NCBI GenBank assembly: GCA_963971535.1
Contig: OZ020598.1
Coordinates: forward strand, 95,359,315 to 95,423,314
Origin: Notolepis coatsorum
Lineage: Eukaryota > Chordata > Actinopteri > Aulopiformes > Paralepididae
DNA: 64,000 nt
Direction: 5' to 3'
How positions within the stretch are numbered: position 1 is the first letter of the stretch; each line of letters opens with the position of its first letter. A program made the translations under genes and the position numbers. A model generated the notes under the pieces. The model was not told the DNA's origin. It ran no database searches and saw only the letters and a program-made list of their open reading frames with translations. This document shows positions 1-64,000 of this stretch, one piece after another.

Positions 1-2029
1 AACAAGGTTTTCTGTATACATCCGTTTGGAATGTACCATTGTCTTTTTTGATTATAATATCTAAGAAATTCACTTGGTGTTGGTCATACTCCATAGTAAA
101 CTTTAGATGTTCATTTTTGGCATTGAGGAAATTAAAGAATTGTATCAGTGTCATTTCATCCCCTGTCCACAGTATGCAAATATCATCTATATATCTTTTC
201 CACATCTTAATGTATGGTAAAAACACATTTTCTGAGGAATTGAATACATAATTCTGCTCAAAAAGACCCATATAAATATTGGCTATGGATGGGCTGGCTT
301 TGCTTCCCATACTCACGCCCTTGATTTGTAGATAGTTCTCATCTTGGAACATGAAGTAGTTATGCGTGAGTAGAGTCTCTGTCAGTTCTATAAGAACGTG
401 TGTTTCTGGTGTTGAATCCGGTGGACGTTGATTCAGGAACAGTGTCAGAGCTTCTAGAGCCCCTGTATGGGGTACTGAAGTGTACAAGGATTCGATGTCC
501 AAACAGGCCATGTAGGTCACAGTGGTCAGATCCTGGACGGACTTCAAAGTCTTCAGTAGGTCTGTTGAATCCTGTGTGAAGGATGGGAGAGATTTCACAA
601 TTGGTTGTAGGAAGAAGTCCACATAGGAAGAGATGTTTTCAGTGAGAGATCCAATTGCTGCCACTATTGGTCTACCTTTAGGTTGAACAGGATCTTTATG
701 CACTTTTGGCAGGCAATAGAACACTGGAGTCATTGGATGATCTATCTTCAGAAAGGCATATTCTTTTTTGGTCAAGAGGTCATTGTCCAACCAATTCTTT
801 AATTGATGATGAATCTCATTTTTGAAAATAGCTGTTGGATTTCCAGAAAGTTTTCTGTAATTCTTAGCATCTCCTAACTGACGGTGCACTTCCTTCTCAT
901 AATCACTCCTATTTTGAACAACAATAGCCCCTCCTTTGTCTGCATTTTTCACAATCAAAGTAGTATCTTTAGAAAGTTTGTTTAATGCTTCCCTTTCTTC
1001 CTTTGGTAGATTGTTGTACACCTTATATTCTTTTCTGTGTTTTCTGAGTATTTCTGACGTCTTGTTCTACCAATCTGCAATAGGTGTCAACGGATGCATT
1101 TCTATGTTTCGGTGGAATAAAAGTGGATTTTCCCCGAAATTTACTAGAGTTCTCTGGTGTTTTAATTTCACTAATTGTTGAATCCATTGCAGTTGGTACA
1201 GGTTTGTCACTCAGGTTCATGATGTTGATTATCTCGTGGAGCTCCGGGTGTTGTAGTACGTCCTCTGGCCTCCGGCTCTTCCTCTGCCCCCTGCGGCATT
1301 TCTTCCTCGTCCTCGTCGTGTCTGGCCTCCTCGGTTCTGACCGGCGCCTCGTTCTAAAAAAGCGGCCCTGTTTGATGTGGGTCCGCTGGTCTCTGAAGTT
1401 GTGTCAAGATCTGTAGTGGAGGAGTGAATCACGTCATTGGCAGTGCGAATATATTCTTCTTTCTTGTCCTTTGGGATTCTCCACATATAAACTTCATTCT
1501 TTTCATAATCTTTTGCATCTCTTTGGAATTTCCACACTTTCCTTGCTTTTATTTCTTTCTCCACTTTATTCTTGTATTCCTCCAATTCGTTTTTTATATC
1601 CGTGATAGCCTGGATATCCATGTTCTCAATGATTTTCATGTTCTCTTGTATTGAGGCACGTACAGATGTTAACTGAGTTGTTAGCTCTTCAATCGTTAAT
1701 GCCATTAAATCAAAGGAACATTTATTGGTGATTTCGCACCATTTTTGGCAGAAAGTTTCGTTTTCCTTACCGATCATAGGGCTCTTCTCCAATCTCAGTC
1801 CTTTTGGGATACGTTTGTGTCGGAGATAGTCACTGAGCGTCACGGCATGTAGGAACAGTCTCACTTCTTTATTGTAGAGTTTTCTTAATGTCTTTCGTGC
1901 CATCGTTGTGGTGTTGGTTTCTGTCGCCTGAGCCAAGTGGCCATCAAACAACGTCTCTTTTAGAAGGATTCTTTCAATATCTTCCGTGGAGTATTCTCGT
2001 GTGTTGTGGAGATAACTTGTACCTTCCAT
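1..2029 (-). pseudogene. PLE N-terminal region and reverse transcriptase
   Basis: An ATG-initiated frame starts at 2029 and gives a 266-residue N-terminal region: helical and charged, with a coiled-coil-like stretch and a Gly/Arg-rich end (GRGRNAAGGRGRAGG). Downstream on the same strand the translation shows PLE RT motifs: KNADKGGAIVV, YCLPKVHK with GRPIV, CLDIESLYTSVP, KGVSMGSKASP and the catalytic box RYIDDICI near 140-175, ending at the window edge in DVYRKP. The fold copies RNA into DNA for transposition. The N-terminal frame and the RT are not in one continuous frame in this copy. Confidence 0.85.
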
Positions 2030-2040
2030 GCTGTAGTACA

Positions 2041-2854
2041 GATGAATGTTTTCAGGAACAGACAGATACTTTAAAAACTATGTTTAAAACCAGAGGGTAC
2101 ACACAAGACATTGTAGAAAAAGCAGCTTTGAAAGTGGGTCATAAAACCCAAGAAGATTGCTTACAATCTACAAGAAACAAAACGACCTCTGGACAACCTA
2201 TACAGTGTATTACACAATACTCGCCTCTAGGCAACCTTTTTAAACATACTATTAAAAAACATTGGCATCTTCTCAGTTCTGATCCAACATTGGATAAATC
2301 TTTTCAGATCCCCCCTAGACTAGTCTACAGGAGAGCACATAACATCAGAGACATTGTGGTTAAATCAGACCTGCCTCCTAAGAAAACACAATTTTTTAGA
2401 TGACTTACCAGATGGAAACCGACGTTGTGGTTCGTGTGCTCAATGTCACTTCACAGAAAAATGCACTGTTTTCTATCACCCAACAACTGGGAAAGAGATA
2501 AAAATAAGAGGCAAAATAACATGTACAACTACCAATGTAATCTATATGCTTAAGTGCCCATGTGGTAAGGCATATGTCGGTAAGACAACACGTGCTTTAA
2601 AAACACGCATTGCTGAACACAGGAGTACGATACGGAATGGGGATGAAAAAAGCCCAGTAGCTTTACATTTTAAAAAGGCACACCACAATGTCTCATCATT
2701 AAGATACCTTGGAATAGAGAGAGTGCATCTTCCAAGACGAGGGGGAGATATAGATAATCTCCTACTGAGGAGAGAAGTATGGTGGATCCATTATCTTAAA
2801 ACGATGGCACCAACAGGACTCAATGAGGACTTTGACATTAGACCTTATTTGTAA
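2041..2854 (+). pseudogene. PLE C-terminal region with GIY-YIG endonuclease
   Basis: The plus-strand translation continues a PLE protein after the RT: a helical connector (KTMFKTRGYTQDIVEKAAL), then a Cys motif CGSCAQC, then a GIY-YIG nuclease core seen as NVIYMLKCPCGKAYVGKT, the arginine helix LKTRIAEH and the downstream RRGGD...LLRRE region, ending with GLNEDFDIRPYL. GIY-YIG makes the nick that primes reverse transcription in PLEs. The frame is interrupted at least once. It is collinear with the 3' region that follows and opposite to the RT part. Confidence 0.85.
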
Positions 2855-2977
2855 ATTTAACTTATAGAGGGAGACAGTCAATGGACTTTGTTTTTGTTTT
2901 TTGTTTGTGTGTTTTTTTCTTTTTTCTTTTTTGTTTTCAGTGACTAACACTGCTGCCTATCTGTAAATGATGTCTTA

Positions 2978-3603
2978 GGGCGCGTTCACACCTACCCTGT
3001 TTGGTCCACTTTAAGTGGACCATGGTCCCTTTAAGTGGACCATGGTCCCTTTAGATCGATAGTCCGTTTGGTTTGTACAGGTATGAACGCAAACCGAACT
3101 ATAATGAGGACCAAACAACCGAACCATGGTCCTCTTGAAAAGTTGGGACTCGGTTCGTTTCAAAGTGGACCATGGTTCGTTTGCTGTTGGTGTGAACGCA
3201 AAACGAACTTTATATAGTATCTAATCTAGAGCAAATGACTGAAATGAGGTGCCTAGTGGCGGCGGTCGCGCGACCCAACTTGACAGCGCCAAGTGACAGC
3301 TTGCGCGCAACCCAACTCAAATGAATGACAGGCGCGCGGACAGTCTCTCTCGTCCTCTCTCTCTCTCTGCCTCTCTCTCTCTTCCTCTCTCTGTCTCTCT
3401 AGACTGGCGCCGCACGCGGACAGTCTCTCTCGTCCTCTCTCTCTCTCTGCCTCTCTCTCTCTCTTCCTCTCTCTGTCTCTCTAGACTGGCGCCGCACGCG
3501 GACAGTCTCTCTCGTCCTCTCTCTCTCTCTCTCTCTCTGCCTCTCTCTCGCTCTTCCTCTCTCTGTCTCTCTAGACTGGCGCCGCGCGCGGACAGTCTCT
3601 CTC

Positions 3604-3654
<51 letters not shown>

Positions 3655-3953
3655 CTCTCTCTCTATATCTCTACTCTCTAGTCGACTTGCGCCACGCTCG
3701 TAATGACAGTATCTCTCTGCTTTATCACAAGAGACGCTGTCGGCAACTGTTATGTTTGTGAGTGCTAGTCCAATAGATGAACGACTTGGCGACAGCATGT
3801 CCTTTGTTTACAAATTAGATCCGCACCAAACAGGGTAGTGTGAACGCAGACCAAATCAAACAATGTATCATTTTCACATTTGGTCCACCAGAAAGTCCGG
3901 ACTATCCACGGAAAGTCCGGACTATCCCTGGACTTTCAGATGTGAACACACCC
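2978..3953. mobile_element. Non-autonomous DNA transposon (MITE), Harbinger-like ends
   Basis: Ends GGGCGCGTTCACAC (left) and, reverse-complemented, GGGTGTGTTCACAT (right) are inverted repeats flanked by TTA on both sides (2975-2977, 3954-3956). A 3-bp TTA duplication fits PIF/Harbinger. The subterminal sequence is rich in palindromic GGTCC/GGACC words. No coding gene is inside; the middle is a CT-rich minisatellite. It was inserted into the PLE 3' region. Confidence 0.7.
3330..3690. repeat. CT-rich minisatellite, about 82-90 bp unit, four copies
   Basis: The unit begins GCGGACAGTCTCTCTCGTCC and ends in CTAGACTGGCGCCGC. It recurs near 3334, 3416, 3497 and 3588, with variable (CT)n length inside each copy. 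Open frames across it in several frames are low-complexity artefacts. Confidence 0.85.
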
Positions 3954-4140
3954 TTAATGTTGTGTTTAACATAGATATTTCTCAAATCTTCTAAAAAATG
4001 TCAAATGAAAAGAAATTGTTACTTAATTATGTATAGAATGTATCATGCAAATATTGGGACCGCCCCTGATCACCAGGTGGGGCTGATATTCAATTTAGTT
4101 CACTTCCTGTATAAAAAGATGTCAGTGTTGTGTTGTCTTC

Positions 4141-4170
4141 ATGCTTGAAGACCAGAAGGGTCGAAACGTC
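4141..4170 (+). ncRNA. Hammerhead-ribozyme-like core at the PLE 3' end
   Basis: The stretch reads TGAAGACC, loop AGAA, then GGGTCGAAAC followed by GTC. This resembles the conserved U-turn, stem II, GAAA and cleavage-triplet order of the hammerhead motifs known in PLE terminal repeats. GACC and GGTC can pair as a stem II. The first core box departs from the strict consensus, so activity is doubtful; it may be a degenerate copy. Confidence 0.45.
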
Positions 4171-4360
4171 GCATCTGCCTTTTTTTGTCAAATAAACACC
4201 TTGGAACTACGAATGAGTTGCGAGCCCTGCTTTATCTTATAAATTATGAATTTAACCATGGCGATCAAAGTGTTAACTTAATTCATATTTAATTAGATCT
4301 TACTCCACCTTTATTTAATTAGATCTTACTCCACCTTTATTGTATTATTTATCTGTCTGT

Positions 4361-4523
4361 TAAAGGCCAACTTGCAGGTTAAACCCTATTCTGCATTTAT
4401 GGGTAGTTTACATCATTGGTATCTAATTTAATTATAATTTTTTTTCCCCCTCTTCATGAAAGTCACTGTTGGCCTAGTCACATTGTTTATTGAACAAAAA
4501 TACAACCTGCAAGTTGGCCTTTA
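4361..4523. mobile_element. 163-bp hAT-like MITE
   Basis: Perfect terminal inverted repeats TAAAGGCCAACTTGCAGGTT are flanked by CTGTCTGT (left) and ATGTCTGT (right), an 8-bp target duplication with one mismatch, as for hAT elements. A truncated second copy lies at 32690-32775. Just upstream, at 4291-4338, a 25-bp word containing GATCTTACTCCACC is present twice in tandem. Confidence 0.75.
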
Positions 4524-4729
4524 ATGTCTGTCCGCTAATGTTGCACCGAAAACGACCAAAGGTCATTCCTTGTTGTATGTGAAAACTACTTGGCAATAAT
4601 ATTTCAACCTTCTCTCCCGCCGTCCTCCCGTTAAAATATTTTCCCGTATTTTTTTATATATACAAAATGGCTGCAATTCTGATTGTAGTTATTTATTTAT
4701 AGTATTTTGTCTTGCATAATTCTATTTAG

Positions 4730-7045
4730 GGAGATGACAAGGACCCTGAACCCAAAATACTCCCCCCCCCTTCGAGAGACCTTCTCTCCAACACTTTGAT
4801 ACCAGCCTGGTATACTGTTGAGAAGGAGAATGTGAAGGAGGAACTGAGGGCAGTTGACCATGTTGCCATGACAGCTGATGGTTGGAGCAGTGTGGCACAA
4901 GACCACTACCTCACTGCCACTGTGCATTATATCGTGGAGGCAGAGCTAAGGGAGAAAGTCCTGCACACCCGTGCAGTGTATGTGTCCCAGACGGGGCCTG
5001 CTGTAGCGGAGGAGATTGACACAATTCTCCATGATTTTGGGGTCAAATCTAAAGTGGTTGCGATCACAGTTGACAAAGCTGCCAACATGGATGTAGCTGT
5101 GAAGAGGCTGAACGTGTTGAAGATGGGCTGTTTTGCCCACACTCTAAATGTAGCAGCACAGAAGCTCTACACTGTGAAGACAGTTGCCGCATGGTCTGCC
5201 AGGATACGGGCCGTTGTGGTGTGGCTTAGGAAAGCCAGCCTCGCCAAGCCTGTCTTAAAGGAAAAGCAGAGACTCCTTGGTAAGTTAAAGGTCAATCTAA
5301 GAAAAAATAATTGGATATTTACTTATCCAATTTCTTTTGTTTTTTGTATAATTATTTGTATTGTTTTTAAATTCCAACACAATTCCTCCATATATTCATA
5401 CTATTTTCTACTGGAGTCAAACCAAATAATATCTTTAGTTTGCTAATTGCAATGTATTGTTTTTGTCTGTTTTCCTAAAGGCCTTCCAGAACATGCCCTC
5501 GTGTTAGATGTGCGGACAAGATGGAACAGCCTCTTCCTAATGATAGAGCGCTTCATTGAGCAATACCCTGCCATCCAGGCAGCTTCCATGGACACACGGC
5601 TGAAGAGGGCAATGGACAGAGACAGGTATAGATGATTGACCAAACCGTTCGCTGTGTGTCAGTGTTCCAATGATACGATGCAGGCAGCTCTTCTTGCAAA
5701 AATTATATTTATTTTGCTTCACCGTGCAAACTGAATATCTTGGGTTGGGCTCCATAAACAGATCAAGCATACCTCCTACAGTGTACCTGGCGCTTATATA
5801 AACAGCGCCACCCCATGGTCACATAAATCCATTACATATTTAATCTGAGACCAATGGACCATATGCATGCATGTTGTACTTGTGCTTTTCTTCTCAGACT
5901 GGAGAGAGTGTCAGATGATGACATCAGGAGGTGTGAGGACTTCATGGACACAATGAGGGTCCTTTACAAATGTACACTCTGTGTGTCGTCTGACAAGAGT
6001 GCCACTGCCGGGCATATCCTTCCCATCCTGGACAAACTTAAGGATAAGTTTAAGGTGGAGGAAGACGATTCTGCCTTCAAGAGAGCCATTAAAGAGAAGG
6101 TCTGGGCAGACCTCTCCCCACGCTACACAGTATGTAGTTCATTTATAATCATTTAGTAGTTATATCACTTGTGTTTGTACTGCCAGCTAACTATTCAAAT
6201 TTAAAATTAATTACCAAACTTTTAAAAACGTTAGGAAGAAAGAAATTATGACCTTCAACGGTTCCTTGAGGAGGCTACTGCCCTGGATCCTCGATTCAAA
6301 GCCAAAGTTCATGATGAGGCTGTTTGGACCCGCTTGGAGAAGGAAGCTGTCATGCTGGCAACCAGAAACAAGGTTTGTCCATGATCATTAAAGTAGACTT
6401 ACTTATGTGTTCTATGCTATACTTAGTACATATTGTTTTAATTTGCTATTGTGTATGCTTTATTTAAAGGGTGGGGATGTGATGCAGGAGGAGCAAGAAG
6501 AAGAGCTGCTGCAGGAGGAAGAGGAGGAGGAGGATGGGTCTACAGAAGACAGGGCAGCAGCAGCACCAGATGTAATATATGGAGAGTGTACTACTTGTTC
6601 TGATAATAACATAATGCTTGATGAAATGATGAATCATGAAGCCTTTTTCTATTTTCAGCCTGCAGTCCCTGCACTGGGAAAAAAGATAAAGCGTTCAGCT
6701 CTGTGTGACATCTTTGAAGAGGAAGACCAGGCCCTGGCCCTGCTGGAGACCGTGATGGTGGACACCAGTGGCCCCTCAGCCGCTGGAAAGGCCAAGAAAG
6801 AGATGCAGGTGTATCAGAGCTTCTCTACTGTCCTGAGCTCAGTAGACCCTATCCTGTGGTGGTGGCAGAAGAGGGACCAGATGCCAATGCTGGCCAACTT
6901 GGCAAAAAAATATCTGTGTGTGCAGGCCTCCTCTACACCCTCAGAAAGGGTCTTCTCCACAGCCGGGGACACAGTGAGTGTGGAGCGCGCTCGGCTCTTA
7001 CCAGAGAGAGTGGACATGTTGATATTTTTGAAAAAGAACTGCTAG
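4730..7045 (+). CDS. ZBED/hAT-type transposase gene, six visible exons, 5' end absent
   Basis: GT-AG exons can be read at 4730-5279, 5481-5625, 5898-6129, 6235-6372, 6470-6571 and 6659-7045. The first carries the hAT catalytic-core start (VAMTADGWSS, then ITVDKAANM and CFAHTLN); the last carries the hAT dimerisation region (TPSERVFSTAGDTVSVERAR, then LPERVDMLIF). Exon 5 is Glu-rich. An acceptor precedes 4730, so upstream exons with the BED zinc finger are expected but not seen; the 4361-4523 MITE lies just 5'. It is related to ZBED1-like domesticated transposases, so mobile element versus domesticated gene cannot be decided here. No terminal inverted repeats were found. Confidence 0.75.
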
Positions 7046-7080
7046 AATACAGCAGCAGACACTTTCATTTGTTATTTAAA

Positions 7081-7417
7081 TATATAGATGTGTATTTTTT
7101 GATCAGCAGAAGAGTTCATTGCTGCTAGAGTGGTTTGTTTACCCTTGTTTTATACTTTGTTTGTAAAATACAATACCTTTATTTCTTTTTTAAGTTAAAT
7201 ATATAGATGTGTATTTGTTTATCAGCAGAAGAGTTCATTGCTGCTAGAGTGGTTTGTTTACCCTTGTTTTATACTTTGTTTGTAAAATACAATACCTTTA
7301 TTTCTTTTTTAAGTTAAATATATAGATGTGTATTTTTTTATCAGCAGAAGAGTTCATTGCTGCTAGAGTGGTTTGTTTACCCTTGTTTTATACTGTGTTT
7401 GTAAAATACAATACCTT
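7081..7417. repeat. Three tandem copies of a 120-bp unit in the ZBED/hAT 3' region
   Basis: The unit starts TATATAGATGTGTATTT and contains CAGCAGAAGAGTTCATTGCT and GTTTACCCTTGTTTTATACT. It recurs at about 7081, 7200 and 7320 with few differences, so the duplication is recent. It begins 35 bp after the stop codon and probably lies in the 3' UTR. Confidence 0.85.
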
Positions 7418-7865
7418 GTATGTAGGATGATCACTGTACAGTCTGTATCAGTTATTGTCTTGTCATGTGGTGTTAAGTTATTGTCTTGGGAAGTCTTTTT
7501 ATGTATTATTATTGTATTGTTTGTGATATATGTTTTGTTTCATGTTGAAAAAAAATACAAATTAAATATTTGATACAAAAAAAAATATGCATATATAAGC
7601 AGACATAGATTTTATAACTGATATTTGCCCTCTTTATGAACAACAGGGCCCCATTCCCCGTACCTGGTTCAACTAAGTCGATCAAGATGTCATTATCCAG
7701 ATTCAGTTAACGAGATGATTGAAGCCAGGCTATTCATGTTCCCCGAAGGCCGATTGACTCTCGTTAACTCAAGCCGGACTTGACGACTCTAGATAATTGC
7801 GCGCGGCCGCGTCACCTCAAAAGGCATCAGAGGTCGAGTGCAGAAATGCAGATGTCAGAGCGAAA

Positions 7866-9497
7866 ATGGCGAAAGCGGCAAGAGCAAACTTCTTCCACCC
7901 CGCTGAGCAGGAATTGCTCATGCGAACATACGAAGACCACAAGAGCACCATCATGATCAAGTCCAACACTGCCACCGCTGCGAGGGCAAGGCAGAGTGCG
8001 TGGCAACACATCGCTGATAAGTTAAATGCGTAAGTGTTGGGCAAATGTATATTATTCATTATCACAACCTTCAGAATAAGTAGATACAAAAGCCCAAAGC
8101 GTATTCATATAATTGATATGGATTAATAGATACGTATATGAGGATATGTATTAGGTCAGACATTCAATACATTGAAGCAGTGAAATGAAATTGCGTGTGA
8201 TCCTCTCTATTCTTACATTATTCATGAGTCCACCTTAATCATTTCCTACAATAATGATATGCTATGGTGTACTACCAACACTGTCATATAATTATGAGTG
8301 CTTTCAACCCCCATGTATAGAAACAACCCAGAGTCCAAAAGGACATGGGAGCAGGTGAAAACCAAGCATAAGAATATCATTCAGAATGGTGAGTGAGTGA
8401 ATTAATACAATCTGTGCCATGGTATTGCATTGAACAGCTTGTCAATGTCGTATGATCCTTCATATTCCAGCAAACAAAAAGAGGTCCGACATGGCCAAGA
8501 CGGGGGGAGGACCCAAGACCCCTGACTTCACTCCTGCGGAGGAGCTGGCCCTCCAGCACAACAGGGGAAGACCCATCATGGAGGGTGTAGCTGGGGGCAG
8601 CTCCTCCGCCTCCGGGAGTAATCCTAGGAGCCCTCATCCCAGAGGTATAGGTGCACTTCATTCTATGAGTCTCTTTCATGATTATTCATTTAGTTAACCA
8701 TCGTCACATTTTGCAGTGTTTGGACCTGCTGATGCAGAGGACACCACTGATGTAAGTTGATATTGCTGCATCATTGTGTAATGGTCCTATTTTAGCAATA
8801 AAGAAATCAATAATCAGAAGATCATTGAAAAATATCCCAAACCATTGCAATATCATCCACTGAATTATGTCTGTGTTTTTGGTAAATAATGTAATGTAAA
8901 AAGGGTATATAGCAATTATAAGCCTCTGCTTCAGCCTACACGTTGTCGGTCATTTTCTCTCTTTCATAAAAGGTTCTACTACTTTGCTTTGTAGAATACC
9001 GAAATAAAACCATCAATACATGTTCATTGTCCTTTAAAGAACCAAAGACAATTCTCCAAAGTTCCTAATTCCTAATTCACTAACAGACGGACAGTCCAGC
9101 AGACGATGGCGAGGACACCCCAACTGCCTGTTCCGGCGATGTGGTAAAAACAAGTTGTGGAAACTAATACTCCTATCCAACTCACTCCTTGTGAGTGGTA
9201 TTTGGACTAAATCAATGCATTCCTTTAGCCAGGTACTGAATCACGGCCGGAGCCTGCAAGCGGAAGTTGCGGGCTGAGGTTGCATTCTTACAGTCGGAGA
9301 TGGCGGGTCGGAACGAGTACCGCCGGCTAAAAATGCGGAAACTACACAAAGAAATAGAATTGATTGATCGGCAGCTGGATGTGAGTTGTGAAGCTTTGCC
9401 TAAAGTATTTGTGAGCTTTGGCATGAAATGCAACTTAACTGAAATTCTTTCTTGTGTGCACTTTCATTTACAGGCGGACAGCAGTCAAAATAAATAA
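7866..9497 (+). CDS. Harbinger Myb/SANT-like accessory protein
   Basis: Exons at 7866-8029, 8321-8388, 8471-8644, 8717-8751, 9087-9143, 9229-9380 and 9474-9497 have GT-AG borders; phases agree through exon 5. The product starts MAKAARANFFHPAEQELLMR and runs through AWQHIADKLNANNPESKRTW and QVKTKHKNII, a trihelix Myb/SANT-like DNA-binding domain; it ends in a coiled-coil-like tail (MRKLHKEIELIDRQLD, then ADSSQNK stop). In Harbinger this protein binds the ends and carries the transposase to the nucleus. The exon 5-6 junction as drawn is out of frame with the tail by one base, so a small indel or another acceptor must be assumed. An AATAAA overlaps the stop. Confidence 0.8.
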
Positions 9498-9674
9498 AGA
9501 CTTTATTGTACAACATATGGATCTCTTCTTCTTCTTGTACATGTTCCTCTATGAATGGGTATAACGTGAAAGCAAAGAGGGTGGCAAAGCCTATAACCAT
9601 ATAAATTAAACATGCAAACATGAAAAGAGGAATACGTAAGATGAGTCCAACATTGACCTAAATTAACTCAACAC

Positions 9675-11263
9675 CTAACCAAAATGATGGTGGGCAATTC
9701 TGTTCCTTGCAGTCTGTCCGGTCTGCTCGTCCAAGTGGACTGGCTGTAGGTCATCCTCAGGATGGTCCAGGATGACTGGGACCCTCTCCTTCCTCAGTGT
9801 TGCCACATTGTGGAGCACTGCACAGGCCACAGTGATGTCACATGCCCTGTCTGGTGCCACCCGCAGCCCGCGCAGACACGTGAATCTGGCCTTCAGTTGG
9901 CCGAAGGTCATTTCTATCCGGGCTCTCGTCCAAGCATGAGCCCCGTTGAAACGGGCTTCAGGCCCTGGTGCTGGCTCTGGATAGGGGGTCATGAAGTAGG
10001 GCTTGCATGCATAACCCCTGTCTCCAATTAGGAGTCCATCGTAATGACCTATAGTAGATAATATACAATGTTAGATCACCTCTACATGAAATAAGCATTT
10101 ATAGATGACATGATATTTGCTATACCTTGCTCGAAGCTGTTGCACAGTGCAGACTCTCTGAATACTCTGGAGTCGTGGACGGAGCCCGGCCACTTGGCCT
10201 CAATATTGGTGATGAGGCAGGTGGAGTCACAGATCATCTAAGATGAATTGCGGTCAAGTCATGGTTATTGTACAGTACATGGGTAGCCATACAGCAGGCA
10301 ATTGCAAGGTCCATGATGACCCCTATGTTAAAACAAATATGATTGCTTTTATAGCAATGTAATTTGAGGGGAATTGTCATAAGTTGGCCTACCTGCACAT
10401 TAATGCTGTGAAAGCCTTTTCGATTCACAAAATCACCCTCGTTTGGGCCAGAGGGTGCTTTGAGTTTGATGTGCGTGCAGTCCACTGCGCCAATGACATT
10501 TGGAAACTCTGCATAATAATAATGAGCTCCGTAAGGAATAGTGATATATGAATGCACTTTAATTAAATGGTGGAATATTGAATAACTCAATTACCCGCAA
10601 TTAAGGAATAGTGATATATGAATGCACTTTAATTAAATGGTGGAATATTGAATAACTCAATTACCCGCAATTAAGGAATAGTGATATATGAATGCACTTT
10701 AATTAAATGGTGGAATATTGAATAACTCAATTACCCGCAATTCCATAGAAGCCCTCTTTGATTACATTCACTTGGACACGGCCAGGGAATGTAATGTAGT
10801 CATCCATGAACGTCTTCAAGGCCAAATATACTTTGCGAACAGCACGGCATGCAGCGGCTTTGCTGATGTTCTCCGCATCGCCTACGGTGTACAGAAAGGT
10901 ACCACTGGCAAAGAAACGCAAGGCAATGCAGAGGGTCTGGGTGACAGTCAACGCTCTGCTGCGGCGTGTTTGATTAACAAGGTGTGGCCCGAGAAGGTCT
11001 TGGAGGAAAATGATTCCTCGTCTGCTAAATCTATAGCGCTCGTACAGGAACTCATTAGTATGAGCTAACGGATCTTGCCGATCCCTAAGCACTCTCTCTC
11101 TATGAACTGCTAATCGGACTATGATTGCTCCTTCGTCAATCGGATCTCTGAGGAAGGGACATGCCATTATTTGCGAGGGTGTGGCCACAATCCACGCATA
11201 ACGTTTCAATCTATGCTTGAATGAAACAGAATCCAGGCGCTCCTCTCCTTCCTCGCTCCTCAT
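9675..11263 (-). CDS. Harbinger (HARBI1-like) DDE transposase, intact
   Basis: Four minus-strand exons, 11263-10735, 10508-10393, 10237-10126 and 10048-9675, have GT-AG borders and join with matching phases into 1131 bases: 376 codons plus stop. Acidic catalytic candidates are visible in order: [10 protein letters not shown], then [20 protein letters not shown] and the helix [15 protein letters not shown]. The N-terminal part has the helix-turn-helix-like stretch [19 protein letters not shown]. The length fits HARBI1-like proteins (about 350-400). The start at 11263 is the first ATG of the frame. It cuts and pastes the element together with the Myb-like partner. Confidence 0.88.
10531..10740. 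repeat. 70-bp unit in three tandem copies inside transposase intron 1
   Basis: The unit, containing AAGGAATAGTGATATATGAA and CTCAATTACCCGCAAT, starts at about 10531, 10601 and 10671, nearly identical. Read on the minus strand each copy contains GCGGGTAATTGAG, the intron 1 splice donor, so the donor site exists in triplicate. Confidence 0.9.
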
Positions 11264-11781
11264 ACACAGCGGAGAATATGAAGGGAATCCGAGCCGAACG
11301 AGCGATAGGTTTCAATCATTAAGGATGTCCCCGCGGGATTCACATTTGCAATGCTGCGCGTTGTTAAAATAACCATTATAATGTGTACATCGCACTGAGC
11401 GAGCGCCACGGTATATATAACGTGCATTATTTAGGACAAAGTGAATTTAGTATCAGCATTTTGGGTCTATTTTACATTTCAAAAGACCCCTCTGGAAGAA
11501 TGGAGCACAAAAACGTAATTCAGAATGGTATAACGCAGATCCTAGGCTGTGGGAATAATTTCAGGAAACAAGCTGTCACTTTCTTTGCGGGGGCGTGGCT
11601 CTGCTTGATCCGGCTAACTTGAACTTAAACTCTGCTTTCGACCAGGCTCAAACTTTTGGATCTGTTGTCATGGTGATTTGAACAATCCAGGTACGGGGAA
11701 TCGGAAAGTCCGGCTTAAGTCAGACTTACCCGGAAGTTATCCGGCTAACTCAGTTATCCAGGTACGAGGAACGGGGCCCAG

Positions 11782-12417
11782 ATGAGTATAATGGACAAGG
11801 CTATAGAGAGGTCTGCTTCTCACCTTGTTGATGAACGCAATTGGTGTTTTAGCACCAGAAGAAAATCAGTTATTGCCACCGCTTCGCTCTCGTGAAATTG
11901 CCTGACGTGAGCAGCTCGCCTCTGTATACACATGCAGGCCTCAATCAAAATGCTGGAAGGTGGCTGGACTAGAGAAAGTGGCCGCCGCCGCCGACGGTTG
12001 TGGTCGTTTGTAGTCCGTCGTTGAGTTATGTTGGTACCTTGATTGCGTTGAGATATGTTGGTACATTGATTGCGATTGCGGAATAGCTTCCAAAAGAGTA
12101 GACACATGATCATGAAGGTCTCCATTGCGTCTCTTGATCTGTATGAAATCGACTTGTCTGTGTTATTGAATGACTTGTTGCGTACTAGATGACGCAAGTA
12201 TACCCTTGTGTTCATTGGCTCATAGGCGACACACACGCGCACACACGCCACCTGCTGTATCGGAGTGTTGCTCTCCACAATTGTGCCGGGAGCGCACCAA
12301 GACGAAGTGTGTACGCAAACTAGAGGGGGGAGAGGGGGGGGGCGGGGAGTTCGCATCAGATCTCGGAACGGACTAGAACGGAATGTAATGTAACCGAATT
12401 GGTGATTGAGAAAGGCC
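11782..12417. other. Unassigned sequence between Harbinger and piggyBac-like DNA
   Basis: A 178-codon minus-strand frame (12356-11820) with an Arg run and a segment PLSLVQPPSSILIEAC crosses this stretch. I do not recognise the protein, and it has no neighbouring exons I can support. The rest is unremarkable apart from a G-rich run near 12325-12346. Confidence 0.3.
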
Positions 12418-12805
12418 CCTAAGAGAATCGATTTTCAACTTGCGGCACCAGCGAGCATACGTACACATATACTATCGATAATCTAGCGTTTATTTGAAAA
12501 CGATTCATAAATAGGCTGAAAAATTACAACGTTCTAGAATATTCCAGTACAGGGCGTTTATCACGGAATCTTTTTATTTTCCTTGAGAACAAGGGCTTTT
12601 CAAAATGCTATAAAACGGAAATGAACCGATAAAAAAACAATCCGCTTCGACAATGTTGACTGGAAAACGAGTCATTGATAAGCGACGGGCAGATTAGATA
12701 CATAATTTAAAACATAGATTAGGCGTTATTAACGCTAACATTGAAGTGGATGCTGGGCATTCAAGCACTAAATCGTCTGCCCACTGCTGGCGCTGAAAGT
12801 GTTAA
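12418..12805 (+). mobile_element. piggyBac-like element, 3' part (group B)
   Basis: It ends GGCGCTGAAAGTGTTAA at 12805. It matches the element at 45579-46504 from AAGAGAATCGAT onward, including ATCTAGCGTTTATTTGAAAA, AATATTCCAGTACAGGGCG and GCGACGGGCAGATTAGA. The left part is missing. TTAA at the end is the piggyBac target site. Confidence 0.7.
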
Positions 12806-12867
12806 GCATGGATTCGAAACACGGATATATACGTGGCCCGTCCCGAATGTGTTAAGCTCTGCATTCA

Positions 12868-13155
12868 GGTCGACCCCCCTGCTGTGATGGATCACGGTTT
12901 ATGTGGGTTTTATTTTAGTTTATTCTAGTGTGCTTTAGATGTATTTAGATTTTTCTCTGGTGAGCTGTCAATCTGTTAACACCAGTTAATTGCCATGCGA
13001 CATGGCAGGTGTCTGGGCTTGATTGCCAACTAATTGGTGTCAGGTGTGCAGTGCCTTTAAGTGGGCTTGGTTGACTGTGTTCGGATGCTTGTCCATTTCA
13101 TGTTTTCCCTCAATAGTAGAGGAGTGTCCCAAGCTCATGCTTCTAGGGTTTTTTA
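12868..13155 (+). repeat. Dispersed repeat X, copy 1
   Basis: About 280 bp matching, in opposite orientation, 38262-37985: shared words include TCACGGTTTATGTGGGTTTT, GCAGGTGT..GGGCTTGATTGCCA, GTTGACTGTGTTCGGATGCT and AGAGGAGTGTCCC. Similarity ends near 13150. The following 100 bp (13156-13258) holds a common fish repeat word, ATTTATCCAGGAATGTCCCA. Both copies of X lie beside piggyBac-like ends. Class unknown. Confidence 0.75.
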
Positions 13156-13258
13156 TTTAATTTATTTATCCAGGAATGTCCCATTGAGATACAAGATCTC
13201 TTCTTCCAGGGAGTCCTGCCGAACATGGCACACAAGTGTCAACATAAAAACAAGGGCA

Positions 13259-13840
13259 TTAACACTTTCCGTGCCAGCCATGCGGTGCCTAGGAACCCTG
13301 TTGCGTGCCACCATTCTATTCAATGACAGAGCTCTCATATTTGCGAACGCATAAACTATATCTTAAATTATGGCAATGTGTCTAATATGGCCGTCGCTTA
13401 TCAATGACTTGTTTGCAGTCAACATTGTCTAAACGGATTGTTTTTTTTAATCGGTTAATTTCCGTTTTATACCATTTTGAAAAACGCTCGTTTTTTGTAA
13501 GTTTCCGGAAAAAATTAAGATTCTGTGATAAACGCCCTTTACTAGAATACACAAAACACGTTGTCATTTTCTGCCTATTTATGAATCGTTTTCAAATAAA
13601 CGCTAGATTATCGATAGTATGTGTACTTATGCACGCTATAGAAGCGGGCTGAAAATCGATTATCTTATTTCCTGATCGCACACACACACATATGGCACAC
13701 GCTGATATGTAGGTGAAAATAGCTCTGATTATCCCAAGACTGGTAAAATAGATTCCTTACATCAGATCAGATGTTCTCCAAAAAGATTATTCAAATTCCT
13801 GATAGTCATTCAAAATATCGATCGCGTTTATTGATCCAAC
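13259..13840 (-). mobile_element. piggyBac-like element, reversed and truncated (group B)
   Basis: It opens TTAACACTTTCCGTGCCA at 13259 and then runs as the reverse complement of the group B element at 45579-46504, past its GGTAAGGAATC segment (here reversed near 13750), to about 13840, where the kelch fragment begins. The other terminus is missing. Confidence 0.7.
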
Positions 13841-13842
13841 TC

Positions 13843-14242
13843 TGGGTACTGGAAACACATGGTGGAAATGGTGGTGAAGTCATTGAGGCCTCCGGCCACG
13901 AAGAGCAGGTCGTCCAACACCCTGAGGCTAAGGTTTGTTTTCACTGTCAAACCCTCCCACCACATAGACTTATCCTCTGTACGCAGCGACTCCCACTCCG
14001 GCACGCCTGCTGCTCATGGGGGCGATCAGAGTCCACTGGTTGATGGCTGGGCTGTAGCACTCAGCTGAAAGCAGACACTCCGCCCCGTTGTCGCCACCAC
14101 AGATGTAAACCTTGCCGTGGAGGGCTGTTGCCCCTGCGTCGCTCCTGTGCTCCAGCATGGGTGAGATCACTGTCCACTGGTTGGTTTCAGGCTTGTAGCG
14201 CTCGCCGGTGTTCAGTCGCATGTGTCCGTCAAACCCTCCCAT
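13843..14242 (-). pseudogene. Kelch-repeat gene fragment (KLHL10-like)
   Basis: On the minus strand a 90-codon frame from 14242 reads MGGFDGHMRLNTGERYKPET, then NQWTVISPMLEHRSDAGATA, KVYICGGDNGAE, SAECYSPAINQWTLIAPM and SSRRAGVGVAAYRG: two kelch blades with the GG and Y..NQW marks. After a stop near 13970 similarity resumes in a shifted frame (LRVLDDLLFVAGGLNDFTT) and runs into piggyBac-like DNA at about 13840. KLHL proteins are Cullin-3 adaptors; the blade sequence resembles the testis member KLHL10. BTB and BACK parts are absent. Confidence 0.7.
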
Positions 14243-14722
14243 GGCGTAGATACCTGGCCACCTGGCCTCAAAAGCATCAGCTGGCTTTGGACATCAAGGG
14301 TCCTTTTCCTCAAGAAGTATGTCTTCACCGTTTGCCAACCCCTGGACAGCCAGCGTGGCCTTGGAGTTGAAAGGTCATCTGGTGCAGACGTCTTGGGTCC
14401 TGATGTCCTGAACCTCAGTGTAACTGACACTGTCCTCTGGTGCAGAGACGTGTTGAGTCGTGACGTGTCCAGTCGTATGTGTCCGTCGAACCCTCCCATG
14501 GCGTAGATACCTGGCCACCTGGCCGCTGGCTTTGGACATCAAGGGACCTTTTCCTCAAGAAGTATCTCTTCACCGTTTGCCAACCCCTGGAAAGCCAGCG
14601 TGGCCTTGGAGTTGAAAGGTCATCTGGTGCAGACATCTTGGGTCCTGATGTCCTGAACCTCAGTGTAACTGACACTGTCCTCTGGTGCAGAGACGTGTTG
14701 AGTCGTGATGTCCTTCACCTCA
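14221..14722. repeat. 257-bp tandem duplication next to the kelch fragment
   Basis: Two copies, 14221-14477 and 14478-14722, both begin TGTGTCCGTC(A/G)AACCCTCC and share CCTTTTCCTCAAGAAGTAT, GTCATCTGGTGCAGAC and CTGACACTGTCCTCTGGTGC. The second lacks about 13 bp near its start. The minus strand of each start reads IYAMGGFDGH, a kelch edge, so the duplication took in a piece of the kelch gene. Confidence 0.85.
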
Positions 14723-14738
14723 GTGTAAATCCCTAGGT

Positions 14739-14875
14739 ATGAAGTCTAAACCTCCAGCCTTCATGGATAGAAACAAGTCCTACAGGGTGATGCCTGTACC
14801 CGAGTCTTCAGAGGAGGAGGAAGAGTGGAGCCCTCATCTGGAAAGACAGCATGGTCCTTCAGTGGTGAGAGCCCC
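14739..14875 (+). pseudogene. Unique 5' coding piece of the PRDM9-like remnant
   Basis: The ATG at 14739 opens MKSKPPAFMDRNKSYRVMPV, then PESSEEEEEWSPHLERQHGP, and runs in frame into unit 1 at VKRSTRG. It occurs once, so it marks the gene's own upstream coding region rather than the repeat unit. The acidic run and placement suit the linker before the SSXRD motif. The window shows no KRAB exon upstream; the next sequence 5' is the duplicated kelch-flanking DNA, so a true exon start or a splice acceptor near 14736 are both possible. Confidence 0.6.
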
Positions 14876-15561
14876 TGTCAAGAGGTCAACCAGAGGGAAT
14901 TCAGCTCCACATTCTGCTACTCAGAGTGGTGAGCCATCTACACCCATCATACCAGGGCTTCCACAGAGAGAAGAGGATAAGGTTTATATTAGAGGGAGAA
15001 ACTTGAGAAACCTGCCTAGGGTCGGTTACGAAGAACAGGAGGTTCCTGATGACGATCACTATTATTATTGCTATGGCTGTAAGGAGTTCTACCTTCACGA
15101 GTGTGACGTCCATGGTCCTCCTGTCTTTTACCCTAAAGTGGATGTGGTTCCAGGAGAGCGAGACAGAGCCAAGAAAACTCTCCCTCCAGACTTCCAGTTG
15201 AAGAAGTCTGGCATACCAGAGGCTGGTCTCGAGTGTTTTACTGTGGCAAGACAGAGCTTCCTGTAGGAACTCACTTTTGGCTGTATGAAGGGGACAAGGT
15301 AGAGGAGGAGGAAGCTGCCAAGAGTGGCTACTCCTGGATGATATACAAGGAAAAAAATTGTGACAAGTACATCGATACCAAGAGAGAGACTCATTCTAAC
15401 TGGATTAGGTATGTGAACAGAACCTAGTAGCATTTCAGCACCGTGGACAGATTCTCTACCGTTGTTGCTGTTCTGTCACTTCAGGAGAGGAGCTGCTGGT
15501 CTGGTATGGAGATGAGTACGCCGCACATCTGGGCATCATCTTCGATGAACTTTGGGACAAT
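14876..15561 (+). pseudogene. PR/SET unit 1
   Basis: In frame with the unique 5' piece up to GIPEAGL near 15227, where one base is missing compared with the other units (CTCGAG versus CTTGGAG), so the frame ends at 15266. Downstream the catalytic part (HFWLYEGD, then GYSWMIY) continues in another frame to the shared TAG TAG, followed by [11 protein letters not shown] and [15 protein letters not shown]. It has GLPQREED where the other units have GVPQREED. Confidence 0.8.
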
Positions 15562-16248
15562 TGTCAAGAGGTCAACCAGAGGGGATTCAGCTCCACATTC
15601 TGCTACTCAAGAGTGGTGAGCCATCTACACCCATCATACCAGGGGTTCCACAGAGAGAAGAGGATAAGGTTTATATTAGAGGGAGAAACTTGAGAAACCT
15701 GCCTAGGGTCGGTTACGAAGAACAGGGGGTTCCTGATGACTATCACTATTATTACTGCTATGGCTGTAAGGAGTTCTACCTTCACGAGTGTGACGTCCAT
15801 GGTCCTCCTGTCTTTTACCCTAAAGTGGATGTGGTTCCAGGAAGCGAGACAGAGCCAAGAAAACTCTCCCTCCAGACTTCCAGTTGAAGAAGTCTGGCAT
15901 ACCAGAGGCTGGTCTTGGAGTGTTTTACTGTGGCAAGACAGAGCTTCCTGTAGGAACTCACTTTTGGCTGTATGAAGGGGACAAGGTAGAGGAGGAGGAA
16001 GCTGCCAAGAGTGGCTCCTCCTGGATGATATACAAGGATAAAAAGAGTGACAAGTACATCGATACCAAGAGAGAGACTCATTCTAACTGGATTAGGTATG
16101 TGAACAGAACCTAGTAGCATTTCAGCACCGTGGACAGATTCTCTACCGTTGTTGCTGTTCTGTCACTTCAGGAGAGGAGCTGCTGGTCTGGTATGGAGAT
16201 GAGTACGCCGAACATCTGGGCATCATCTGCGATGAACTTTGGGACAAT
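15562..16248 (+). pseudogene. PR/SET unit 2
   Basis: Nearly identical to the other units but with an extra A in TACTCAAGAGTGG (about 15606) and a one-base loss at the VVPGERD site (about 15842), so no frame spans it. It reads VPDDYHYYYCYGCKEF where the others have DDH or DNH. It ends with the same VNRT, TAG TAG and SET-tail sequence. Confidence 0.8.
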
Positions 16249-16935
16249 TGTCAAGAGGTCAACCAGAGGGGATTCAGCTCCACATTCTGCTACTCAGAGT
16301 GGTGAGCCATCTACACCCATCATACCAGGGGTTCCACAGAGAGAAGAGGATAAGGTTTATATTAGAGGGAGAAACTTGAGAAACCTGCCTAGGGTCGGTT
16401 ACGAAGAACAGGGGGTTCCTGATGACGATCACTATTATTACTGCTATGGCTGTAAGGAGTTCTACCTTCACGAGTGTGACGTCCATGGTCCTCCTGTCTT
16501 TTACCCTAAAGTGGATGTGGTTCCAGGAGAGCGAGACAGAGCCAAGAAAACTCTCCCTCCAGACTTCCAGTTGAAGAAGTCTGGCATACCAGAGGCTGGT
16601 CTTGGAGTGTTTTACTGTGGCAAGACAGAGCTTCCTTTAGGAACTCACTTTTGGCTGTATGAAGGGGACAAGGTAGAGGAGGAGGAAGCTGCCAAGAGTG
16701 GCTCCTCCTGGATGATATACAAGGACAAAAAGAGTGACAAGTACATCCATACCAAGAGAGAGACTCATTCTAACTGGATTAGGTATGTGGACATAACCTA
16801 GTAGCATTTCAGCACCGTGGACAGATTCTCTACCGGTGTTGCTGTTCTGTCACTTCAGGAGAGGAGCTGCTGGTCTGGTATGGAGATGAGTACGCCGCAC
16901 ATCTGGGCATCATCTTAGATGAACTTTGGGACAAT
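16249..16935 (+). pseudogene. PR/SET unit 3, frame open to the shared stop
   Basis: The frame is open from before the unit to RYVDIT and the shared TAG at about 16799. Equivalents of the three human PRDM9 catalytic tyrosines are kept: in LYEGD (about 16659), in QILY (about 16832, next frame) and in LVWY (about 16880); the spacing of the last two (16 residues) matches human Y341-Y357. Unit-specific changes are PLGTHF for PVGTHF and IHTKRE for IDTKRE. Confidence 0.8.
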
Positions 16936-19361
16936 TGTCAAGAGGTCAACCAGAGGGGATTCAGCTCCACATTCTGCTACTCAGAGTGGTGAGCCATCTA
17001 CACCCATCATACCAGGGGTTCCACAGAGAGAAGAGGATAAGGTTTATATTAGAGGGAGAAACTTGAGAAACCTGCCTAGGGTCGGTTACGAAGACGATCA
17101 CTATTATTACTGCTATGGCTGTAAGGAGTTCTACCTTCATGAGTGTGACGTCCATGGTCCTCCTGTCTTTTACCCTAAAGTGGATGTGGTTCCAGGAGAG
17201 CGAGACAGAGCCAAGAAAACTCTCCCTCCAGACTTCCAGTTGAAGAAGTCTGGCATACCAGAGGCTGGTCTTGGAGTGTTTTACCGTGGCAAGACAGAGC
17301 TTCCTGTAGGAACTCACTTTTGGCTGTATGAAGGGGACAAGGTAGAGGAGGAGGAAGCTGCCAAGAGTGGCTACTCCTGGATGATATACAAGGACAAAAA
17401 GAGTGACAAGTACATCGATACCAAGAGAGACTCATTCTAACTGGATTAGGTATGTGAACAGAACCTAGTAGCATTTCAGCACCGTGGACAGATTCTCTAC
17501 CGTTGTTGCTGTTCTGTCACTTCAGGAGAGGAGCTGCTGGTCTGGTATGGAGATGAGTACGCCGCACATCTGGGCATCATCCTAATAGCCATAGCCAATA
17601 TTATAGTCAGACCACTCGCTCACTGTATTAATTTGTCCTTACTACATGGTGTGGTGCCAAAAAACATCAAAATTGGAAGAATAATACCCATTTATAAATC
17701 AGGTGACAAAAATAGTATTAATAATTACCGTCCAATATCCGTATTACCAGCTCTATCCAAAGTCTATGAGAGAGTTGTGTACAATAGATTAAGCGAATAC
17801 ACCACCAAGCTAGATATACTCACCAATTCACAATACGGCTTCAGGAAAAAAAGAACTACAAACATGGCAATATTAGACCTAATAGAAAAAATACATGATG
17901 CCATTGATCAGGGTGATTGTGGGGTGGGCGTTTTCCTGGATCTATCAAAGGCTTTTGACACCATTGACTTCACCATTCTACTTGGGAAACTACACCATTA
18001 TGGCATAAGGGGTCTGGCTCTCAACTGGTTCAGTAGCTATTTACATGGTAGGCAACAGTACGTCGATATAAAAAAATCACAAATCAATAAAAATGGACAT
18101 CAAATATGGGGTCCCCCAGGGGTCAATTCTAGGGCCTTTACTATTTATTCTCTATATAAATGACTTTGTCAACTCATCTGTACTTCTGCACAAAGTTATA
18201 TTCGCTGATGACACTAATTTGTTTCTGTCACATAAAAATCCACTCAAGCTACAAGATCTACTCAATACAGAACTACAAAAAGTGGACACCTGGTTCAAAT
18301 GCAACAAGTTATCACTAAATCTCAGCAAAACAAACTTTATTGTCTTCCACTCAAATCGGATGCACACACATCACATGTGCATAAAAATAAATGAAAAGGA
18401 GCTGTCAAGAGTGGCGTCCACAAAATTCCTGGGGGTCATCATCGATGAGTCACTCAACTTCAAATGCCACATAAAACACCTACAAACAAAACTGTCCAAA
18501 TATGTTGGCTTATTCTGCAAAATACGGCATTTTCTTCCCTTGCCTGCCCTTCTCACTTTATATAAAACCCTGTTTGAACCCCTCATTAATTACTGTAACG
18601 TCATATGGTGCAACACATACCCCAGCCATCTCAAAAAACTAGAAAGCCTTCAAAAGAGGGTACTACGAGTGCTGTCATGGTCCGGGTATCGAGCGCCCTC
18701 AAAGCCTCTTTTCCATCGCTTTGGTCTCCTGAGGCTCGCTGAATTTAACATTCATCAAAACGCATCAATTATGTATCAAGTTGTCAACAACATGAATCAC
18801 AGACTGTCTGAGCTTATCCCAGTCTGCCAACCACTGCACATCCACAACACAAGAAACAAGCATCTTATATCTGGCAAGAGGAGAAGGCTAAATTGTGCTA
18901 GCCTAAGCATAGCATGCAGGGGTCCACAGATCTGGAACAAGCTTGATGAAAATCTAAAAATGACTAATACCTTTAAAACCTTTAAAAAATCATTGAAAGA
19001 GGAACTGCTAAAATCATATCTCTAATTAAAATTATAACTTAGGAATAAATTTGTCTGTATTATGTATCTCTGTTATGTCAGTAGTAGGTAGGTGTGTAAA
19101 CCTACCCACGTTGCAGTTTTTTGTTTTGTTTTTGTTTGTTTGTTTTGTTTATTTTGTTATTGTTTTGTTTGTTCATATTCTGTTTGTATCTGTGTTCAGG
19201 CTCCCTCCAAAAGCTTTAAATAGCTTCTTGGGAGACCTGGCACATGCACACAATTTGCGACATGTTATCACATGAGGATACTCGCATGTAAAATGTATCG
19301 TGTGTGTGTGTGAATAAAAATTCAATTCAATTCAATCATCTTCGATGAACTTTGGGACAAT
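16936..19361 (+). pseudogene. PR/SET unit 4, split by a LINE
   Basis: The unit runs 16936-17580 and resumes 19340-19361 after the LINE insertion (ATCAT duplicated at 17576-17580 and 19335-19339). It has an in-frame 15-bp loss (GYEDDHYYY without EQGVP) and a 2-bp loss before the shared stop (TKRDSF). GVFYRGK replaces GVFYCGK. Confidence 0.8.
17581..19334 (+). mobile_element. LINE (Jockey/CR1 group), 5'-truncated, inserted in PR/SET unit 4
   Basis: Translation shows RT boxes [52 protein letters not shown] and FADDTN, then the C-terminal region (KFLGVIIDESLNFKCHIKHL to KEELLKSYL stop at 19025). One frameshift lies near 18105-18115, just before the VPQGS box. The 3' end has AATAAA and an (AATTC)n tail. 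Target duplication ATCAT. The catalytic ADD is kept. Confidence 0.85.
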
Positions 19362-20047
19362 TGTCAAGAGGTCAACCAGAGGGGATTCAGCTCCACATTC
19401 TGCTACTCAGAGTGGTGAGCCATCTACACCCATCATACCAGGGGTTCCACAGAGAGAAGAGGATAAGGTTTATATTAGAGGGAGAAACTTGAGAAACCTG
19501 CCTAGGGTCGGTTACGAAGAACAGGATGTTCCTGATGACAATCACTATTATTACTGCTATGGCTGTAAGGAGTTCTACCTTCACGAGTGTGACGTCCATG
19601 GTCCTCCTGTCTTTTACCCTAAAGTGGATGTGGTTCCAGGAGAGCGAGACAGAGCCAAGAAAACTATCCCTCCAGACTTCCAGTTGAAGAAGTCTGGCAT
19701 ACCAGAGGCTGGTCTTGGAGTGTTTTACTGTGGCAAGACAGAGCTTCCTGTAGGAACTCACTTTTGGCTGTATGAAGGGGACAAGGTAGAGGAGGAGGAA
19801 GCTGCCAAGAGTGGCTCCTCCTGGATGATATACAAGGATAAAAAGAGTGACAAGTACATCGATACCAAGAGAGAGACTCATTCTAACTGGATTAGGTATG
19901 TGAACAGAACCTAGTAGCATTTCAGCACCGTGGACAGATTCTCTACCGTTGTTGCTGTTCTGTCACTTCAGGAGAGGAGCTGCTGGTCTGGTATGGAGAT
20001 GAGTACGCCGCACATCTGGGCATCATCGTCGATGAACTTTGGGACAA
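19362..20047 (+). pseudogene. PR/SET unit 5, frame open to the shared stop
   Basis: An open frame from 19345 through SSXRD-like, knuckle and SET core ends at VNRT (19914). Unit-specific changes are EEQDVPDDNHYYY and KKTIPPDF. The catalytic tail [20 protein letters not shown] follows in the shifted frame and leads directly into the unique 3' sequence at 20048. Confidence 0.8.
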
Positions 20048-20240
20048 TAAGAGTTCTACTAAAGGAGTGAAGACCCAGTCTGTCAGTACTGCTACACCTC
20101 TGAGGTCTTCCTCCACAAACACATGAAGAGGATTCATCCAGCTGCTGAGAAGTGGACAGATCCGCACAGAGAGGCACCTCCTCTCAACCAGGCACTTTAT
20201 TGGGACCCTGTCTGCCCCGCCCCCCTGTGAGGTAATTAAA
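20048..20240 (+). pseudogene. Unique 3' end of the PRDM9-like remnant, zinc-finger-like
   Basis: Starting about 20069 one frame reads [20 protein letters not shown], then RIHPAAEKW. This matches in place and pattern the single C2H2 finger that follows the SET domain in PRDM9, but the C-to-H spacing is three residues short (C-x2-C-x9-H-x4-H). It is out of frame with the preceding DELWDN. No downstream finger array is seen. Confidence 0.6.
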
Positions 20241-20649
20241 TGAAAGAAGGTCATTAGTCAAATATCATCTGCAATTCATTTTAAGTGTTTGTTTCATCCT
20301 GTTTGGAGCACCAGATAGGTGGGGTTTACAACATAACCATGACTAGGAACCTGACTAGTTTACCAGTATAACAACATTTTCAGCTTACTTGAAATCACCG
20401 GCAGTTATCTGGTCCAGGTCAATCATCTGTGGCTTTGTTTCTCTACATGGAACACTGTCAGCTGGCTACTTTTACTATGCGTCCACTAGTCTCTTTCAGA
20501 GAGCTACCGTAAATCCTCTAATAGTGACCTGTATTCAATTAAAAACCGACTCTATTAATGACCGGGTGCGCTGTTGAAATAAGCAATTATAAGCCGACCT
20601 CATAATACAAGCCAGGTTACTAATATACGCATGAGCGAACCTCCCCTTA

Positions 20650-21420
20650 CTTCCGTATATGGAACACGGGTCGCACGTGTTTCAGTATGTTTCTTTATTG
20701 TTATGCTCTCAGTAATGCATACAGCTGCTAGCTCCTAGCTCACGCTAAGCCTTCTACCAGTCAGGGCCATATACGAAGATGCACCATCCGTTAGTCCTCA
20801 AACCTAGATGACAGTTCTTACATATTACCAGCAGGAGGGGTAATAACATCACCATAACATATCCCTTCTTATAAATGGTTAAGTTAACAAACACACTTAA
20901 TCATTACACTTTAACAGCCAGTAATGTAACAGAGTAACAGTAGCGTAATAAATCTATCCTTTCTTTCCTTCTCCTTAACATCAACATAATGACACAACAG
21001 GAACAGTCATCTCTTTTTTTCTTCTTTTTTACATAACAGTAAGTCCCAAAAGTCCATAGGCCTTTAGCCTTGGGTCGGTGAAGCCTGCGGGCTACAGATT
21101 GAGTCTTTCAGGTGGTCGCGACCAACGGCCGCTACGCAGTCGGGCAGCGGGCCTCTCGGTGCTTGACGGTGCTGCAGGTCAGTTTGTGGGCTGTGAGGCA
21201 CACCTGTCTGCCTGCCCCCCCCCCCGCCCCCACAGTCTAATCTCCTCCCCAGCCTCAGTGATGCCTTCTGCACAGTCAGGTCTGGGCAGATTCTGCTCAA
21301 GTGTCTCATCCTGAGGAGTTGAAACTCCCTCCCGCCTCTGTGCTGCCCATTCAGCCATCCGGAGGTCCACTCTGTTATGCCTATAGAGAGTCCCATCAAC
21401 ATCAACGAGGAATGAACGTG
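20650..21420 (-). mobile_element. LTR retrotransposon fossil (Ty3/Gypsy-like), 3' end only
   Basis: On the minus strand the end of a pol region is followed by a purine tract and a TG-starting LTR-like segment with an AATAAA signal, toward about 20650. Only this 3' portion is present; no gag, protease, RT or second LTR was seen. Broken and old; the family is inferred from the style of the pol end. Confidence 0.45.
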
Positions 21421-22173
21421 GTGCGACCCTCTTCAGACAAGAGCCGAGCCGCCACCGCCCTGCAGAGACATTCTACATGTATAATCATGTAGTTTTATAG
21501 CAGAAGACATTCTCCCATTATTACAATATGCAAAACCTAGTTCCCTTGGGTTCTCTCTCTCTGGCACAGCCAGACCACTCACAGATCCTTATCAGTGACC
21601 ATAAAAACTCACACACACACGTTGCAATATCCTCATCTTCCCTAAGACACATTCATTCCCCCAAGACACAACGCTGGAACATATAGCCTTAACTCAACTA
21701 ATTTGACACGAAATGCCACAAGTGACTAAATTATGACATGACTAGGATTACCCCGGGATTAGGAGACGGGGCCAGGTAGAGTTTAAGTACCAACGATAAG
21801 ACACAGACACATATAAATCTCTTTCCCTCCCTTTCAGAACAGACCCCCACTTTAACTCGCACACACCCAAAACACATCCCCCACACACACATCCCACACA
21901 AACACACCAATTATATGATGTGCCATGGAGAGAGGAAGGGGAGGACTTCACTTTTTTCATTTGGGAGCACACACTTTGGCCGGCCGGTCAGATCACTATG
22001 TGTTCAAGAACTAGTATTTTGTTTATTTCACCTATTATACCTTATTCACTTTTATACCTTGTTCATTCATTTTTATATAATAAACTACCTCAAAAGTGTT
22101 TCATTCTTTACTTCTTTTTCAAATCTTATTACCGATCGGGTTTCAAAGTCTGCAAACTCGACATGTTCCAAGC
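21421..22173. other. Unassigned non-coding stretch
   Basis: There is no supported gene. It holds CA-rich runs near 21600-21620 and 21860-21910 and an AT-rich part from 22010 to 22110. It may belong to the composite element around it. Confidence 0.3.
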
Positions 22174-22350
22174 ATACTAGGAAAGCATACTAGGACCGCT
22201 ACTGTTCCTAATTTATGCAAATGACATGTCGTCAGCTTGTGACTGAAACTTGTTCCTGTTTGCGGACAACTCAGCCCTGCTGGACTCTGACAAGAACAAG
22301 TTACAGGTTGAAAAAACCCTTGGCTCTGAACTAGGCAAAATCTGACTGCG
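22174..22350 (+). mobile_element. LINE reverse transcriptase fragment
   Basis: Translation LGPLLFLIYANDMSSA and LFLFADNSALLDSDKNKLQV is the box leading to and including the RT catalytic site, with ADN in place of ADD. A short relic with stops, without flanking LINE sequence. Confidence 0.6.
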
Positions 22351-22436
22351 GTCAAGCCAGCCGTCTTTCACTTTTGTGTGGTCAAACCAGCCAACCCTGT
22401 AATTTCGAGTGGGCGATTAGTTACAGGTTTACGGTA

Positions 22437-22797
22437 ATGCAATAAAACAACCATGGGAAGCTGTTGTAATTAACCGAAGTGACTTTCGAATACAGTCTCA
22501 CAAGTTGATCTTACAGAAATACTTTAATTATTCCCGGTAATGAACTGAATGAACATCAAATCAATAGGACGTTTCCTATGTGCAGTATTATATATTCGAC
22601 CACTAAAGCTACAGAAAATCCCACAGAGGAACACTTCCGGTGAGGATTTCAAAGTGAAGGATGGCATGTGATGGCAGCTCAGTTGGATACACCCGGCCAG
22701 TGTCCACTCTGAGTCATCCAGCTGTAACTCAAGCCTACCTGACTGTCTACATTGATTGATCCGGGAACATTCTCCCACAATTTGATATATTTTTTCA
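22437..22797. other. Unassigned stretch before the 73-bp repeats
   Basis: No gene or recognised element. A minus-strand frame of 84 codons (22778-22524) has no visible domain. Confidence 0.3.
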
Positions 22798-23016
22798 GGA
22801 TCTCAGAACTACCAGCGGGATTCCCTTCGACTAGCTGCAGAGGAGGGGTATTAGTACGTCAACAACACAAGGATCTCAGAACTACCAGCGGGATTCCCTT
22901 CGTCTAGCTGCAGAGGAGGGGTATTAGTACGTCAACAACACACGGATCTCAGAACTACCAGCGGGATTCCCCTCATCTAGCTGCAGAGGAGGGGTATTAG
23001 TACGTCAACAACACAA
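22798..23016. repeat. 73-bp unit in three tandem copies upstream of the PYD gene
   Basis: Each copy starts GGATCTCAGAACTACCAGCG and ends GTACGTCAACAACACA; starts are 22798, 22871 and 22944, with one or two differences. It ends about 180 bp before the ATG of the PYD-PYD-CARD gene. A promoter or 5' UTR role is possible but only positional. Confidence 0.9.
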
Positions 23017-23699
23017 GGGTCCTGAGACTGCTGTCAAGCCATGGGGCAGATCTATTTTTGACCATGATTTGACATTAGTTGCTTGCCGTTTAATCAACAT
23101 CGAACGACCCCCCACTTCCTCCCAGACACCCATTCCAAGAGCCTGTTCGCTTTCCAGGTCTCTCTCTCTCTCTCCTCTCTCTCTCTGATCAACAATGGCA
23201 GCGCATTCAAAACTACTGTTCAACATCCTGGACGGGTTAAGAAAGGAGGAGCTGAAGACGTTCCGGTGGTATTTGAAACAAGAGGACGTCCTGGAGGGCT
23301 GCCCTCCCCTCGCGACGTGCCGTCTGGAGAATGCTGACATACATGACATGGTGGATCTGATGGTGAAGTACTATTCTGATCTAGCTGTGAAGATTACAGA
23401 GAATATACTGAAGAATCTCAACAGGATTGATCTGGTGGCAGATCTACACGCAGCGGCATCTGATCAAGATGCGCATTTAAAACTACTGTCCAACATCCTG
23501 GAGGAGTTAAGTAAGGAGGAGCTGAAGACGTTCCGGTGGTATTTGAGACAAGAGGACCTGGAGGGCTACCCTCCCATCCCTGCTGACATATATGACCTGG
23601 TGGATCTGATGGTGCAGCACTATGATGATGTAGCTGTGATGATTACAGAGAAGATACTGAAGAAGCTCAACAGGAATGATCTGGTGGAAGATCTACACG

Positions 23700-24030
23700 C
23701 AGCGTCTGGTGCAGCGTCTGGTGCAGCATCTGGTGGAGCGTCTGGTGCAGCGTCTGGTGCAGCGTCTGGTGCAGCGTCTGGTGCAGCATCTGGTGGAGCA
23801 TCTGGTGCAGCGTCTGGTGGAGCGTCTGGTGGAGCGTCTGGTGCAGCGTCTGGTGGAGCATCTGGTGGAGCATCTGGTGCAGCATCTGGTGGAGCATCTG
23901 GTGGAGCATCTGGTGCAGCATCTGGTGCAGCGTCTGGTGCAGCGTCTGGTGGAGCGTCTGGTGCAGCGTCTGGTGGAGCGTCTGGTGCAGCATCTGGTGG
24001 AGCATCTGGTGCAGCATCTGGTGGAGCGCC
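23700..24030. repeat. 12-bp coding minisatellite, about 27 copies
   Basis: The unit GC(A/G)TCTGGTG(C/G)A(G) encodes AASG or GASG in the PYD/CARD frame. All three forward frames and the reverse frames stay open because of the repeat, giving several spurious frames. The linker would be flexible and of variable length between alleles. Confidence 0.95.
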
Positions 24031-24188
24031 TGGTGCAGATATCATGTGCATGTATCAAGGGAGCAAATTCGTGGATCAGCACCGGGTAGCCCTCATCCAG
24101 CGGGTGTCCGCGGTGGATGCCATCTTGGACGAGCTCCTTGGCGCGAGTGTTATTACCCACGAAGAATACAGCAAGGTCAAGTCAAAGG

Positions 24189-25300
24189 AGCTTGTGTTCC
24201 CCAGGGCTCTGTCCTTGGCCCTATCCTCTTCATTATCTACCTCCTCCCACTCGGTCGGATTCTCCGTAAACACAGCATCAATTTCCACTGTTACGCAGAC
24301 GACACCCAGCTCTATGTTTCCTCCAAACCCACTTCCACCCTCCCTCCCTCTTCCCTCTGTGCCTGTCTACAGGAAATCAAATCCTGGTTCACCTCAAATT
24401 TCCTGAAATTAAACAGTGGCAAAACAGAGGTAGTCCTCATTGGCTCCAAGTCCACACTCACCAAGCACCCCCGTTTCACCCTCACCATAGACAACTCCTT
24501 GGTTTCCCCTTCCCCCCAGGTCAAGAGTCTGGGTGTCGTCCTCGACAGCACCCTATCATTCCATTCCCACATCAATAACATCATCCGGTCCGCCTACTTC
24601 CACCTTCGCAACATCAACCGCCTCCGCCCTTCACTCACTCCCAACAGCGCCGCAATCCTGGTCCACGCCCTCGTCACTTCCCGCTTAGATTACTGCAACT
24701 CCCTTCTCTTTGGTCTTCCCCACAAACTCCTCCATAAGCTCCAACTGGTCCAGCACGCTGCTGCCCGTATAATCACCAGAACCCCTGTCATCAGTCACAT
24801 CACCCCCGTCCTACGCCAACTACACTGGCTTCCCATTAAACTCTGCATAGTCTACAAGATCCTCCTCCATACATACAAGGCCATACACAACCTTGCCCCT
24901 CCATACCTGTCCGACCTCCTTCATATTAACATTCCCACCAGGTCCCTCAGGTCTGCCTCCTCCATCAACCTGACCATCCCCCCAGCCCGTCTGTCCACCA
25001 TGGGGTCAAGAGCCTTCAGCTGCTCTGCCCCCCGCCTCTGGAACTCCCTCCCCCCCGACATCAGGAACATTGACTCCATCATTTCTTTTAAAACCCACCT
25101 CAAAACCCACCTTTTTAGGCAGGCGTATGTCTGATTTTAATTTAGTCTGTTTTTATATATTTAAATTTTTTTTATTTTAATGAACTGTGATTTTATTTAT
25201 TTTATTGTGATGAATTTAACTGTTTTTAAATTGTTGTACGGCGACCTTGTGTGCCTTGAAAGGCGCCTTATAAATAGAATGCATTATTATTATTATTATT
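24189..25300 (+). mobile_element. L2-type LINE, 5'-truncated, inserted in the CARD
   Basis: It begins inside the RT ([20 protein letters not shown], then [12 protein letters not shown]) and continues to [19 protein letters not shown] and [10 protein letters not shown] stop at 25134. The 3' end reads CCTTGAAAGGCGCCTTATAA and an ATT repeat tail, typical for fish L2. Target duplication AAAGG (24184-24188 and 25301-25305). The RT fragment frame is unbroken and ADD is kept. Confidence 0.9.
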
Positions 25301-25588
25301 AAAGGGCATAAATCAGGAGAAGATGAGGGAGCTCTACGATGGTCCCCTGAACACCGTCGGGACCAAAGGGAAATACATCTTCTACAAGATCCTGCTGAAG
25401 AAACACGCATGGCTCATAGAAGACCTGGAAATGGAAAGAAAATGGAAATGGTGTGAGGATTTGGGGGTGGCTCATAAAAACTCTGAACTGAACTGAACTG
25501 AAGAGGCTTGTCTCCAGTAGCAGCAGCAGCACCCCAAGTGTACTTTCTTTTCTTTTTATGTATTCATAAAGTATAACTAAAAGTTATG

Positions 25589-25652
25589 TTAACCCTTTCA
25601 CTACCACACTACAGAACGTTAACACTTTGTCGTGTGGCAGTGAAAGGGTTAA
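25589..25652. mobile_element. 64-bp palindromic piggyBac-type mini-element
   Basis: Left TTAACCCTTTCACTACCACA and right, reverse-complemented TTAACCCTTTCACTGCCACA, are inverted repeats with TTAA ends, separated by about 20 bp that includes AACGTTAACACTTTG. This is the piggyBac terminal style (CCCTTT..CTGCCA) reduced to little more than its ends. Confidence 0.65.
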
Positions 25653-25734
25653 CCTTCTGTATTGTCACTGTGAAAAACAAAATACTTCCCAAAGGTCAGT
25701 GAATACCACGATCACAACACCAGAGGGAGCTCCA

Positions 25735-26382
25735 CAAATCATGTTAAACCCAGATTCGGCTCAAACAAGGGACTAAACACGTTTCGCAATTATGCCACAT
25801 CAATGTGGAACGCCCTACCCACAGCTGTAAAGGAATATGAATCACTACCCACCTTCAAAACCACTCTCAAAAAACACCTAAGGGAGACTGCAATTCGAAA
25901 CTGGCCCCTACAAATGTCCTAACCCAGTTGCACAGTAAATTACCAAGTATGTCAGTATTCCATTGTACAGTGTACAGTGTCCCCCCCCCCTACCCAACCC
26001 CCCCCCCCCCCCCCCCACCTCCAATGTACAGCCCTCACCCACCCACCCAACCCCACATCACCCACCCAACCTCCTCCAATGTACAGTTTCTACGTCAAAT
26101 GTATATACACTCTTTTTCTGGACACTTTTGTATCACAAACAGTACTGTATTTGCAAATCTAATATGTCATAAATGTATAGATGTAGCAGTACTGTCTATC
26201 TGTATGTCATGTATGTCATATATGTTATGATGAATTGAAAATGGGGGACCCTGATGTAAACAAGACGAAAGTCTTTCTCTGGTCTGCATCCCCTTAACAA
26301 TTGTGTGTATTGAGCCGTACTGTATTGTACCCATTCTGCAATCTGTTAATAAACTTTTCAATCAATCAATCAATCAATCAAT
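25735..26382 (+). mobile_element. LINE 3' end with (AATC)n tail
   Basis: The last coding part reads NTFRNYATSMWNALPTAVKE, then SLPTFKTTLKKHLRETAIRN and a stop near 25920. The 3' UTR contains poly-C runs and ends CTGTTAATAAACTTTTCAATC with tandem CAAT. A second copy of the same 3' end is at 43997-44559. Confidence 0.8.
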
Positions 26383-26770
26383 GTGGTTCATTTATATTAT
26401 TTGCGATTGAGGAACAGGGTAATTTATGAGAATAATGTTAGGATTTATTGATTCATAAACTTGTTGCACAAATACTATGAACTACTTTTACTGTGTACAT
26501 TTTGAGAATGGCAAAATTCCCTTGTTTCAAGTTTCAAGTTCAAGTTTGCCAGGACATGCAAGTCATAAAACACTAGAGTGTGACTTGAACGGAGACTCTG
26601 GGAAACTGTCCCCCAGCAGGGGTCACAGGGATAAATAGCCCCCAGCTGTCTTAAACTGACCGGTCGTAACGAAGGAGGGGGTCAGGAGAACAATAGACAA
26701 GATATGACTGTTTGTACCCAAGTGGGACCAGGTGCTAAAATGCATCAAGGCTTCAAAATGAAGCCCTGCC
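26383..26770. other. Unassigned AT-rich stretch before a SINE
   Basis: No gene seen. Part of it (about 26455-26500, GTTGCACAAATACTATGAAC) resembles the duplicated sequence at 33411-33700, so both belong to some dispersed repeat. Confidence 0.35.
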
Positions 26771-27228
26771 GGGCGGCTAGGTGGTGCAATGGGCAAGGCG
26801 CTCACCACCAATGCAGGATACGCTGGGTTCGAGCCCAGCTCTCCGCATTGCTATCAGCTTTGCTGGTCGTTCATACTAAAACAATTGGCAGTATTAGGGG
26901 GTGGGAAGCTGATGGGTGGGGATCGGACGTTGTGGACAGCGACTCCTACAGGTCGGTTGGTGCGCCTGCGCAGCAGAATCAGGAAGTGACGGGGGCGGCG
27001 TGCCCTCCCACGCTGAGAGATCACGCTGTGCAGGTGAAAAGATGCGACGGCTGCTTCCTCGAGTACCGGAGGGGACACGTGATGTAAGGCTTCGTCCACA
27101 TTGCAGCCGGCTTGTGGGAGGCATGGCCTAACAACGTTCGAGACAGGGGAGGGTAGAATTGGACGATACAAAATTGGGATGGGAGAAAAATAGAAAATGG
27201 GAGAAAAAGTAGATACATTTTTTTTATT
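26771..27228 (+). mobile_element. tRNA-derived SINE, copy 1
   Basis: The tRNA-like head GGGCGGCTAGGTGGTGCAAT has a B box GGGTTCGAGCCC near 26825. The body has CAATTGGCAGTATTAG and GCGACTCCTACAG, and the A-rich tail GGGATGGGAGAAAAATAG. A perfect 10-bp target duplication AAGCCCTGCC flanks it (26761-26770, 27229-27238). Copies 2 and 3 are at 46518-49475 and 60345-60787. Class unnamed by me. Confidence 0.88.
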
Positions 27229-27424
27229 AAGCCCTGCCCTATATAAGCCTATATAGGGATTAGATTAAATGAAATAACTAGCTGAGATTAGACCAGACTA
27301 ACTCAGAACTGGGAAATCTGTGTTCTGTTCAATTATTGGAGTAACTGGATATCAAAACTAGTCCAAAAAGACCAAGGATAACAGTAAAACAATAAGAATG
27401 CATTTAATTAGTAAATAACAGAGG

Positions 27425-28784
27425 TTAACCCATTCTCCGCCGGGCATTGTACCCATCCTAAACCATCCTCTGCCAGCTCTATTTGTCTATAGAGATGTTC
27501 ACCTTCTTTGCAGGGCTATAACTTTTTAAATTGTATTGCTAAATTGACATTACTATGGCCCATTCAACATCAATTATCTATCGTTCAGGATGTAGGAACG
27601 TTTTACTTTTTCATTCACACATTCATACAAAAATACGGTCTAGAGTATAAATATGTTTTTATCGTTTTTCTGCAGTATTTCATAGAACGTGAGATATAGC
27701 CATAAATGCATATATTAGACCATCAAATGCAGTTTGATACCGGTCGACGCCAGATAAAAAATTTCAACTGTACACGGTCCTAGACGTTATGACTCATCAT
27801 GTGCGGATGAACAGAGGGGGGGGGGGGGGGGGGGGGGTCGTTTATAATTCCGTGACCGACGTTAAATGATTCATGTAGTATGGGTGATATATTGATCAGA
27901 GCAGTTTGAATCGAAAATGGTAAAGAAAAACTCTGAAACTCACCCTAGTCTCCTCGTAGCGTTGGGTGATGAGAGTGGAGCAAAAAGATCGCCATCATGG
28001 GATGTTGATCGATGCGATCCATCGTCGGGTTGTATATGACTAATACACGTCCAAATAATGTTGATTATTGAGTTATGGCAAAGATCCATATCCACGGTGT
28101 CTGTATTGAGCCCCGGGATGATCACAGAGTGGCCGGACGAAAATAGGGGACAGACCAAGCACTTCCGGCCAGGCAACTCGTCGATCGGCCACGAGGTGGC
28201 GGTATTGAAGCGTTGCAGAGTTGAGCGGAGTCCTACAGCACCAGCCAAGACTCCGTGGGTGAAATGTGAATACCATGACGAAAATATGAAATATTGATCT
28301 CAAAGACGCCTTATAATAATAATAATAATTTAGGACCTGCTCCGAGGTCACCATTTGGCACACATGCGAACCATGCATACAATGCGTATCTGCGATTAAC
28401 CCATCCCGTCGTCCTTCCCCCCCAAGGGCAGCCGGGAGCAGACAGGCGCCACGTGAGCCGCGCCAGGGGACCAATCCAAGTGCTCCTGTCCGTCTTCGTC
28501 AAGGACGCCACAGCGTTAGCGATCTTGTTGTTGTGCATGTTTTTCCATTGGGTTTATCTTATCGGGGGGGGAAACCCTTGCGAGCACGGGGAGAACATGC
28601 AAACTCCACACAGAAAGGCCTGGGAGATACCCCACCTGGGTAACTGGCATCATTGAAACCTGGTCCCCAAGCGGGATTCGAACCCTGGACCTTCTTGCTG
28701 TGAGGCGACAGTGTTAACCACTACACCACCGTGCCTTACGGCGGAGAATGACGTGTAACAAGTCATTGGCGAGCAATGGGTTAA
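27425..28784 (-). mobile_element. piggyBac-like element (group A), reversed
   Basis: The TTAA-bounded ends are TTAACCCATTCTCCGCC and, reverse-complemented, TTAACCCATTGCTCGCC. Inside, on the minus strand, is the group A sequence shared with 30512-32578, 35455-36385 and 39715-41646, including CATAACTCAATAATCAACAT and the poly-C tract (seen as poly-G at 27817-27838). A SINE is inserted at 28308-28738. No transposase is present. Confidence 0.8.
28308..28738 (-). mobile_element. tRNA-derived SINE (DANA-like) in a piggyBac-like element
   Basis: On the minus strand the head reads CACGGTGGTGTAGTGGTTAA, CACTGTCGCCTCACAGCAAG and the B box GGGTTCGAATCCC, followed by TGTGTGGAGTTTGCATGTTC, the words typical of zebrafish DANA-type SINEs; it ends in an ATT-repeat tail at 28308. 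It is a SINE and not a working tRNA gene. Confidence 0.88.
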
Positions 28785-28851
28785 GTGTTAGACAATTTGC
28801 AAATGGTGTGTTTCATGCAGACTAGAAATAGTCCTACACTGTGTAAATCAA

Positions 28852-30342
28852 TATGGACCCTATGCAATTTGCATACAGGCCAAACAGGTCCACTGACGAT
28901 GCGGTCTCCCAAGTACTGCACAGCACCCTCTCTCACCTGGACCGTCAGAAGGGGGGCTATGTGAGACTGTTGTTCATTGACTACAGCTCAGCGTTCAACA
29001 CCATAGTCCCCACCAGACTGGTGGACAAGCTGATCGGGCTGGGTCTGAGCTCCGCCCTGAGCGCCTAGGTACTGGACTTTGAGTGAGAGACCCCAGACGG
29101 TCAGGGTGGGGGGTCAGACCTCCAACACCATCACCCTGAGCATCGGGTCCCCCCAGGGCTGTGTTCTGAGCCCCCTGCTGTACTCACTATACACACACGA
29201 CTGTGTGGCCAAGTTCAGCTCCAACTCCATAGTGAAGTTCGCAGACGACACGGTGGTGGTGGGGTTGATCTCGGACAACGACGAGAAGGCCTACCGGGAG
29301 GAGGTTGAGGTACTGGAACGCTGGTGCCAGGACAACAGCCTGCTCCTGAACATTGGTAAAACCAAGGAGCTGATCGTGGATTATAGGAGAGGACAGCAGG
29401 AGACACACACACCACTGATGATTAACGGGGCTACCGTGGACAGGGTGAGCAGCTTTAAGTACCTGGGGGTCCACATCTCAGAGGATCTGACATGGACAAC
29501 ACACATAGACACAGTAGTAAAGAAGGCGAAGCAGCGCCTCTACCACCTGAGACAGTTAAGGAAGTTCAGAGTATCGGGGAAGATACTCCAGTCCTTCTAC
29601 TCAGGAGCTGTAGAGAGCATCTTGACCGGAAACATCACTGCCTGGTTTGGAAACAGCACGGCACAGGACAAGAAGATCCCTACAGAGAGTGGTGCGCTCA
29701 GCCGAGCGTACCACGGGTATGGCACTACCTCCCCTGCAGGTTCTATACAACAAGAGGTGCACATCCAGAGCCTGCAGAATAATGAAAGACCCCCACCACC
29801 CCAATAACAGCCTGTTCCAGCTGCTGAGGTCAGGCAGACGCCTGCGAACTCCAGTTACTAGGACAGAGAGGCTTAGGCTCAGCTTCTTCCCCCAGGCCAT
29901 CAGAGCCTTGAACAATGAACATTGAGTGCCACAGAACACTGAACTATCCACACACAAGCACACACACGACACGCACGCTGTGCACGCTCACACACTAGCA
30001 GCCACTTTAACACTTTAACATGAGCGGGCACACACTCATGCCGCACACACCCACTTATGGCCAAAAGGAAAGGCCACTTTAAATTAGTATAACAACAGTA
30101 ACAGTGTATTGCACTACCAAAGCTACCTAGCATGTCCTGTATGCTCTGTAAATATTTTTTATGTACAGATACCGAGATGTCACACCATGTTACCCGTTAC
30201 CTGTTTATTGCACAATGTTGTTTTTATTGGATTCTATTATATGTTGTACCACTGTATTGCACATCGTTGCGGGCAAGACCACCCGCATTTCATTGTATAC
30301 TTGTATGCCGTGACAAATAAAACTCTTGACTTGACTTGACTC
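28852..30342 (+). mobile_element. Rex1-like LINE, 5'-truncated
   Basis: It starts in the RT at [20 protein letters not shown] and shows [55 protein letters not shown] and SFKYLGVHISEDLTWTTHID; the C-terminal part ends FFPQAIRALNNEH near 29925. There is a frame change near 29060-29080 with a stop, and another near 29690. The 3' UTR ends GACAAATAAAACTCTTGACT with a (TTGAC)n tail. It is the same family as 55935-58815. Confidence 0.85.
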
Positions 30343-30992
30343 AAAGTACATGTGGTGAAATTACTTCCAAAACTGTTTTCAGCCAAGACGACCATTAATA
30401 TTTTCAAGAAAAGTGTCCGTGTGCTCATGTTGGAATATTATGACTTGATTTGCTAATTCTAAATGTAAAAATAATGAATCCAATAGGCTAAATTGTATAA
30501 CCTTAGTTATCTTAACACATCCACCGCCGGAAACAGCTTACGACGTGTTTCAAGGTCATGCGAATTCCGCCATTCCACGGCGTACGACGTTATTGAGATC
30601 ATATTTCATTTTTTCACCATGGTATTCATAATTCCCTCACAGAGCCTGGTCTGATACAGTGGGAGCCTGCACAACAGTGCAACGCTTCAATACCGCCGCC
30701 TGGTGGATGATCGGGCGAGTTACCAAACCGGAAATGGATCGAGTCGATCTCCGTGCATCTGGGAAATGCGTCCGGCAGTCACATATTGTTGCGGGACTCT
30801 AGACACACATCCGTGTATATGGATCGCTCCCATAACTCAATAATCGATATGATTTGGGCGTTTATTTCGCCATACAAACCGGAAATGGATCTAGTCGATC
30901 GACGTCAAATAAATGGGATCTTTTTCCTCCAGTCTCATCGGCGAACGGTAAGAGGGCAGTAACGTTACTTTCAGCGTGATTGTTTATTATTA

Positions 30993-31881
30993 TTAACACT
31001 TTGAGTGCCACTCACGGCTTTTCTCGGGTTTACGACCCGACCGTTGAGTATTCTCGGGTATTTTTTATTTATTTTTTTATTAGCGATCTGAAATCATATT
31101 GCATCACGCGAGCCTACCGCCGGAGATCCAGGGACTGCCGGCGTTCAGATGTGAAAAAAGCGCCCCCTATTGTCTCCCAGATGGTAAATCACCCTTTTGG
31201 AATGGACTCAATGAAAGTGAATGGGAGAACGGATTTCTGACTCCACATTTTACTTCTCACTGATGCAGCCGGGGTCTACCAGAGTTCATTCTGGAGCCTC
31301 TGAGCCGCGCGGATCATGTGTTATACTGTACACACGATGGATCAATACATTTATCGATTTTTTCGAATGGCGATCGGAAATTGGAATAAACCATTTGGAT
31401 ACCATCTGACCTCAGTTAAGGAATCTATGTTATCAGTGTTAGGATAATCAGACTCGTTTTCACTGATATAAGCGTTTATGTGATATGGCTGTTTTGACTG
31501 TAAAAGCCATGAGGAAATAAGAGCAGCGATTATCAGCGCACGGCACGAGCGTGCGTGCGCACACATACTATCGGATCATCTAGCGTTTATTTGAAAACTA
31601 TTCATAAATAGGCAGGCAAATGACAACGTTCTGGAATATTCCAGTAAAAGGCGATTATCATAGGCATGGGTTGTTTTTTCCCGGAAAACGGGTGATTTTC
31701 AAAATACAATCTGCCTTGCCAATGTTGACTGGAAAATGAGTCTTTGATAAGCGACGGGCAGATTAGACACATAGCCATAATTTAAAACATAGATTAGGCG
31801 ATATTAACGTTAACATTGGCCGTGGATGGTGGCATTCAACGGGGTAAAAAGGAAAACACGGCTCGGTACTGAAAGTGTTAA
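30993..31881 (+). mobile_element. piggyBac-like element (group B) nested in group A
   Basis: TTAACACTTTGAGTGCCACT at the left and, reverse-complemented, TTAACACTTTCAGTACCGAG at the right, with TTAA on both sides. The host element joins cleanly when it is removed. It contains GAATGGACTCAATGAAAGTG, ATCTAGCGTTTATTTGAAAA and AAGCGACGGGCAGATTAGAC as in the 45579-46504 copy. Confidence 0.85.
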
Positions 31882-32257
31882 TGCAAACTGCTCTGATCAA
31901 TATATCACCCATACTACATAAAGCATTTACTGACGATCACGGAATTATAAACGACCCCCCCCCCCCCCCCTTTCATCTGCGCATGATGAGTCATAACGTT
32001 TAGGATCGTATTCAGTTGGATTTTTTAATATAGCGTGTATCGCGAATAAACTGCAATCGATAATCTATATTATGTGTTTAGCGTTTGAGGAATTACTGCA
32101 GAAAACGATAAAAACACTTATATTCTAGACGGTATTTTCATATGAATCTATGAATGAAAAAGTATAACGTTCCTACATCCTGAACGATAGATAATCGATG
32201 TTGAATGGGCCATAGTAATGTCAATTTAGCAATACAATTTAAAAAGTTATAGCCCTG

Positions 32258-32482
32258 GGGAGCTCCAGTAGCTCACCGCATATCTTGGCGCTATTTCTGC
32301 GTCGGGGAGAACCGTGCTGCGTCATGGATCTGGGGGACTCGAGTTCGATTCCCGGACCCGCCGTCATTTCCCAGAATGTCTTCCCCTGATCTATATCCCG
32401 TTTCAACCTATATCTGTCGGTCATGCTTGACCAGAAAAGCGATAAACGCAAAAAAATTAAGTTTAAAAAAAATAAAAAGCAA
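32258..32482 (+). mobile_element. tRNA-derived SINE with 11-bp target duplication
   Basis: The head GGGAGCTCCAGTAGCTCACC and B box GAGTTCGATTCCC indicate tRNA origin; the tail is A-rich. TTATAGCCCTG is duplicated exactly on both sides (32247-32257, 32483-32493), and the uninterrupted sequence is known from the other group A copies. This family differs from the 26771 SINE. Confidence 0.88.
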
Positions 32483-32689
32483 TTATAGCCCTGCAAAGAA
32501 GGTGAACATCTCCATAGGCTTAGACTGGTGGCAGTGATCATACATTGATGGATAGAAGTGTGGCAGTCAATGTGTTAAGATGACACACGCACATTATGAA
32601 CCATGGATTAAAATATCGACGTGCGTGGTGGTTGTGTTTGGGTCGACAAAATGTTTGATAAAAACGCTAAAACTGGGTACATTTCGATA

Positions 32690-32775
32690 CTTTTTTCCCC
32701 CTCTTCATGAAAGTCACCGTTGGCCTAGTCACATTGTTTATTGAACAAAAATACAACCTGCAAGTTGGCCTTTAA
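32690..32775 (+). mobile_element. Truncated copy of the 4361-4523 hAT-like MITE
   Basis: CCCCCTCTTCATGAAAGTCA through AACCTGCAAGTTGGCCTTTA matches the right half of the 163-bp MITE with one difference. The left inverted repeat is missing. Its terminal TTTAA supplies the TTAA at which the next piggyBac-like element is inserted. Confidence 0.85.
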
Positions 32776-33409
32776 CACTTTGAGCGCCACGCCGGGTTTT
32801 CCTTTTTACCCGCTGAATGCCACCATCGGCGCCAATGTTAACGTTAATATCGCCTAATCTATGTTTTAAATTATGGCTATGTGTCTAATCTGCCCATCGC
32901 ATTATCAAAGACTATTTTCCAGTCAGTGCTGTCAAGGCAGATTGTTTTTTTATCGCGTCATTTCCGTTTCAGAGCATTTAGAAAAGCACCCGTTTTCAGA
33001 TAAAAAACAGCCCATTCTGGACCATTCTATGAAAAGCGTCCTTTACTGGAATATTCCACAACGTTGATATAGAACTCCATGATCAGCGGGGCTCAGACGC
33101 TCCAGAATGAACTGTGGTAACCCCGGCTGGATCAGTGGACTGGAAAATGTGGAGTACCGGATTTTTTTCCCCATCCATTTTCATTGAGTCCATTCCAAAA
33201 TCCCTTATGTCATCTGAAAGACGATAGGGGGCGCTTTTTTCCACATATAATCTCCGGCGGAGCTCGTGTATACTCGGGTAGGCTTGCGTGATGCAATATG
33301 ATTTCAGATCGCTAAAAAAGAAAAAAAAAATCCGAGAAATCTCGTGAGTGGCTTTCAACCACATAAAAATAAACCCGAGATATCTCGTGAGTGGCACTCA
33401 AAGTGTTAA
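32772..33409 (-). mobile_element. piggyBac-like element (group B), reversed
   Basis: The ends are TTAACACTTTGAGCGCCACG and, reverse-complemented, TTAACACTTTGAGTGCCACT, with TTAA at 32772-32775 and 33406-33409. The interior is the reverse complement of the 30993-31881 type (AGATTGTTTTTTTATCGC, then CATCCATTTTCATTGAGTCC). About 638 bp. Confidence 0.85.
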
Positions 33410-33410
33410 G

Positions 33411-33700
33411 TAGTTTATGAAACTGCCATGTTTGTACTTAGTACTTCTTAGACTACTTGCACAACTACCTTTACTGTGCACTTTGAGTAATTTGATTTTC
33501 AAAGTCCTCTCCATAGAACAAGAAAGTATTTTCGACTAACATTGATGTGGGATAAAAAGCATTTCTTCCATAAGTAGTTTATGAAACTGCCATGTTTGTA
33601 CTTAGTACTTCTTAGACTACTTGCACAAATAATATGAACTACTTTTACTGTGTACTTTGAGTTTCAAAGTCCTCTCCATAGAACAAGAAAGCATTTTCAT
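33411..33700. repeat. 164-bp tandem duplication
   Basis: TAGTTTATGAAACTGCCATG occurs at 33411 and 33575, and both copies continue with TGTACTTAGTACTTCTTAGA and CAAAGTCCTCTCCATAGAAC. The second is slightly shorter. No gene. Confidence 0.85.
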
Positions 33701-33993
33701 TCACTCACTCATTCAAAAGGGTTCAAGTATCTCGTCCGGCTCCAGCGTCTCGCACAGCTCCATCAAGACAGGTCTTGGCAGCCTGAAGTAGAGCTGCCGC
33801 AGTTACCGCATTATCGCGGTATTGCTATCACGCTCACCACAGAGTCAAGCTGATCACCGCATCACCATTTTTATAATTGTGTATAGGCTATTTTCTTCAC
33901 GCCATGTGTTCGACTCGCAGTTAACATTCTGATTGAACCCCAGAACATGCTTTGCTGCAACAGAAGGTTTTCGCTTTGAATTCTGCTAAGAAC

Positions 33994-34260
33994 ATGGATC
34001 TTGTAGCGAAACCCAATGTTACTTCACCTGTTTGGGAACACTTTGGCTTTGAGCCTGATGAAGAGGGAAAGCCAAAGAATTTAGATGAGGCAGTGTGCCG
34101 CATTTGCAGCAAGAAAATAAACGTGATGCAAGGAAACACGACAAATCTTGCCTCGCATCTTAGCACCACTCATCATCCGGTATACGATGCAATGAAAGGC
34201 ACCCCATCTACCTCGGGAGGTACCGGCTTATGGAAGCAAAGGAGTGACAGAAGTATTTGA
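33994..34260 (+). CDS. BED zinc-finger fragment of a ZBED/hAT gene
   Basis: The 88-codon frame from the ATG at 33994 reads MDLVAKPNVTSPVWEHFGFE and holds a BED finger, AVCRICSKKINVMQGN followed by LASHLSTTHH (C-x2-C ... H-x4-H with neighbouring His). BED fingers bind DNA at the N terminus of hAT transposases. The DDE part is not nearby; the 4.7-7.0 kb gene lacks exactly this domain but is 27 kb away. A GT (GGGAGGTACC) near 34215 could be a splice donor. A single exon relic. Confidence 0.7.
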   Translation: MDLVAKPNVTSPVWEHFGFEPDEEGKPKNLDEAVCRICSKKINVMQGNTTNLASHLSTTHHPVYDAMKGTPSTSGGTGLWKQRSDRSI

Positions 34261-35454
34261 ATTTAATCAGACACCGAATTTATAGCATTGAAAATAATTA
34301 CTTTGAAATCATGTATCTGAATTTTTTCAGACACCGAATTTATAGCATTGCAAATAATTACTTTGAAAATCATGTATCTGAATTTGTTTGTTCAGAATTT
34401 ACCTATGTGGGGAAAAAATGCATAATCGAATGCATAATTTCTCTGTTCAAAATTCTATGTCAAAAATTGCGATGCAGCATCATCCGGGCTACCCAGACAG
34501 GAAGCAATCGAGCCTGAATGCAATCAAACTGACTTCTGGCCATCACTGCACGGCTTTGTCAGTCATGTGATCACAACAACCCAGCTAGCCGGGCTCCGGT
34601 AATTAGTCAGTTAGTTCTGTGTTCCCTGTTGCAATAAACGTTCAACAAAACGGTATCTTATTACCGCTTTCCTCCCAACGACAAAGAGAAGAGAAGGTGC
34701 CTGAAGTTGATATTAACAGGTAGGCTAATGGCAGGCTAGGCTAACATTAGGTACTACTACTAGTTAGGTAACGTTACTGTAGCTAGAATCCAAATCGAAA
34801 ATCAAGAATCCAAATCGAAAGTCTTATATAAGGTTATGAAATGAACAAGAATGTGATAAAATATGTAATAAAAACGGAGCTCAACGCATACATTTGATCT
34901 AGAAATCTGTTTGTTGTCCCCTAACTGTTATACGAAGATGGCCGGCGGTCTCGTGACGACCAGAATACAAACCATTACCTGTTATTGTTAAGTCGCTATC
35001 TTGTGATAGTAACATGGTCGTGGTGGGAATTACCTCTAAATTAAAGTATTTTTGGATAACACAACACAGTAATAAGAAGGATGGCAAGTGTATGATGGCA
35101 TGTACAATAATGCTGTATATACCTTTGTATATTTATTCTTAATGTACTGTATATATATCCACATGTCTGTAAATAACTGCATATAATCCTTTTACATATC
35201 TGTAGATACTACTATATCTGTACATATCCCTTACTAGTTACGCTGCTGGCCAGTATGACTACCATAGTGTCTTTATACCTGTATCAATGTACATAATAAT
35301 ACTACAACTCTGTACATACATCTGATTAGCATTATTACTCCGTAGTACTGATTTATGTTTTAAACAATATAATGCATTTTTTTGTTTTATTTGTCACATA
35401 AGGTACATGTACATTACAGTGAAACACTTGGTTCTGTATGAGCCTCCTGAGATA
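34261..35454. other. Unassigned AT-rich region
   Basis: No supported gene. It holds a two-copy 65-bp repeat (34260-34385, unit containing CAGACACCGAATTTATAGCA) and, at 34650-34685, the word CGGTATCTTATTACCGCTTT, also present at 42567-42590. Part of 35090-35440 looks like LINE 3' UTR style sequence, but I cannot name it. Confidence 0.35.
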
Positions 35455-36385
35455 CTCGTTATTGCCCGCCAATCTAATAACGCCAACAACGAGTTTACTC
35501 GTTTTTATAATAGTTATTTCCTTTATTCGCTATTGGCATTCATAATTCATCCAGCAAGGCTGTGGGAGACTCTGGACTCTGTCTGATATTGCAACGCCTC
35601 AATACCGCCGCCTGGTGGATTTCGGGCAACTTGCACTCCACTCTAAACCGGATGTGGCGCTCTGTGCATCGGGGAAAATGTTCCGGGCAGAGCTATCTTG
35701 TTACGTGGATCCAGGTAAACACCTCGAGTGCATTGGATCGCTTTCGAGATGCAAGAATCAATATGCTTTCGGCGTTTATTGCGTTGTACAGACGGAAAAT
35801 GGATCTACCAGATCGAAATCAAATAATTGGAATAATTTTTCACCAGACTCATCGGCCACAGGTAAGAGGAATCTCAGGTTAATTCCAGCTCGATTGTCCA
35901 TTTATTTCATTGCAATCAATCTGATCAACGTATGATGTCGTAATAAAGAAAGCCGTTACTGACAATCAAGGAATCATAAACGACCCCCCCCCCCCCCCCT
36001 CCTTCACGCATGATGGAGCATAATGTATACCGATCATATGCATTTGAATTTTTTAATATAGCATGTATAGGAACGAAACGGCGATCGATTATGTATAATA
36101 TGCGTCGGGGCCTATAACTCGCATTCTAGGAATTACTGCTCTACACTCTAAGAACATACTTATATTCACGACGGTATTAACACAACAATGTATGAATGGA
36201 AAAATATAACGTTCCCACATCCGGAACGATAGATACCCGATGTTGAATGGGCCATAGTAATGTCGATATACCTATAATATTTAAAAAGTTATAGCCCTGC
36301 AAAGAAGGTGAGCGACTCCAAAGGCTTACAGCACTGGCAGAGAGTGGTATAAGATGGGCAAACTGCGTGGCAGACAATGTGTTAA
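35455..36385 (+). mobile_element. piggyBac-like element (group A), left end missing
   Basis: Similarity to 39715-41646 starts at CGTTATTGCCCGCCA and runs to the TTAA at 36382-36385. It has the CATCGGCCACAGGTAAGAGG segment at about 35850, poly-C at 35985-36000 and the GCCCTGCAAAGAAGG segment at 36292. The first tens of bases, including the terminus, are absent. Confidence 0.75.
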
Positions 36386-36399
36386 ATACTCCGGCGAGC

Positions 36400-37478
36400 C
36401 AAGCGGTCACCATCATACATCTGTGAGTTGGTGTGATGAGAATTACTTGGACCTCAATGTCTCTAAGACTAAGGACATGATAATTGACTTCAGACACAAC
36501 CCCGATCATCAAGCCAGTGTAGCTAGTGTAATTCACGATGAGGACGTCCAGATTGTTGAATCGTACAAATACCTGGGAACTGTGTTTGACTGTAAACTGA
36601 AGTTCAACTTAAATACAGTCTATTGTTAAAAAAAGGTCAGCAGAGGATCTACCTGCTGAGAAAGCTGAACTCTTTTAATGTTAGTGCGAAGATCCTGAGC
36701 ACTTTTTATAGTTATTTTATTGAAAGCCTCCTAACTTTTTCTTTTATCTGCTGGTTCAGTGGCCTAGAGATAGGAACAGCCTACTGTACATAGTGAAAGT
36801 GTGCTCCAAAATAATTGGAGTAAAACAGAGAGACCTATGTTATCTGCTGGTTCAGTGGCATGTCTATTAAAGATAGGAACAGCCTACAGTATAGTGAAAG
36901 TGTGCTCCAAAATAATTAGAGTAAAACAGAGAGACCTATGTTCTCTCAGGACGGACCAGTTGGTCAAGAAGGGGACAAGCATCACTAATCAAATCAAATT
37001 TATTTATAAGGCCCGACAACACACGTTAATGTCCCCATGGGCCGTACAAGTCTTCTTTAAACAAGTCAAGAAGAAAACATAATAAGTCAAGAACAGAACA
37101 AGAACACCATAAGGTCCAACAAATTTAAAATAAATGCAAATAAATGAAAGAATCAACCCCTCCATGCTCTGTCTCAGCGGTTTTCACTGTTTCCTTCTGG
37201 CCGCCGTTATGACGTCCCACCAAGTAGGACCAAACGCTACACCAAATATTTTGTCCCCTCGGCTATCAGACTTTTAAACACAGACAGTAGTGATTTTAAG
37301 TAGCCTTTTGCACTTGGTTGTCTGTTTTTACTTTTACTTTGCTGGATTGTGTATCACATGGAGTGTTTCTCTTTTTTGCCGTGCTGTCGTTGAGATGTTT
37401 TGTTGTTTGTTTGTCTTTGTTGCTTGTGGCGTATGAATTGCCCCACGCGGGATCAATAAAGTTGTCTGAATCTGAATA
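36400..37478 (+). mobile_element. LINE, C-terminal RT part and 3' end
   Basis: Translation reads WCDENYLDLNVSKTKDMIID, then IVESYKYLGTVFDCKLKFN and GQQRIYLLRKLNSFNVSAKI, the region after the RT catalytic box. A segment containing GAAAGTGTGCTCCAAAATAAT is duplicated in tandem (36795 and 36895). The 3' end is ATCAATAAAGTTGTCTGAATC with a TCTGAA repeat. An L2 3' fragment interrupts it at 36990-37150. Confidence 0.75.
36990..37150 (-). mobile_element. L2-type LINE 3' end, antisense fragment
   Basis: GGCCCGACAACACACGTTAA, CCCCATGGGCCGTACA and TCTTCTTTAAACAAGTCAAG match the 3' end of the antisense LINE at 50228-52375. The tail (AAATC)n is at the left. A short AATCA flanks both sides. Confidence 0.8.
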
Positions 37479-37821
37479 TGCAATGCTGGAGAACGTGGCA
37501 CGGACCTCCACGAGCAGTATTTGGAATGGCGATCAGATAATTGGATACTTTTTTTTAGAATTTCTTGGGATTACTAAGAATCACCAAAACTATACTCATA
37601 TTCAAAAAGGTATAAAACGGAAATGTACGGATGAAAAGATTATCTGTTTCATGCATGTTGACTGGAAGCAACTCACTGACAATTGACGGTGTTATTACAC
37701 CCATAGCTATAATATAAGATATATTTTAAGCACTCGCAAGTGAACAAAGCGCCCTATTGACTTACAGCACTGGCGTTCTATACAGAAGTTAAACAGCGAC
37801 CACTGGCCGTGAATGTGTTAA
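37479..37821 (+). mobile_element. piggyBac-like fragment (group C), 3' part
   Basis: It starts ATGCAATGCTGGAGAACGTG, contains GGAATGGCGATCAGATAATT and ends GGCCGTGAATGTGTTAA with TTAA at 37818-37821. A shorter relative is at 42612-42720. Confidence 0.65.
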
Positions 37822-37984
37822 AGTTACCCATTGGAATTGATTGAGAGAGGGTGGGGAAAAACATGAGAATAAAATAAATAAATAAAAAAATGGTAGGAAA
37901 CACAAAACACCAGTATAAAATAACTGGATAAAAATCCCAAAATAACCACCACTGCCTAGCAGTTGAAAACAAGAGAAAGAAAAC

Positions 37985-38262
37985 CATAGAATCATGAGCT
38001 GGGGACTCTCCTCTACTGTTGAGGGGAAAACATGAAATGGACAAGCATCCGAACACAGTCAACCAAACCTACTTCAAGGCACTGCACACCTGACACCAAT
38101 CAGGTGGCAATCAAGCCCATACACCTGCCATGCCGCATGGCAATTAACTGCAGAGGCCAGTGATTGACAGCTGTCCCTCATAGAAAGACGAAATAAAGCC
38201 AAAGCACCTTATAATAAACTAAAATAAAAACCCACATAAACCGTGAACCATCACACCATCAG
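37985..38262 (-). repeat. Dispersed repeat X, copy 2
   Basis: Reverse complement of 12868-13155, for example AAAACATGAAATGGACAAGC, CACCTGACACCAATCAGGTG and AAAACCCACATAAACCGTGA. In this copy the similarity-free extension runs on to the piggyBac-like end at 37821. Class unknown. Confidence 0.75.
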
Positions 38263-38264
38263 AA

Positions 38265-39714
38265 TCGTACAGAATAGTAGCTACAGCGTGGAAAATATAA
38301 CAAAGGAATGGCAACTTGTAGCGCTTCTACACAATGTTACAACAAAGTGTTTTACGAAGAGGCCTCACTTCCTTTTCTTTTTTAGGCAGATCGATTTTTC
38401 TTCTATAGAGATTTCATTGCGGGGGACCGTAAATAACCCATTATTGGTATTTTATTCAAATTCAAAAGGGGTAGGTAGTACCAACATACCAATTCTATGA
38501 ACTGGATTACATTTAGCAACAAATACGATGGAAACTAATACTATACCTACAAAAATAAAGTAAAATGCTATCCCCGCCGGGGCGGGATACACAAGCATGT
38601 AAATCACAACAAACTAATCTGTATAATAGGCATCAAAACGAAATATCAAAATAAGGTTTTTGTTTTCTAGTCGCCTATAAAACCACCAACTCTTAGCTAT
38701 AGGCTACTTTTTATTTACACAGAACGTCCAATAATGAGGCATAAAACTAAACCGGTGCAAGCTTGCACACTATACTGTACGGGTAAAACTTGAAACTGAA
38801 CCATCCCTATAGGGAGGTGTGGGAGGTGTAGTGGTTATGTCATTGCCGTTTTTCGTGTTCCACCCTCTGTCCAACGCAATGTATTTCCCCATTGCCTATT
38901 TCTAAATTGTCTCGTTTAAAACAAATAAAGCATTAACATTTGCATGGTGTACCTTTCTGTGCTTATTCATCCACAATCTATAGCTCAACATGAACCTATT
39001 CGCAATTAATCGTAACATAAAATCGCATTTCAACCAAAAATGCTTAAACAATAATGTTAGTGATAGAAGGGAACTCATTTTGTGCAAAAATGGAAAGCTT
39101 TTCAATTTCCATGCGGCAGAATTGTTACAATAGCCGATAATCCATTTTTCCAATGATAAATCCCTATACGGGTGGAACAACCAGTGACGTCAGACTACAC
39201 CGCCCTATTGCATTTGAATGTTTATAATGAGTTCTGCACTTCCCTTTGAGACTAATTTAAATTAAACTAAATGCCATTTGATTGGATTTACACGTCATTT
39301 GTTAATTTACACAAATGTCAATCCCATATAAAAGTGATTGACAGAGCTTGAGTGCAAAACACGTCATAGTACGCAACCTAATGGCCTATGGGGGTACATT
39401 TCTATAAAAAATAAACAAACGCAAAAGTAGAATCCACAATTGTAAAAATGATAAAACAATCCACACACACCTCAATTTGTGTTTCGTAAATCATAAGGAC
39501 ACACTTGATCTGCTTAGATTTACATACGGAATTCCAAGGACACGCTTGATCAGCTTGGAGTTCCGTACGGAATTTCTTTACAAATATTTCGCTGTTTTTC
39601 CTTGTGTGGATTCGTGTGTGAAGCTTCTTCTTCTTCAGCGCTACCAAACACGGCCCGATGTGTGTTCGGCTCATGAGCTCTACAAGTGGCCAAAATCGCA
39701 CATTATATTTAGCC
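38265..39714. other. Unassigned region, no gene seen
   Basis: AT-rich and without recognisable protein similarity. At 39520-39580 a near-palindromic pair of CTTGATC(T/A)GCTT and a TTCCGTACGGAA palindrome occur. Short frames (for example 39180-38902 minus) show no domain. Confidence 0.3.
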
Positions 39715-41646
39715 TTAACACATTGTGCGCCATAAACAGCGTAAGTCGTTATTGCCCGCCATGCGTTGAACGTCAACAACGGCGTAAATCGTTTTTGGGA
39801 TCAATATAAAAAAATTACGCCATGGCATTCATAATTCATCCAGCCTCCCTGCGGACTGCAACGGCACCCTGTCTGAGATTGCAATGCCTCAATACCGCCG
39901 CCTGGTGGATGGTCGTGGATAGTCGGGCGAGTTACACTCACGTCAAACCGGAAGTGGCTGTCGGTGCATCGAGGAAATCCCTCCGGCAGTCATATCTTGT
40001 TACGGGACTCCAGACAAACACTCGAGTGCATTTGGATCGCTTTCTAAACGCAATAATCTATATGATTTTGGCGTTTATTATGCCATACAAACCGGAAATG
40101 GATCTAGGAGATCGGCGTCAAATAATTGAGATCTTTTTCCTCCAGTCTCATCGGCGAACGGTAAGAGGACACTAACGTTATTTTCAGCCCGATTGTCCAT
40201 TTCCTTGTTTGCAATCAGTCTGATCAATATATCAACCCATACTAAATAAAGCCGTTACTGACGATCAAGGAATTATAAACGACCCCCCCCCCTTTTCTTC
40301 ACGCATGATGAAGCATAATGTATACCGATCATATACATTTGAATTTTTTTATATAGCGTGTATAGGAAAGAAACGCCAATAGATAATCTATCATAATTAT
40401 GCGTCAGGGCCTATAACTAGCGTTTTTGGAATTACAGCAGAAAAGCTTAAAAACATACGTATATTCTAGACCAGGGGTTCCCAAACTTTTCAGGCCGCGA
40501 CCCCCAAATAACGGTGTCAGAGAGCCGTGACCCCCACTATTATAGGGAGGTTAAAACATTTTAAATTTTTTTTAATTTACTTTTTATTTTATTTTTTAAT
40601 AAATGGAAATGTATGGTTGAAACATGTACACGTTCAAACGCACACACACTAATAAGCGTTGGAGGCTTTTAACCAGGGCCGGACTGGGGAAATCATTCAG
40701 GCCAGGAAATATAGTGCAAAATATAGCCCCAGTCAGGCCACTTTTTAAGCAGGGGGTCTGGGGGTCCCCCACCAGGAAATTTCTTGTTACAAAGACTTAA
40801 TTTCCTGCATTCTGGTGCAGGATTTTTTTTTATTTGTACCCTTTAAATGCCAGTGTTTGTGATGGCATCACAAATTATTGTTAAAAAACAGGCTAGCATA
40901 TTATGATTAGCAACAACACTGATTTTGATGGTTGTCTGTTTTTTTGTAATGTCAGATTGAAAATAATACAATCTTTTATTCAACTTCAGCCCTGATCATA
41001 ACACCACATATTCATTTTATAATTCTAACCCTTTAAATGCCAGTGTGTGTGATGTCATATATGTGCAATATATCAAATGCAAAGTAGATTTATATGGGGG
41101 GGATTTTTACAGGCTAGCATGTGTCAATGATTAGCAACAACAGTTTTTTGTAAGGGTCCCGCCTCCGCCAATCACATGCGGCTCCCTTTGTGTGTGTGTG
41201 TGTGAGAGCAAGAGAGCGAGAGAGATAGTTCTCCAACTTGTGTGAGTTGCAGTGATCTCCTGGTTGTTCCCCACCTAGGTTATCTAACTATTGCTGCAAC
41301 TAGAAATACTGGCCTGGCCTGCTTCTAAGTTCAGTGGCCTGACTGCATAATAAATAAATAAAAAAAAGATTTTTAAATCATCTGGCGACCCCCCCCCCCC
41401 GCGACCCCGACTTTGGGAACCCCTGTTCTAGACGGTATTAACACAACAATGTATGAATGAAAAAATATAACGTTCCCACATCCGGAACGATAGATAATCG
41501 ATGTTGAATGGGCCATAGTAATGGCAATATAGCAATAACATTTTAAAAGTTATAGCCCTGCAAAGAAGGTAAACATCTCCATAGGGTTACAGTGCTGGCA
41601 GACTGGGTACAATGATGGGCACAATGCCCGGCGCCCAATGTGTTAA
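39715..41646 (+). mobile_element. piggyBac-like element (group A) with an hAT insertion
   Basis: The ends are TTAACACATTGTGCGCCATA and, reverse-complemented, TTAACACATTGGGCGCC. Group A landmarks are all present: the open segment ending CATCGGCGAACGGTAAGAGG (40150), poly-C (40282-40292) and GCCCTGCAAAGAAGG (41556). An hAT MITE sits at 40472-41425. Without it the element is about 0.98 kb. Confidence 0.85.
40472..41425. mobile_element. hAT MITE, 954 bp
   Basis: Termini CAGGGGTTCCCAAACTTTTC and, reverse-complemented, CAGGGGTTCCCAAAGTCGGG, flanked by the exact 8-bp duplication TTCTAGAC (40464-40471, 41426-41433). No coding region. A word CCCTTTAAATGCCAGTG(T) occurs twice inside (about 40840 and 41030). 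Confidence 0.92.
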
Positions 41647-42548
41647 TAGGGATGACTATGGTGACGTCATAAAATCGTGCAGTGCTGTGTTCCGTGTTTG
41701 CTTTTTAACACAATGGGGACCGGCCACGTATATATACAGGTTTCGAATTCATGCGTTGTGGACCAGAGGCACGTATATAGCCGTGACATTTGTTATTACT
41801 GTTATTGCATTTTAATAACCGGCTCAAGGTCCCCGACCGGCTCTGCAGACCTCTTAGGGGCGCCATCGCTCCACTGCAGTATGCCTTGTGGGCGAATGGA
41901 AAACTTTATTTTTTTCATTCAGTTTCAGTTTTATTGTAGCCGGATCCTGAACCAACACAATGTACTGTGGATTACGTTTCGAATCGTATGGGGAAATGCT
42001 GGGGGGTATCCCACAGGCTCACGGTAAGACCTTTTTCACCTAAATTACAGCCGGATCGGAGCTTGCTGTGAAACGCAAGCAGCCGATCAGTGAATGTGGC
42101 TAGTTACACGGACACTGTTATTGGTAATCAATAATACTAAACGACGTCCCCCGCCCCCCCCCCCCCCCCTCTTTCATCCATACATGCTTTGGGACAGCCC
42201 CGATGATATGCAGTTTGAGTTATTTCTTTAGCATATCTAAAACGGAAATGCCGTTGAATATAACGTTAGCCGCTATTAGCCATTTATCTAGCCTCCCAGA
42301 AAATATATGAGACAAAATCTGCTATAGTGCTCATATTCACAACGCTATAAAATGACAACCTATCGATGCATTTTATTTTTTTTAAGCTATTTTGAAAGGA
42401 CGGTTTATGAACTCAATTGACAATGAGAATGGACAGATAGCAAAACTATAAAGTATAGATATAGTTGTACAAAAAGACACCGGTCTGTTGACAAACCCTG
42501 GTCCTCAACCACTATATTAGACACAGCCCAGCGGTCGCCAAAGTGTTA
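41647..42548 (+). mobile_element. piggyBac-like fragment (group C), left limit uncertain
   Basis: The right end reads GCGGTCGCCAAAGTGTTAA (TTAA 42545-42548). It has the same order of landmarks as groups A and B: a CACGGTAAGACC segment near 42020 and a poly-C near 42152-42171. The left end could not be fixed; it abuts the TTAA of the previous element. Confidence 0.5.
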
Positions 42549-42611
42549 AGGAACGATGTCAACAAACCGGTATCTTATTACCGCTTTCCTCCCGATTACC
42601 CCCCCCCTCTC

Positions 42612-42720
42612 CATATGCAATGCTGGAGAACGTGGCACGCCGATCAGATAATTGGATTATTTTTTTTGCATTTTTTGGGATTACTAAAAAAAAATCACCA
42701 AAACTATACTCATATTCACA
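42612..42720 (+). mobile_element. piggyBac-like fragment (group C), short
   Basis: ATGCAATGCTGGAGAACGTG through CCAAAACTATACTCATATTC matches 37482-37605 with a small internal loss, then runs into a CA microsatellite. Confidence 0.65.
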
Positions 42721-43472
42721 CACACACACACACACACACTAGTACACATTGAGAAGGGAATAACAACACAGTGATGGGTGGTAATGAAGCAGCAAGGTGT
42801 CAACACACACACACTCACACACATGCACACACAGCTGTCATGCAGGCAGATAGGGGACCTGGTATCTTATTCGGTAGTGTAGTATGGCCACATACACAGA
42901 GGCACGGCTGTGGGTCGATTCACAAAGCTCTTTCGGCATCATTTCTGGCGCAGGCGGGGTGCTTTGAGGCCGTGCATAATGTGTGGTGTTTACTAAAAGG
43001 ATGGGCTTGGATGAGGCCACTATCTTTGTGTAACGGAGGTCCGTCAGTAATATCCACAGTCACGATGGACGTGTGTTGTGAAGTGACTGTCTATGCTGTC
43101 GCCTACGCTGGGTTCGAAACTCCCTCGGGGCATCGAAATTTAACACAACGCAGAAGGAGTAACATATGATCGAGCACACTTGGGTGAAGGCAAAGTGGGC
43201 TCCTCATGCATAAATGTTTAGGCACATTTGGTATAAAACGCCTGTCGATTGCATACCCGAAGTAAATTGGTCACTATTCTTGAACCACTTATAGCACATG
43301 CATGAGTCTGGTCTCTTTTGAAGGGCAACATTCTGAATCTTCTTCCACAACAGGAATAATCACTCTGAGTGCTAATGTAATAGTTACAGAGGTTTACACT
43401 GAAATAAATGTTTCAATTAGTTTGCAAACAGATGCCTGAAAAAGAGTTTCAGCTGATAGGTATGGGGTCATC
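42721..43472. other. CA-rich and unassigned stretch
   Basis: (CA)n at 42716-42739 and again near 42803-42832. The 132-codon frame at 42771-43169 has no recognisable domain and starts in the repeat. No element ends seen. Confidence 0.35.
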
Positions 43473-45054
43473 CCTATGTTCCCCGCGTTCTATGTTCCCT
43501 GCTTTTTTTTTTTTTTTTTTTCTATGTTCCCCCATCCGCAAAAGGGTTCTATGTTCCCCGGGTCATATGTTCCCCCTATGTTTCCCATGTTCCCCGGTAG
43601 CCGCAAAAGGGTTCTATGTTCCCCGGGTCCTATGTTCCCCCTATGTTTCCACGGTAGCGATAAAGGCTCGCCCCAGGCTCGCCACAGCAGTGGATTTCAA
43701 AGATAGCCACTTTTATAGATAATTCATTTGTATCGCAAAGGAGTCACGGATCTAGTCGGGCCACGTAGCATTATGTCGACAAAAATCAAATACAATAAAC
43801 AGTTGTGTAAAATAAATAATTTAAAACGAAGTTTAGCCTATTAAATCGTTTTATAAGCGTTCAAAGATAGCCACTTTTATAGATAATTCATTTGTATCCC
43901 AACGGAGTCACGGATCTAGTTGGGCCACGTAGCATTATGTAGAGAAATTTTTTTTTATTTAAAAGTTTAAATAAACGCATCACGGATCTGCCCGCAGGAA
44001 TGCCCTACCCAAAGCTGTAAAGGAATGTGAATCACTACCCACTTTCAAAAACACTCAAAGAACACCTACGGGAGACTGCAATTCGAAACTGGCCCCCACA
44101 AATGTCCTAACCCAGTTGTACAGTAAATGACCAAGTATGGCTTTGTCAGTATTCCAATGTACAGTGTACAGTGTCCCCCACCCACCACCTACTCAACCCC
44201 AACCCCACCCACCTCCAATGTACAGTCCCCCGCCCCCCCCCCACCCAACCCCACCGCACCTACCCAACCTCCTCCAATGTACAGTTTCTACATCAAATGT
44301 ATATATACTCTTTTCTGGACACTTTTTGTATCACAAACAGTACTGTATTTGCAAATCTGGTATGTCATAAATGTATAGATGTAGCAGTACTGTCTATTTG
44401 TATGTCATATATGTTATGATGAATTGAAAATGGGGGACCCTGATGTAAACAAGACGAAAGTCTTTCTCTGGTCTGCATCCCCTTAACAATTGTATGTAGT
44501 GGGCTGTACTTTACTGTACCCATTCTGCAATCTGTTAATAAAGTTTTCAATCAATCAATCCCGCACAGTGCAATACTCCAATTCAGCCATTGGCAATTCA
44601 GCCATTGGGTGGGTGGCGCTGCTGACAGTGTGGGGACAGTGCTGGGCTGACGTTCTGCAGATGGATGCTTCTCACACAGACGCAAATAAGAACTAACGCT
44701 TATAAAGCGATTTAATAGGCTAAACTTCGTTTTACATTCTTTATTTTACACTTGTTTATTGTATTTGATTTTTCTCGACATAATGCTACGTGGCCCGACT
44801 AGATCCGTGACTCCGTTGCGATACAAATTAATTATCTATAAAAGTGGCTATCTTTGAAATCCACTGCTGTGGCGAGCCTGGGGCGAGCCTTTATCGCTAC
44901 CGGGGAAACATAGGGGGAACATAGGACCCGGGGAACATAGAACCCTTTTGCGACTACCGGGGAACATAGGACCCGGGGAACATAGGACCCTTTAGCGGAA
45001 GGGGGAACATAGAACCCTTTTTTGAAAAAAATATAAAAAAGCAGGGAACATAGG
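43473..45054. mobile_element. Foldback element with about 390-bp inverted arms
   Basis: The left arm, 43473 to about 43860, and the right arm, about 44693-45054, are reverse complements. The outer part is a run of short words CCTATGTTCCC, GGTTCTATGTTCCCC and GGTCCTATGTTCCCC; the inner part has CGCCACAGCAGTGGATTTCA, GATAGCCACTTTTATAGATA and GGGCCACGTAGCATTATGT. The left arm's inner piece is duplicated again at 43862-43945. A LINE 3' end lies in the loop. No transposase. Class uncertain. Confidence 0.8.
43997..44559 (+). mobile_element. LINE 3' end with (AATC)n tail, second copy
   Basis: It matches 25735-26382: GGAATGCCCTACCCAAAGCT, CGAAACTGGCCCCCACAAAT and TCTGTTAATAAAGTTTTCAA with AATC repeats. 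A CCCGCA duplication flanks it (43991-43996, 44560-44565). It was inserted in the foldback element's loop. Confidence 0.85.
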
Positions 45055-45578
45055 TATGAGCTGGAAAACACTTTTACACACTCTTATCTAGTACAGGTCC
45101 AAAGTTGATAACAATCCCACGAAAAATCTGTGTTTTACACATGTTTTTCTAATGTTTGTATCGGTATGCTTATCCAAAATAGCCGTTCGGTCCAATTCAT
45201 TTTCACGTTGCACGAGTAATTTTCCTTTTTTCTTGTTTATTCTTAGTAAACATCCCTCATGAAAGATACCATCAGCTCCAGAATTGCATTGGCTACAAAA
45301 ACGGTCAATCATTTTCACTGTCAGAGGTGACTGGTTCGATCACCGGGAGGCGAAACCGGACGTGGTCACTTTTCCGAAACTGACGCTCGTTTGCTATTTG
45401 GTCTAATAACCCGAGATTTGAAGCACATAATAGGTTGAGGAGGGTGTCAATCAAACGGCTGCCATTTTAGTTTTCAAACGATGTGTTGGTTGATCGACAT
45501 CAATAACACAGCCTGAAGCCGACAGACGAGGGACAATGTGCTGCGACATGCGGTGGCCCCCCGACAGGCCCCCTAAGC
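45055..45578. other. Unassigned stretch with a short Cys-containing frame
   Basis: A 76-codon minus-strand frame (45318-45088) reads MKMIDRFCSQCNSGADGIFH and later KTCVKHRF. It is not recognised and may be chance. Confidence 0.25.
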
Positions 45579-46504
45579 TTAACACTTTGGATGCCACGGA
45601 CGACATAACACGTGTTAGCAGTCCGCCCCCTGAATGCCCAGCACGACAATTAGCGTGAATTTTTTTTATTAGCGATCTGAAGTCATATTTCATCAACCGA
45701 GTCTACCGTTGGGAAACCAGCCCCATCAGGCGCTCAAATGTGAAAAAAGCGCCCCCTATCATCTCCCAGATGGTAATGCACCCTTTTGGAATGGACTCAA
45801 TGAAAATGGATGAGAAAAAAAACTTCCGGAATCCACATTTTACTTCTCACGCATGTACCCCGAGCCGCTCGGAGTCATTGTGGACCATCAGAACAGCGTG
45901 TAATATGTCTTTACAGTACGTAGCATTGGATCAATAAAAGGATAGATTTTTGGAATGGCGATCAGGAATTGGAATAATTTTTTTGGATACCATCTGATCT
46001 CAGGTAAGGAATCTATTTTACCAGTCTTAGGATAATCAGACCTGTTTTCACTGAGATATAAGCTTTACCCCTATGTGTGATATGGCTGTTTGGATGTGCG
46101 AGCGATCAGGAACTAAGAGAATCGATGTTCAGCTCGCGGCACCAGCGTGCATACGTACACATATACTATCGATAATCTAGTGTTTATTTGAAAATTATTA
46201 ATAAATAGGCAGAAAAATGACCGTTCTAGAATATTCCAATACAGGGCGTTTATCACGGAATCTTTTTATTTTCCTTGAAAACTAGGGCTTTTCAAAATGC
46301 TATAAAATGGAAATGAACCGATAAAAAAACAATCCGCTTCGACAATGTTGACTGGAAAATGAGTCATTGATAAGCGACGGGCAGATTAGACACATAGCCA
46401 TAATTTAAAACATAGATTAGGCGATATTAACGCTAACATTGAAGTGGATGGTGGGCATTCAAGCACTAAATCGTGCGCCCCCTGCTGGGCACTGAAAGTG
46501 TTAA
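45579..46504 (+). mobile_element. piggyBac-like element (group B), most complete copy
   Basis: The ends are TTAACACTTTGGATGCCACG and, reverse-complemented, TTAACACTTTCAGTGCCCAG, with TTAA at 45579-45582 and 46501-46504; 926 bp with no insertion. Landmarks: GAATGGACTCAATGAAAATG (45787), a donor-like CTCAGGTAAGGAATC (46009), ATCTAGTGTTTATTTGAAAA (46176) and GCGACGGGCAGATTAGACAC (46374). No transposase gene. Confidence 0.87.
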
Positions 46505-47716
46505 GAGTTAATGTATAGGGCGGTCAGGTGGCGTAGCGGAGATTGCGTTCGTCACCAACGCAGGATACGCTGGATTCGCCTGTTCGAATCCAGCTCCCGG
46601 CGTTGTCACCAGCTTGGCTGGCCGTTCACACTAATACAATTGGCAGTATTAGAGGGTGGGAAAGCTGGAGGGGTGGGTCCGGGTCGTTGTAAACAGCGAC
46701 TCCTACAGTTCGGTCGGGACGCCTGCTCAGCGCGGATAGGATCTAAGGGGGGTAGTGTGATCCTTCCACACGTTACACCCTCTCAGTGAGAGTCCGCACT
46801 GCCAGGTGAAAAGAAGCGGTTGATTGGCTAGACGTGTGTCGGAGGAAGCACGTGATAGCCTCCACTCTCCCAGACCGACTGTGGGGGGTATGTGCGCAGC
46901 GACCAGGAAGGGCAGTGTTCGAATTATGAGGGGGCCAATGGGGGCTCAGCCCCCATAGCTATAGTCTGAGCCCCCATAGTCGAGACCCCCTGTGGGGGTC
47001 TCTCAAAAAAATTATATAATATTTTTTTTTATTTTTTTTTGTACGAATTATTATTTATGTTACCTAAATAAATTGTTAATAGATCATATTTTTATTTTCA
47101 GTTTTTAAAAGAACAGAGTAATTAATGTTGTGGAATAGGCTACATTTCACCTCCAAGCCGCTATGCGTCGCCCATGAGCGTCGCCCATGAGTTTAACGCT
47201 ACTCCAACCTAGTGAAGAAGAAGCAGACAATTTGTCCCTCGGAAATAGAGTAAATGTATGTATGTAACACAACAACTATACATATATAAATAAACAATAA
47301 ACCTCAAATGTGCAGACAGACGGAACCGAAGAGAGAACGAGTGAAGAGGAAAAACTCAGCTGCAGGGAGCGGGCGTGATGGGTCTTCTGGATTCTGGACT
47401 GACATGAGACACTTTAGAGCTGTAGGAGGAAAAACTGAGGAAGTTGTTGTTACTGTTGTTTACTTGATGTAATGTTGCTGCTTATTTGGTAACATGCTGC
47501 TGGTATTTTGATCATTGTATAGTTTTTGCATTTTGACAGATTTGTGGGAGAAAGTGTTAAGAAAAACGTAATAATTGCCACTTGAGATGATGCAATCTAT
47601 AGCTTGATGTAATGGCTTCTGATAATGCAGAGCTCTAATTGCAGATGTTGTTATTACTCTCGTGGTCTGAGATAGAAAAGGCATCAACCCCTGGCTGCCT
47701 GTGTGACACTTTAAGT

Positions 47717-48634
47717 CAGTGGTCACCAACCCGTCGATCTTGATCGACTGGTCGATCTTTGAGACTGTCCCTGTAGATCTTTCCATGAAAAAAAAAAAAA
47801 ATTAATCTTACCCTGAGAGTCCACATTAAAGGTTCTACTTTTGTTTTGATGTGAAAAGTGATGCTGCACTTAGCACTGACTGAGAAAGTACACATGCAGT
47901 TCTACTTTTGTTTTGATGTGAAAATTATGCTGCACTTAGCACTGACTGCACTTAGCACTGACTGCACTTAGCACTGACTGAGAAAGTACACATTACAGTT
48001 CTACTTTTGTTTTGATGTGAAAAGTGATGCTGCACTTAGCACTGACTGAGAAAGTACACATTACAGTTCTACTTTATAAAATGCTAATTGTAAATATGTT
48101 TGTCAATGTTAATAATATGAGAAAGTCCACATTACAGTTCTACTTTTGTTCTGATGTGAAAAGTGATGCTGCACTTAGCACTGACTGCACTTAGCACTGA
48201 CTGAGAAAGTACACATTACAGTTCTACTTTATAAAATGCTAATTGTAAATATGTTTGTCAATGTTAATAATATGAGAAAGTCCACATTACAGTTCTACTT
48301 TTGTTTTGATGTGAAAAGTGATGCTGCATAAGATGACTGCACTTAGCACTGACTGAGAAAGTCCACATTACAGTTCTACTTTTGTTTTGATGTGAAAAGT
48401 GATGCTGCATAAGATGACTGCACTTAGCACTGACTGAGAAAGTACATAATAGTTCTACTTTGACGTTTTAATGTTGGACCAAAGCATTGCATGTAATTAG
48501 AATACAGGCAAATAAAAGTAATTTAGTTTAAAGTACAATCTTGGCTGTCTTTTTCTCTCAACGCTTCAATAGGTAGATCTTGCCTTCACCAAAAAAAAAA
48601 GTGATCTTGGGCTTAAAAAGGTTGGTGACCACTG
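47717..48634. mobile_element. hAT MITE, 918 bp, nested in the larger hAT element
   Basis: The termini CAGTGGTCACCAACCCGTCG and, reverse-complemented, CAGTGGTCACCAACCTTTTT, with exact 8-bp duplication CTTTAAGT (47709-47716, 48635-48642). The middle (about 47835-48455) is an irregular tandem array of units such as GCACTTAGCACTGACTGAGA and CAGTTCTACTTTTGTTTTGA. Confidence 0.92.
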
Positions 48635-48653
48635 CTTTAAGTCATCATGATGT

Positions 48654-48775
48654 GGCGGCTGTAGCTCAGGAGGTAGAGCTATAGTCGTCACTACTCACTT
48701 TGGATAAAAGAGGTCAGTGGCTCGAATCCCGGCTCTTCCGGTCTGCATGTCGGCGACGTGCTGCAGTAGTTACTT
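48654..48775 (+). mobile_element. tRNA-derived SINE head fragment
   Basis: GGCGGCTGTAGCTCAGGAGG (A box region) and GGCTCGAATCCCGGCTCTTC (B box region), followed by GTCTGCATGTCGGCGACGTG, are of the kind seen in common fish SINEs. The remainder is lost or diverged. Not a tRNA gene. Confidence 0.7.
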
Positions 48776-50227
48776 TTCTTCTCGTTGTTCTAAGAAGATG
48801 CTGCTACTTCTAATTTATTTTTCATTCAGTTCTCTTGATTACCTGTGCACATTTGTTTATAACATTATTTATTTTGATTTATACAAGTATTTATTTTATG
48901 TTCATTTTATTATCAGATGATAATGTTACTTACTGATTCCTGATAAATGCTGCTGTTGTGCCATACAACTATTTATTTTCCATTCGATTATTTTGTTAGT
49001 TTTTGATTTATAAGTGCAGAGACAAATACATGTTAATTCAAATTCATAAATTTGGTCTCATTTTTCAAATTAACTTGTTGTATTTTATAAGGTGCAAAAT
49101 GCAAATAAGTAAATATGGCATTATATATCAGAGGTGAGTAAGAAAATGAACAAATATTGATTGTTAAGAATGAGACTGAATAATGACATCACACAATAGT
49201 CTAATGATTAGACTGTTGTGTGATGTCATTATTACTTAGTATTAGACTAATCCTAATGAGATATTCCTCTAAATATGACTTCGAAAACAGCCACAATTTC
49301 AGGAAAAAAATTGTAAAAAAAAGAAAAAAAATTCAGGTGGCCCCCATAGCTCTCAGATGATAATTCGAACCCTGAGGAAGGGGATTGGGAATTGGCATAA
49401 CGACTAACATTGGGATGGGAGAAAATCGGAGGAAAAAGGAGGGGGATAAAAGATAAAAAAATCAATAAAAAATAAAAGAGTTAATGTATAGGAGGGAGGA
49501 CTCGGAGTGTGGCAGCGCCGAGCTGAGAGCAGTGACAACAACAGTGTCCCGCTGCAGACCGTCAGCAGTGTCGGTAGTGTCCCTTTGCAGGCCGTCGGCA
49601 GTGTAGACGGTGTCCCTCTGCAGACCGTCAGCAGTGTAAACAGTGTCCCTTTGCAGACCGTCAGTAGCGCAGCAGATAGTATCCAGCTGCAGGGCCACAG
49701 AACCGGTGTAGCAGGTACGGAGCAGAGCCTTGGTACAGAGGAGGGAGGAGTGAGGGAAGCTGCCCCCCCCTCAACTAGTGGCGACTGTGGGGTAACAGGG
49801 GGTGGTGCGGGTGGTGCAGGTACAGAGGAGGGAGGGGTGGGAGACGCCGTGGTTGTGTAGGTACGAAGGTGGGAATCAGAGATGCTGCCCCCCCTTCAAC
49901 AAGTGGCGAATTAACAGGGGAGAGCAGAGTTTTTTTTGTCCCCCCAAGCCCAACACCGCGTCAGGGTAAAAAAAGGAATAAAAAAAATATGACAAGTGAA
50001 GTAATAGGGGAAAAGCTGAATGTGGTGGACAATGTAAACAGTCAGACAGTGTATGGCGTGGTTGGAAGTGATGGAGGGGTGGGCTCTCAGGATAAGGAAG
50101 GAGTGACAAGTTTGGTCAAAGAGAGTCAGGAGGGTGTAGAAGACACAGGTTCCTCTCAGTCCAGCATGGACGAGGATGAGGTTGAAAAACAATGGGGTGA
50201 GGTTGAAAAACAATGGGGGGATGACAT

Positions 50228-52375
50228 AAATCAAATCAAATAAAATGTATAGGGCCCGACAACACACGTTAATGTCCCCATGGGCCGTACAGGTCTTCTT
50301 TAAACAAGTCAAGAAGAAAACATAATAATAAGTCAAGAACAGAACAAGAACACCATAAGGTCCAAACATTTTTAGATGAATGCAAATAAAAGAAAGAATG
50401 CAAGCACTCCCAGACATACCCCACGCGAAGGTAAGGAAAAACTCACTAAAACCTAACAATAGGGAAAAAAGCTCCACAGGCAGTGTGGAGGAGAGAAACC
50501 TTAGAAGGGCCATTCAAGGGGGGATCTCCCTTCTTAGATGTTGGTGATAATAGTGTTGCAGACGGACAGTTGGTAAGCATGCACTCATGTGTGTGGTGAA
50601 ACACAGATGAGTGCATGCAATAGCAACTGTACATTTTGAAAGATTAAAGATAGAGCTAATAGCGATAGCAACTGAACATTTTGAAAGATTAAAGATAGAG
50701 TTGATAGCGGATCTATTTGAGGCACAGGGGCGGCGCAAAGAGGGTCACGTCCTCCCCGTCTTAGTCACGGGACATTCAACACTCCGGTCGTTGCTCAGGG
50801 ACAGCCGGAGACAGGGAGATAGGGGGTGGCGCAGGGAGGGTCGCGAACTCCCCGACATCATCGCGGGACATCCGGCACTCCGGTCACCACTACGAGACCT
50901 TCGGAGACAGGGGGGCACGCAGAGGGGGTCGCAATCTCCCGGCCTTCGTCACGGGACGTCCAACACTCCGGTCAACACTCCAGGACAGCAAGTCATAGGG
51001 AGACGGGACAGGCGTTAGACAGCTCATGAGATTGTAGTAGGCGGACATAGCAATAGATACAAGTGGTAGGCATATATGTGAATGGAGTAGATATATGAAG
51101 TAAGCGTATTATGTGAATAGAATAGAAGTACTTAACCCAGCAATGAAACTGCGTTGACTGTTAATCTGTTAACAGTCTGTTAATACTGTTAATCAGTTGA
51201 CAGGACCGCGGACAGACGGCGGTGAATAACTGATCCAAGGCCTCGGAGGTGCATGTAGAGCAGTCACCACAATCTTGGCCAAGACCCCGAGGCATCCATC
51301 ACCTTAGTCAGCGCCAGGAGACGGGCACTCAGAGAGGAGGGGGGGGGGAGGGAGGGGGGGGGGGAAGAGTTAGAGAGTTCCCATGTTTGTGGTGCTGCAA
51401 AGGAGCAGACATGTAGTACCCTGTAGTGCCATGTAGTACCCTGTAGTGCCATGTAGTACCCTATAGTACCCCGTAGTGCCATGTAGTACCCCGTAGTACC
51501 CTGTAGTACCCTGTAGTGCCATGTAGTACCCTGTAGTGTCCTGTGGTACCATGTAGTACCCTGTAGTGCCATGTAGTGCCATGTAGAGCCATGTAGAGCC
51601 ATGTAGTACCCTGTAGTGCCATGCAGTACCATGTAGTACTCTGTGGTACCATGTAGTACCCTGTACCCTAACTAAACTACCCTATAGTAAACTACCCAGT
51701 GGTACCATGTAGTACCTTGTACCATAACTAAACTACACAGATTAATCTAAAGGTCAGTCCCCGACCAGGTGAGATCAAGGTAGGTTGAAGGAGAGAGAGA
51801 AAAGATGAGTCTTAAGCAGGGATTTAAAAGCTTCGACAGAGAAGGCGCCCCTGATGACGGCAGGTAATTTGTTCCACAGGTAGGGAGCGCGGTAGACAAA
51901 GGCTCTGTGGCCGGCGGATTTCTTTTTAACCCTAGGGGTCGATAGAAGCCCCGCATTTTGTGAGTGCAGAGCACGAGCGGGCGAGTATCGGGAGATGAGA
52001 TCGGATAGATAGAGCGGTGCAAGCCCATTTAAAATTTTGTAGGTGAGGAGTAGCACTTTAAAGTCAGAACGGGCTTGGATAGGAAGCCAATGTAGGGCGG
52101 ACAAAACTGGTGTGATGTGATAACATTTTCTAGTTCTAGTTAGTATCCGTGCAGCCGCATTTTGCACGAGTTGAAGATTTTTGATGCTTGAATTAGGTAG
52201 GCCTGAAAAAAGTGCATTACAGTAGTCCAGACGTGATGAGACAAAAGCATGAATCAGGGTTTCAGCATCAGCCAGAGTTAAAATGGGGCGTATTTTTGCG
52301 ATATTACGAAGATGGAAGAATGCAATTTTGGTGACATTTTTTATATGTGCATTAAATGAGAGGGAGGAATAAAAA
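50228..52375 (-). mobile_element. L2-type LINE, antisense, inserted in the Tx1-type element
   Basis: The minus-strand translation reads KIAFFHLRNIAKIRPILTLA, FVSSRLDYCNALFSGLPN and QNAAARILTRTRKCYHITPV to LKTHLFSLSFNLP stop near 51775. A long 3' UTR follows down to the (AAATC)n tail at 50228. The target duplication ATGACAT is at 50221-50227 and 52376-52382. The UTR holds a minisatellite (51410-51740) and GC-rich GGACA/CACTCCGG repeats (50740-51000). Confidence 0.88.
51410..51740. repeat. Short-period minisatellite in the L2 3' UTR
   Basis: Variants of the 10-bp words CATGTAGTAC, CCTGTAGTGC and CCATGTAGTA, about 30 copies, grading into CCTGTACCCTAACTAAACTA repeats. Open frames on the minus strand (YMALQGTTGYY and so on) are artefacts. 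Confidence 0.9.
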
Positions 52376-53230
52376 ATGACATCTCAAGTGTTGAGGAAGA
52401 TGAGTTCCCAAATGCTTCTCAAGTGTCTGATTCACAATGGAAAACATTTTATGCAGTCAGGCAGATACAGAAGTTCCTGCACACAAAAAAATATTTGAGA
52501 AGTGTCAAAGTGGAAGATTTTTTTGAAGATTTAGAGATGTTTATTTTTTCAGCAAGGACTCAAATGAGGTTGAAGAACAATGGGGGGTACACTTCCCAGG
52601 AAGTTTTTAGACTGAGAAAAATTGTGCAGAAGCTCAGAAAACTGGATAATATAATGTTACCATGATAATGGAGCTTCTGATGTGTGGAGCCTGGCTGGAC
52701 ATTCAGGAAGGGAGTAGACCTGGGCTTGGACAGTGTCTGCAAGCAGTTGGGACAATGACACTGAAAGATGTTGTGAATGTAGCCGGGTCAGAGGAAGTGG
52801 CTTCTTTATTGGGGCTGAGGACGGCCTGTCACAACAGGGTCTGTCTGGACGATTGGACTGAAGCGTGGAGCGTCGGGGAACAATACCTGTTGCAGGATTA
52901 TTTCGGTGGAACGGAAGGTCCTGATGAAAGGGATCTTTTTTTTCATGCGCTGGATATAAAAACTGACACAAATGGACTGACGGGACCCTTTTGGGTTGCT
53001 CATATGTTGTTCTTGATGACATAATATTATGTGTTGAATGGAAGTATGGATACTTTTTTTGTTTGGGTGGAGCTTCAATGTTTTTTTTTATTGTGAGATC
53101 TCATGTGGTTTTAAGTGTGATGGGGACACATGTTGCCCGATATAATGTGTAGTTAGTTATTTAATTGTATTGACATACACATTGTACATTGTAATGAGAA
53201 TTATGTAAATAAATGTTTTTCTAAAATCAA

Positions 53231-53375
<145 letters not shown>

Positions 53376-53485
53376 CACACACACAAACTCAAAGCACATA
53401 TCTGTCATCGTTAGACATTATAGCCCCACACTGTACACAACCTTGCTTCTTCTGCATAATCCTGAACCCCAAATCACTTCATCTC

Positions 53486-53486
<1 letters not shown>

Positions 53487-53562
<76 letters not shown>

Positions 53563-53580
53563 ACACACACACACACACAT
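53487..53580. repeat. (CA)n microsatellite
   Basis: About 94 bp of CA with single interruptions. The flanks (GCCCCACACTGTA at 53424 and 53640) occur on both sides, suggesting a local duplication around the two microsatellites. Confidence 0.95.
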
Positions 53581-54325
53581 ACACAAACGCACAAATGCAC
53601 ATGTGCACAAGCACACGTCTGTCATTGTTAGTAATTATAGCCCCACACTGTAGAACAAGCTTTATAAATCAGGCCCCATACTGTAACATGGGCCTAATCA
53701 TAAATTACCTTTCATCTGTTCTTTTATATGCATAGTCCTGACAATCCAATGTCAGTTTAGCAGGATGTGAAATACACCCTTACTTCCTGTCTTTCATTAT
53801 TCATGTCTTCCTGATGGATGAGGGAGAGAGACAGAAAGAAAGATAGATAGAGAGGAATGGTGGAGAGGGCAGGCGGACATGAAGAGAAGGGGAGAGGGGG
53901 GTAGAGAGAGAGAGAGAGAGGGAGGTGTCGAGAGAGAGAGAGGAAGGTGTTGAGAGAGAGAAGGGTAGAGAGTTAGACTAGGCAGAATTTCAGAAAATGT
54001 GCTTGTATAAAGTGCTGAAGGCATTTCGTGTTTATTTTTGGTACACAACATTTCTAGGGGTATTAAGGGGTGCTGAATCCAAATCTGCTGTATACCAAGC
54101 TCAAAAATGTCAAATAAGGCCTCAAAATTGAGAAATCCAACATGGCCGCCAGCACCAGGCCCTCTCTCCACAAAAACAGGTGCTAAACCCACAGTTTTTA
54201 TTCTACTGACATGAAAGTTTGCACAGAACATCTGCACCTATGGAGGAAGAAAGTAGGAATATAGCTGGGGTGCAACCATGAGTAACAAGGGTGGTTTTGA
54301 CTGTCTAACTGTAATCTTTGTATAG

Positions 54326-55898
54326 GTGAGGATACAAAAAATGACATTTCTTCAGTGTTTGCAGGAATACTACAGCAATTTGGTAATAACTGTACAGTGT
54401 TCGACACCAACATTAGAATCCCCCAAGTCTTAGCTTTCTTCAGGTACCACGTTTATGCAAGTAGCTCTTATAAATCTGGATATATAAGCATTTTAATGTA
54501 AGCATGCTGTTTTAGGCGAATTTTCAAAAAATAAATGGTGGGGCTTAATGAGTTAAGTGTGACTACACAAGGTACAAACCTGAATTAAATGTGCTTTTGT
54601 AAGTTTTCTTACATACATCAACAAGGACGTAGTTACACCGGAGATTCAAGAATCCATACTTGGCGCAGAACACCTTGGACAGGCACAACTGAACATGTTT
54701 GTGGACAAACGTTTGTGTGAACCTCCAGATAGTGACCAGCACCTGAACCTGAAATCACCCATTCGAAAGAACAAAGCCAAGACATTTGCCTCTTTGTATG
54801 AAGTTGTGCAACTTTCCAAGAACAAGCAAAACACCATCAAAGTGGACAGGCAGATTCTACAAAGGCTCATCACAGCTTACAGAGTAGGTCGTAAGGTAGA
54901 CCTTGACAATATCCTCCAGCATGAGCTCATGCCCATCCCACCATCTCTGGCCACAACTAACGGGAGTCTACATTCCACCAACAAGTCTGTGTTAGCAAAT
55001 ATACTGACGAAACAAGTTAAAACCCCTGCAGATCTTACCCTTCAGGGACCCAGCTGCCTGGTCATTGATGGCCAAGCTCTGGTAATGGCACTCGGAAAGC
55101 CACCTGACACTACAACATTTGGTGACTATGCCAACAAGTTCACTGACACTGTGTTGAAGATGGGAGCAAAATACCAGAGGGTAGATGTCGTCTTTGACAG
55201 ATACCATGACCAATCCATCAAAACAGGCACAAGGGTGAAACGTAAACAGCGCCACAGACCAGTACGTTGTGAAATCAAAAACAAGTCTGTTCCACTTCCT
55301 GCCGATTGGTCGATCTTCATGGCCCTTGAAGACAACAAATCAGATATCGCTCAACTACTCTCAAACCACCTGATAGAACACAGCCCGGATGATGAACCTG
55401 TAGTTGTAGTATCAGAGAGGTTTGCTGAAGCGACAAGTGTCAGGTCAACAGATCCAGATCTTGAAGTCTCCTCTCTGAGTGCTGACCATGAGGAAGCTGA
55501 TACACGTCTGATTTTCTCATCCAGGCTCCAGTGGAAACAATCGTCGTGTCAGTGCGTGACACAGATGTGCTGCTACTACTCTTGGCTCACTATGACAGAA
55601 TCCGATGTATGCATCTCTACATCTTTACATCCACCTGCAAGACTGTATACTCTAGACTGTTTGTCGTTAACAGAATTGTGGACATAATGCCTATAACAGA
55701 GAGAAAAAAAGGAATGAAGGAACAGAATAAATCACTGTAAGGACAATTGTATCATGTGTTCGAATATACTTGTACTGGCTATAATCTTTTAATTATCTTC
55801 TACTCTATTCTATTCAGGAAGAGTCACATGGCATGTATCGAAGCATGCAACTGTAAGAAAGTCAACACCTGCCGGAACACTGAGGAAGAGTGTGAATA
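54326..55898 (+). CDS. EADTRL-family nuclease-like protein of the long-TIR element
   Basis: Visible exons are about 54326-54443 (EDTKNDISSVFAGILQQFGN), about 54626-55740 (DVVTPEIQESILGAEHLGQA to the C-terminal core) and 55818-55898 (CNCKKVNTCRNTEEECE). The main exon has SCLVIDGQALVMALGKPPDT, TFGDYANKFTDTVLK, YQRVDVVFDRYHDQSIKTGT, ALEDNKSDIAQLLS and SADHEEADTRLIF, an order I know from large uncharacterised proteins in corals, echinoderms and fish; it suggests a PIN/FLAP-like nuclease fold. One frameshift near 55520 separates it from VSVRDTDVLLLLLAHYD. N-terminal parts of the family are not seen. Role in transposition is inferred from the flanking inverted repeats. Confidence 0.65.
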
Positions 55899-55934
55899 AG
55901 CTGTCACTGTAAGGATTACTGTAACAAGTATTCA

Positions 55935-58815
55935 AACGTATAGAGGAAGATTCCGGTAAAAAGCGGGGAGATGGAATAGCTTTCATGTTGAACAACAATT
56001 GGTGTGATCCAGGCAACGTGAAGGAGCTTTCAAACCACTGCTCCCCAAACCTGGAGTATATATCCATCAAGTGCCGGCCATTCTTTCTCCCGAGAGAATT
56101 AACGTTGGTCATTCTGATCGGAGTGTATATTCCATCACAAGCAAACACAGGCGACGCGCTCTCCAAGCTCCACGACGAGGTAAACAAGCTCCAAGCAGCT
56201 AACGTTGATGCTGTTATTGTGGTTGTGGGTGATTTCAATAGCGCTAATCTGAGAAAAGTGCTGCCAAAATTCTACCAGCATGTAACTTGTTCTACCAGAG
56301 GCGGGAATATTTTAGACCATTGCTACTCGCAATTTAAGAGCTGTTACAAATCACATGGTGCCAGTCCTTTCGGCAAGTCAGATCACGACGCAATCTTTCT
56401 TGTACCGCAGTATAAATAAAGTCTCAAGCGCATTCCTGTAGTATCGCAAGAGGTGAAGCGCTGGACGGTGGCGTCAGAGGAGACGCTCCAAGCTGCACTA
56501 GAATGTACAGACTGGGGGGTGTTCCGCAATAACACAGATAATATTAATGACTACACGGAAACAGTGCTGAACTTTGTTTGTACTTTGGTAGAAGAAACAA
56601 TCACCTCTACCACAATTAAAGTTTACCCAAACCAAAAGCCCTGGGTAGACAAATCCGTCCGCGAAGCTCTGAAGGCGCGCACCTCAGCATACAACGCCAG
56701 GCTTGTGACAGGCAACATGAATGACCACAATGTGGTGAGATACAATGTTAGGAGGACAGTAATAGAAGCAAAAAGGCGTTACAGGGATTCAATTGAACTT
56801 CAATATGAACAGGCTGACTCTAGAGCTATGTGGCAGGGCCTCAAAACGATGACAGATTACAAAGGCACCTCCCTCAAACTGAACAGTGACATCCAACTGG
56901 CAAATGATCTCAATACCTTCTATGCAAGGTTTGAGGCTGGGAATAACAGCACCAGCCTACAAACCACTGCAATGGAGGAGGGGGGGGCACTGCTGATGGA
57001 GACTCAGTGTTCAGGGTAACAGAACATGAGGTGAGGAGGACGTTTAAGAAAGTGAATATCAGGAAGGCAGCAGGACCGGACGGTATCCCCGGCCGCGTCC
57101 TAAAAGTCTGTGCCGACCAACTGGCCCCGGTATTCACTGACATATTTAATCTGTCCTTAGAACAGGCTGTCATCCCCACCTGTCTGAAGAAGTCCACCAT
57201 TATCCCTGTACCCAAAAAATCCAAGCCAGCTTGCCTCAACGACTACCGCCCTGTAGCTCTCACCTCCATAGCCATGAAGTGCTTTGAGAAGCTAGTGAAG
57301 GGCTACATCTGTTCCTCCCTCCCCATCAACCTGGACCCCCTGCAATTTGCATACCGCCCCAACAGGTCCACGGAGGACGCCATAGCCCATGTGCTGCACA
57401 CAGCAGCATCACACCTGGACAAGAGGCAGGGGAACTATGTGAGAATGCTATTCATCGACTCCAGCTCAGCATTCAATACCATAGTCCCCTCCAAACTCAT
57501 AGCCAAGCTCAGGGACCTGGGCTTGAACTATGATCTCTGCCAGTGGGTCTTGGACTTCCTGATGGGCAGACCCCAGGTGGTGAGAGCAGGCAACTGCACC
57601 TCCTCATCCATCACTCTCAACATAGGGGACCCCCAGGGCTGTGTCCCGAGTCCCCTCCTCCACTCCCTGTACACACATGACTGTGTGGCACAGCGGAACA
57701 ACAACACAATCATCAAATTGGCTGACAACACAGTAGTGGTGGGCCTGATCTCTGCAAACAACGAGAGGGCCTACCTGGAAGAGGTCAAGGTCCTGGCGGG
57801 ATGGTGCCAGGAGAACAGCCTCTCCCTGAACGTCAGCAAAACAAAGGAGATGATTGTGGACTTTAGGAGGTCGGGGTTAGGGACTACAGCCCCCTCAGCA
57901 TCGACGGGGCACCGGTTGAGAGAGTGAACAGTTTTAAGTACCTCGGAGTCCACATATCCGAGGACTTGACATGGACCACACACATTGACAGTGTTCTCAA
58001 GAAGGCACGACAACGCCTCTACTTCCTTAGGCGCTTAAGGAAGTTCAACGTGAGTCAGAAGATCCTCGAACTTCTACTCATGCACAATAGAGAGCATCCT
58101 GACTGGCAATATCACCTCCTGGTTTGGGAATAGCACTGCACAAGACCGCAGCAGACTACAGAGAGTGGCCCGTTCAGCCGAACGCACAATTGAAGGTGGG
58201 CTTCCCACTCTCCAAGACATTTACAACAAGCGGTGCATGGGCAAGGCTAAGAGAATAATCAAAGACTCCAGCCACTCAAACAACTGCCTCTTTGAACTGC
58301 TGCGGTCAGGCAAGCGATACCGGAGTCTCATGGCAAGCACAGAGAGACTCAGAAGGAGCTTCTATCCCCAGGCCATGAGGATGCTCAATGAATGAACAAT
58401 GAACAATAAGCAAACCATCAACACACCCACAGCGCACATACACTCACTTAAATAAAAAACACACTGTATCACCCACTTTACCACTTTAGACACACTTTAC
58501 ACTTTATATTTATATTATTGGTAAGGAAATTGCACATCATTCTCATTCCTTCCTCACCACTACAAGGTGGCACCACAAGCTAAGCTATACCTCACCATTT
58601 TTGTACCAGCTGTACATACTGTATATATAGATACACTGAACAATTTTGTTGTTTACACTTGTTTACGTACTTGACTTCTTGACTTTCTATTTTATACTTA
58701 TTTTATACTATCTTGTTATTATCTAGCACACTCTCAGGAGCAACACAGAAAGAAACATTTCATGCAAAGTATTCTGTATTCTGTATGACATGACAACTAA
58801 TAAAGAAACTTGAAC
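55935..58815 (+). mobile_element. Rex1-like LINE, truncated in the endonuclease, inside the long-TIR element
   Basis: The APE endonuclease remainder (LVILIGVYIPSQANTGDALS, VVVGDFNSANLR, GKSDHDAIFLVP) ends at 56419; the linker frame is 56453-57019; the RT frame is 57007-57927 ([79 protein letters not shown]). The catalytic box reads [14 protein letters not shown] in place of ADD. The C-terminal part (KYLGVHISEDLTWTTH to FYPQAMRMLNE) ends at 58395. Several frame changes. Tail: ACTAATAAAGAAACTTGAAC. Confidence 0.87.
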
Positions 58816-59527
58816 ATTCACTTATATTGATATGGTAAAATAATCTTTTTATTTTATTATATTATAATCCATTTTATTCTATTCAGGAAAAGTGGCATTG
58901 GATGAATCATGCAACTGCAAGACACCTGCGACACCTGCCTGAATACGATTGATGACTGACAATAAATTACTGTACCTAAGCTACTGTACGCATATTAAGG
59001 ACTATCTAATTTGCATAAATGGCATGTTGATTAAAAAATTCAAGAGAAAAGAGTTTGTTGAATAAATCCATGGCCTGGGATCATCCTGCTTTTCTTTCTT
59101 ATTTGGTTGATGAGTTATGCATCAATAACGACCACCGTTTCTGCTATAAATATGAGTTTCAAGCAACATTTTCACAACTGATCTAAAATCAGGATATGAT
59201 TTTAAATTCCTCATGTATGCAAACATATAAAAACACATTTCATTCATGTTTCTACCTCGTTTAGTCAAAAAGATATGATGCACTTAAATAGATTTCAGCC
59301 TGGCGCTGGCGGCCATGTTGGATTTCACAATTTTGAGGCCTTATCTGACATTTTTGAGCTTGGTATACAGCAGATTTGGATTCAGCACCCCTTAATACCC
59401 CTAGAAATGTTGTGTACCAAAAATAAACACGAAATGCCTTCAGGGTTATGATTTTCTGAAAATTGACCCCGTCTAAGTGAGAGAGAGAAGCAATGGCGGT
59501 CTGGCCATCGGGATTAATCCTGATGAG

Positions 59528-60089
59528 CAGTGGAAGAAGTACACTATTCCTTTACTTAAGTAAAAGTAGAAATAATCAGTTATATGAGTACTCTGGTAAA
59601 AGTAAAAGTCCCCCATTCAAATTCTACTTAAGTAAAAGTAAAGAAGTATTTGCTATTGAATGTACTTAAGTATCTAAAGTAAAAGTAAACATTCTACATG
59701 ACGTTTGTGTATCCATGGACCTCTATAGGTTGTGTTAAAGGGGTATGTGGTCCAGGTATGCTATGTTAAAGAGGTATGTGGCCCAGCTATACTGCTCTGA
59801 TTACGTCATCTTGTAAGTTGACAGGCTTCAAATGTGAAAGTATATAGGCTAATCTTCAATCTTCATAAATGTTGTATATGTTTTCTATGCTAAATCCTTT
59901 TCTTCAAAGTAACTAGTAACTGATGGGTTCAGATAAATGTAGTGGAGTAAAAAAGTACAATATTTCCCTTGAAATGTAGTGGAGTAAAAGTATAAAGTTA
60001 ATTCAAATGAAAATACTCACATAAAGTAGCAAGGAATTATACTAAAGTACAGTACTTGAGTACAAATACTTAGTTACTTTCCACCCCTG
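59528..60089. mobile_element. hAT MITE, 562 bp
   Basis: The termini CAGTGGAAGAAGTACACTAT and, reverse-complemented, CAGGGGTGGAAAGTAACTAA, with exact 8-bp duplication CTGATGAG (59520-59527, 60090-60097). The interior is rich in TTACTTAAGTAAAAGTA words typical of a widespread Tol2/hAT-type fish MITE. Confidence 0.93.
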
Positions 60090-60344
60090 CTGATGAGTAA
60101 CAATTGGTGAGGAGTCCAGACGGGCCAGGTTGACACAAACGCAAGAGCAAGAGTGTTGCCTCATCGGGCCACTTTGATATATTTTTTTCACAATTAATTA
60201 ATACAGTTATGTTATAATAAAATATAATTAGGATAATAATAAGGTTTTATATTCATGTATCACCTTATATTTGAATAATTTTTTTAATGTATGTATCAAA
60301 CTACACATTTAAACTTTTTTTTTAAATTTAAAAAATATTTTTCC

Positions 60345-60787
60345 ACCTTCTTTTTCCGTTTTTTCTCCCATCCCAATGTTAGTCGTTATGCCAATTCCCA
60401 ATCCCCTTCCTGGTCGTTGCGCACTCTACCCCCTACCATCGGTCCGGGAGGGCGGAGACTATCACATGCTTCCTCCGACACATGTGTACCCAGCCCACCG
60501 CTTCTTTTTCACCTGGCAGCGTGGACTCTCACTGGGAGAGTGTAACGTGTGGAAGGTCACACTACCTCTCCTAGATCCTTCCCTCGCTGTGCAGGCGCCC
60601 CGACCGAACTGTAGGAGTCGCTGTTTACAACGACCAGGACCCACCCTCGCCGGGTTTCCCACCCGCTAACACTGCCAATTGTGTTAGTATGGACGGTCGG
60701 CCAACCCGGAAGCGCCACAGCTGGATTCGATCCCACTGTCTCTGTGGTGGTAGACAGACGCTTAGTCCGCTGCGCTACCCGGCCGCC
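60345..60787 (-). mobile_element. tRNA-derived SINE, copy 3, antisense
   Basis: Reverse complement of the 26771 and 46518 family: tail CATCCCAATGTTAGTCGTTA at the left, then ACTGTAGGAGTCGCTGTTTA, ACTGCCAATTGTGTTAGTA, the B box region GGATTCGATCCCAC and the head GCGCTACCCGGCCGCC at 60787. It lets the full-length body of copy 2 be recognised across its hAT insertion. Confidence 0.88.
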
Positions 60788-60789
60788 TA

Positions 60790-61527
60790 CATTTTTACTT
60801 CTTTGTCACAGTTATTCCTGTATTACTTTAACAGATATACATCGACTTTTTATATTTATCCTTGCCTTTGCGATATTGAAGACACAAGTTCCCCTAAGTT
60901 TATACCGGCTCTCTCTAGTTTGGAACAACTCCTGAATGCAACTTGGAAGTGAGTGGTTATGTGATTTGTACATTTTTAAGTGGGCTAGTCTCCAATTTAG
61001 ATTTTCCGCAAATGTTTTTTTAAACAGGTATTTCAAAAGATGTTGTCCAATACATTTGAATCCATTAAAACAACCAATGACCTCTGAAAACCAGACATCC
61101 CCTCCGTTTCCTCTCCCCTGGTGCTCTGCACCTGCACTGACACACTGTGTCAGTGGAAAGCTAATGTGAAGCTAAAATGGCAAAAAGGAATTATAAAGAA
61201 TAAGAACAAGAGTAGGACATTCAAAGATGATTGCATTTGTCTGCTTTGTGAAAACAACCGATGTCCAGTCACATCATGTCCTGATGGAGGCCAAATAACT
61301 GAACATAATTGTTGATTGTTGTCATACAATAAGAGAACAAGCTCTGTAATAAATGTTTCTGTACAATAAAAAAAAACTCTGTACAATTATTACCTGATTG
61401 AATGATTATTTTGTAATTTAATGAGTTTCTGTTGATTGTTTTATTGTTATTGATAATTTGATGGTGTTTGCTTATTATGTTAATGCTTTAGGTACTTTGA
61501 TATTTCATGCCAATAAAGCTTATATTT
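60790..61527. other. Unassigned stretch
   Basis: A short plus frame ending at 61315 (CICLLCENNRCPVTSCPDGG) has a Cys pattern but no family I can name. No splice context is convincing. The rest is AT-rich. Confidence 0.25.
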
Positions 61528-62560
61528 GAATTTGTATTTGAGAGACAGAGGTATAGATAGAGGGTATGGGAGAGCTGGATGAGATAGAGACGGAGGTAGA
61601 GAGAGGGTATGGGAGAGCTGGATGAGAGAGAGATGGAGGTAGAGAGAGATAGGAGAGAGCTGGATGAGAGAGATGGAGGTAGAGAGAGAGGGTATGGGGG
61701 AGCTGGATGAGAGAGATGGAGGTAGAGAGAGAGGGTATGGAAGAGCTGGATGAGAGAGGGATGGAGGTAGATAGAGAGGGTATGGGAGAGCTGGATGAGA
61801 GAGAGAGATGGAGGTAGAGAGAGAGGGTATGGGAGAGCTGGATGAGAGAGAGTTGGAGGTAGATAGAGAGGGTATGGGAGAGATGGAGGTAGAGAGAGAG
61901 GGTATGGGAGAGCTGGATGAGAGAGAGATGGAGGTAGAGAGAGAGGGTATGGGAGAGATGGAGGTAGAGAGAGAGGGTATGGGAGAGCTGGATGAGAGAG
62001 AGAGATGGAGGTAGAGAGAGAGGGTATGGGACAGCTGGATGAGAGAGAGGGATGGAGGTAGAGAGAGAGGGAGGTGGGAGAGCTGAATGAGAGAGAGGGA
62101 GGTATAGAGAGAGAGGGTATGGGAGAGCTGGATGAGAGAGAGGGATGAAGGTAGAGAGAGAGGGAGGTATGGGAGAGCAGGATGAGAGAGAGTGATGGAG
62201 GTAGAGAGAGAGGGAGGTGGGAGAGCTGGATGAGAGAGAGGGAGGTATAGAGAGAGAGGGTATGGGAGAGCTGGATGAGAGAGAGGGATGAAGGTAGAGA
62301 GAGAGGGAGGTATGGGAGAGCAGGATGAGAGAGAGTGATGGAGGTAGAGAGAGAGGGAGGTGGGAGAGCTGGATGAGAGAGAGGGAGGTATAGAGAGAGA
62401 AGGTATGGGGGAGCTGGATGAGAGAGACAGAGGTAGAGAGAGAGGTTATGGGAGAGCTGGATGAGAGAGAGGGATGAAGGTAGAGAGAGAGGGATGTATG
62501 GGAGAGCTGGATGATAGAGAGAGACGGCGGTAGAGAGGGAGAGCTGGATGATAGAGAGAG
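61528..62560. repeat. GA-rich minisatellite, about 40-bp unit, roughly 25 copies
   Basis: Units combine GAGAGAGAGGGTATGGGAGA, GCTGGATGAGAGAGAGATGG and AGGTAGAGAGAG, with higher-order variants (AGGGATGAAGGTAGAG, GAGAGCAGGATGAGAG). One strand is almost pure purine. The 383-codon minus-strand frame across it is a repeat artefact. Confidence 0.95.
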
Positions 62561-62699
62561 ACGGTAGTAGGGAGGTATGTTTTTGATGGATGCTTCGGTG
62601 GGCATGAGCGGGCCTAATTGGAGAGACGTATAATGGCGACTATTTACTCTGTAGTCTGTTACATCTGACACACTGGGAACGTGAGAGAGAGAGAGAGAG

Positions 62700-64000
62700 T
62701 ACTGTAGATTATATGATCACAGACCTTGACCCTTCCTCCCTCAGCTCATTCACTGTGAAACCACTAACCCCTCTGTCTGATCACAGCCAAATTACCCTGT
62801 TTATTAAAAGATCAGACACAACAATGGCACAAACACAAAACAGTAAGCTGTACAACATCAGAAATTCATACAGATGGGACCAAAACAGTGCAGAACAATA
62901 CCAGAAAGCAACTCATACCCCAATAATCCAAACACTTTTGGATAACTTTCTGGACTCCACATACTCTCACAGTAAAGAAAGCCTCAACCTAGCAGTAAAC
63001 AATATTAACAATACAGACAAACAGCAAAGGAGGCACAACTGAAATGTACTACAAACAAACCAAAAACTGCAACAAAAAACAGCTGGTTTGTAACAGATTG
63101 TAAAATCATTAGGAAAATAATTTGAATGCTATCAAATCAAAAACACAGAGACCCCAATAATGCTGATGTACGCTTTCTCTACTGTGAGACCATAAAACTC
63201 TACAAACGTACACTCAGAACCAAAAAACAACAATATGACAAACAGCAACTGACACTAATTGAGGAGGCAATCAATACAAACAACTTTTGGCAACATTGGA
63301 AACACATAAACAAACCACAAAAACAGGAATTGGCTATACAGAACAGTGATATATGGACAACCCATTTTAAAACACTATACAGTACCACACTGTTCAAATT
63401 GATGGAAACACAGAACAATCTCAAATTCTTGATAGATTGACTAAATTGGAGCTTGCCATAAAAGACAATCAAAACCCATTAGACTCCCCAATTATTGAGC
63501 AGGAACTGCTTAAGAAACTACAAACTCTTAAATCTAAAAAAATGTGTGGACCTGATGGCATCTTGAATGAGATGATGAAAAATATGAACAAGAAATTCCA
63601 ATTGGCTATATTAAAACTATTCAATTTGGTCCTGAGTGTAGGATATTTTCCTGACATCTGGAATCACGGACTCATAACCCCAATCTATAAAAGCGGAGAC
63701 AAATTTGACCCTAATAACTACAGAGGCATCTGTGTGAACAGTAATCTGGGGAAGGTTTTCTGTAGTATTATGAATACCAGACTTTTAAACTTCCTTACCA
63801 AGCACAATGTCTTGAGTAAAAGCCAAATTGGATTTATACCAAAACACCGCACAACCGATCATATTTACACCCTACATACCCTAATTGATAAACATATAAA
63901 CCAAAATAAAACCAAAATATATGCCTGTTTTATTGACTTCCAAAAGGCTTTTGATTCTATTTGGCATACAGGACTGTTCTATAAAATTATAGAGAGTGGT
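62700..64000 (+). mobile_element. I/Nimb-type LINE, running off the window
   Basis: The end of the endonuclease (TPLSDHSQITLFIKRSD), a linker (NNADVRFLYCETIKLYKRTL, NTNNFWQHWKHINKPQKQEL) and RT boxes (KKMCGPDGILNEMM, GDKFDPNNYRGICVNSNLGK, SQIGFIPKHRTTDHIYTLHT, ACFIDFQKAFDSIWHTGLFY). There are frame changes near 63040 and 63440 with stops. 5'-truncated just after the minisatellite. Confidence 0.85.

Follow-up and report, generated by a model that had tools for sequence, protein, structure and literature searches.

A putative PRDM9 retrocopy, apparently dead, forms a five-unit tandem array in the Notolepis coatsorum genome

DUX4 sits in the D4Z4 tandem array and has retained its open reading frame. 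Its derivation from DUXC by retrotransposition has been proposed (PMC3004920), and in great apes CICP processed pseudogenes, tied to SEPTIN14, spread within segmental duplications (PMC13015009). The PRDM9-alpha paralogs of salmonids are described as products of genome, gene or segmental duplication that miss exons or carry frameshifts (PMC11703093). Another paper touches on PRDM9, teleosts, pseudogenes and SSXRD (PMC5519329), and five published fish genomes were found to hold 90–218 retrocopies each (PMC3136929). Within the open-licence literature, no treatment of PRDM9 retrocopies was found from titles and the beginnings of abstracts among the matches listed, nor was a report of a tandem PRDM9 retrocopy. 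Here we describe such an array; the unusual part is that tandem PRDM9 retrocopies recur within one genome.

The window, by which we mean the entire stretch of 64,000 nucleotides that was analysed (C43:95359315–95423314 of the 3.42-Gb assembly), contains five head-to-tail units between 14876 and 20048 on the forward strand, on which the window features given below also lie. The units were placed by exact searches and by comparing the region with the window in BLAST. The units start at 14876, 15562, 16249, 16936 and 19362. Where intact, they measure 686 bp (unit 1, 14876..15561) or 687 bp (unit 2, 15562..16248; unit 3, 16249..16935; unit 5, 19362..20048), and the pairwise difference among all five is 1.0–2.2% (97.8–99.0% alike), in line with the near-identical units of about 687 bp described in the first-pass annotation. 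The recurrent junction noticed there was also recovered, GGGACAATTGTCAAGAGG being present at 15554, 16241, 16928 and 19354 and nowhere else in the window. With head-to-tail copies and one common junction, the units form a tandem repeat array, flanked within the window by PRDM9 parts that are single copy on both the 5′ and the 3′ side, as had been stated. The extent first given, 14739–20240, needs correction: PRDM9-derived DNA spans from about 14727, in the last bases of the KRAB exon, to 20508, inside the last intron of the parent genes.

The five units were counted correctly at first, but it had been missed that the fourth is split, its first part (16936..17581) and last part (19335..19361) being separated by a 5′-truncated LINE fragment of about 1.75 kb (approximately 17582..19334, limits read from the sequence). 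This fragment matches reverse transcriptase (RVT_1, PF00078) in two reading frames, with E = 5.5e-17 in one and 3.2e-13 in the other, ends in an ATTCA-repeat tail and is bordered by a 6-bp target duplication, ATCATC, at 17576–17581 and 19335–19340 (likewise read from the sequence), the second copy of which opens the last part of unit 4. An assembly error as the source of the tandem copies is hardly credible, given that units 1, 2, 3 and 5 as well as unit 4 have private substitutions or indels and that the LINE is present in unit 4 only.

By similarity, the array block is PRDM9 and not PRDM11. A 178-residue open piece of unit 3 matched three PDB PRDM9 sequences with E = 4.5e-29 to 1.1e-28, as against 2.2e-13 for PRDM11, and each of the two pieces of unit 3 matched the PR domain (PF21549; E = 4.7e-11 and 7.7e-13). 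The PRDM9-like identity assigned at first was therefore upheld, and a better match to another PRDM family member, named there as a possible counter-argument, was looked for and is absent. Tyrosines can be read at all three places (LYEG, ILYR and VWYG) expected for the catalytic residues that were said to be retained and that are numbered Y276, Y341 and Y357 as in PMC11703093; the alignment to a solved PRDM9 structure covered the first of these places. No Pfam match to SSXRD was obtained for 14739–15260, yet the exons in this stretch align to PRDM9 loci. The copy lacks a KRAB domain, only the final bases of the KRAB exon remaining, and a strict C2H2 motif scan found no zinc-finger array in the window; the copy stops in the intron before the array exon.

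Eight intron-containing PRDM9 loci, each partly read, served as candidate parents: three on C43 near 14 Mb and one each on C9, C8, C21, C49 and C7. Their exons align to consecutive stretches of the window, with ends that coincide with splice sites or miss them by a few bases, and a loose test, which asked for a preceding AG and a following GT no more than 3 bases away, was passed by all 41 full-length matches to seven exons in the parent loci. In the parent C43b, the KRAB exon, the exon of the isolated zinc finger and every exon between them lie separated from each other. In the window, in contrast, the single-copy 5′ part (14727..14875, by alignment to the parents' exons) joins the final KRAB-exon bases to exon e1 and this to the beginning of exon eA with no intron in between, and altogether the copy is without eight introns still present in PRDM9 genes of the same genome. 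That the KRAB–e1 joint belongs among the eight is inferred from the end of the KRAB exon; the exact sequence of this joint, CCTAGGTATGAAG, is absent from the parents read. Because the parents' introns are lost at splice sites, the block is, by all appearances, an RNA-derived PRDM9 retrocopy. The first-pass annotation was silent on introns, of which the block has none, and while its suggestion of a dead by-product of PRDM9 turnover holds up, it missed the probable mechanism, namely reverse-transcribed RNA instead of duplicated genomic exons.

Downstream of unit 5, the single-copy end of exon eF and exon eG, which encodes the first, isolated zinc finger, follow at 20049..20231, with deletions of 22, 14, 11 and 2 bp relative to the parent C43b. 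The copy then retains about 277 bp of the parents' last intron (20232..20508), which in four parents, in the stretches read, precedes the exon bearing the zinc-finger array. Behind it lie two dispersed repeats (20509..20870; bases 1–169 and 170–362 of that stretch). There is no run of at least 8 A in 20451–20580, just an ATTAAA at 20538 within a repeat, and inspection by eye revealed no target duplication flanking the copy as a whole. With neither a poly(A) tail nor a flanking target duplication, the copy was not classed as an L1-type processed pseudogene. A carrier LTR element was also considered and rejected, as 8000–14724 and 20509–27000 of the window gave no match to each other at E = 1e-3.

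Of the parents, the three C43 genes lie nearest to the copy in the tree, with weak bootstrap support (98 aLRT/60 bootstrap). The KRAB exon of C43b scores 24.1 bits with PF01352 (cut-off 20.4), its SET part has an uninterrupted frame between exon eA and the isolated finger, and its zinc fingers lie behind the last intron; in the stretches read, the parents C43a, C43b, C9 and C49 have 4 to 6 further fingers. The search for a full-length PRDM9 that had been proposed thus led to loci elsewhere with KRAB, SET and zinc-finger exons, as genes predicted from these exons. A whole-genome KRAB search returned 0 matches, as it did for 14 controls, and is hence uninformative.

The reading frame is broken in each of the five window units, as the first-pass annotation had noted, and the common lesion is a 22-bp deletion, which in unit 5 lies after 19901. 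This frameshift deletion is present in 5 of 5 window units, in 28 of 28 units of a second array on C4 and in a single copy on C4, whereas the 22-bp stretch is retained in all six intron-containing parents whose exon eF was read. An odd stretch after YVN, initially considered to be a retained intron inside the unit, proved to be this deletion, located between 4-bp direct repeats. Changes among the window units, indels excluded, comprise 19 replacement, 6 silent and 0 stop changes, against a neutral expectation of 17.7, 6.1 and 1.2, and so look neutral. Fixed differences relative to C43b (22 replacement, 20 silent) mix the history of a constrained gene with that of a dead copy.

It had been suggested that the array could make short SSXRD/SET-start peptides. 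The SET-type residues are retained, the unit length of 687 is a multiple of three and, because of this, a 227-codon open stretch spans the border of units 2 and 3, all of which would suit an array that is in use, be it through such peptides or through RNA acting on PRDM9 genes. However, the neutral pattern of change among the window units and the frameshift common to all of them leave the peptide reading unsupported, and the unit spacings in the C4 array (about 536–574 bp) are mostly not multiples of three. We therefore regard any such use as highly improbable; the best reading of the sequence is that the array is a dead by-product, with no function indicated.

To look for related copies, the whole genome was searched with two splice-junction patterns, the one for the eC/eD joint allowing up to 3 mismatches. 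It gave 40 matches, of which the C4 array accounted for 28, the window for 5, C43:12.2 Mb and C1:315.58 Mb for 3 each and the C4 single copy for 1; the reversed control pattern gave 0. The e1/eA pattern gave 7 matches (reversed control, 0) and added two loci, C9:177.47 Mb and C43:94.466 Mb, the latter a piece of 71 bp. Together, seven spliced PRDM9 loci were found, a count that covers copies with one or both joints within the mismatch limit. Four of them (the window, the C4 array, C43:12.2 Mb and C1:315.58 Mb) have at least three units; the copy at C9:177.47 Mb contains one repeat, about 170 bp long, and the remaining two, the C4 single copy and C43:94.466 Mb, are single. Short stretches were read at three of these loci (3 kb at C9:177.47 Mb, 3.5 kb at C43:94.466 Mb and 4.5 kb at C1). 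Since three loci share the 22-bp deletion, seven loci do not amount to seven insertions.

The loci sharing the deletion are the window, the C4 array (28 units, C4:219.79–219.81 Mb) and the C4 single copy (C4:125.745 Mb), and their units form one group (95.2 aLRT/98 bootstrap). The window and the C4 single copy also have a common PRDM9 stop point, followed by the same two dispersed repeats in the same order. The strong divergence of the C1 locus leaves the tree poorly supported around it (C43:12.2 Mb with the other retrocopies, 0/38). At C43:12.2 Mb, the copy runs into a frame with a GDSL-lipase match (32.4 bits, just below the curated cut-off of 32.9), and an endonuclease match lies about 0.6 kb downstream of the C4 array (32.4 bits, cut-off 27.4); we take both matches to be parts of LINEs. 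For the window copy, capture in a LINE was rejected, as no GDSL-lipase- or endonuclease-type sequence lies behind it.

We consider the following history very probable as a whole. A KRAB-type PRDM9 gene would have given a spliced RNA that extended into the last intron and so did not include the zinc-finger array; this RNA would have been reverse transcribed and inserted, and the 22-bp deletion would next have broken the frame of the retrocopy. As the three loci share the deletion, most likely one retrocopy died and then reached its present three places on two chromosomes, although this spread is inferred. Against this history stand the missing poly(A) tail and target duplication, the KRAB–e1 joint unmatched among the parents read and the weak bootstrap for the nearest parents; an unread parent that carries the deletion itself and was copied three times would account for the same distribution, which also lowers our confidence somewhat. 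At the window locus, a 687-bp stretch would then have been tandemly duplicated to five units, likely by DNA-level events such as unequal exchange, before the LINE inserted into unit 4. The sister copy on C4 would have been amplified to 28 units separately, because its unit limits differ from those of the window (spacing as given above, versus 687 bp).

Several observations bear on how the units multiplied. In the C4 array, a dispersed repeat landed in a unit and was then copied along with it, a 1090-bp stretch having a second, 100% identical copy; the insert was read by eye as a LINE end, but we call it a dispersed repeat because ALKBH8_N is the only Pfam match that it has above the cut-off. 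Two units at C43:12.2 Mb are 99.96% alike over 2357 bp, including non-PRDM9 sequence. Both cases point to DNA-level duplication at these loci, and for the window array the identical junctions make it the most likely route. Alternatively, the arrays could be concatemers laid down during reverse transcription by an enzyme jumping repeatedly on PRDM9 RNA, a view favoured by the partial repeats, joined in several different ways, that border the C4 array on either side, by the internal repeat (about 170 bp) of the C9 copy and by unit lengths that differ among four loci. Such an origin is unlikely, however, as all four window junctions are identical, the C4 repeat holds a later insertion that was co-amplified and the near-identity at C43:12.2 Mb extends beyond PRDM9. 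A circular RNA, with the unit junction as back-splice, was rejected as template because both ends of the window unit fall within exons, eA and eF.

As a background rate, 21 tandem duplications (unit 100–3000 bp, at least 85% identity) were counted in 238,024 bases from 18 fetched loci and the masked window, a sample of mostly PRDM9 surroundings and not of random DNA. Since tandem duplication is thus common in other sampled DNA too, a tandem tendency specific to PRDM9 is unproven. Among control genes, the GAPDH C-domain gave 11 matches, the longest covering at most 57 of 158 positions and none intronless. Cyclophilin (PF00160) gave 36, of which 7 were nearly full length in one piece with open frames of 372–531 codons; this control is not clean, because all 7 frames are open and single-exon genes cannot be told from retrogenes. 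One could speculate that in this lineage PRDM9 RNA is an unusually frequent template for germline retroelements, that its cDNA copies are prone to form arrays (4 of 7 loci with at least three units) and that such arrays may feed small RNAs onto PRDM9 genes, but we hold this to be quite improbable. The small-RNA feedback, if true, would bear on PRDM9 control. Irrespective of this, dead spliced arrays could inflate PRDM9 copy counts based on exon similarity, and within this single genome the retrocopy of a recombination gene appears to have become a small satellite on more than one occasion.

The copies described here resemble the salmonid PRDM9-alpha paralogs (PMC11703093) in that there are many per genome, mostly broken and some adjacent, and differ from them in being intronless; a word search of the main text of that paper did not find 'retro'. 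With DUX4 (PMC3004920) they share an intronless gene copy in tandem repeats, although the PRDM9 units are without an open frame. Like LINE–mRNA chimeric insertions (PMC13174262, PMC2104539), PRDM9 cDNA at C43:12.2 Mb and in the C4 array enters LINE-like coding sequence in the same direction; unlike in these chimeras, a single event is unproven for the two loci, and the window copy is backed by two other dispersed repeats. CICP copies, finally, are dispersed, not arrayed in short units and not derived from PRDM9, but they offer the same apparent sequence of events, a single RNA-derived insertion that was secondarily propagated at the DNA level.

Judging by matches to exon e1, the PRDM9 exon that follows the KRAB exon and is present in the single-copy 5′ part of the window copy, the PRDM9 family in this genome is large. 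Across the whole genome, 41 matches to e1 were found, 24 of which stop at or short of the exon border (7 of these 24 on sequence C23).

Local duplications were also observed at two intron-containing PRDM9 genes. At the gene on C9, the end of one SET exon is repeated about 12 times behind that exon, mostly at a spacing of 38 bp (L019 5600-6145), and a 2.9-kb tandem duplication with 95% identity lies upstream of the C8 gene (L026 1-9221).

Immediately upstream of the window's PRDM9 array, we detected a piece of a Kelch-repeat gene on the minus strand (window 13973-14708), with a match to Pfam Kelch_1 at 13973-14293 (E = 2.4e-27) and a tandem duplication of ∼250 bp (14208-14463 and 14465-14708; 92.6% identity). 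Downstream, the 12-bp repeat GCAGCGTCTGGT occupies window positions 23699-24038 (28.3 copies, 91% matches). Elsewhere on C43, four one-piece cyclophilin domains with equal scores are spaced ∼6.6-6.8 kb apart (G000:C43:86308440-86328923), all within long open frames.

Among the other spliced loci, the single copy on C4 starts directly behind what we judged by eye to be coiled-coil coding sequence of another gene (L012 4401-4648). The C1 locus (L037 717-3643) is an old spliced PRDM9 array, whose units are separated by other sequence that looked gag-like by eye and in which no Pfam match above the cut-off was found; over long matches, this array shares 73-75% identity with the window copy.
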